Source: Candidatus Aminicenantes bacterium
GTDB lineage: Bacteria; Acidobacteriota; Aminicenantia; Aminicenantales; UBA4085
DNA length: 37,305 nt
NCBI GenBank assembly: GCA_026393855.1
Contig: JAPKZJ010000061.1
Coordinates: 1 to 37,305, forward strand
Reading direction: 5' to 3'
Shown here: positions 1-37,305 of the stretch, in pieces
Position numbering within the stretch: the first letter of the stretch is position 1
Layout: every line of letters begins with the position of its first letter
Translations under genes and position numbers: made by a program
The notes under the pieces: generated by a model
What the model was told of the DNA's origin: nothing
The model's database searches: none
What the model saw: the letters and a program-made list of their open reading frames with translations, nothing else

Positions 1-120
1 CCGTCCGGTTGCCGTCAATCTTCAGAAGCCCGCGCAGCATCAGGCCCAAGAGCCGCGACGGGAGCTTTCGCTCTTCGGGCGACGGCTTGGCTTTTTCCGG
101 AAACGGGAGAAAAAAGGGCT
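1..120 (-). CDS. Possible 5' part of an unidentified gene running off the left edge
   Basis: Read on the minus strand, this stretch is open in one frame to the window edge. It has the strong G/C third-position bias of the neighbouring real genes and contains peptide stretches such as EERKLPSRLLGLMLRGLLKI. The only in-frame ATG is at position 40, which would leave about 13 residues in the window; an in-frame TTG lies at 49, and no clear ribosome binding site is visible for either. It would be the first gene downstream of the malic enzyme terminator if the group II intron were removed. I do not recognise the family. The start is unknown and the fragment may be non-coding. Confidence 0.3.
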
Positions 121-141
121 CATCTCCCGGAGATGGGAGAT
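121..141 (-). other. Palindrome in the 3' flank of the intron
   Basis: The bases just after the intron's 3' end form a self-complementary stretch: CATCTCC and GGAGATG separated by one base, or alternatively TCTCCC and GGGAGA around a 6-base loop. Read on the minus strand it is followed, about eight bases on, by a run of six T. It could be a second terminator-like hairpin between the malic enzyme gene and whatever lies to the left, or simply a chance palindrome. Confidence 0.4.
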
Positions 142-180
142 ATCGAGTAGGAGGGGGGCTTGCGCCCCCCGTCCTCTCAC

Positions 181-214
181 ACCACCGTACGTACGGTTCC
201 GTATACGGCGGTTC
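181..214 (-). ncRNA. Group II intron domain V hairpin
   Basis: On the minus strand ACCGCCGTA pairs with the TACGGTGGT end (including a G-U pair). The catalytic two-base bulge falls in the GTACGTACGG strand, and the distal stem is capped at GGAACC. This is the most conserved part of a group II ribozyme. The TGA of the maturase overlaps its first bases. Confidence 0.85.
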
Positions 215-1613
215 AGGACGTCGCTCGGGCTCCGAGGAAGCTGTCCAACAGTGACACGAGTCCTAAGCGGGTAAACTCGGCTTTTTGGTATGCCTCGTTC
301 ATGTGCGAGGCCCCGGCGTTCCACCAGGGTCCACGTCCGTTCGAAGCCGATTTCCAGGCCCGGTCTTGGTCCAGTCCGCGTTGCATCAGCTTTCGTCGTC
401 GGGTCGCCGGACGCTTCCACTGTCGCCAGAGCACGCACCGGAGCTTCCTCCGGAGCCATTCGTCCAGCGTTTCGAAGACGATCCGCACCTCCGCTAATCG
501 GAAGTACTCGAACCATCCCCGCAGCTTCACGTTCAGCGTCCCGATCAGCCTCAGGATGTTGCGGCCGCGTCCTTGCCGGAAGATGAGCCGAAGGCCGTCC
601 TTCAGCCGCTTCTCCGATCGACGAGCCACCCGCATGCGCGGGCTCTTTTCCGAGGTGATCGAGTAGCCCAGGAACTTCAAGTCCCAGGGGCGGCCAACCG
701 AGCTCTTCGTTGGATTGACCCGCAGATGCAGCCGCTTTCCCAGGAACCGGCTCACCGTCGCCATGACCCGCTCGCCCGCCCGTTTCGACCGCACGTAAAT
801 ATTGCAGTCGTCCGCATAGCGGCAGAACCGGTGTCCGCGCCGTTCCAGATCCTTGTCCAGAACATCCAGCAGGATGTTCGACAGCAGCGGCGACAGCGGG
901 CTGCCCTGCGGCGTGCCTTCCGTCCGAACCGTTTCCGGCCCGTCCGTCATCAGCCCCGCCTGCAGGAACCTCCGCAGTAGCCCGAGCAGCCGTTTGTCCT
1001 TGACCCGCCGCGCGACAAGCGCCATCAGCACGTCGTGGTTCACCCGGTCGAAGAACTTCTCCAGGTCGATATCGACAACCCATCGGAAGCCCTCCGCCAC
1101 GTATCCCCTGGCCGTCTGAACTGCCTGCAGCGCGCTGCGCCCCGGTCGGAACCCGTAACTCGCGTCCGAGAACGTCCGATCCCAAGCCGGGGCCATCACC
1201 TGATGCATGGCCTGTCCGATCAACCGGTCCACCGCCGTCGGGATGCCAAGCTTTCGCACCCCTCCGTCCGGCTTGGGGATTTCAACTCCCCTCACCGCCT
1301 GCGGCTTGTATCGGCCTTCGAGCAGCTCCGCCTTGATCCTCGCCCAGTGGGTCTTCAGGTAGGGCTCCAGGTCCTCGACGGTCATCCCATCGATCCCCGG
1401 GCTGCCCTTGTTCCCTCGAACCCGTTTAAGGGCTCGGATCATGTTCTCGCGTTCGACCACCGCGTCCAGCCATCCTTCGTCCTCCGGATAGTCGGGCTCC
1501 GTCCCTGCCGTGACGTTTGACGCCTCCCTCCCGGAGTCCTTCGGCTTCCGGCCGTATCTCCCCCGATCGGGCTCGGGCCTCTCAGCCCTCTTCTCCGGCG
1601 TCTCCCTCGTCAT
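213..1613 (-). CDS. ltrA: Group II intron reverse transcriptase/maturase
   Basis: The protein splices its host intron RNA as a maturase and copies it into DNA during retrohoming. It is 466 residues from the ATG at 1613, which I chose because AGGAGG lies 12 bases upstream (1626-1631); an in-frame TTG at 1658 would add 15 residues but has no such site. RT blocks are clear: GIDG near 73-76, [10 protein letters not shown] at 151-160, [14 protein letters not shown] at 233-246, and the catalytic YADD at 266-269. A maturase (X) region follows, with [15 protein letters not shown] at 425-439. There is no HNH endonuclease domain after domain X, so it would depend on pre-nicked or single-stranded targets. 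The frame is uninterrupted and full length. Only the class within group II is uncertain. Confidence 0.95.
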
Positions 1614-2021
1614 CGAAGCTTCGGTCCTCCTATCGGTTCGTCCCGTTCGGCCCTTCAACCCGGTCGAGGGGTCTACTATGGCCTCGGCTGACTTCTGCCC
1701 GGCCTTCCCGCCCTCTCTCGAAGACAGTAGCCATGGGGCAACCGGACAGATCTCCCCGGGTCATGCACACCTGCTGTCCCGCCTATACCCGCCGCATATA
1801 CGTCCGCGCGTTCCGGACAGGGTTGGGACGTTGAAGATTTTCGCCTTCTTATCCCGCGCGGCCGCCTCGATGCGATTCCTGTTCGTCGGGCCGGCGTTTT
1901 GCCTGCGGCTTCCTTCAGACCCCGCCTCGCGACGGGCGCCCTTGCCGTCCGGCTAACACTTCCTCCTGTCTGGCGTGTTCGGGACTTGCACCCTAAAGCA
2001 GGTGCGCCCTGCCGGGCGCAC

Positions 2022-2053
2022 AAAAAAAAGGGGGAGAGCCTGGGCTCTCCCCC
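2022..2053 (-). terminator. Rho-independent terminator of the malic enzyme gene, intron target
   Basis: On the minus strand a 10-11 bp GC stem (GGGGGAGAGCC with its perfect complement, 2030-2053) is followed by eight T (2022-2029). It lies about 24 bases after the malic enzyme stop. The first base after the T tract is the first G of the group II intron, so this hairpin is very probably the intron's recognition site. Confidence 0.93.
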
Positions 2054-2076
2054 GAAAAAATCGTTGTTCGCTCGGA

Positions 2077-3426
2077 TCACTTGTCCGGGTCGAGGATGAA
2101 GCCTTCCTTCATCATCCACTGGACTTCGTTGCGGGCGGCCCGGATGGTGTCGTTGGCCATCTTGAACCGTTCCTCGGCCGTGAAATGGAATCGGGCGACG
2201 CCTTCCTCGATGGCCTTGGTCCCGACGGCCACGGCCTCGCGCGGGAAAACCTCCCACTCGTCCATGTTCGGGATGATGTATTCCTCGTGGATGCCCTTGT
2301 CCTCGGCCACCTTGGCCAGCTCGCGGGCGGCGGCGACGCACATGCCGTCGGTAATCGTTCTGGCCCGGACATCGAGCGCGCCGCGGAAGATGCCGGGGAA
2401 GCCCAGCGAGTTGTTGACCTGGTTGGGGAAATCGCTCCGTCCGGTGGCCACGATCCGGGCCCCGGCCTCTTTGGCCTCCCAGGGCCAGATCTCCGGGATG
2501 GGATTGGCCTCGGCGAAGACGATGGCGTCTTTGGCCATGCCTTTGACCCACTCGGGCTTGATCGTGCCCGGACCCGGCGTCGACGCGCTGATGAGGACGT
2601 CGGCGCCCAGGAGGGCGTCGGCGATCGAGCCCTGCTTGCCCTTGGGGTTTGACCGCAGGCATATGTCCCACTTTTCCTTGAAGTTCTTCTGCAGGTTCTC
2701 CCGGTCGGCCCGGTCGCGGGACAGGATGCCCTTGGAATCGACCGAGAGCATGTTGTCCCCGTTGGCTCCGGCCAGCATGATCTGGTGGGCGATGTTGATG
2801 CCCGAGGCGCCGGCGCCGACGACGGTAATCTTAGCCTCGGCGATGTTCTTCTTGACGATCTTAAGGGCGTTGAGCAGGCCGGCCACGGTGACGCAGGCCG
2901 TGCCCTGCTGGTCGTCGTGCCAGACCGGGATCTCGCACTTGGCCCGCAGCTCTTCGAGGATCCGGAAGCACTTGGGCTGGGCGATGTCCTCGAGGTTGAA
3001 TCCACCGAAGGACGGCTGGAGGGCCCGGCCGATCGCGATGATCTTGTCGGGATCCTTTTCGTCGAGGCAGATCGGGTAGGCGTCGACGCCGCCGAGGTAC
3101 TTGTAGAGGATGCCCTTGCCCTCCATGACCGGCAGGCCCGCTTCGGGACCGATGTCGCCCAGTCCGAGGACTCGCGTCCCATCGCTGATGACGGCCACCG
3201 AGTTCCACTTGTTGGTGTACTCGTAGGCCTTCTGTTTGTCGGCCTGGATCTCCTTGCAGACGGCGGCGACACCGGGCGTGTACCAGATGGCGAAGTCGTT
3301 GAAGTCGCGGACCCGGCACTTCAGGCTTATGCCCATCTTGCCCTTGTAGAACTTGTGCAGGCGGGGGGCGTCCTTAGCCGGTTGGGCGGCTTTCTCGAGC
3401 AGCTCTTCGACGGTGACTTTCTTCAT
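2077..3426 (-). CDS. NAD(P)-dependent malic enzyme (decarboxylating)
   Basis: Converts malate to pyruvate and CO2 while reducing NAD(P)+, in the cytoplasm. It is 449 residues, the usual size of the small bacterial malic enzyme. The N-terminal malic domain carries YTPGVA (49-54) with the general-acid tyrosine, and a lysine in VMEGKG (about 104). Acidic metal ligands are in NLEDI (144-148) and WHDDQQGTA (169-177). The Rossmann domain has GAGASG (204-209). The start at 3426 is supported by AGGAGGT seven bases upstream; the frame remains open further upstream but without a better start. The gene follows nuoI by 76 bases, has its own promoter and terminator, and so is probably monocistronic. Cofactor preference (NAD or NADP) cannot be told by eye. 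Confidence 0.95.
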   Translation of the reverse strand: MKKVTVEELLEKAAQPAKDAPRLHKFYKGKMGISLKCRVRDFNDFAIWYTPGVAAVCKEIQADKQKAYEYTNKWNSVAVISDGTRVLGLGDIGPEAGLPVMEGKGILYKYLGGVDAYPICLDEKDPDKIIAIGRALQPSFGGFNLEDIAQPKCFRILEELRAKCEIPVWHDDQQGTACVTVAGLLNALKIVKKNIAEAKITVVGAGASGINIAHQIMLAGANGDNMLSVDSKGILSRDRADRENLQKNFKEKWDICLRSNPKGKQGSIADALLGADVLISASTPGPGTIKPEWVKGMAKDAIVFAEANPIPEIWPWEAKEAGARIVATGRSDFPNQVNNSLGFPGIFRGALDVRARTITDGMCVAAARELAKVAEDKGIHEEYIIPNMDEWEVFPREAVAVGTKAIEEGVARFHFTAEERFKMANDTIRAARNEVQWMMKEGFILDPDK

Positions 3427-3463
3427 TCCGATGACCTCCTGTGGGATGAAAAGACGGAGGGTA

Positions 3464-3491
3464 ATTATATGCGAACAGGGGTCAAAGTCAA
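3464..3491 (-). promoter_or_regulatory. Sigma70-type promoter of the malic enzyme gene
   Basis: On the minus strand TTGACT (3486-3491) and TATAAT (3464-3469) are separated by 16 bases. The start of transcription would fall about 30 bases before the ATG, leaving room for the AGGAGGT site. It sits in the 76-base gap after nuoI, giving the malic enzyme gene transcription independent of the nuo operon. Confidence 0.8.
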
Positions 3492-3502
3492 CGGGACCGG
3501 GC

Positions 3503-3976
3503 CTACCGCAGGAGCCGATCCAGGCTGTAAACGAGGTCCCGGCGCGATCCGGCAGCGAGGTCGATCGTCCCCGTATCCATCCGGATGGCGTCCTCGGGGC
3601 AGGCTTCGACGCAGAAGCCGCAGAAGCAGCAGCGGGCCAGATCAATCTCGAAGCGGGCGGCCGTCTTCTGGATCTCCGGGTCGGGGTCCTCGGCCGCTTC
3701 CACAAAGATGCACTCGGACGGGCAGACCGTGACGCAGAGAAGGCAGGCGACGCAGCGAGGCTTGCCGTCCGGGCGCGGCACGATCCGATGCAGGCTGCGA
3801 TGGCGGGCCGCCAGAGGCTTCTTCTTCTCGGGATACTGGATGGTCACCGCCCCGCGGCGCCGGGTCTTGATCCCGACGAGGGCCAGGGTGTGGAAGACCA
3901 TATTGACCAGGAAATGGCGGGCCGTGATGGCCGCGCCCCCGACCAGCGCCCAGAGAAGCCCGAGACTGCGCCGCAT
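3503..3976 (-). CDS. nuoI: NADH-quinone oxidoreductase subunit I
   Basis: Peripheral-arm subunit of complex I that carries the two [4Fe-4S] clusters (N6a, N6b) relaying electrons towards NuoB. It is 157 residues. Two ferredoxin motifs are complete: cysteines 75, 78, 81 and 85 (CVACLLCVTVCP) and 116, 119, 122 and 126 (CCFCGFCVEACP). The N-terminal 35 residues form an amphipathic/hydrophobic stretch expected to lie against the membrane and NuoH. The start at 3976 lies one base after the nuoH stop and is preceded by GGGGAG inside nuoH. It is the last nuo gene here: nuoJ would normally follow, but a promoter and the malic enzyme gene come next. Confidence 0.96.
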   Translation of the reverse strand: MRRSLGLLWALVGGAAITARHFLVNMVFHTLALVGIKTRRRGAVTIQYPEKKKPLAARHRSLHRIVPRPDGKPRCVACLLCVTVCPSECIFVEAAEDPDPEIQKTAARFEIDLARCCFCGFCVEACPEDAIRMDTGTIDLAAGSRRDLVYSLDRLLR

Positions 3977-3977
3977 G

Positions 3978-5051
3978 TTATCTCCCCACCCACAGGGCCG
4001 TGGCGACGATGTTGAGCAGGCTCAAAGGGATCAGAAGCTTCCAGCCCAGGTCCATCAGCTGGTCGTAGCGCAGGCGCGGATAGGTCCAGCGCAGGAGAAT
4101 CTGCAGCCAGCAGAAAAAGAAGACCTTGACCTGGAAGGCGAGGATGCGGACGGCCGCGACCAGCCAGGCGGGCCAGGTCCAGCCTCCGCCCCAGGGAAAA
4201 TGGAAGCCGTCGGCCCCCAGCCAGGGAACCTGCCAGCCGCCGAAGAAAAGCGTCGTGATGAGCGCCGCCACGATGAGGACCTCCATGAAATCCGTCATCA
4301 TGAACAGGCCCCATTTCAAGCCGCCGTATTCGGCGAAGAAGCCGATGATCTCGGACTCCCCCTCCGGCAGGTCGAAAGGCACCCGCTTGGTCTCCGCCAG
4401 GGCGGCGACGAAGAAGACCAGGAAACCCAGGGGCTGGAGGAAGACGCCCCAGCGGGGCAGGAAACCGGCCACCAGGCCGCCTTGGTAGGCCACGATTTCC
4501 GACATCCGCAGAGTCGGGAAAACCATGATCAATCCGACGAGCGACAGTCCCAGGGCCGCCTCGTAGGAGATGATCTGAGCGGCGCCCCGGACGCTGCCCA
4601 GGAGGGCGAATCGGCTGTTGGACGCCCAGCCGGCCAGAAGGACGCCGTAGACGCCGAGGGCCAGCATGGCCAGCACAAACAGCAGGCCGATGTCGGCATC
4701 GAAGACCTGGAGGGAGACGAGTCCGGAGCCGATGCGGATGGTCGGGCCGATCGGCACCGCGGCGATCGTCACGGCGACGAAGAAGAACGAGAGCAGCGGG
4801 GCCAGAGTGTGGAGGACGCGGTTGCCGAACCGCGGCACGAAGTCCTCCTTGAAGATCATCTTGATGGCATCGGCGATCGGCTGGAACAGGCCGACGATCC
4901 GCAAGCCCAGGATCTTGGCCCGATTGGCCCCGATCCGGTCCTGAATGACGGCGCTCTCCTTGCGCTCGAGCCAGGTCAGGTAGAGGGTGAAGACCAGGAA
5001 CCAGACCAGCAGGACGGCGGTCTTGATGAAGAAGATCAGGATTTCGCTCAT
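3978..5051 (-). CDS. nuoH: NADH-quinone oxidoreductase subunit H
   Basis: Membrane subunit of complex I (ND1 homologue) that forms much of the quinone chamber with NuoB and NuoD. It is 357 residues, with about eight to nine hydrophobic segments spread from residue 5 to the C-terminus. Conserved family features include LERKESAVIQDRIGANRA in the first cytoplasmic loop and ETKRVPFDLPEGESEIIGFF, the acidic loop near the quinone tunnel. Its ATG overlaps the nuoG stop in an ATGA arrangement. Confidence 0.97.
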   Translation of the reverse strand: MSEILIFFIKTAVLLVWFLVFTLYLTWLERKESAVIQDRIGANRAKILGLRIVGLFQPIADAIKMIFKEDFVPRFGNRVLHTLAPLLSFFFVAVTIAAVPIGPTIRIGSGLVSLQVFDADIGLLFVLAMLALGVYGVLLAGWASNSRFALLGSVRGAAQIISYEAALGLSLVGLIMVFPTLRMSEIVAYQGGLVAGFLPRWGVFLQPLGFLVFFVAALAETKRVPFDLPEGESEIIGFFAEYGGLKWGLFMMTDFMEVLIVAALITTLFFGGWQVPWLGADGFHFPWGGGWTWPAWLVAAVRILAFQVKVFFFCWLQILLRWTYPRLRYDQLMDLGWKLLIPLSLLNIVATALWVGR

Positions 5052-6580
5052 CGGCCGCCCCCGAGATCGGGATGAGCCGCCCGCATCGCCGCGGCCGCGA
5101 AGGAGGGATCGTCGGGCCGGCTGAAGACGGCGGCGTCCAGATCCAAGGCCGTCCCCAGGGAAGCCAGAATCCAGCTCTCGCTCCGGACATCGGGGCAGGG
5201 CGGATGGACGGGCTCGAACGCCTGGACGCGATCGCCCTCGCTGACGAACGTTCCGCTCTTCTCGAACACGCCGGCCGAAGGCAGGACAAGATCAAAGGCC
5301 TCTTCAAGCCCCGTCGGCTGGGGTGCGATCAAGATCTTCGTCCGGATAGCGGCGAGCGCGACGCCCGGCTCGCGCCAAGCGGCGATTCCCGCCGGGTCGG
5401 CCGCCAGGGCGATCAGCAGGGAGGAGCCCGTGACCGCGGCGGCCGGGTCGACGGATCGATCGAATCCGAGACGGTCCGCACCGCGGGCATTGGCCGAACG
5501 ATCCGGCCGGAGGAGCAAGCCCTCCGCCGCTCCCTCCCGTGGGTCGAGAAAGGCGAACCGCTCGACGCCCAACCCGGCCCGGAACAGCGCCGAGGCCAGG
5601 AACAGCTCTTCCGCCGTCAGCCGGGAGCTTAAAAGGACGGCGATTTCCTTTTGTTTTCCGGTCGTCTTCATCTCCCGAAGCCGTTCGGCCAGATCTGCGA
5701 TCAGCCTCTTCCAGTCCGCGGCTTCCCGTCCTCCGTGAAGACGGTTCTTGACCAGGCCCATCGACTCGTGGCGGCCGCGGTCGCAAAGCCACCAGCCGTT
5801 GATCTCCGGGTTGACACGAGGGCGGAACCGGAAAATGCCCGAAGATTCGGGCCGGCGGGCGAAGCCGGGGTGAAAATCCGCATCCATGGCGCAGCCGCGG
5901 GCGCAGAAAGGGCAGATCGTCGGCCGCGCTTCGAGGAACCAAGGCCGGGTCCGGAACCGGAAGCGGGCGTCGGTGATGGCGCCGACCGGGCAGAGGTCGA
6001 CCAGGTTGCCGGCGTCGACGGAAGCCACCGGACGGTCGTCGTAAAGGCCGATCTCGGCCCGAACCCCGCGTTCAAAGAGGCCCAGTTCCCGAGTCCCGGT
6101 GATGGCGGCCAGGAATCGGACGCACCGGGTGCAGAGGACGCACCGTTCGCGGTCGAGGATGAGGCCGGCGCCGAGAGGGACGAGCTTGTCGCGCCGCAAC
6201 TGTTCTTCGGCGAACGGCCCCGCGGTCAGCCCGTATTCGTGGGCGTAGTTCTGGAGCTTGCACTCGCCCGCCTTGTCGCAGATCGGGCAATCCAGCGGGT
6301 GTTCGGTGAGAAGAAGCTCCAGCACGGCCCGGCGGGCCTCGCGGACGGACGGGCTCGAAGTGGCGATCTTCATTTCCTCGCGCACGACGGTCGAACAGGC
6401 CAGCTCGAGCTTGGGCAGGCCTTCCACGGCCACCAAACAAATCCGGCAGCTTCCCTCCGGCGGCAGAGAAGCATGGCGGCAGAGGTGCGGAATGCGGATG
6501 CCCGCGGCCTTGGCCGCGTCGAGCACTGTGGCGCCTTCCCTGGCCCAGACGGGCCGGCCGTCAAAGTAAATCCGGATCAT
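5048..6580 (-). CDS. nuoG: NADH-quinone oxidoreductase subunit G (short form)
   Basis: Iron-sulfur subunit of the NADH-oxidising module. It is 510 residues from the ATG at 6580, which overlaps the nuoF stop (ATGA) and has GGAGG upstream. The [2Fe-2S] ligands are C34, C45, C48 and C62. A His/Cys [4Fe-4S] site is H94, C98, C101 and C107. A further [4Fe-4S] has C147, C150, C153 and C197. An N7-like motif is C223, C226, C230 with a cysteine in WLCDRG near 259. The C-terminal molybdopterin-oxidoreductase-like part is only about 250 residues and degenerate, so the protein is shorter than the roughly 700-900 residues of E. coli-type NuoG. No frameshift is apparent; it looks like a naturally compact form. 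Confidence 0.94.
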   Translation of the reverse strand: MIRIYFDGRPVWAREGATVLDAAKAAGIRIPHLCRHASLPPEGSCRICLVAVEGLPKLELACSTVVREEMKIATSSPSVREARRAVLELLLTEHPLDCPICDKAGECKLQNYAHEYGLTAGPFAEEQLRRDKLVPLGAGLILDRERCVLCTRCVRFLAAITGTRELGLFERGVRAEIGLYDDRPVASVDAGNLVDLCPVGAITDARFRFRTRPWFLEARPTICPFCARGCAMDADFHPGFARRPESSGIFRFRPRVNPEINGWWLCDRGRHESMGLVKNRLHGGREAADWKRLIADLAERLREMKTTGKQKEIAVLLSSRLTAEELFLASALFRAGLGVERFAFLDPREGAAEGLLLRPDRSANARGADRLGFDRSVDPAAAVTGSSLLIALAADPAGIAAWREPGVALAAIRTKILIAPQPTGLEEAFDLVLPSAGVFEKSGTFVSEGDRVQAFEPVHPPCPDVRSESWILASLGTALDLDAAVFSRPDDPSFAAAAMRAAHPDLGGGR

Positions 6581-7845
6581 CGGGGCGCCTCCGGGGGCCG
6601 AGGATGGGCGACGGCTGCATCGAGCTCGGTGCGGAACTTGCGGGTCAGGGCCAGGATCGGCAAAGCCGCCGCGTCCCCCAGCGGGCAGAGCGTCCGGCCG
6701 CGGACGAGGCCTGCCACGCGCTCGATCTCCGCCGGATCGCCCGGCCGGCCTTCCCCTTTGGCCAGACGGGATGCGATCTTGGCCAGCCAGGAGGTTCCCA
6801 GGCGGCAAGGCGTGCATTGGCCGCACGATTCGTGGGCGTAGAACGAGGCCATGCGATCCAGCACGGTCACGATCGGCGTGTCGTCGGCGATGACGATGAT
6901 CCCGGCCGATCCGAGCATGGAGCCTGCCGCGGCCAGGGAATCGACATCCATGGCAACGTTGATTTCGTCCGGGAGAAGAAGGGGCGAAGACAACCCACCG
7001 GGGATGACCGCTTTCAAGCGGCGGCCCGGGGGAAGCCCTCCGGCGTCTTCGAAAATGATCTCCCGCAGGGGGGTCCCGACCGCCCGTTCATACAGCCCGG
7101 GCCGGACGACCGTTCCGCTAACGCCGAACAGGCGGGTCCCTCCGTCCTTGGGCCGGCCCAGGGCAAGGAACGCCGCCGCGCCGTCCGCCATCAGACGAGG
7201 CAAATTGGCCAGCGTTTCGACGTTTTGAATCACGGTCGGCTGGCGGAACAGCCCGATCGTGGCGGGAAAGGGAGGCTTGAGCCTCGGCCAGCCGCGCTTG
7301 CCTTCGAGAGACTCCAGGAGCGCCGTCTCTTCGCCGCAGACATAGGCTCCGGCGCCGCGATGGACGAGAACATCCAGGCCGAATTCAGAGCCCAGGACGC
7401 GACGGCCCAGGCAGCCGCAGGCATAGGCCTCGGCCACGGCCGCCTCGAGCCGGCGGGCGATCATCTCGTATTCGCCCCGGATGTAAACGAACGCGGTATG
7501 CACCCCGACGGCGTAGGAGGCGATGATGATTCCTTCTAGAAGAAGGTGGGGGGTGCGCGTCAGGATGCGCCTGTCTTTGAAAGTCCCCGGCTCGCCCTCA
7601 TCGGCGTTAACGCAGAGATAGCGCGGTCCGGCCCCGTCCTGGGGCACGAAGCCCCATTTGGCGCCGGCCGGGAATCCGGCGCCGCCCCGTCCCCGGAGAG
7701 CCGCTTTCCGGACCTCGTCCCGGACGGCCTCCGGCGTCAGGGAGGTCAGCGCCTTGCGGGCCGACTGGTATCCGCCGCCGGCTTCGTATTCGGCCAAGCG
7801 CCAGCTCCCGGCGTTCCGCGCGTCATTAAGCAAGAGGGCGGCCAT
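6577..7845 (-). CDS. nuoF: NADH-quinone oxidoreductase subunit F
   Basis: The NADH-binding, FMN-containing subunit where electrons enter complex I. It is 422 residues, the normal length. RGRGGAGFPAGAKW (51-64) and NADEGEPGTFKDR (80-92) form the FMN/NADH site, and AYVCGEETALLESLEGKRG continues the flavoprotein fold. The N3 [4Fe-4S] ligands are C341, C344 and C347 (ESCGQCTPCRLG) and C387 (TLCPLGD). It starts three bases after the nuoE stop, inside the co-oriented nuo operon. Confidence 0.97.
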   Translation of the reverse strand: MAALLLNDARNAGSWRLAEYEAGGGYQSARKALTSLTPEAVRDEVRKAALRGRGGAGFPAGAKWGFVPQDGAGPRYLCVNADEGEPGTFKDRRILTRTPHLLLEGIIIASYAVGVHTAFVYIRGEYEMIARRLEAAVAEAYACGCLGRRVLGSEFGLDVLVHRGAGAYVCGEETALLESLEGKRGWPRLKPPFPATIGLFRQPTVIQNVETLANLPRLMADGAAAFLALGRPKDGGTRLFGVSGTVVRPGLYERAVGTPLREIIFEDAGGLPPGRRLKAVIPGGLSSPLLLPDEINVAMDVDSLAAAGSMLGSAGIIVIADDTPIVTVLDRMASFYAHESCGQCTPCRLGTSWLAKIASRLAKGEGRPGDPAEIERVAGLVRGRTLCPLGDAAALPILALTRKFRTELDAAVAHPRPPEAPR

Positions 7846-7848
7846 GGG

Positions 7849-8322
7849 TTAGTCCAATCCCTCGAGCAGTCCGTCGACGGCCTCAAGATCGAGGCGGCCG
7901 TGCTCCTCGAAATCGATCATCAGGCAGGGCGAGTTCTCGCAGTTGCCCAGGCATTCGACCACGCTCAGGGTGAAGCGGCCATCCGGCGTCGTCTCGCCGG
8001 GCACGATGCCCAGGCGGGCGCGGAGATGATCCAGCAGGACGTCCCCTCCGCGCAGCGTGCAGCTCAAGTTACGGCAAACCTGGAGATGGTGGCGCCCGGA
8101 CGGCCGGCGGCGGAACATTGTGTAGAACGTGACCGCCTCGCGGACTTGGATGGGGCGGAGCCCCAGCATCCCGGCCACCTCGACCTCCGCCGCGGGCGGA
8201 ATCCACCCCATCTCTTCTTGGATCCGGTGCAGGGCCGGCAGCAGCGCCGCCTCGCGGGTCGGATAGCGTTCGGCCAGGCCGGCGATGCCGGCCCGGAGCG
8301 CGTCGGACAACGGCCCGCTCAT
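7849..8322 (-). CDS. nuoE: NADH-quinone oxidoreductase subunit E
   Basis: Thioredoxin-fold subunit carrying the N1a [2Fe-2S] cluster, partner of NuoF. It is 157 residues starting at the ATG at 8322 (MSGPLSDALRAG), which overlaps the nuoD stop by ATGA; a longer open frame upstream lies inside nuoD and is not used. Cluster ligands are C83, C88, C124 and C128 (QVCRNLSC and VECLGNCENSP). VTFYTMF is the typical helical motif preceding the cluster domain. Confidence 0.96.
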   Translation of the reverse strand: MSGPLSDALRAGIAGLAERYPTREAALLPALHRIQEEMGWIPPAAEVEVAGMLGLRPIQVREAVTFYTMFRRRPSGRHHLQVCRNLSCTLRGGDVLLDHLRARLGIVPGETTPDGRFTLSVVECLGNCENSPCLMIDFEEHGRLDLEAVDGLLEGLD

Positions 8323-9653
8323 CGATCCAGCTCCCCGCCGATCATATTCATTGATCCGAAGGTCGGGATGATGTCGGCGAGCAGGCGGCCGCGGATCAAC
8401 TCTTCCAGGGCCGAAACAATGTGGAGGCAAGGCGCCCGCAGGTGAAGCCGGTAGGGACGATCCCCGCCGTCGGAGACGATATAATAGCCGAGCTCGCCGT
8501 TGCCGCCCTCGACCGAGGCGTAGACCTCGCCCTTGGGCGGGCGCAGGCCGTGCCCCGTCATGAAATACTGAAAGTGGCCGATCAGGCCGGCCATGGACGC
8601 GTAAGCGTCCTCCTTGGCCGGAGGGACGACGCCGGGAGCGCAGGCATAAAGACTCTCGAGCCGCTCCTTCTCGGATCCTTCGAGGTTCGGCGAGAGGATG
8701 ATCCGGCCTTCGGGCTTTCGCCTCCTCGCCTCCCGGATGGCTTCGGCCGGCACCATGGCCCGCCCGTCCGCGGGGACGGCCGGGCCGGGATGCCTCTCCA
8801 GCCAGTCGCCGCACTGTTCGATCAGCCGCAGGCTCTGCTCCATTTCCAGCATGCGGACTTTGTAGCGGTCGAAGTTGTCCCCCCTCTCCCCCACCGGCAC
8901 ATCGAAGGCCAGGCGGTCGTAGACGAGGTAGGGCCGGGCCTTGCGGACGTCGTAGGCGAGGCCCGTCGAGCGGAGACAAGGACCCGTCCAGCCGTAGGCT
9001 AGGGCGTTTTCCCGGCTCATCACGCCCACGTCCCGGGTCCGGGCCAGGAAGATCGGGTTGCGGTCGAGCAGGCCGCGGACGTCCTTAAGGACCTTGCGGG
9101 TTTCCTTGACCGCCGTCCGGGTATCGGCCGCGAATCCGTCGGCCAGTTCGGCCCGGACGCCGCCGATCCGGATATAGGAGGTGGTCATGCGAGCGCCGGT
9201 CGTCCGCTCGATCACGTCCCAGAGAAACTCGCGGGCCTTCATCATGTAAAGGAAGACGGTGAAGGCGCCGCTTTCCATGGCCATCGCGGCCAGACAGGTC
9301 AGGTGGTCGGAGACGCGCGACAGTTCGCTCATCAAGACGCGGATATAGCGGGCCCGCTCGGGAATCTCCAGCCCAAGGAGCTTCTCCACGGCCAGGACAT
9401 AGCCGAGGTTGTTGATCAGGGGAGAGACATAGTTCAGGCGGTCGGTATAGATGAGCAGGTTGAAGAAGGTTTTGCTCTCGCAGGTCTTCTCGAAGCCGCG
9501 ATGCAGGAAGCCGATCTCGACCTCGGAGGCCAGAATCCTCTCGCCGTCCAGCTCGAGCATGATCCGGATCGTGCCGTGCATGGCCGGATGGGAGGGCCCC
9601 ATGTTGAGCAGGAGGCTCTCCGGCCCGGCCTGGCGCTCGAGGCGCGTGGTCAT
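8319..9653 (-). CDS. nuoD: NADH-quinone oxidoreductase subunit D
   Basis: The 49-kDa-type core subunit that, with NuoB, forms the quinone-reduction site. It is 444 residues from the ATG at 9653. NMGPSHPAMHG near the N-terminus holds the conserved quinone-site histidines, and EIGFLHRGFEK, YTDRLNYVSP and the C-terminal FGSMNMIGGELDR are family signatures. The start overlaps the nuoC stop by four bases. NuoC and NuoD are separate genes here, not fused as in E. coli. Confidence 0.96.
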   Translation of the reverse strand: MTTRLERQAGPESLLLNMGPSHPAMHGTIRIMLELDGERILASEVEIGFLHRGFEKTCESKTFFNLLIYTDRLNYVSPLINNLGYVLAVEKLLGLEIPERARYIRVLMSELSRVSDHLTCLAAMAMESGAFTVFLYMMKAREFLWDVIERTTGARMTTSYIRIGGVRAELADGFAADTRTAVKETRKVLKDVRGLLDRNPIFLARTRDVGVMSRENALAYGWTGPCLRSTGLAYDVRKARPYLVYDRLAFDVPVGERGDNFDRYKVRMLEMEQSLRLIEQCGDWLERHPGPAVPADGRAMVPAEAIREARRRKPEGRIILSPNLEGSEKERLESLYACAPGVVPPAKEDAYASMAGLIGHFQYFMTGHGLRPPKGEVYASVEGGNGELGYYIVSDGGDRPYRLHLRAPCLHIVSALEELIRGRLLADIIPTFGSMNMIGGELDR

Positions 9654-10144
9654 GAGCCGGGCCCGTCCTGGCGGGGCGGAATCCGCGGCTGCCTCCGCCG
9701 CAGGGGGTAATCTTTTCGCAGCGGGTGGCCTTCGAAGCCGTCGTAGAGCAACAGCCGGCTGAGATTCGGATGGTCCGCAAAGCAGATCCCGAACAGATCG
9801 AAGACCTCGCGCTCCAGCCAGTCGGCGTTCTTCCACAGCCCGGTCAGGGAGGCGATCTCCGGATTCACGGCCGGCAGGCGAGCCTTGATCCGCACCCGGG
9901 CGTAAGTCTCCAAGCTTAAAAAATGGTAAACCATCTCGAACCGCCCGGACTCGTCCGGGCGGTCGACGCAGGTCAGGTCGAGGAGCATCGCCATCCGCGG
10001 CGGTCCGTCGCGCAGGAAGGCGGCCACGGCCGGAAGGTCTTCGGGACGGATCACGGCGACAGCGTCGCCCAGCGACAGCCCCGCCTCCAGGATCGCGCCC
10101 GGGCAGGCGTCCCGCAGCGCGTCTAGGGTTTTTTCTTCTTCCAT
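9650..10144 (-). CDS. nuoC: NADH-quinone oxidoreductase subunit C
   Basis: The 30-kDa subunit of complex I, needed to hold NuoB and NuoD together; it has no cofactor. It is 164 residues from the ATG at 10144. A TTG two codons upstream (10150) is possible; neither has a strong ribosome binding site. [20 protein letters not shown] and [18 protein letters not shown] are the conserved family motifs. It overlaps the end of nuoB by about 22 bases, consistent with translational coupling. Confidence 0.95.
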
Positions 10145-10599
10145 CGCCAATCCGGTTCCAAGTGTTGGATCTTGTCTTGCAGCTTGAGGAGGGCGTCCAG
10201 GACCATTTCCGGCCGCGGCGGACAGCCGGGGATGTAGATATCCACGGGGATGATCCGGTCGATGCCTTGGACGACGGCGTAATTGTCATAGATGCCGCCG
10301 CTCGCGGCGCAGGCGCCGAAGGCGATGACCCACTTGGGCTCGGTCATCTGATCGTAAACGGTCTTGAGGACAGGGGCTAATTTCTGCGAAATCGTGCCGA
10401 CGACCAGCAACAGGTCGGATTGGCGGGGCGAGAAACGCGTCCAACCGGCGCCGAACCGGTCGATGTCGAAGTGGGAGCAGGCGGCGGACATGTACTCCAT
10501 GCCGCAGCAGGCGGTGACAAAGGGATAGTGAAAGAGGCTGTACTTGCGGCCCCAGCCCAGCATGGCGTTGAAGCTGGTCGTGATGAAGTTCCCGGACAT
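10123..10599 (-). CDS. nuoB: NADH-quinone oxidoreductase subunit B
   Basis: Carries the terminal [4Fe-4S] cluster N2 that reduces quinone. It is 158 residues. The unusual tandem-cysteine ligation is present: C31-C32 (TACCGME), C97 (GACAASGG) and C126 (PGCPPRP). The lysine-rich C-terminus overlaps nuoC. It starts four bases after the nuoA stop. Confidence 0.97.
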
Positions 10600-10603
10600 C
10601 GGA

Positions 10604-10948
10604 TCAGTCCCAAGTGAAGGCGCCCTTGGCCCAGGCGTAGGCCAGGCCGGCCGCCAAAATCGCGGTGTAGACGCTCATGGCCGCCAGGGCCGGGCCCTTG
10701 ATCGAGCGCAGGACAAGAGCCCACGGGAAATAAAAGGCCGCTTCGACGTCGAGCAGGAGAAAGAGGAAGGCGACCAGGCTGAACTTGATGGGGAAAGGGC
10801 GGATCCCCTTCTGGAGCTCGGGGCTGCCGCACTCGAACGGCATCTCCTTGGCCGGGTTCGTCCGGCGCGGTCCAAGTACGGCGTTAAGAGAAAGGAGAAT
10901 GAGGCCGAGCAGACCAAACAGCGCGAAGACGACGACGAGGGCATTCAT
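10604..10948 (-). CDS. nuoA: NADH-quinone oxidoreductase subunit A
   Basis: Small membrane subunit (ND3 homologue). It is 114 residues with three hydrophobic helices (about 3-25, 57-75 and 85-107). The cytoplasmic loop [16 protein letters not shown] holds the conserved cysteine that responds to the active/deactive transition in the ND3 family. It is the first gene of the nuo operon, 54 bases after lpdA, with a promoter in that gap. Confidence 0.96.
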
Positions 10949-10969
10949 GATTTTTCTGCGGTCGGAGGA

Positions 10970-10998
10970 ATTTTATCGGAAAGGTAAGATTTTCGCAA
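10970..10998 (-). promoter_or_regulatory. Probable promoter of the nuo operon
   Basis: On the minus strand TTGCGA (10993-10998) and TAAAAT (10970-10975) are 17 bases apart, upstream of nuoA. Transcription would start about 15 bases before the nuoA ATG. Readthrough from lpdA is also possible because no terminator hairpin separates the genes. Confidence 0.6.
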
Positions 10999-11002
10999 TG
11001 TC

Positions 11003-12406
11003 TCAATTGACGGCGTGGATGGCGACTCCTCCGACCTTGAGGGCGGCCTCCATGACCGCCTCGGACAGGGTCGGGTGGATATGGATGGAGCCGGCCACCT
11101 CGGCCGCGGTCAGCCCGCGAGTCATGGCCAGGGTCAGCTCCGCCAGCAGGTCGCTGGCGCAGGGACCCAGGATATGGGCGCCGAGGATCCGGTCGTCGGG
11201 CCCAGCCACGATCTTGACCTGCCCTTCGGCGCAGTCCATGGTCAGGGCCCGCCCGTTGGCCTGGAAAGAGAAGACTCCGATACGAACGTGGTCGGTCCGG
11301 GATCGGGCCTCCTCCTCCGTCAGTCCGACCGAGGCGAATTCGGGATCGGTGAAGACGGCCATCGGCAGCGCGTCATAGCGGACCGTCTCGCGGCCGCCGG
11401 CGGCGTTGGCGGCTGCCGCCAGCCCTTCGTGCGAGGCCTTATGGGCCAAGAGCTTGCCGCCGATGAGGTCCCCGATGGCGAAGACGCCCGGCACGATGGT
11501 GCGAAGGGTCTCGTCGGTCTCCAGGTATCCCTGGCGGCTGAGCGGAAGGAACGGCGCCCCGGTGAACAAGGATTCGGAATTGGGCTTGCGGCCCGCCGCC
11601 AGCAGGACCCGCTCGGCTTGGAACTCGAACGGGGTCTGATTCTTGAGGCAGGTTCCGGCCAGAATAGAGCGGCCGTCAGCCCGCCGGTGGGATTCGATTC
11701 GCATTTGGGTGAGGACTTTGACCCCCTGTCGCTTGAGGAGCAGCTCCAGACGGCCGGCCAGCTCGCGGTCGCTTCCCGGCAGGATCTGGGGCAGAATCTC
11801 CAACACCGTGACTTCGGTGCCCAGACGGGCGTAGATCGTGCCCATCTCCAGGCCGATCGCCCCGGCCCCGACGACGAGCAGCGACTTGGGGGGCGCTTCG
11901 AAGGCCAGCGCTTCCGTACTGGTGACGACGTCGGTTCCGTCCGCGGCCAGGAAAGGCAGGTTCGCGGCCCGGCTTCCGGAGGCCAGGATGATCGAACCGG
12001 CTTCATATTTTTTCTCCCCTTCACCGGTCCGGGCCAGAACGGTCCGCTCATCCGCAAGGATCGCCTCCCCCGCCACCACCTCGATGCCGCCGTGCTGCAG
12101 CAGGAATTCCACGCCCCGGACGAGACGGTCGACGACTTTGCGCTTCTCCTCCTGGACCTTGATCCAGTTGCAGCCGATCTGGGCGAGGGGTCCGGTCAGG
12201 GTCTTGCTGCGGCGGACCTCCTGAAAAACCTTGGTCTGATGGAGCAGATGCTTGGTCGGGATGCAGCCCCAGTTCATGCAGGTCCCGCCGACGCGATCGC
12301 GCTCGAAAAGGACGACGCTCCGGCCGAGCTGGGCGGCCCGGATGGCGGCGACATAGCCGCCGGGCCCGCCGCCGATGATGGCGATGTCTTTCTTGAGCGT
12401 TTCCAT
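11003..12406 (-). CDS. lpdA: Dihydrolipoyl dehydrogenase
   Basis: FAD enzyme (E3) that reoxidises dihydrolipoamide in 2-oxoacid dehydrogenase or glycine-cleavage complexes, making NADH. It is 467 residues, normal for the family. The FAD site is IIGGGPGGYVA (10-20), the redox disulfide is C43/C48 in GGTCMNWGCIPTK, and the NAD site is VVGAGAIGLE in the middle. The catalytic base pair is H444 with E449 (HIHPTLSE). The start has GGAGAT just upstream. No E1/E2 genes or lipoyl-domain proteins are in the window, so the partner complex is unknown. Placement before nuoA links an NADH producer to the NADH oxidiser. Confidence 0.95.
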   Translation of the reverse strand: METLKKDIAIIGGGPGGYVAAIRAAQLGRSVVLFERDRVGGTCMNWGCIPTKHLLHQTKVFQEVRRSKTLTGPLAQIGCNWIKVQEEKRKVVDRLVRGVEFLLQHGGIEVVAGEAILADERTVLARTGEGEKKYEAGSIILASGSRAANLPFLAADGTDVVTSTEALAFEAPPKSLLVVGAGAIGLEMGTIYARLGTEVTVLEILPQILPGSDRELAGRLELLLKRQGVKVLTQMRIESHRRADGRSILAGTCLKNQTPFEFQAERVLLAAGRKPNSESLFTGAPFLPLSRQGYLETDETLRTIVPGVFAIGDLIGGKLLAHKASHEGLAAAANAAGGRETVRYDALPMAVFTDPEFASVGLTEEEARSRTDHVRIGVFSFQANGRALTMDCAEGQVKIVAGPDDRILGAHILGPCASDLLAELTLAMTRGLTAAEVAGSIHIHPTLSEAVMEAALKVGGVAIHAVN

Positions 12407-12420
12407 ATGGATCTCCTCGT

Positions 12421-12437
12421 CCCGGCTTGAGGCCGGG
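12421..12437 (-). other. Leader hairpin before lpdA
   Basis: CCCGGC and GCCGGG flank a five-base loop, forming a compact stem directly upstream of the GAGGAGAT ribosome binding site of lpdA. It lies between the predicted transcription start and the start codon, so it could affect translation. No further aptamer-like structure is visible. Confidence 0.45.
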
Positions 12438-12457
12438 GTTTCGACTTGAGGATTCTT

Positions 12458-12486
12458 ACCATAGCCGAGTCGCCTTTCCTTTTCAA
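12458..12486 (-). promoter_or_regulatory. Probable promoter of lpdA
   Basis: On the minus strand TTGAAA (12481-12486) and TATGGT (12458-12463) are 17 bases apart. The predicted transcript leader is about 45 bases and contains the small CCCGGC hairpin and the ribosome binding site. Confidence 0.6.
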
Positions 12487-12588
12487 GCCGGACTCCCCCT
12501 CATGGTAGCCTATGCCGTTTGACTTGCATCTTCTCGTTCAGAAAAACGCAATCTTAAAACCAGGGCGAGGGACGTAGGGGGGATTCCA

Positions 12589-12624
12589 TTGGAGAGGGAA
12601 CCTTTAGCGGGTTCCCCGCTCCAA
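12589..12624. repeat. Hairpin 1a of the tandem unit
   Basis: TTGGAG and CTCCAA form the base, and GGGAACC with GGTTCCC the upper stem around a TTTAGC-type loop. An identical copy lies 189 bases on, at 12778-12813. Confidence 0.8.
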
Positions 12625-12630
12625 CTGACT

Positions 12631-12677
12631 CCCTTGGCGGGGGAACCTTTGACAGGTTCCCCCTCCAACGCCAAGGG
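12631..12677. repeat. Hairpin 1b of the tandem unit
   Basis: GGGGGAACCT and AGGTTCCCCC form a perfect 10-bp stem around TTGAC. In this copy TTGGCG can pair with the outer CGCCAA, leaving CTCCAA unpaired. There is no run of T after it on either strand, so it is not a simple terminator. Confidence 0.8.
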
Positions 12678-12819
12678 CTGCCTCCCTCTCAAGGATGCCT
12701 TTATCGTTTGACTTGTATTTTATCGTTCAGAAAATCGCAATCTTAAAACCAGGGCGAGGAGCGTAGGGGGGATTCCATTGGAGAGGGAACCTTTAGCGGG
12801 TTCCCCGCTCCAACTGACT

Positions 12820-12866
12820 CCCTTGGAGGGGGAACCTTTGCCAGGTTCCCCCTCCAACGCCAAGGG
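12820..12866. repeat. Hairpin 2b of the tandem unit
   Basis: The second-copy counterpart of hairpin 1b. Here TTGGAG replaces TTGGCG, so the stem extends without a break to 15 perfect base pairs (ending at CTCCAA), and the outer CGCCAA is left out. Confidence 0.8.
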
Positions 12867-12952
12867 CTGCCTCCCCCTCAAGGATGCCTTTATCGTTTGA
12901 CTTGTTTTTATCGTTCAGAAAATCGCAGTCTTTAAAACCAGGGCGAGGGGCG

Positions 12953-13093
12953 TAGGGGGCAAAACCCATCGGCGAGGGAGCGGGCACGGTCCTGTCCTCA
13001 TCGGGCGAACGCTAAGCCCGATGAGGATAGGGAGCGACCGAGCCGGCCGGAGCGAACGCCCTCGCTGGGGGCGTGAGCGTGTTTTGCCCCCTA
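12953..13093. repeat. 141-bp nested inverted repeat
   Basis: Outer arms TAGGGGGCAAAAC (12953-12965) and its exact complement GTTTTGCCCCCTA (13081-13093). Intermediate arms GCGAGGG (12972-12978) and CCCTCGC (13059-13065). Inner arms CCTCATCGGGC (12996-13006) and GCCCGATGAGG (13016-13026) around a 9-base loop. It ends 15 bases before the -35 box of the barrel gene. Confidence 0.85.
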
Positions 13094-13108
13094 TGCCCGG
13101 AGCCCTTC

Positions 13109-13137
13109 TTGACAGGTGAGGTCGACAATTGGACAAT
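13109..13137 (+). promoter_or_regulatory. Promoter of the outer-membrane barrel gene
   Basis: A consensus TTGACA (13109-13114) and GACAAT (13132-13137) are 17 bases apart, about 28 bases before the proposed start codon. It lies just downstream of the nested inverted repeat. Confidence 0.7.
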
Positions 13138-13165
13138 ATGGCGAATTTTTCCTCCGGAGAGAATT

Positions 13166-15934
13166 CTGAAGACACTTCGCCGCTCCTCTCGTCGCTTGTT
13201 CCTGCTCTCTTGTTTTGCGGCCATCCTTTTTCTGGCGCCTTCGCCCGCTTCCGCAGCCTCAGGAAAGATCTGGGGTCGCGTCCTGGACGCCCGAAACCGT
13301 CCTCTCCCGAAGGCTTTCGTTTCGTTGTTGCCGGGCACCGGCGGTTCGGGATCGGAGACGATATCCGACAAAAACGGCTATTTCGGCTTCATGTCGATCG
13401 CCCCCGGGCTCTATTCGGCCAGGGCCTGGAAAGATGGCGCCGGGGCGGCCGAGAAGCGCGGACTGATGGTCACGGACGCGTCGGACATCGATATCGAATT
13501 CGTCCTGGCGCCAGATGCCAGGGGAGCTTTGGAGAGCGCCGCCGCCAAAGCCGTCGATTTCTCGGCCGTCGGCGCCCAAACGACGATCACCGCCGATCAG
13601 ATCGACCTCCTTCCCTCCGGGAACTCGCTTGGATCCCTCCTGGAGAACCAGGACCTCTCGGCCACCACGAACCGGATCGATGTAGGCGGACTCTGGGCGA
13701 CGATGCCGTTCGTCTATGGTGCCCGGGGCGGCGTCTCCTGGACGCAAAACGTCGTCCTCCTCAACGGCATGGATGTCAGCGATCCCTATGAAGGCGGCCG
13801 GGCCCTCTGGCTTCCCGACGTCTTCAGCCTGGCTTCGATCGGACACGACAACGCCATCCTGCCCGTTCAGGCGACGACGCCGGGCGGTCAGCTGTCTCTG
13901 ACGCCGCGCGCGGGAACCGCCGAATTCCATGCCGCTTTCCGCGCCTTCTACACCGACAAATCGCTGAGCGCCGACAACATCACCCCCGCCCTTCAAAGCG
14001 AAAACCTGTTCGAAACCAACACCTTCAGCCGGGCCAGCGAATACGATTTCCAGCTTTCGGGGCCTCTCTCAAGCCGCGGGGCGACCTTCTTCACGGCCTG
14101 GTCGGAGCGCTCCATCGGACGCAACGCGGCCGGATTTTCGCCCGAGGACCGGTCGTCCCTGCTGTCGGGATTGTTCACTGCGGCCATCCCGGCGGCCGGC
14201 AACGTCCTCAAGTTTGTCTGGGTCGGGCAATCCGCCGCCTATGATTCCTACGGCTCGGATCGGGATGTGGCCTGGGAAGCCACCTCCCGGCGCAAGGTCC
14301 TCTCCGGCATCCTGCAGGCGATCTACGAAACGCGCCCCGAAGGCCTCCACCACAGTCGTTTAGGGCTGAGCTGGGCGGTCTCCAAGACCACCGACGGGCT
14401 TCAGGCCGAAGCCGGCGGACAGCCCTGGCTGGACATTTTCACCCGGGCGGCGGGCCGCGCTCCCGCGTCTCTGCAAGACGGGCTTCGTCAGAAGCTCGTC
14501 CTATCCTACGAGGGGGCATCGCTCTTTCCCGGTCTCGGCGACACCGATCATCGGGTTGAATACGGGGCTCAGATTCGCTCGTCGTCCGCCTCCCTGACCA
14601 CGACCGTCCCCCGGAACACGGTTCTTCGGTATTACGGCCCCCGGGCGGCCGAGGTCGCGGTGTCGTCGGGTCCGTTCGATTCGCGGCTCTCCTCATTGGA
14701 AGCCAACGTCTTCCTTCAGGACGCGATCACCCTCTCCGGGCTGATCACTCTCCGAATCGGCCTCAACGCCTCCGTCCTTTCGGCCGGCAACCGGACCGCG
14801 TCGGTCCACTGGATGTCCGTCTCGCCCCGGGCCGAGCTGACCATCCCGCTCTCCCTTCGCAAGACCTCGACGTTCAAGATCGCCTTGGCCCGTTATGATC
14901 TCCAGCTTCCACTGAACACGCTGCTCTGGGGCGATCCGGGCGCGCCCGGGGCCCTGGTCTATGCCTGGACCGATCCAAACGGAGACGGCCTCTACCAAGA
15001 ATCCGAACGGGGCGCCCTGCTGCGGCGGGAGGGCCCGGCTTATTCCTCCATCGACCCCGACCTCCTTCGCCCGCGCCTCGACGAATTCGCCCTGACCTTC
15101 GTCCAGAATTTCGACAAAGGCTGGCGATTCACTTTAAGCGGCTTCCTGCGGCGGACCAACCGCCTGCTGGAGACGATCAACACAGGTGTCACGGCGGGCG
15201 ACTATAGCTCCCTGACGATCTCCGACTTCGGCGACAACCGGATCCCCGGCGATGCCGACGATTTGACCTTCACCGTGTTCGATCGGCGCACCTCGGCCCT
15301 CGGACAGGATTTCTTCGTCTTGACCAACCCGGATCTGCAGACCCGCACCTCGACCTACCGGGGGCTGGACTTGACCCTGATCAAGGCCTGGGACGAACGC
15401 TTCCTGTTCTACCTCTCGATGACAGCCATGGAGATCGTCGGCACGACCGATCCCGGCAACACCGAGCTCGAGAATGACGACGGCATGATCGGTTCGCTCT
15501 ACGACGACCCCAATGCCGCCATCAACGCCCGCGGCCGGATGCGCTTCGACCGGGCCTACACGATCCGGCTGGGCTTCAGCGCTCCGCTCCCCTTCGGGAC
15601 ACGCATCGGGCTGGTGGCCAAGTACTATGACGGCCAGCCCTTCGCCCGCAAGATCATCGTGGAAGGCTTATCTCAAGGCCTGCTGTACGTGCAGGCCCAC
15701 CCCCGCGGCGTGGCCAGATACGAATTCAACATGACCGTGGACCTGCGGCTGGAGAAGTCCGTGATCGTGGGACGGAACGGCGTCCTGCGCTTCCTCGTCG
15801 ACGCCTTCAACCTCTTTAACCAGAGCCTGGCCACCGAGGAAAACGAATGGACGAGCCCATCCTTCCCGCTGCGCTTCGCCTCGGAGATCCAGTCTCCGCG
15901 GGTGATCCGGGCCGGCATCCAGTTCTCGTTCTAA
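13166..15934 (+). CDS. Outer-membrane TonB-receptor-like barrel with CarboxypepD_reg domain
   Basis: Exported barrel protein, about 922 residues. The start is uncertain: no in-frame ATG exists near the signal peptide, and I chose the CTG at 13166 because GGAGAG lies just upstream; a TTG at 13109 is less likely because it would be inside the -35 box. The signal peptide has LRRSSRR, a hydrophobic core and an ASA cleavage site near residue 30. A carboxypeptidase-regulatory-like fold follows (IWGRVLDARNRPLPKAFVSL ... DKNGYFGFMSIAPGLYSARA, about 33-105). A plug-like region comes next (DQIDLLPSGNSLGSLLE ... VLLNGMDVSDP), then a long barrel ending in FSF as outer-membrane proteins do. DPNGDG near 603 resembles a calcium loop. 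No TonB box is obvious and the substrate is unknown. It resembles Oar-type proteins. Confidence 0.85.
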   Translation: MKTLRRSSRRLFLLSCFAAILFLAPSPASAASGKIWGRVLDARNRPLPKAFVSLLPGTGGSGSETISDKNGYFGFMSIAPGLYSARAWKDGAGAAEKRGLMVTDASDIDIEFVLAPDARGALESAAAKAVDFSAVGAQTTITADQIDLLPSGNSLGSLLENQDLSATTNRIDVGGLWATMPFVYGARGGVSWTQNVVLLNGMDVSDPYEGGRALWLPDVFSLASIGHDNAILPVQATTPGGQLSLTPRAGTAEFHAAFRAFYTDKSLSADNITPALQSENLFETNTFSRASEYDFQLSGPLSSRGATFFTAWSERSIGRNAAGFSPEDRSSLLSGLFTAAIPAAGNVLKFVWVGQSAAYDSYGSDRDVAWEATSRRKVLSGILQAIYETRPEGLHHSRLGLSWAVSKTTDGLQAEAGGQPWLDIFTRAAGRAPASLQDGLRQKLVLSYEGASLFPGLGDTDHRVEYGAQIRSSSASLTTTVPRNTVLRYYGPRAAEVAVSSGPFDSRLSSLEANVFLQDAITLSGLITLRIGLNASVLSAGNRTASVHWMSVSPRAELTIPLSLRKTSTFKIALARYDLQLPLNTLLWGDPGAPGALVYAWTDPNGDGLYQESERGALLRREGPAYSSIDPDLLRPRLDEFALTFVQNFDKGWRFTLSGFLRRTNRLLETINTGVTAGDYSSLTISDFGDNRIPGDADDLTFTVFDRRTSALGQDFFVLTNPDLQTRTSTYRGLDLTLIKAWDERFLFYLSMTAMEIVGTTDPGNTELENDDGMIGSLYDDPNAAINARGRMRFDRAYTIRLGFSAPLPFGTRIGLVAKYYDGQPFARKIIVEGLSQGLLYVQAHPRGVARYEFNMTVDLRLEKSVIVGRNGVLRFLVDAFNLFNQSLATEENEWTSPSFPLRFASEIQSPRVIRAGIQFSF

Positions 15935-15949
15935 TTCTAAGGAGGGCCG

Positions 15950-17968
15950 ATGCTCTCGACGCCCGAAAAGATCATCTTCCTTTTGGTCATCGCCGCTACC
16001 CTCGCAGCCTTCGGGGCCCCGATCCTGCGCCGGTACCGGATCGTCCGGGCCGGGCGGCCCGAGAACCGCTTCGACCGGATCGCCGGCCGGATCGGGCGGG
16101 CCCTGGGCAAGATCCTTCTCCAGCGCTGCACGCTCAAAGACGAGCGGCTCTTCACCGGCCTGATGCATGTCCTCATCTTCTATGGTGCCCTGACCTTCGA
16201 CACCATGACCGTCAACCATGCCTTGGAGGGCTTCTTCGACGGCTTCTTTCTCTTCGGCGCCTCCCGCCTCGGGCTGCTGTTCTCGTTCGCCGTCGACCTC
16301 TTCGGCATCCTGGTTCTCGTCGGCGTCGCCTATTTCATCGTCCGGCGCTTTCTCATCCGGCCGCCCGCTTATGCCACGACCCGGGGCGACTCGGCCGTCA
16401 TCTACGCTTCTTTGATCCTGGTCACATTGACCTACTTCTATTTCGAGGCCTTCACCCTGGCCGCCCAGCCTGACGCCGTCCGCTGGTCCTTTCTGGGCAT
16501 CCGGCTGGCCCGCGGCATCGCCTCGTCGGGCCTGAGTACCGCGGCGATCGCGGCCCAAGTCAAGGTCGGCTGGTGGGCCCACATTCTGACCGTCTTCGGG
16601 TTCATCGCCTATGTCCCCCATTCCAAGTACTTGCACATGTTCACGGGCCCGCTCAACCTCGTCTTCGGCAAGCCGGAGGCCGGCCGCTCGCTCGAGCCGC
16701 TGGATCTAGAGAACAGCGAGGTTTTCGGCTTGGAGAAGGCCGCCGACTGGACTTGGAAGGACAATCTGGACGCCCTGGCCTGCATGGAGTGCGGCCGCTG
16801 CCAGGACGCCTGCCCGGCCTTTGCCAGCGGCAAGCCGCTGTCGCCGAAGATGATCATCCTCAACCAGGAAAAGCACCTGCTGGCCCATGCCGCGGCCCTG
16901 CGATCCGGGAAGCGCGAGGCGCTCCCGCCGCTCGTGCCAGAGGTCCATTCGGAAGGCGAGATCTGGACCTGCACGACCTGCGGCGCCTGCATGCACGTCT
17001 GCCCGGTCGAGATCGAGCATATCCCGAAGATCGTCGGCGCGAGACGGAGCCGGGTCCTCATGGAGAGCGCCTTCCCGGCCGAGCTGAACGGATTCTTCCG
17101 CAACCTGGAGACCAACGGCAACCCCTGGGGCATCGGCTTCGCCAAGCGGGGCGATTGGGCGGCGGTCCTGGGCGTCCCGACGGCCGCCGAGCATCCCGGG
17201 GCCGAATATCTCTTCTGGGTGGGCTGCGCCGGCTCCTACGACGAGAAGGGTACGGCCATCGCCGCGTCCCTGGCCCGGCTGTTGAAAAAAGCGGGCATCG
17301 ACTTCTCGATCCTGGGCGCCGAAGAAAAGTGCTGCGGCGATTCGGCTCGTCGGCTGGGCCAGGAATATCTGTTCCAAACGCTGGCCCAGGAGAATTTGGC
17401 CGTCCTGGCCGCCCGCGGAGTCCGCAAGATCATCACCGCCTGCCCGCACGGCTATAACGCTTTGAAAAATGAATACCCCAAGCTGATCGACCGGATGTCC
17501 GACCTGTCGGCCGAGGCCAAGGAGCGGCTGCGGGGACTGACCGTCGTCCATCATGCCGATTTCCTACGACGGCTGGTGGAGGAAGGCCGTCTCACGCCCC
17601 GGCCGGCCGCGGGGACTTCCGCCTGGACTTACCACGATCCCTGCTACCTGGGCCGGCACAACGGGGTTATCGAGGAGCCCCGGGCCCTTCTCGGCCGGCT
17701 GGCCGGGGGAACGCTCCGCGAGCTGGAAAATAACAAAGAACATAGCTTTTGCTGCGGCGCCGGGGGAGGGCTGATGTGGACCGAGGAGACTCTCGGCCGC
17801 CGGATCAGCCACTTGCGGGCCGATGAGATCGCCCGATCCGGCGCCGGGACGGTCGCCACGGCCTGTCCGTTCTGCCAAACCATGCTGGGAGACGCCCTGA
17901 AGGAGCAGAACCGCGAAGGGATCGAGGTCAAGGACATCGCCCAGCTTCTGGACGAAGCGACGAGCTAG
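15950..17968 (+). CDS. Membrane iron-sulfur oxidoreductase, EtfD/HdrD type
   Basis: 672 residues. The N-terminal part (to about 240) has several transmembrane helices, resembling NarI-type cytochrome b subunits, with histidines at 73, 90, 211, 224 and 229 that could bind haem. Two [4Fe-4S] ferredoxin motifs follow: C278, C281, C284, C288 and C341, C344, C347, C351. Two CCG domains are then present (CCG at 461-463 and 601-603), the type that binds the non-cubane cluster of heterodisulfide reductase HdrB/D. This architecture matches EtfD (mycobacterial Rv0338c-like), which passes electrons from electron-transfer flavoprotein to menaquinone. No etfAB genes are in the window, so the electron donor is inferred. 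AAGGAGG precedes the ATG, 15 bases after the barrel gene, implying co-transcription. Confidence 0.88.
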   Translation: MLSTPEKIIFLLVIAATLAAFGAPILRRYRIVRAGRPENRFDRIAGRIGRALGKILLQRCTLKDERLFTGLMHVLIFYGALTFDTMTVNHALEGFFDGFFLFGASRLGLLFSFAVDLFGILVLVGVAYFIVRRFLIRPPAYATTRGDSAVIYASLILVTLTYFYFEAFTLAAQPDAVRWSFLGIRLARGIASSGLSTAAIAAQVKVGWWAHILTVFGFIAYVPHSKYLHMFTGPLNLVFGKPEAGRSLEPLDLENSEVFGLEKAADWTWKDNLDALACMECGRCQDACPAFASGKPLSPKMIILNQEKHLLAHAAALRSGKREALPPLVPEVHSEGEIWTCTTCGACMHVCPVEIEHIPKIVGARRSRVLMESAFPAELNGFFRNLETNGNPWGIGFAKRGDWAAVLGVPTAAEHPGAEYLFWVGCAGSYDEKGTAIAASLARLLKKAGIDFSILGAEEKCCGDSARRLGQEYLFQTLAQENLAVLAARGVRKIITACPHGYNALKNEYPKLIDRMSDLSAEAKERLRGLTVVHHADFLRRLVEEGRLTPRPAAGTSAWTYHDPCYLGRHNGVIEEPRALLGRLAGGTLRELENNKEHSFCCGAGGGLMWTEETLGRRISHLRADEIARSGAGTVATACPFCQTMLGDALKEQNREGIEVKDIAQLLDEATS

Positions 17969-18000
17969 GAAAACAGGCGTTTCGCTAGTCCCCCCTCGCC

Positions 18001-19041
18001 TTAGCGATGGGCTAGGATTTCGCGGAACGCGGCGATAGCCCGATCCACGTCCCCGTCGTCGACGTCCTTGTGGGTGACCATCCGGATGCCGGCGCCGCCC
18101 GGCGCCGCCAAGGCCCAGATGCCCCGCCGCTCCAAATCCCCGAGCAGGCCCGGAACGTTCAGCCGGGGATGCTCGAACCCGAAGATGATGATGTTGGTCT
18201 CCACTTCGGCCGGATCGATGGCGATGCCCGGCAAAAACGCGATGGCCTCGGCCAGCCGGCGGGCCCGGACATGGTCTTCGGCCAGACGCCCGACCATCTC
18301 GGTCATGGCCAGCAATCCGGCCGCGGCGATCACCCCCACCTGCCGCATCCCGCCGCCCAACACCTTGCGCAACCGGCGGCCGTAATCAATAAAATCCCGA
18401 GGCCCGACCAGCATCGATCCGATCGGAGCCGAAAGTCCCTTGGATAGGCAGAACATGACCGAATCGGCCTGCCGGGCATAGTCGAGGACGGGGACGCCGG
18501 AGGCGGCGCTGGCGTTGAAGATCCGGGCCCCGTCGATGTGCAGCTTCAGGCCGTGCCGGTCGGCAACCGCCCGCAGGCCCTTCAAGTTGTCCAGCGGCAG
18601 AACCGCGCCGCCCCAGTTGTTGTGGGTGTTTTCGGCGCAGATCAGGCTCGTCTGCGGCGTGTGGACGTTGGGCTTCCGGACCGCTCGTTCCACCTCGGCC
18701 GGATCCATGGCGCCGCGCCGGGAGGGGAGCGGGCGCGGCGTCACCCGGGAGATGAATGTCATCTGGGTCGACTCGAGGTTGTAGATATGGGACTTGGCCT
18801 CGACGATGACTTCCTGCAGTTCCTGCGTCCAGGCCTTAACCGCGATGGCGTTGCCCATCGTGCCCGACGGGCAGAACAGGCCGGCCTCTTTACCCATGGT
18901 CTCGGCCGCCAGGGCCTCCAGGCGCCGGACCGTCGGATCGACGCCGATGACGTCGTCGCCGACCTCGGCCTCGGCCATGGCCCGGCGCATGGCCGGAGTG
19001 GGCTTGGTCACGGTGTCGCTGCGGAAGTCGGAAATCGTCAT
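18001..19041 (-). CDS. ltaE: Low-specificity L-threonine aldolase
   Basis: PLP enzyme that cleaves L-threonine or L-allo-threonine to glycine and acetaldehyde. It is 346 residues, full length. FRSDTVTKPTPAMR (6-19) is the family's N-terminal signature. H85 (SHIY) stacks on the cofactor, D170/R173 (HIDGAR) contact PLP, and K201 (CLSKGLSAPIGS) is the Schiff-base lysine. GAGGAGAG lies upstream of the start. It converges on the EtfD-type gene, with 32 bases between the stops and no clear terminator there. Confidence 0.94.
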   Translation of the reverse strand: MTISDFRSDTVTKPTPAMRRAMAEAEVGDDVIGVDPTVRRLEALAAETMGKEAGLFCPSGTMGNAIAVKAWTQELQEVIVEAKSHIYNLESTQMTFISRVTPRPLPSRRGAMDPAEVERAVRKPNVHTPQTSLICAENTHNNWGGAVLPLDNLKGLRAVADRHGLKLHIDGARIFNASAASGVPVLDYARQADSVMFCLSKGLSAPIGSMLVGPRDFIDYGRRLRKVLGGGMRQVGVIAAAGLLAMTEMVGRLAEDHVRARRLAEAIAFLPGIAIDPAEVETNIIIFGFEHPRLNVPGLLGDLERRGIWALAAPGGAGIRMVTHKDVDDGDVDRAIAAFREILAHR

Positions 19042-19070
19042 GGCGTCTCTCCTCGGGGGAATCGGGCGAT

Positions 19071-19099
19071 ATTATACTCCCCGGATTCCCCCCCTCCAA
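19071..19099 (-). promoter_or_regulatory. Probable promoter of the threonine aldolase gene
   Basis: On the minus strand TTGGAG (19094-19099) and TATAAT (19071-19076) are 17 bases apart, about 30 bases before the ATG. The -35 box lies within a dispersed intergenic repeat (19087-19140), so the repeat may have supplied part of this promoter. Confidence 0.6.
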
Positions 19100-19140
19100 G
19101 GTAGCCTTCATCGCTTGCCTTCCATCGTATCATCCGAATA
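19087..19140 (+). repeat. Dispersed intergenic repeat, copy D
   Basis: Matches the start of the 12.5-kb tandem unit: a C-rich run, CTCCAAGG, AGCCTTCATCGCTTGCCTT and CATCGTATCATC. It is one of two copies between the divergent aldolase and PASTA genes. Confidence 0.6.
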
Positions 19141-19186
19141 CAAAATCGTTAGACCGCGCGTTATCGCCTGGCTTTCCGTCCGGAGC

Positions 19187-19245
19187 TCCCCCTCCAAGGA
19201 GCCTTTGCCGTTTGCCTTCCATCGTATCGTTTATAATCCAAACAA
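19187..19245 (+). repeat. Dispersed intergenic repeat, copy E
   Basis: CTCCCCCTCCAAGGAGCC, then TTTGCCGTTTGCCTTCCATC and GTATCGTTTATAATCC. It has the same layout and orientation as copy D, 100 bases away, and as the copies near 12.5-12.9 kb. This copy contains a TATAAT (19232-19237), but the matching -35 spacing is poor. Confidence 0.65.
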
Positions 19246-19307
19246 GATGGTTGATATTCGCACCGGAGCAATCGTTTCATTTGGGCTTTTCTGCAACCCC
19301 GGCCCGA

Positions 19308-19336
19308 TTGCCAGCGTTAGGGTAATATGGTATAGA
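19308..19336 (+). promoter_or_regulatory. Probable promoter of the PASTA-rpe operon
   Basis: TTGCCA (19308-19313) and TATAGA (19331-19336) are 17 bases apart, about 28 bases before the ATG at 19365. Confidence 0.6.
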
Positions 19337-19364
19337 TGAATCGTTCGACCGGAACGACTCGCCG

Positions 19365-20081
19365 ATGACGAAAAAGACACCGAACGACTACCTTCTCAGC
19401 ATCCTGATCTATCTTGTCCTTTTCTTCGCCGCGGCGGTCGGCACCTCGCGCCTCTTGCTGCAAGGGGAACTAGTCACCGTGCCCAACCTCGTCGGCCGCA
19501 CTCTCAATGAAGCCCGGACGGAATCCGCCCGCCGCAAGACCTCCCTGACGGTTCAGGGCTACCAGTTCGACGGCCGCTATGAGCGGGGCCGCGTGGTCGC
19601 CCAGGACCCGCCGCCCCAATCCCGGATCAAATCGCACCGGACGGTCAAGGTCACCCTCAGCGAGGGCAGTGAAAAAGTCGCCGTCCCCAAGCTCGAAGGC
19701 CGGAGCCTGGAGTGGGCCGCCCAATCTTTGAAGAACGCCAAGCTTCTGCGCGGCCGCGTTTCGCAGATCCATTCGGCCCAATACGCCGCCGGGCGCATCA
19801 TCGCCCAGTATCCGCCCCCGGAAGCCACGGTGGGCCGCAGCTCGGCCGTGAACTTCCTGGTCAGCCAGGGCGCCTGGGAGGACCGTTTCATCATGCCCGA
19901 TCTGATCGAGAAGGACGCCAACTTCGTCCTTCGCCAGCTGCGGGCGTTGGACTTCAAAGTGGCCGAGATCCACCCTTCGTTCTACCCGGGGCTCGAGCCC
20001 GGCATCATCATCAAGCAATTCCCCGTCCACGGCTACAAGGTCCAGAAACGCAACCAGGTCGCCCTTGAGGTCAGCAAGTAA
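19365..20081 (+). CDS. Membrane-anchored protein with three PASTA domains
   Basis: 238 residues. One transmembrane helix (about 9-30) is followed by three PASTA repeats on the outside: about 36-101 (VTVPNLVGRTLNEA), 104-170 (VAVPKLEGRSLEWA) and 173-237 (FIMPDLIEKDANFV). Each repeat ends in the usual strand before the next. PASTA domains bind muropeptides or other peptidoglycan parts in PknB-type kinases and class A/B penicillin-binding proteins. Here there is no kinase or transpeptidase domain and none next door, so the role is unknown, perhaps envelope sensing or scaffolding. The start ATG has only a weak ribosome binding site. The gene abuts rpe. Confidence 0.88.
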   Translation: MTKKTPNDYLLSILIYLVLFFAAAVGTSRLLLQGELVTVPNLVGRTLNEARTESARRKTSLTVQGYQFDGRYERGRVVAQDPPPQSRIKSHRTVKVTLSEGSEKVAVPKLEGRSLEWAAQSLKNAKLLRGRVSQIHSAQYAAGRIIAQYPPPEATVGRSSAVNFLVSQGAWEDRFIMPDLIEKDANFVLRQLRALDFKVAEIHPSFYPGLEPGIIIKQFPVHGYKVQKRNQVALEVSK

Positions 20082-20082
20082 G

Positions 20083-20751
20083 ATGGCCCTCCTCGCCCCC
20101 TCCCTGCTGTCGGCGGACTTCACCCGCCTGGCCGAGGCCGCGGCCGCGGCCGAAGCCGGAGGCGCGGATCTGCTCCATGTCGACATCATGGACGGGCATT
20201 TCGTCCCCGGCCTGACCTTCGGGCCCGGCCTAGTCGCCCGCCTCAAGAAGGCGACCCGGCTGCCGCTGGACGTCCATCTCATGGTCGATACGCCGCGTGA
20301 GGTCGTGCCGTGGTTCCTTGACGCGGGGGCCGATTGGATCTCGATCCACGTCGAGGCGACCCCCCACCTCCATCGCGACATCGACGCCATCCTGACCGCG
20401 GGCCGCAAAGCCGGCGCCGCGCTCAATCCCGCGACACCGCTGGCCGCTCTGCAGGACATCCTGCCCGACCTCGACTTCGTTCTGATCATGTGCGTCAATC
20501 CGGGCCGGGGCAGCCAGCGATTCATCCCGGGCTCGCGCCAACGGATCCGCGATTTGCGGCGGACGCTGCGGGAAGCCAGCCTCCCGGCCCTGGTCGAGAT
20601 CGACGGCGGGGTCAACGACGACAACGTGGCCGGGCTGGTCCGCGACGGCGCCCAGATCATCGTCGCCGGCAACGCCGTGTTCAACGACCCCGACCCGGCG
20701 CGGGCGGCCGCAAGGTTGAAAAACCTGGCCGCCCGGGCGGAGAGCGCATGA
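20083..20751 (+). CDS. rpe: Ribulose-phosphate 3-epimerase
   Basis: Interconverts ribulose 5-phosphate and xylulose 5-phosphate in the pentose phosphate pathway. It is 222 residues, a TIM barrel of normal length. APSLLSADF (near 5-13) and HVDIMDGHFVP hold the metal-binding and catalytic Asp/His, DVHLMVD carries the second histidine, and EIDGGVN the second catalytic aspartate. The ATG at 20083 begins one base after the PASTA stop; an in-frame TTG 18 bases earlier would overlap that gene and is less likely. Confidence 0.95.
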   Translation: MALLAPSLLSADFTRLAEAAAAAEAGGADLLHVDIMDGHFVPGLTFGPGLVARLKKATRLPLDVHLMVDTPREVVPWFLDAGADWISIHVEATPHLHRDIDAILTAGRKAGAALNPATPLAALQDILPDLDFVLIMCVNPGRGSQRFIPGSRQRIRDLRRTLREASLPALVEIDGGVNDDNVAGLVRDGAQIIVAGNAVFNDPDPARAAARLKNLAARAESA

Positions 20752-21731
20752 ACATCGTCGTCACGGGGGCGGCCGGATTCATCGGATCGCGTCTCTCGCT
20801 GCGACTGCTCGAAAACGGCTGCCGGGTCACCGGCATCGACTGCTTGACCGATTTCTACGCCGAACGGATCAAGCGCCGGAACCTCGCGCCGCTCCTCGGC
20901 CACAAGAAATTCCGTTGGCTGAACGCCGACCTCAACGAGCTGCCCCTGCGCCCTCTCCTGCGCGGCGCCGACGCCGTCTACCACCTGGCCGCCCAGGCCG
21001 GAGTGCGGGATTCCTGGGGCGAACAGTTCGATGTCTACATCCGCCAGAACATCCGGGCCACCCAGCGGTTGCTCGAGGCGGCTAAAGGCCTGCCTCTGCG
21101 CCGCTTCGTCTACGCCTCCTCATCCTCCGTCTATGGCCTGACGCCCGACATGCCTTTCAAAGAGACGAGCCCCCTGCATCCGCTCTCGCCCTACGGCGTC
21201 AGCAAGCTGGCGGCCGAGAACCTGGCCTTCCTCTACTTCCAAAACTACGGCGTGCCCGCGGTTTCGCTGCGGTTCTTTACCGTCTACGGCCCCGGCCAGC
21301 GCCCCGACATGGCCTTCCACAAGTTTCTCAAAGCCATCCACGCAGGCGCGGCGATCACGGTCTACGGCGACGGCAAGCAGACCCGCGATTTCACCTACAT
21401 CGACGATATCGTCTCGGCCAACCTGGCGGCCCTGGAGCGCGGCCGACCCGGCCAGGTTTACAACGTCGGCGGCGGCCATCGCGAACGTTTGGACCGGATT
21501 TTCAAGGTGTTGGCTTCAGTCTGCGGGCGCCCTCCCCGCTTGCGCCGCGTGGCTCCCCAAAAAGGCGATGTCCTGCACACCTTCGCCGACATTTCAAAGG
21601 CCGAGCGGGAGCTCGGCTTCGCGCCCCGGACCGGGCTGGCCGACGGGCTGGCCGCAGAATGGGATTACATCCAACAACTCTACCCCCTCCCGGCCTCCGG
21701 CCAAGAAGCGGTCAAAGGAACGATTTCATGA
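20748..21731 (+). CDS. NAD-dependent sugar epimerase/dehydratase (extended SDR)
   Basis: 327 residues from the ATG at 20748, which overlaps the rpe stop (ATGA). TGAAGFIGSRL (6-16) is the NAD-binding loop. SSSS at 124-127, Y149 and K153 (YGVSK) form the catalytic triad. RFFTVYGPGQRPDMAFHKF strongly resembles UDP-glucuronate 4-epimerases and other UDP-sugar epimerases. The exact sugar cannot be read from the sequence. A role in making lipopolysaccharide or other envelope glycans is likely given the neighbours. Confidence 0.88.
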   Translation: MNIVVTGAAGFIGSRLSLRLLENGCRVTGIDCLTDFYAERIKRRNLAPLLGHKKFRWLNADLNELPLRPLLRGADAVYHLAAQAGVRDSWGEQFDVYIRQNIRATQRLLEAAKGLPLRRFVYASSSSVYGLTPDMPFKETSPLHPLSPYGVSKLAAENLAFLYFQNYGVPAVSLRFFTVYGPGQRPDMAFHKFLKAIHAGAAITVYGDGKQTRDFTYIDDIVSANLAALERGRPGQVYNVGGGHRERLDRIFKVLASVCGRPPRLRRVAPQKGDVLHTFADISKAERELGFAPRTGLADGLAAEWDYIQQLYPLPASGQEAVKGTIS

Positions 21732-22552
21732 ACCAAAAGATCATCACGGGACTGGCCCTCGTCTGTCTTATCGTCGCCGCGGCCGACTGCGGCAAGAAGG
21801 CCAAAGCGGTCGTCGTCCCCGGCGCCGGCCAAGCGGCCTCGGACGAAGCCCTCTACAAAGAAGGGGAACAATACCTGAAGAAGGATCCCGAGCGGGCCCG
21901 GCTTTACATGCGCCAAGTCATCGACTCGTTCCCCAAGAGCTTCTATGCCCAGCGGGCCAAGCTGGCCGTCGCCGACACCTATTTCCGGGAGAACGACGAG
22001 GGCAATCTGATCCTGGCCGCGGCCGAATACGCCGAGTTCATCCGCCTCTTCCCCTACAGCCCCTCCGCCTCCTTCGCCCAATACAGGATCGCCCTGAGCT
22101 TTTTCAACAAAGCCCTGAAACCGGGACGCGACCAGCAGAAAACCCTGCAGGCCTTGGCCGAATTCAAGAAGGTCTTGAGCATCTATCCGTTGAGCGAAGA
22201 GGCCAAGACGGCCCGCCAAGGCATCCTCAACTGCGAGGAACGCCTGGCCCAGCACGCGGTCTTGATCGCCGAGCACTATGTCCGCACCAAAGCCTACGCC
22301 GCGGCGGTCGACCGACTGATCGAGATCCTGACGAGCTACCCGTCGTTCTCGGGCATGGAACAGGTCTACTACTATCTGGGGCTCTGCTACGTCGGATGGA
22401 ACAAGGCCGATCAGGCCGTGCCTTACCTGACCAAGCTGGTGACGGACTATCCCAAGAGCAAGCTGGCCGTCAAGGGTCAGAAGCTCCTGGCCGAGGCGAA
22501 AACAGCCAAGCCGCCCGTTCCGCCTCCGGCTAAGCCCCCGGTCAAGAAATAA
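21728..22552 (+). CDS. bamD: BamD-like outer-membrane assembly TPR lipoprotein
   Basis: 274 residues. The protein is a series of tetratricopeptide repeats from about 40 to 255, with the BamD-type N-terminal sequence ALYKEGEQYLKKDPERARLYMRQVIDSFPKS interrupted normally into helices, and a proline/lysine-rich C-terminal tail. BamD is part of the machine that folds barrels such as the two in this window. The signal sequence ends in VAAADC: the lipobox has Asp before the cysteine, which is unusual, so lipidation is not certain. The ATG overlaps the epimerase stop, with AAAGGAA upstream. Generic TPR lipoproteins such as CpoB/YbgF relatives are the main alternative. Confidence 0.82.
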   Translation: MNQKIITGLALVCLIVAAADCGKKAKAVVVPGAGQAASDEALYKEGEQYLKKDPERARLYMRQVIDSFPKSFYAQRAKLAVADTYFRENDEGNLILAAAEYAEFIRLFPYSPSASFAQYRIALSFFNKALKPGRDQQKTLQALAEFKKVLSIYPLSEEAKTARQGILNCEERLAQHAVLIAEHYVRTKAYAAAVDRLIEILTSYPSFSGMEQVYYYLGLCYVGWNKADQAVPYLTKLVTDYPKSKLAVKGQKLLAEAKTAKPPVPPPAKPPVKK

Positions 22553-22561
22553 GGAGGACCC

Positions 22562-23356
22562 ATGCGCGCACATCGTCTTCTGGCGATTCCGGCCCTGCTG
22601 CTCATCGCGATCGCGGGCAGCGCATCCCCGGCCGCTCAGACCGACGCGGGGACCTCCGGCTTGCACTTGAAGCCCGCCTTCCATTTCGAACTGTTCTCGC
22701 GGACGCTGACCTGGGACGACGGCACCCGCTCTTCGCGTCTCCTCAGCCCGCAGGCCTTCGTCGGACTGGATTTCGAGATCACCCCAGGCTTCGATATCGG
22801 CCTCATCGGCGGCTACAGCCTGTCCAACTGGAACGGCCTGGTCTTCCGGAACCTGCCCTTCTCAATCGATAATCAGGCCGGCTCGATCGGCGGCCTCATC
22901 GTCGGGGCCGAGGTGCGCAAGCGGCTTTTCGTCTCCGGATTCTGGGAGATGGACGCCGAGGCCCGGTTCAGCGCCTATCTGGGGCAGGCCGCCTCTTATC
23001 CCATCACGGGCCTGGCGGTCGAGGGCCAAGCCGACCTCAAGGGGAACTGGATGCGGGTGGAAGTCGGCCCGGTGCTGATTTACCGCGGCTTCGAGCTCTT
23101 CTCGCCATTCCTCGGCGTCGCCTACGACCGGCTCTGGGGCAAGATGACCATGACCGAGACGATCGAAGACCTGGAGGGGACGGAAGAGAAGAAGGTCGCC
23201 GGCGCCGGCGCCTTCGCGGTGAGCTTCGGAACCATTTATGAACCTTCGACCGCCTTCCGGATCAAGATCGGCGCGACGCTTATCCCCTTCCAGAAAATCG
23301 GCGGCGGCCTTGGCCTTGACTACGGCGGCACGGTACGCGCCGGGTTGGCCTTCTAA
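22562..23356 (+). CDS. Outer-membrane beta-barrel protein, unknown function
   Basis: 264 residues with a signal peptide (hydrophobic 6-20, cleavage near 25). The rest alternates polar and hydrophobic residues in short strands with many glycines and aromatics (FHFELFSRTLTW, GFDIGLIGGYSLSNWNGL, YRGFELFSPFLGVAYDRLWG). It ends in RAGLAF, a C-terminal phenylalanine typical of Bam substrates. Size suggests an 8 to 12-stranded barrel. I do not recognise a named family. AAGGAGG lies just before the ATG and the gene follows bamD by nine bases. Confidence 0.8.
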   Translation: MRAHRLLAIPALLLIAIAGSASPAAQTDAGTSGLHLKPAFHFELFSRTLTWDDGTRSSRLLSPQAFVGLDFEITPGFDIGLIGGYSLSNWNGLVFRNLPFSIDNQAGSIGGLIVGAEVRKRLFVSGFWEMDAEARFSAYLGQAASYPITGLAVEGQADLKGNWMRVEVGPVLIYRGFELFSPFLGVAYDRLWGKMTMTETIEDLEGTEEKKVAGAGAFAVSFGTIYEPSTAFRIKIGATLIPFQKIGGGLGLDYGGTVRAGLAF

Positions 23357-23368
23357 GGAGGATGAACC

Positions 23369-24703
23369 ATGACCCCCCACCTGCGCCAAGCAATTCTCAT
23401 CCTGGCCGCCGTCGCCACGGCCGCCGCCGCCATGGCCTTCCAAACGACGCCGGCCGTTCCGCGCGATGTCGCCTCCGCCGGTGCGTCCTTCCTCGGCGAC
23501 GCTTCCGGGCTGCCCGCTTACGCCCCCGACCAAGTCCTGGTTAAGTTCAGGCGCTCGATTCCGCAGATCCTGAAGGCCGCCACCCTAGCCGCTTACGGCT
23601 CCCGCATTGTCGCCCGGGTGGACAGGCTCGATGTCTACACGATTCAAACGCCCGAGGGGACGACGGTCGAGGAGATGATCGACGCCCTAGCGCGCAACCC
23701 CGACGTCGAGTATGCCCACCCCAACCATTATCTGCGCGCGACGCTGACCCCGAACGATCCTTTGTTCAAGTACCAGTACGCCCTCTCGAACACGGGCCAG
23801 CAGATCGGCAGCGTCCCCGGCAGCCCGACGGGCAAGGCCAGCGCCGACATCAAGGGCCCGGCCGCCTGGGAGGAGACGATCGGGAGCGAGACGGTGACCG
23901 TGGCCGTCGTCGACTCCGGCGTGGATCTGACGCATCCCGACCTCGTCGACAAGATCAAGAACAGCGGCTATGACTTCGTCAACAACGATCACGACGCCAC
24001 CGACGATTATGTCCATGGGACATTGGTGGCCGGCATCATCGCGGCCGGAACGGACAATAGCGAGGGTATCGCCGGCGTCGCCTGGAACTGCCGGATCCTG
24101 CCCGTCAAGGTACTGGACAAAACCGGCACAGGGACGACCGACAAGGTCGCCCAGGGTATCATCTATGCGGCCGACAACGGCGCCTCCGTCATCAACCTCA
24201 GCCTGGGCTCGCCGACCGGCGACGAGACCCTGCGCAGCGCCCTGCGCTACGCCTACGACAAGGGTGTCGTCATCATCGCCGCAGCCGGCAACTCGGCCGG
24301 GCCCGTATATTATCCGGCCGCCTACGACAACTACGTCTTCGCCGTAGCCGCCACCGATTACAACGACGTCCGGGCCTCGTTCTCCAACATCGGCGCCGAG
24401 ATCGACGCCGCGGCCCCCGGCGTCCAGATCCTGTCCACCGTGCCCACCTGGTTTTTCGGTCCGGCGACGCTTCCCTATGGATACGCCGACGGCACCTCGA
24501 TGGCCGCGCCGCACGTCTCCGGCCTGGCCGCCCTGATCAAGGGCCTCAAACCCGGCTTGACGCCGGCCCAGATCATGGCCATCATGCGGTACTCGGCCGA
24601 CGACGTCAACGCCGCCGGCTACGCCGGCAAGGACGAATTTCTCGGCTACGGCCGCATCAACATGGAAAAGGCCCTCGTCCCCCTCATCCTCCAGAAGAAA
24701 TAA
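23369..24703 (+). CDS. Exported S8 family serine protease (subtilisin-like)
   Basis: 444 residues. Signal peptide (1-24), then an inhibitor-like prodomain (APDQVLVKFRR to ARNPDVEYAHPNH, about 52-120), then the subtilase domain to about 440. The catalytic triad is D182 (VVDSGVDLTHPD), H216 (VHGTLVAGI) and S377 (GTSMAAPHVSG); N308 (AAAGNSAG) forms the oxyanion hole. The usual HGTHVAG reads HGTLVAG; the catalytic His is kept. No C-terminal sorting domain is seen. AAGGAGG precedes the start. Substrates are unknown; it probably acts outside the cytoplasm. Confidence 0.93.
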   Translation: MTPHLRQAILILAAVATAAAAMAFQTTPAVPRDVASAGASFLGDASGLPAYAPDQVLVKFRRSIPQILKAATLAAYGSRIVARVDRLDVYTIQTPEGTTVEEMIDALARNPDVEYAHPNHYLRATLTPNDPLFKYQYALSNTGQQIGSVPGSPTGKASADIKGPAAWEETIGSETVTVAVVDSGVDLTHPDLVDKIKNSGYDFVNNDHDATDDYVHGTLVAGIIAAGTDNSEGIAGVAWNCRILPVKVLDKTGTGTTDKVAQGIIYAADNGASVINLSLGSPTGDETLRSALRYAYDKGVVIIAAAGNSAGPVYYPAAYDNYVFAVAATDYNDVRASFSNIGAEIDAAAPGVQILSTVPTWFFGPATLPYGYADGTSMAAPHVSGLAALIKGLKPGLTPAQIMAIMRYSADDVNAAGYAGKDEFLGYGRINMEKALVPLILQKK

Positions 24704-24709
24704 GCCGGC

Positions 24710-26383
24710 ATGATCCGTCACCTGCGCGTCCGGAACCTCGCCACGATCGAGGATCTGGAGATCCGGTTCGGGCCGGGATTTTCCGTCCTGACCGGCGAAA
24801 CGGGAGCCGGCAAGTCCATCCTCATCGACAGCCTCCGGCTCATCGGGGGCGAAAAGGCCTCCGCGGATCTCATCCGGACGGGCTGCCGCGAGGCCGTCGT
24901 GGAAGCCCTCCTGACCCGCCCGCCCACCGCCCCGGCCGCGCCTCCGATTCTCGAAGCCGAGGAGATGAGCGTGCAGCGGATCGTAGCCGAGGAGGGCGCG
25001 GCCAAGGCCTATTGCGACGGCGTCCTCGTGCCCCTCAAGCGGCTGCGCGACCTCGTCTCGGGCCTGATCGACGTCTACGGCCAGAACGACCACATCTTCC
25101 TGCTCCGGCTGGACAGCCATCTCGATTACCTGGACCAGCAGGCCGGCACCCTGGCCTTGCGGACCGAGACGGCCGGCCTGGCCGGCGAGCTGCGGGCGCA
25201 ATGGCAGAAGCGGCTCGAATGGCGGGCCAAGGAGCGCGACCGGCGGCAGCGGCTGGACTATTTGGAATACCAGATCCAGGAGCTCGAGAAAGCCGCTCTG
25301 CGGCCGGGCGAGGAAGACGAGCTGCGGGCCGAGCGCCATCGCCTGCGCAACGCCGAGAAGATCGGCGGCCTCCTCGACAAGGCTCTCGGCCTGGCCTACT
25401 CCGGGGAGCCTTCCCTATCCGAGCTGGCCGTGAAGCTGCAGGCCGTGCTGGACGAGCTCGTCGGCTTCGACGCCGCCTTCGCCGACTACCGGGAGGCGCT
25501 GGGCCCGGCCGTCATCGCCGCCCGCGAGGCCGCCGATTTTCTGATGCGCTACAAGGACGGCCAGGATGTCGCGCCCGAGCGGCTCGAGACAATCGAGGAA
25601 CGCCTCAGCCGGATCGAAAGCCTGAAAAGAAAGTACGGGGGCCAATTGGAGGAGGTCCGCGTCCGGCTGGACGAGCTGGTCGCCGAGCGCGACGATCTGG
25701 TCCGGATCCAGGACCGGCTGGCGGCGGCCGACGAGGAGATCGCTCGGCTCCACGCCGCTTTCGCCGAGAAAGCCGCCCGGCTGTCGGACCGGAGGCGGGC
25801 TGCGGCCGCGGAGCTCGGGGGCGCCATCGAGCGGGAGATCGGGATGCTCGGGATGAAAAAAGCCCGCTTCGAGGTCCGCGTCTCCCCGCAGCCGGTCCCG
25901 TTGGAGAGCGCCGACGCCGTTCGGGATTCCGGCTGGGACGAGGTCGAATTCCTGATCAGCCCCAACCCGGGCGAAGACCTCAAACCCCTGCGTCGGATCG
26001 CCTCGGGCGGCGAACTCTCCCGAATCATGCTGGCCCTCAAATCGGCCGGCCGGGCCCGGGAAGGGGCGCCGACCCTGATCTTCGACGAGATCGACGCCGG
26101 CATCGGCGGCCGCACGGCCGACTTCGTGGCCCAGAAGCTGCGCCGCCTGGCCCGAACCCATCAGGTCATCTGCATCACCCACCTGCCCCAGATCGCCTCC
26201 CACGCCGACTATCATTTCCGGATCGATAAACGGATCGAGAAGGATCGCACCTTCACCACCGTCCGCGCCCTCCTGGGCGAAGAGCGGGTAGAGGAGATCG
26301 CCCGGCTCATGACCGGAAGCCGGATCACAGACGCGGCTCGGGCCAGCGCCCGCGAGATGCTGCGTCCCGACGGCCGGGAATGA
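24710..26383 (+). CDS. recN: DNA repair protein RecN
   Basis: SMC-like ATPase that acts at DNA double-strand breaks. It is 557 residues, normal length. Walker A is GETGAGKS (29-36). A coiled-coil region rich in Glu/Arg/Leu runs from about 150 to 370. The ABC signature ASGGELSRIMLALKS and Walker B TLIFDEIDAGIGG follow, then the THLPQIAS switch. The start is seven bases after the protease gene, with a weak ribosome binding site. No SOS-type operator is evident directly upstream, and the gene seems to be read as part of the envelope operon. Confidence 0.95.
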   Translation: MIRHLRVRNLATIEDLEIRFGPGFSVLTGETGAGKSILIDSLRLIGGEKASADLIRTGCREAVVEALLTRPPTAPAAPPILEAEEMSVQRIVAEEGAAKAYCDGVLVPLKRLRDLVSGLIDVYGQNDHIFLLRLDSHLDYLDQQAGTLALRTETAGLAGELRAQWQKRLEWRAKERDRRQRLDYLEYQIQELEKAALRPGEEDELRAERHRLRNAEKIGGLLDKALGLAYSGEPSLSELAVKLQAVLDELVGFDAAFADYREALGPAVIAAREAADFLMRYKDGQDVAPERLETIEERLSRIESLKRKYGGQLEEVRVRLDELVAERDDLVRIQDRLAAADEEIARLHAAFAEKAARLSDRRRAAAAELGGAIEREIGMLGMKKARFEVRVSPQPVPLESADAVRDSGWDEVEFLISPNPGEDLKPLRRIASGGELSRIMLALKSAGRAREGAPTLIFDEIDAGIGGRTADFVAQKLRRLARTHQVICITHLPQIASHADYHFRIDKRIEKDRTFTTVRALLGEERVEEIARLMTGSRITDAARASAREMLRPDGRE

Positions 26384-26406
26384 TCCGGCCGGACAAGGAG
26401 ACTCTC

Positions 26407-26850
26407 ATGGCCGAAAATCCGCGCGTAGCCAAGGCCGCGGCCGTCTTCGAGGAAGGATTCAGCTGTTCCCAGGCCGTCTTCCTCGCTTTTGCCGAGGACC
26501 TCGGCCTGGAACGCGAGACGGCCCTGCGGCTCAGCCAGGCCTTCGGCGGCGGCATGGCCCACCTCGGGGAGGCTTGCGGCGCCGTGACCGGGGCCTTCAT
26601 GGCCCTCTCCCTCAAGCATGGCAGGACCCGGGCCGACGACCTGGCCGCCCGCGACCGGACCTACGAGCGCATGCGGCGGCTGGCCGACCGCTTCAAAGAG
26701 CTCCACGGCTCGCTCAAGTGCCCGACCCTCATCGGTGTGGACCTGGCCACCCCCGAAGGCATGGCCGAGGCCCGCGACCGGGGGCTCTTTCGCACGCTTT
26801 GCGCGGGCTACGTCCGGACGGCCGCCGAGCTCGTCGACGAGCTGCTCTAG
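26407..26850 (+). CDS. C_GCAxxG_C_C family protein
   Basis: 147 residues from the ATG at 26407, chosen for AAGGAG seven bases upstream. An alternative ATG at 26380 overlaps the recN stop (ATGA) and would add nine residues. The family's cysteines are all present: C in FSCSQAV, then CGAVTG (the GCAxxG element), KCPTL and LCAGYV. The family is thought to bind a metal or cluster and is often linked to redox or anaerobic metabolism; its function is not established. It closes the plus-strand operon. Confidence 0.85.
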   Translation: MAENPRVAKAAAVFEEGFSCSQAVFLAFAEDLGLERETALRLSQAFGGGMAHLGEACGAVTGAFMALSLKHGRTRADDLAARDRTYERMRRLADRFKELHGSLKCPTLIGVDLATPEGMAEARDRGLFRTLCAGYVRTAAELVDELL

Positions 26851-26888
26851 AAGGCCCGGCGCCTCCCCGCGCCCCTTCCCGGCTGGTG

Positions 26889-26894
26889 TATAAT
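26889..26894 (+). promoter_or_regulatory. -10 box very close to the miaB start
   Basis: TATAAT ends 10 bases before the ATG at 26905, so a transcript starting the usual seven or so bases downstream would have a leader of only a few bases. No good -35 box is seen at 16-18 bases. It may therefore be a weak promoter, or chance in a region read through from recN. Confidence 0.4.
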
Positions 26895-26904
26895 GGGCGC
26901 CGCC

Positions 26905-28236
26905 ATGTCCAACGATCTCGTCGGCCGCCTCTTTTTCATCCGGACCTTCGGCTGCCAGATGAACGAGAACGACTCCGAAAAGATCGCCGGCGTCCTCGCG
27001 GCCGAGGGCGCCCGGCCGGCCGGGCGCGCAGAAGACGCCGACATCCTGATCATCAACAGTTGCGCCGTCCGGGCCAAATCCGAGGAGAAGATGTACTCCT
27101 ACCTCGGCCGTTTGGCCCAGATGAAGGCCCGCCGGCCCCTCCTTATCGGCGTCGCCGGCTGCATCGCCCAAATCGAGGGCGATCGAATTCTATCCCGCCG
27201 GTTGGGAGTCGACTTCGTGATCGGTCCCGACGAATACCTGAAGCTCCCCGAGATCCTGGCTCGGACCGACGCGGGCCCCGTCGTCGCCGCCGAACAGGTC
27301 GCCGCGTGGCAGGAGGCGCCTCCCCGTCTCTTGGCCCGCCAAAGCCCGATCAGCGCCTTCGTCACGATCATGGAGGGCTGCGACAACTTCTGCTCCTACT
27401 GCATCGTGCCCATGGCTCGGGGGCGGGAAAAATTCCGTCCCCTGGAGTCCATCCGGGCCGAAGTCGAGGACCTGGCCCGGCGCGGCTACCGGGAAATTCA
27501 ATTCCTCGGCCAGAACGTCAACTCCTACCGCGACCCGGACGGCCGGGCCGACTTCGCCCGCCTGCTGGCGGAGATGGAGCGAATCCCGGGGCCGGAGTGG
27601 ATCCGCTTCCTGACCTCGCATCCCCGGAGTTTCGGCCCTTCGATCATCGAAGCCATGGCCGCCTCCCCCCGCATCTGCCGCCAGCTCCACCTGCCGATCC
27701 AATCCGGATCGAGCTCGGTCCTGGCCCGCATGAACAGGGGCTATTCGCGGGCTGATTACCTTGGGCTCGTCGCCCGCCTGCGCGAGCGCCTGCCCGGCCT
27801 TTGCCTGAGCACGGACATCATCGTCGGCTTTCCGGGCGAGACCGAGGAGGAGTTTCTCGAAACCCTGGCGATTCTGGAGGAGATTCGATTCACCTCCATC
27901 TTCTCCTTCCGCTACTCGCCCCGGCCGGGGACGGCGGCGGCCCGCGGCCCCGACGATGTTCCCTTAGAGGTCAAGCGCCGCCGACTGATCGAGGTCCAAA
28001 CCCTCCAGAAGAGGCTGCAAACGGAATTTCACCGCAGCCTCATCGGCCGGACCCTGAAAGTACTGGCTTTGGGACCGGGCAAGAAAGACGCCACGGCCTT
28101 TTCCGGCCGCACGGAAGGCGGCCAAGTCGTCAATTTCCGGGCCGAGGGCGACGTCACCGGCCGCTTCCTGGACCTTGAGATCATCGGCGCCGGCCCGTAT
28201 AGCCTGCGCGGGGCTCCTGCCTCCCTCCCCAGCTAG
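26905..28236 (+). CDS. miaB: tRNA-2-methylthio-N6-dimethylallyladenosine synthase
   Basis: Radical-SAM methylthiotransferase that adds the methylthio group to i6A37 in tRNA. It is 443 residues from the ATG at 26905; an upstream ATG at 26893 overlaps the TATAAT and adds four residues. The N-terminal domain has the second cluster's cysteines C17, C53 and C86 (FGCQMNEND, NSCAV, GCIAQ). The radical SAM motif is C159, C163 and C166 (GCDNFCSYC). A TRAM domain occupies about 378-440. STDIIVGFPGETEEEF is a family hallmark. MiaB rather than RimO or MtaB is supported by QMNEND and the GREKFRP segment. Confidence 0.93.
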   Translation: MSNDLVGRLFFIRTFGCQMNENDSEKIAGVLAAEGARPAGRAEDADILIINSCAVRAKSEEKMYSYLGRLAQMKARRPLLIGVAGCIAQIEGDRILSRRLGVDFVIGPDEYLKLPEILARTDAGPVVAAEQVAAWQEAPPRLLARQSPISAFVTIMEGCDNFCSYCIVPMARGREKFRPLESIRAEVEDLARRGYREIQFLGQNVNSYRDPDGRADFARLLAEMERIPGPEWIRFLTSHPRSFGPSIIEAMAASPRICRQLHLPIQSGSSSVLARMNRGYSRADYLGLVARLRERLPGLCLSTDIIVGFPGETEEEFLETLAILEEIRFTSIFSFRYSPRPGTAAARGPDDVPLEVKRRRLIEVQTLQKRLQTEFHRSLIGRTLKVLALGPGKKDATAFSGRTEGGQVVNFRAEGDVTGRFLDLEIIGAGPYSLRGAPASLPS

Positions 28237-28275
28237 CCTCGGCCGTTTGAAAACGATATTTTTTGCTTCCGAACA
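28220..28275 (+). repeat. Dispersed intergenic repeat, degenerate copy F
   Basis: CTCCCTCCCCAGCTAGCCTC, then GGCCGTTTGAAAACGATATT. It resembles the AGCCT...GCCGTTTG core of the copies at 12.5 and 19.1-19.2 kb, but the match fades after the core. It overlaps the end of miaB. Confidence 0.4.
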
Positions 28276-28399
28276 TAGTTTTTCGCTGGGCCAAAGCTGC
28301 GGCGCCGAGTACGAACTGGCCCGCGGGTGCATCATCAAGCTCTGGCCTGAGGGAGCTAAGCTCATGACCCGGGCCACGGATCCGGCAGCGCGGGAATGA
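28247..28399 (+). CDS. Possible small open frame after miaB
   Basis: A 50-residue frame starting with TTG (LKTIFFASEHSFSLGQ...). Its second half has G/C-rich third positions like the real genes (CGAEYELARGCIIKLWPEG). It has no clear ribosome binding site and ends 19 bases before the converging HD-GYP gene. I do not recognise it; it could be a small protein, the remnant of a lost gene, or chance. Confidence 0.25.
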   Translation: MKTIFFASEHSFSLGQSCGAEYELARGCIIKLWPEGAKLMTRATDPAARE

Positions 28400-28417
28400 G
28401 CCGTCGCCGGCCGAAGC

Positions 28418-29578
28418 CTACATCGGCGGCTTATGGCCCGCCAACAGCCCCAGAAAATTGTCGAGGAGTCGAGGGTGGAAGGCGATCCCCCGTTCCTGGC
28501 GCAGGATTTCAAGAATCGCTTCCATCGATTTCGGTTCACTATAGGCGCGGCGGCTGCGCAAGGCGTCGAACACATCGGCGATGGCGACCATTTGTCCGAC
28601 GATGTGGGGCTTCCACCCCGGGCCGAAGTAGGGGTATCCGGTCCCGTCGAATTTGCGGTGATGTTCGAGAGCCACCAGCGCGGCCAGCTTGGGAACGCCC
28701 TCCTGGGTCATCAGATACCGGCCGCCTTTCAGGGTATGCTTTTCAATGACGACGCGTTCCTGCGGCGTCAACCGGCCCGGCTTGCCCAGGATCTCGGGGG
28801 GGATGAATATCTTGCCCATGTCGTGGAGCAAGGCCGCGATCCCGATCTCGCGGACGGACGCGGAGGAAAAGCCGAGAATACGGGCCTGTCCGATGGTTAG
28901 AATTCCGACATTCACGGCATGGGTGAAGGTGTATTCGTGGACCTCCTTGACCGAAGCCAGCAGGCCGATCGGATCGGCGTCCAAACCCAGTATGCCGATG
29001 AACCGTTTGACGATCTCTTCGGCGTTGTGCATGTCGACACGTTTGTTCCGCTCAGCCAGTTGGTATAGCTCTTTGATCCGGTCGAATTCCTGATCGCCGC
29101 CGATCAGGCTGACGTCCGTCGTCGGCCGCTCCCCGGCTGGAATAGAGCAGGCTTCCAATGGCCAGGTCTCCTCCCCCATCCGGAGTTCCACTTTGCCGAG
29201 CCGGATGCCGGTGGAGGATCGGAGCGGGGTGCCGCCTTTGGCCGCCAGGCCGGCTATGAAGCTCATCAGTTCGAGCTTGGTGATGCCGGCCGCAAAGGTG
29301 AGACGCTCGATTTCGTTTTCCTTTAAAATAGAGATGAATTTTTTTATAAAGAGCCTGGTTTCCGCCAGAGGCCGATCCTCGACGATGAGGCGATCGCCGA
29401 CCAGGAAAACCGTTATGGACTTGATTGTCCCCAACAGGCTCGTCAGCTCCCCAAAGGCCGATTGGACATAGTCCACGACATAGGGGTGATCACAGCCGTA
29501 ATAGCGCATATTGGAGATCGCCGACGTCAGAGGATAAGCGGCCCGCAAAAATCCCTCTTGAACATCGAATTCCGTCAT
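28418..29578 (-). CDS. HD-GYP domain protein, probable cyclic dinucleotide phosphodiesterase
   Basis: 386 residues. The C-terminal HD-GYP domain (about 205-385) has H220, the HD pair 252-253 (LLHDMGK), H281, HH 306-307, the GYP-type motif DGTGYP (311-316) and D335, so the metal site looks complete. These enzymes typically hydrolyse c-di-GMP. The N-terminal part (about 8-145) is not a REC, PAS or GAF domain that I recognise; it has short helices with HPYVVDYV and later GITKLELMSFIAGL, and appears related to the N-terminus of the upstream HEAT-type protein. No signal peptide or membrane helix, so it should be cytoplasmic. GGAGG lies 11 bases before the ATG. Confidence 0.93.
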   Translation of the reverse strand: MTEFDVQEGFLRAAYPLTSAISNMRYYGCDHPYVVDYVQSAFGELTSLLGTIKSITVFLVGDRLIVEDRPLAETRLFIKKFISILKENEIERLTFAAGITKLELMSFIAGLAAKGGTPLRSSTGIRLGKVELRMGEETWPLEACSIPAGERPTTDVSLIGGDQEFDRIKELYQLAERNKRVDMHNAEEIVKRFIGILGLDADPIGLLASVKEVHEYTFTHAVNVGILTIGQARILGFSSASVREIGIAALLHDMGKIFIPPEILGKPGRLTPQERVVIEKHTLKGGRYLMTQEGVPKLAALVALEHHRKFDGTGYPYFGPGWKPHIVGQMVAIADVFDALRSRRAYSEPKSMEAILEILRQERGIAFHPRLLDNFLGLLAGHKPPM

Positions 29579-29612
29579 CAGCTCGTCGCCTCCGTTCCCA
29601 AATCCGAAAAGC

Positions 29613-31856
29613 TCATAGCGGGCCCCGGATGATGGTTTGAAGAACCCCGCAAATCGCCTTGATTCGGAAGTCCTTGTCCCGCCGTCCGAAGCTCAGTAAT
29701 CCCGCCAGGTTCTCCGGAGGATAGCCTTCCAGGGACTCAAAGATGGCCAGCTTCAAGCTCCGCCGGGCGCCGGCGTGAAAAGGCCTCTTCCGGCGCGCCA
29801 GCTTCTCCAGAGTGGGCAGGGTCAGGGGGTCGCCGATGCGGCCCAGTGCTCTGATGATCTCCCCATTGCGCTGGTCATCCGGCCAGCGGATGACGGAGGG
29901 ATCGATCATCCTCCGAAGATCGCTCGCCACTAAACGGACCCTATACAGCCCGGCCAGTTTGATCGCTCCCCGCGATTCCAGCTCGATTTCGGATTGAATG
30001 GCTCTGCGCAGGACGTCCGGCGCCGCCTCATCCCGGAAGCTCAGTAAGGCGGACAGGGCTTCCAATCGAACCTGCGAATCCGCATGACGGAGGAGAGGCC
30101 GGAGACTCGGGATACCGGCGGGAGTGCCGTTTTGCCTAATGAAGGCCAGCAGCGTCCGAATCGCGCCCGGGGGCCGGTCCATAAGCCTGCGTAGGGCTTC
30201 CTCGACCGCGGCCTCACGAAATTGCTTGAGCAGATGAAGTAAAGGCCGACTGCCGCCAAGCCCTTCCTTCGCGACGAGCAGGTCCATCAGCTCCGGGACG
30301 CACGAAGCGCCCAGCGCGCTCAATAATGCCGAGGCCTCGCCGGTCTTCAGGAGTTCGCAGTTCTTGAACGCCCGGACCGCCGCGGAGATGAACGCCGCGT
30401 CTTCGAACGCCCGAAGGGACGTTTCGGTCGCTCGCGTCAGGGGCCCGGGCGTCTCTTCGGCCCGGCGGCGAAGCCGGCCCAGGATCTTGAGCAACAAGCC
30501 GAATTCGCCGGCGCGAAGATGATGGGGCGCATATTCGGCGGCTTTCCCGGCGAAAACCTCATAGTCCTCCGCATCGAGCTCTTGCTCCAACAGCGCAGCC
30601 AGGAGATAGCCGATCCCCGTTTCGATCCGTTGCTCATCGAGAGCTCCGTCGAGCTCGGCAGGAGAAAAGGGAGACCCTGATTCTTCCTCAGCCGGAGAAA
30701 AATCCGCGGCGCCGAGTACCGGCATCCGGCCCAGATCCTCGAGAGTCGCGTCATACTCCGCGTCCACGTACTCTTCGTGTTTTTCCCGGGCAAAGAGAAC
30801 GCGGTATTTTTCCCGAGACAGGCGGGACGGGCTTTCCGCCGGCCCGATCGTCCCCCCAACGGAGGGCAACGCCCCCCGGAGGCCGGACAATTCGCCGATC
30901 ATGGTCAGAAGAGCGGGAGAGATGGCCCGATTCTCCGCATCGGCCTGCTCCAGCATTTCCAGGATTAGGCTTTCATCCAAGCCGGCCAGCGATTCGTTGG
31001 GCCGGTCATTCACATGGGGAAAGGCCTGGGACAAAAACCGCCGTTTAATCTCCGGCCGCAAATTGCGCAGAAAGACGCTCAGCTTCTCCATGATCAGCGG
31101 ATCGGACTTCCGGCCGGACGGTTCCGCCAGGATTTCGCCCCAATCGCCGGACAGGACCTCCGGGATCGAGGGAAGCGTATTGATGAACTCGGAGAGCTTG
31201 AGGGGATCGATGTCGTCCTGGAAGTCCGGAGGGTTTCCCGGATCAATCCCGGCCCGTCCGCCGCCGGTCATTTTCTTGACAAAATCCTGCCAGAGGTCGG
31301 ATTGGCGACCCGGCCGATGGTCGGCTGAAGAGGGAGAAATCTCCGCTTCTTCAGTCAGGTGAAAAGCCTTGTAATCCATTTCCTTGAGGAGAATATGGGT
31401 CAAGCCCGCCTGCGCCGCCATTCCCTCGATGCCGCCCCCCGTTCGAATTTCCTCCGGGGAGCGATTCACGAGGCGATGAAGGTCGACCAGCTCTTCCCTT
31501 CTCAATCCCTCGAGGAGCGTGATGGAGATGATATCCCGTCTATTTAAAACCCCGGCGAATTCCCTGAAAACGGGATTCCCGGGGTTCAGAGGCTCTCCGC
31601 CGGCCAACAGAAAATCCTTCGCCGCCCCCAGGATCAAAGAAGGCCGGGTCCGGAGCAGAACCAGGAGCATCTCATAGACCCGATCGATGCTTTGGATGAC
31701 CTGAGGATGGTCGGCCGGATAGAGGCCGGCATAGGTTCGGGACAGGTTGAATTCCTTGATAACCCGCGTCAGGGATTCTTTGTCCGGAAAAAAATCCCGC
31801 TCCTCCGGCCGGACCTCGGCCGCTTTCCGCACTTCTTCATCTTGATCGGAAACCAT
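29613..31856 (-). CDS. HEAT-repeat-like protein with HD-GYP-associated N-terminal module
   Basis: 747 residues, no signal peptide or membrane segment. Residues about 27-166 (LSRTYAGLYPADHPQVIQSI ... GLRREELVDLHRLV ... GLTHILLKEMD) appear to correspond to the N-terminal module of the HD-GYP protein encoded 34 bases downstream. The middle (about 180-420) is acidic and low in obvious domains. The C-terminal third (about 510-745) is a string of helical pairs typical of HEAT/armadillo repeats (GIPSLRPLLRHADSQVRLEA, LALGRIGDPLTLPTLEKLA-like units). No catalytic motif is visible. I infer a scaffold or adaptor for the phosphodiesterase. The start ATG has a poorly spaced ribosome binding site. Confidence 0.8.
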   Translation of the reverse strand: MVSDQDEEVRKAAEVRPEERDFFPDKESLTRVIKEFNLSRTYAGLYPADHPQVIQSIDRVYEMLLVLLRTRPSLILGAAKDFLLAGGEPLNPGNPVFREFAGVLNRRDIISITLLEGLRREELVDLHRLVNRSPEEIRTGGGIEGMAAQAGLTHILLKEMDYKAFHLTEEAEISPSSADHRPGRQSDLWQDFVKKMTGGGRAGIDPGNPPDFQDDIDPLKLSEFINTLPSIPEVLSGDWGEILAEPSGRKSDPLIMEKLSVFLRNLRPEIKRRFLSQAFPHVNDRPNESLAGLDESLILEMLEQADAENRAISPALLTMIGELSGLRGALPSVGGTIGPAESPSRLSREKYRVLFAREKHEEYVDAEYDATLEDLGRMPVLGAADFSPAEEESGSPFSPAELDGALDEQRIETGIGYLLAALLEQELDAEDYEVFAGKAAEYAPHHLRAGEFGLLLKILGRLRRRAEETPGPLTRATETSLRAFEDAAFISAAVRAFKNCELLKTGEASALLSALGASCVPELMDLLVAKEGLGGSRPLLHLLKQFREAAVEEALRRLMDRPPGAIRTLLAFIRQNGTPAGIPSLRPLLRHADSQVRLEALSALLSFRDEAAPDVLRRAIQSEIELESRGAIKLAGLYRVRLVASDLRRMIDPSVIRWPDDQRNGEIIRALGRIGDPLTLPTLEKLARRKRPFHAGARRSLKLAIFESLEGYPPENLAGLLSFGRRDKDFRIKAICGVLQTIIRGPL

Positions 31857-32011
31857 TCCCTTTTTTTAGAATATCATTATTGTAGCGGGTTGTTCAAACC
31901 GTCTTCGGATCAGCCTCGGCCTCATTGGAGATTCCGGTCTGCCGCCCCAGCCCCGGTTTGTTCCCCTTTCCTGATCAAGTCGCCGGGGAATTCCATCATC
32001 TTCGACGCTAT

Positions 32012-32096
32012 TCGCTGGGGGGGGGGGTCGCGTTTTTTGCCCCTCACACCCCGAGCCCTCCTCGCTGGGGGAGCAAGCGTCTTTGGCTCCCCACAT
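32012..32096 (+). repeat. Two copies of a TCGCTGGGGG...CCCC element
   Basis: Copies begin at 32012 and 32062, 50 bases apart. Each reads TCGCTGGGGG, a short spacer, a GCGT/TCTTT stretch and a C-rich end. They match the right arm of the nested inverted repeat at 13062-13110, including the following GAGCCCT. The second can fold with GGAGC/GCTCC arms. Confidence 0.6.
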
Positions 32097-32124
32097 CGTG
32101 AACCGCATCCTTCCGCGGTTCACG
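32097..32124. other. Perfect 10-bp stem-loop
   Basis: CGTGAACCGC and GCGGTTCACG flank an 8-base loop. No T run follows on either strand, so it is not a typical terminator. It ends about 35 bases before the -35 box of nusA and might be an operator or a border structure of the repeat. Confidence 0.55.
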
Positions 32125-32159
32125 GGGCCGCCCAAAGGGCTGTTGCCCGAACCTCCCCT

Positions 32160-32187
32160 TTGCAAATCGGCCTCTTTCCGCTATAAT
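32160..32187 (+). promoter_or_regulatory. Promoter of the nusA-infB operon
   Basis: TTGCAA (32160-32165) and TATAAT (32182-32187) are 16 bases apart. Transcription would start near 32194, about 29 bases before the nusA ATG. Confidence 0.75.
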
Positions 32188-32222
32188 CCCGGTTCGCCGT
32201 TCGGAGAAACCAAGGCCGACTT

Positions 32223-33257
32223 ATGAAGATCAACGTCTGGAATACTATCCTCCAGCTCAGCAAAGAGCGGGGTGTGATTCCGTCCGTCATCGTCTCGGCC
32301 ATCGAGGAATCGCTAAAAGTCGCCGCTTCCAGGTACTACACCCGAGGCGAGTCTATCCACGTCTTTTTCCGCCCCGAGAAAGGCGATCTTCGTGTCTACA
32401 CCGAGCTGAGGATCGTCGAAGCCCCCGCCGATCCGGCCCGCGAGATCTCCCTCGAGGAAGCCCGCCGCCACAATCCGCTGGCCGAGATGGGCGAAACGAT
32501 CGAGATCGACCTGCCCTCCGATACTCTGGGCCGGATCGCCGCCCAGGCCGCCAAGCAGGTGATCGTGCAGAAAGTCCGGGACGCCGAGCAGGAGAAGATC
32601 TACGGCGATTTCTCCCCCCGGATGGGCGAGATCATTTCGGGCGTCTATCGCCGGACGGAAGCGGGCCATGATTTTATCGAGGTCCTCCATACCGACGCCA
32701 TCCTGCCCCACCGGGAGAAGCTGCCCGGCGACCGCTTCGAGCGCGGCGACCGCGTCCGGGCTTCCATCATCCAGGTCCGCCGCGGGGCCAAGGGCCAGGA
32801 GGCCCAGATCGTGCTTTCCCGGGCAACGCCCAAGTTCCTGGAGCGCCTGCTGACGCTGGAGATCCCCGAAATCGCCGGCGGGACGATCCAGATCAAGGAT
32901 ATCGTCCGCCAACCCGGCGAACGAGCCAAAGTGGCCGTCCTGACGACCGAGCGGGACGTCGACCCGGTCGGGGCCTGCATCGGCGTCAAGGGCGCCCGCA
33001 TCCTGGCCATCAGCAAAGAGCTGGGGGGCGAAAAGATCGACATCATCATCTGGTCCCCCAATCCGGCCGCCTTCGCCAAGTCGGCCCTCAGCCCGGCTCG
33101 GGTCGACCGGGTCGAGATTCTCGATCAGACGGCCCAGACGATGCAGGCCGTCGTCCCCCAGGACCAGCTCTCGCTGGCCATCGGTAAAAAAGGCATCAAC
33201 GTCAAGCTGGCCTCGATGCTGGTCGGTTGGAAGATCGCCATCCAGCCCCGGCCCTAA
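32223..33257 (+). CDS. nusA: Transcription termination/antitermination factor NusA
   Basis: RNA polymerase-binding elongation factor affecting pausing, termination and antitermination. It is 344 residues, the short form without C-terminal acidic repeats. N-terminal RNAP-binding domain about 1-125, S1 domain about 132-200 (GEIISGVYRRTEAGHDFIEV), and two KH domains about 205-344 with GACIGVKGARI and LAIGKKGINVKLA. It is first in the operon; rimP, which often precedes nusA, is absent. AAGG lies seven bases before the ATG. Confidence 0.96.
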   Translation: MKINVWNTILQLSKERGVIPSVIVSAIEESLKVAASRYYTRGESIHVFFRPEKGDLRVYTELRIVEAPADPAREISLEEARRHNPLAEMGETIEIDLPSDTLGRIAAQAAKQVIVQKVRDAEQEKIYGDFSPRMGEIISGVYRRTEAGHDFIEVLHTDAILPHREKLPGDRFERGDRVRASIIQVRRGAKGQEAQIVLSRATPKFLERLLTLEIPEIAGGTIQIKDIVRQPGERAKVAVLTTERDVDPVGACIGVKGARILAISKELGGEKIDIIIWSPNPAAFAKSALSPARVDRVEILDQTAQTMQAVVPQDQLSLAIGKKGINVKLASMLVGWKIAIQPRP

Positions 33258-33278
33258 TTTGTTGCAAAGGAACCGCCA

Positions 33279-35081
<1,803 letters not shown>

Positions 35082-35100
35082 TCCGCCGGGGAGGCGAGCC

Positions 35101-35379
35101 ATGGTCGTCGGCCTGCTGACGCTGGAGCTTCACTTCCCCCACGCCCGGTCGCTTAAGGACAAGCGTCGGGAGCTGCAGGGGCTCAAGGACCGTTTGCGGC
35201 GCACGAACGCCGCGATTGCCGAGCTCGATCACCAAGACGTCTGGCAGCGAACCCGGCTGGGCATCGTGACCCTCAATTCCGACGCCTCGGTCGTCGAGGC
35301 CATCCTGGACGGCGCCCTGCGCGACATCGAATCCCACCTCAACGGTATCGTGGCCATGGCCGAGCGCCGGTTCCTCTGA
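35101..35379 (+). CDS. DUF503 (YlxP-like) family protein
   Basis: 92 residues, the usual size. VVGLLTLELHFPHARSLKDKR at the N-terminus is the family's signature, with a central loop and a C-terminal helix (AILDGALRDIESHL). The fold is ferredoxin-like; in Firmicutes ylxP also lies between infB and rbfA. Its function is not settled, though a role near ribosome maturation is assumed from this location. GGGGAGG precedes the ATG. Confidence 0.92.
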   Translation: MVVGLLTLELHFPHARSLKDKRRELQGLKDRLRRTNAAIAELDHQDVWQRTRLGIVTLNSDASVVEAILDGALRDIESHLNGIVAMAERRFL

Positions 35380-35387
35380 GCGAGGCC

Positions 35388-35753
35388 ATGCCCCGCCCCG
35401 CCGATCTGCGCGTCCGGAAGGTCGACCGGCTCCTGCGCGAGGCCCTCAGCGGGATCCTGGCCCGCGAAATGGACGAGGCCGAGGCCGGCCTGGTCACGGT
35501 GACCAGGGTCCAGACGACCGCCGATCTGCAGTCGGCCCGGGTCTTCGTCAGCCTCTACGGGGCCCCGGATCCGGAAGCCGCCCTGGAGCGCCTCCGGAAG
35601 CGGACCGGCTGGCTTCGCCACTGCCTTGCGACCCAAGTGGAATTAAAGTATAATCCAATGCTATTTTTTGAGCTGGATCCGGCTCCCGAGTTCTCGGACC
35701 GGCTGGAGCGGCTCATTGAAAAGGCCAAGCGCCATGACCCGGAGCCCGATTGA
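35388..35753 (+). CDS. rbfA: 30S ribosome-binding factor RbfA
   Basis: KH-type RNA-binding protein needed for late 16S rRNA 5'-end maturation of the 30S subunit. It is 121 residues. RVRKVDRLLREALSGILAREM is the N-terminal helix region, and VTVTRVQTTADLQSARVFVSLYG and VELKYNPMLFFELDPAPEFSDRLERL are the conserved strands and C-terminal helix. The start is eight bases after DUF503 and its 3' end overlaps the next gene by 20 bases. Confidence 0.94.
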   Translation: MPRPADLRVRKVDRLLREALSGILAREMDEAEAGLVTVTRVQTTADLQSARVFVSLYGAPDPEAALERLRKRTGWLRHCLATQVELKYNPMLFFELDPAPEFSDRLERLIEKAKRHDPEPD

Positions 35754-36726
35754 CCCGATCGTCGAGGCCCTGAAGTCCGCCCGCCGGCTGGCCATCACCT
35801 CCCACCTCCGGCCCGACGGCGATTCGCTCTGCACCTCGCTGGCCCTGGCCCTGGCGGCCGAGCAGATGGGCAAGCAGGTGGAGATCGTCAACGCCGACCG
35901 GACTCCCTACCCATTTTCGACTTTTCCGTCCTGCGCCCGCATCCGCGTGGGCCAGATTCCGGCCCGGGGCCAGGACGTGGTTGTCCTCCTGGAATGCGCG
36001 GACGTTTCCCGCTCAGGCATGACCGAGATCGAAGGCGACTTCAAGATCAACATTGATCATCACTATTCCAACGACCTCTACGCCGACCTCAATTGGGTCG
36101 ACGCCGAGGCCTCCGCGGTCGGCGAGATGATGGCCGAGCTCTGCCGCCGGCTCCCCGTGGCCCTGACGCCGGAGATGGCCGGCCACCTATACTGCGCCAT
36201 AGCCTCGGACACCGGATCCTTCCAGTTCTCCAACACCACGGCCCGGGCCTTCGCCACCTGCCACGAGCTGGTCCTGGCCGGGGCCGATCCGCTTAAGGTC
36301 AGTGAATCGCTCTACCACAACAACACCCCCGAAAAGATCCAGCTTCTCGGCCGGGTGCTCTCGACCCTGACCATCGCCGGGGACGGGGACATCGCGGTCA
36401 TTTCGATGCGCCGCCAAACCCTGCGCGAGCTGGGCCTGTCCGAAGTCGACACCGAAGACATCACCACCTTGGCCCGCTCCATCCGCGACGTCAACGTCGT
36501 CCTCTTTTTTAAGGAGGTTGGCGAGGAGACCTTCCGGGTCAGCATCCGTTCGCGGGGCATCGCCCACGCCGCAGCCATCGCCGAACGATTCCAGGGCGGA
36601 GGCCATGCTCACGCCGCCGGCTTCACCGTCTACGGCCCGCACGACCGGTTGATCGTCGAAGTCCCGGCCCAAGTCGCGGCTATCATCCGCGAGCTCGCCG
36701 CGCGGCCGACCACGACCGCTCCTTGA
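35734..36726 (+). CDS. nrnA: DHH family phosphoesterase, NrnA-like
   Basis: Predicted bifunctional nanoRNA exonuclease (oligoribonuclease) and 3'-phosphoadenosine 5'-phosphate phosphatase. It is 330 residues from the ATG at 35734. DHH domain: H24, D28, D30 (SHLRPDGDS), D90 (LLECADVSR), DHH 108-110 (NIDHHYSN) and D159 (SDTGSF). The DHHA1 domain ends with GGGHAHAAG (288-296). The usual aspartate in the second motif appears as LLECAD. This is the typical place for it in rbfA-nrnA-truB clusters. It overlaps rbfA by 20 bases. Confidence 0.93.
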   Translation: MTRSPIDPIVEALKSARRLAITSHLRPDGDSLCTSLALALAAEQMGKQVEIVNADRTPYPFSTFPSCARIRVGQIPARGQDVVVLLECADVSRSGMTEIEGDFKINIDHHYSNDLYADLNWVDAEASAVGEMMAELCRRLPVALTPEMAGHLYCAIASDTGSFQFSNTTARAFATCHELVLAGADPLKVSESLYHNNTPEKIQLLGRVLSTLTIAGDGDIAVISMRRQTLRELGLSEVDTEDITTLARSIRDVNVVLFFKEVGEETFRVSIRSRGIAHAAAIAERFQGGGHAHAAGFTVYGPHDRLIVEVPAQVAAIIRELAARPTTTAP

Positions 36727-36730
36727 TCTC

Positions 36731-37305
36731 ATGGACGGGCTCCTCCTCGTCGATAAGCCCCCCGGCCCCACTTCGCACGATGTCGTCGCCCGGCTGCGTC
36801 GGGCCCTGGGCCGTCCCAAGACCGGCCACTTCGGCACCCTGGACCCTATGGCCACGGGACTCCTCATCGTGGCGGTGGGTCAAGCCACCCGTTTGAACCA
36901 ATATTACGCCGGCCGCGAAAAGAGCTATCGGGCCGTAGCCCGGCTCGGGACTGCGACCGACACATACGATGCGGAAGGCGCTCCTCGGCCCGGCCCGGCC
37001 GCCGGTCCCATCCCGGACAGGGACGCCGTCGATCGGGCGCTTCTGCCGTTGCGGGGCGAGATCGAACAAGTCCCTCCCCCCTACTCGGCCAAAAAGATCG
37101 CGGGCACGCCCCTCTACCGCCTGGCCCGGGCCGGACAACCGGTCTCCCCTCGGCCCGCCCGCGTCATCATTCATGACCTCCGCGTGCTTCGCTTCGAACC
37201 GCCCGACCTCGAGCTGGACATCCGATGCTCGACCGGGACCTACATCCGATCGCTGGCCCACGATCTGGGACAAAGCCTTGGCTGCGGAGCCCACCTGACG
37301 TCCCT
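36731..37305 (+). CDS. truB: tRNA pseudouridine(55) synthase (3' end cut by window)
   Basis: Makes pseudouridine 55 in the T loop of tRNA. The first 191 residues are in the window; the end is beyond the right edge. MDGLLLVDKPPGPTSHDVV is the typical N-terminus. The catalytic aspartate is D39 in GHFGTLDPMATGLL. VPPPYSAKKIAGTPLYRLARAG and the CSTGTYIRSLAHDLG motif are also present. The start is four bases after the nrnA stop, in the same operon. Confidence 0.95.
   Translation, partial: MDGLLLVDKPPGPTSHDVVARLRRALGRPKTGHFGTLDPMATGLLIVAVGQATRLNQYYAGREKSYRAVARLGTATDTYDAEGAPRPGPAAGPIPDRDAVDRALLPLRGEIEQVPPPYSAKKIAGTPLYRLARAGQPVSPRPARVIIHDLRVLRFEPPDLELDIRCSTGTYIRSLAHDLGQSLGCGAHLTS

Follow-up and report, generated by a model that had tools for sequence, protein, structure and literature searches.

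An HD-GYP protein is generally taken to be a single polypeptide that includes its own fused sensor. The closest described relatives of the system reported here are PmGH of Persephonella marina (PDB 4mcw/4mdz/4me4) and RpfG, in which GAF or REC domains are found N-terminal to the HD-GYP domain, and the catalytically inactive HD-GYP proteins DvhD and Bd1817. In the binuclear Y/F subgroup of HD-GYP domains, Tyr or Phe typically takes the place of E185, the eighth metal ligand of the trinuclear subgroup as represented by PmGH (PMC4159591). The HD-GYP domain of DvhD binds c-di-GMP without hydrolysing it (PMC13090378). The analysed stretch of 37,305 nucleotides (hereafter, the window) lies on contig C61 of a Candidatus Aminicenantes genome (3.68 Mb, 95% complete), and encodes an HD-GYP protein, P0001, adjacent to a HEAT-repeat protein, P0002, with which it shares an N-terminal module (Table 1).

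Table 1. Features of the HEAT/HD-GYP gene pair in the window and of a second pair in the same genome (positions are those of the window unless a contig is named)
Feature	Position	Strand	Basis
Gene 1, module-HEAT protein P0002, 747 aa	29613..31856	-	Open frame; Pfam HEAT_2 E=3.6e-10 (residues 567-625); family alignments A1 and A6
Shared N-terminal module of P0002 (residues 24-172)	31341..31787	-	Module profile E=1.4e-42; alpha/beta elements, pLDDT mostly 80-93
C-terminal all-helical HEAT-like solenoid of P0002 (residues about 408-744)	29625..30635	-	HEAT_2, AlphaFold2 and Foldseek
Gene 2, module-HD-GYP protein P0001, 386 aa	28418..29578	-	Open frame; Pfam HD_5 E=9.5e-22 (residues 232-366)
Shared N-terminal module of P0001 (residues about 5-133)	29180..29566	-	Module profile E=1.4e-32; AlphaFold2
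HD-GYP domain of P0001 (residues about 214-381)	28436..28939	-	phmmer alignment to PmGH (4mcw) E=2.4e-29; residue table
12-codon mini-ORF spanning the gap between the P0002 and P0001 genes	29578..29616	-	Read directly from the sequence
Second, diverged pair, genome G000, contig C88 (L101)	HEAT-like 11581-13026; HD-GYP-like 10152-11579		Module profile

Both open reading frames were confirmed, and their coordinates bear out the spacing of 34 bases given in the initial annotation. The gap is bridged by a mini-ORF whose ATG overlaps the stop codon of the HEAT gene (ATGA) and whose own stop overlaps the HD-GYP start (TGATG), an arrangement that could possibly preserve translational coupling between the two genes. 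The orthologues of P0001 and P0002 in one related genome (G003) are 52 and 40% identical, respectively.

The N-termini of P0001 and P0002 are homologous, as had been proposed in the initial annotation. Compared as two sequences alone, residues 27-195 of P0001 align with residues 46-198 of P0002 at 22% identity (BLASTP, E=4e-4). When homologues of each N-terminus were gathered from related genomes and made into separate profiles, the two families aligned over 131 columns with a probability of 99.0% (hhalign, E=9.2e-18), whereas five control comparisons of other parts of the same proteins gave probabilities of 1.5% or lower. Reciprocally, an HMM derived from the HEAT N-termini only matched P0001 (E=9.7e-11) and one derived from the HD-GYP N-termini only matched P0002 (E=1.9e-11); in these searches of 2769 ORFs the first matches without the module appeared at E>0.4, bar one HEAT homologue that is cut by a contig end. 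An origin of the resemblance in chance, or in the convergence of helical sequence, with an accidental adjacency of the genes, would fit an identity of only about 20% and a first alignment made by eye, but it is refuted by the profile comparison (E=9e-18) with its clean controls, by the clean reciprocal HMM matches, by the identical topology predicted for both modules and by the retention of the pair in two phyla, and its probability is negligible.

AlphaFold2 models of both proteins reveal an alpha/beta module rather than the purely helical one first described, with a common order of elements, i.e. a-a-b-b-a-b-a-b, and with pLDDT values mostly above 80. The elements are a3-27, a32-49, b54-60, b63-66, a76-87, b92-96, a101-112 and b125-128 in P0001 (mean pLDDT 80.9, pTM 0.74), and a26-45, a51-70, b73-78, b83-85/88-90, a95-106, b109-115, a120-130, two short extra helices and b155-159 in P0002, whose model has a low overall pTM of 0.33 and was used for the module and the general solenoid nature only. 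The module spans about 125-150 residues. Its signature in both classes comprises a Y-x3-H-P motif closing the first helix (Y27, H31 and P32 in P0001; Y46, H50 and P51, within YPxDHP, in P0002), followed by a hydrophobic beta hairpin, a strand resembling 'IERLxFxxG', a helix cap with 'EEL' and a last strand with 'GIxxI'.

The module is an undescribed domain of about 130 residues. Residues 1-150 gave no relevant Pfam or NCBIfam match, the module profile has no convincing sequence relative in the PDB, and the fold has no PDB match at E<=0.001 (Foldseek; best E=0.16, weakly GAF-like) and no match in a viral fold library. Sequence matches of the module profile to Octarellin and Mx1, i.e. to a designed protein and to eukaryotic proteins, were weak and of partial coverage and were attributed to chance. 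The module resembles the GAF domains of PmGH and PelD in being alpha/beta and, in the case of PmGH, in its position before an HD-GYP domain; however, the fold matches are at E 0.16 or worse with a TM of about 0.2, there is no Pfam GAF match to the module, and homology with GAF was rejected because neither the fold nor the profile matches are significant.

PmGH is the best PDB sequence match of P0001 (4mcw, E=2.4e-29, phmmer), and the seven metal ligands common to both HD-GYP subgroups are kept, with H220, H252, D253, H281, H306, H307 and D335 of P0001 corresponding to H189, H221, D222, H250, H276, H277 and D305 of PmGH; the catalytic lysine position is also kept (K256). The eighth ligand, PmGH E185, is replaced by Y216, which places P0001 with the Y/F subgroup. 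Unlike PmGH and RpfG, P0001 has the N-terminal module in place of GAF or REC, and its family has an obligate-looking HEAT gene upstream. A further difference lies in the motif that names the domain, which in P0001 reads HHRKFDGTGYP in place of the canonical HHExxDGxGYP, the GYP part being intact and R308 replacing the glutamate. That glutamate is absent from all 60 module-HD-GYPs compared (35 Leu, 10 Ile, 6 Met, 5 Arg and 4 others), such that the family motif is HH[L/I/M/R/T/V/S] in place of HHE. Of the 16 HD-GYPs in which no module was detected, 14 have the glutamate; in the other two, L128 and L031, a frameshift or stop has probably disrupted a module-HD-GYP gene. Judged from their sequences, the module-HD-GYPs are a distinct HD-GYP subfamily, a variant subgroup and not the canonical form. 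P0001 itself is without a C-terminal extension that is present in most of its relatives.

The seven shared ligands are kept by 61 of 72 unique partners, P0001 included; up to 11 fail on this point, in the case of L126_11025 solely because the contig stops short, and the loss is clear in L091, L092, L094 and the C88 copy. As ligands are lost in up to 11 of the 72 partners, a purely enzymatic role is unlikely for the family as a whole. Thus, P0001 fits the initial description of a complete HD-GYP phosphodiesterase in its metal ligands but not in its motif, and the family includes catalytically broken members. In this respect several module-HD-GYPs are like DvhD and Bd1817, in that the metal ligands or the GYP motif are lost and the protein is retained; P0001 differs from both in keeping its ligands and in belonging to a family tied to a HEAT partner. 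Unlike P0001, DvhD is a membrane receptor that contains Cache and PAS domains (PMC13090378).

The C-terminal half of P0002 resembles HEAT-repeat solenoids both in profile, with HEAT profile matches in 9 of the 21 members of its family, and in fold; the AlphaFold2 model has helical repeats of moderate confidence, which match karyopherin and condensin solenoids in the PDB (Foldseek, E=2.5e-4 to 1e-3). It differs from those solenoids in having its own N-terminal alpha/beta module, directly after which its family has a conserved linker, LDYSxLLxGEGEEIKDIW, that is a candidate contact site; in P0002 this stretch is partly degraded and interrupted. A contig profile search with P0002 as a single sequence returned no match; its relatives were found with a closer sub-alignment, the full 21-sequence alignment being too diverse.

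The search for the pair and the module covered two phyla, Acidobacteriota and Omnitrophota, and the pair is found in both, with 67 distinct non-redundant adjacent pairs in which the order is always HEAT then HD-GYP; the conservation in related genomes that was asked of the pair at the outset is therefore evident, as is the similarity of the N-termini. In 44 of the 67 pairs the genes overlap by 4-46 bases, most commonly by 11, 4 or 17 and in some cases by 8, a count that leaves out apparent overlaps of 80-280 bases as probable artefacts of taking the most upstream start, some start codons being uncertain. The overlaps suggest that translation of the HEAT and HD-GYP proteins may be coupled in a fixed ratio. 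By the module profile, the module is present in 85 of 94 genomes of the window's order (42 of the 45 high-quality ones) and in 60 of 198 genomes sampled across the Acidobacteriota. Five module-HD-GYP genes have no scored partner; in four cases the contig ends (L104, L105, L142 and L210), and in the fifth (L181) the adjoining HEAT gene has a weak module match.

A tree of 129 modules separates the HEAT and HD-GYP classes into nearly distinct clades, the labels needing 3 changes compared with about 41 when shuffled, although the tree rests on few columns and its fine branching is to be treated with caution. Given so few label changes, the history is most simply explained by a single ancient duplication after which the two copies were inherited together. 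Partner modules have diverged to correlated degrees (r=0.94, with 0 of 999 permutations as high), as is expected from joint inheritance, and the correlation does not by itself show binding. Whole pairs have also been duplicated as units. Two pairs lie in tandem in L176 and L177, and the genome of the window has a second, diverged pair on C88, the HD-GYP copy of which is without catalytic residues (HDLGT, EHRLLMD and no GYP). The two genomes of the same genus have only weaker module matches, of the strength of this second pair type.

Module-HEAT genes without a module-HD-GYP neighbour occur in one family of the phylum (L170, L172, L175 and L184) and also in L171 and L178, which implies that the HEAT protein can work without a module-HD-GYP. 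In L170 (4905-5573 and 1103-2167) the module-HEAT gene belongs to a run of overlapping genes, with a small plain HD-domain gene upstream of it and a gene for a histidine kinase after it; L175 and L184 have similar genes at the upstream position. In L178 (3489-6159) a small gene that, judged by eye, is STAS-like, i.e. of the anti-sigma antagonist type, directly precedes the module-HEAT gene.

The module-HEAT unit also occurs in fusions. It follows GGDEF diguanylate cyclase and AAA ATPase domains in a 1190-aa protein of the window's order (L090) and in a 1359-aa protein of the Omnitrophota (L196), to which L197 and L198 are similar in length and in where the module lies. In an 1164-aa protein (L202) the unit follows PilZ and protein kinase domains. 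GGDEF domains make c-di-GMP, and PilZ domains read it. These fusions tie the HEAT unit itself, and not only its HD-GYP neighbour, to c-di-GMP, and lend indirect support to the role in cyclic-dinucleotide turnover initially suggested for the pair. The module also occurs alone before PAS-histidine kinases (L199 and L200), and twice in one protein (L201). At the L202 locus (2808-7696) the gene for the PilZ-kinase-module-HEAT fusion overlaps a 466-aa gene with no Pfam match and a weak HD-GYP profile match (E=4e-4).

We propose that the pair may form a two-protein signalling unit for the control of a cyclic dinucleotide, most likely c-di-GMP, in which the HEAT protein would scaffold or regulate the HD-GYP protein via the shared modules, a reading that we consider about equally likely to hold or to fail. 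An ancient duplication would have given both proteins the alpha/beta module of about 130 residues, which would regulate the HD-GYP domain in P0001 and is joined to the solenoid in P0002; the two modules may bind one another or share a binding partner, and the solenoid may offer a docking surface, so that the HEAT protein would serve as a scaffold or regulatory subunit and determine how active the HD-GYP domain is or where it is located. The HD-GYP domain would then hydrolyse the dinucleotide or, in degenerate members, only sense it. The clade structure and correlated divergence of the modules are also expected from simple co-inheritance. It is unlikely, although worth weighing, that the module is instead a sensor of a small molecule or protein ligand, such that the two proteins answer one cue in parallel, with HD-GYP and HEAT outputs, and do not bind each other. 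Such a role would suit the position of the module N-terminal to catalytic or output domains, including in the PAS-histidine kinases, and the best PDB fold matches are to GAF and phytochrome-type sensor domains and PelD; those matches are, however, far from significant, the module is internal in the GGDEF-AAA-module-HEAT, PilZ-kinase-module-HEAT and tandem-module proteins, and the gene overlap and fixed order suggest co-produced partners.

Somewhat less probable still is that the HD-GYP protein acts chiefly as a receptor for a cyclic dinucleotide rather than as an enzyme, relaying its state to the HEAT protein in the way that DvhD and LapD signal to their partners. The alteration of the HHE motif in all module-HD-GYPs and the retention of the gene pair where ligands are lost are in keeping with a receptor, for which DvhD is a precedent, but the seven ligands in most partners, including P0001, are hard to explain without selection for metal binding, and PmGH retained activity when residues inside the GYP motif were replaced by alanine (PMC4159591).

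Extending the proposed two-protein unit beyond the window, we suggest, with rather less than even confidence, that the module may be a new and widespread cyclic-dinucleotide-linked regulatory domain of the Acidobacteriota and Omnitrophota, and that the module-HEAT proteins may be dedicated non-enzymatic subunits of a distinct HD-GYP subfamily (HH[L/R]xxDxxGYP), i.e. an unrecognised two-component type of c-di-GMP control in which the partner slot may also be filled by a fused GGDEF or PilZ-kinase. We found no report of such a HEAT and HD-GYP pair in the open-access literature, a scope that makes this weak evidence of novelty. If the proposal is correct, much of the Acidobacteriota has a regulatory subunit devoted to the turnover or sensing of dinucleotides. 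The module supplies a domain family to which many unannotated N-termini of signalling proteins (GGDEF, histidine kinase and PilZ-kinase) can be assigned, and the loss of the HHE glutamate provides a subfamily marker that is open to bench testing.

Between the HEAT gene and a divergent nusA-like gene, the window has a run of about a dozen C residues (32000-32030), possibly a phase-variable tract or an assembly error.
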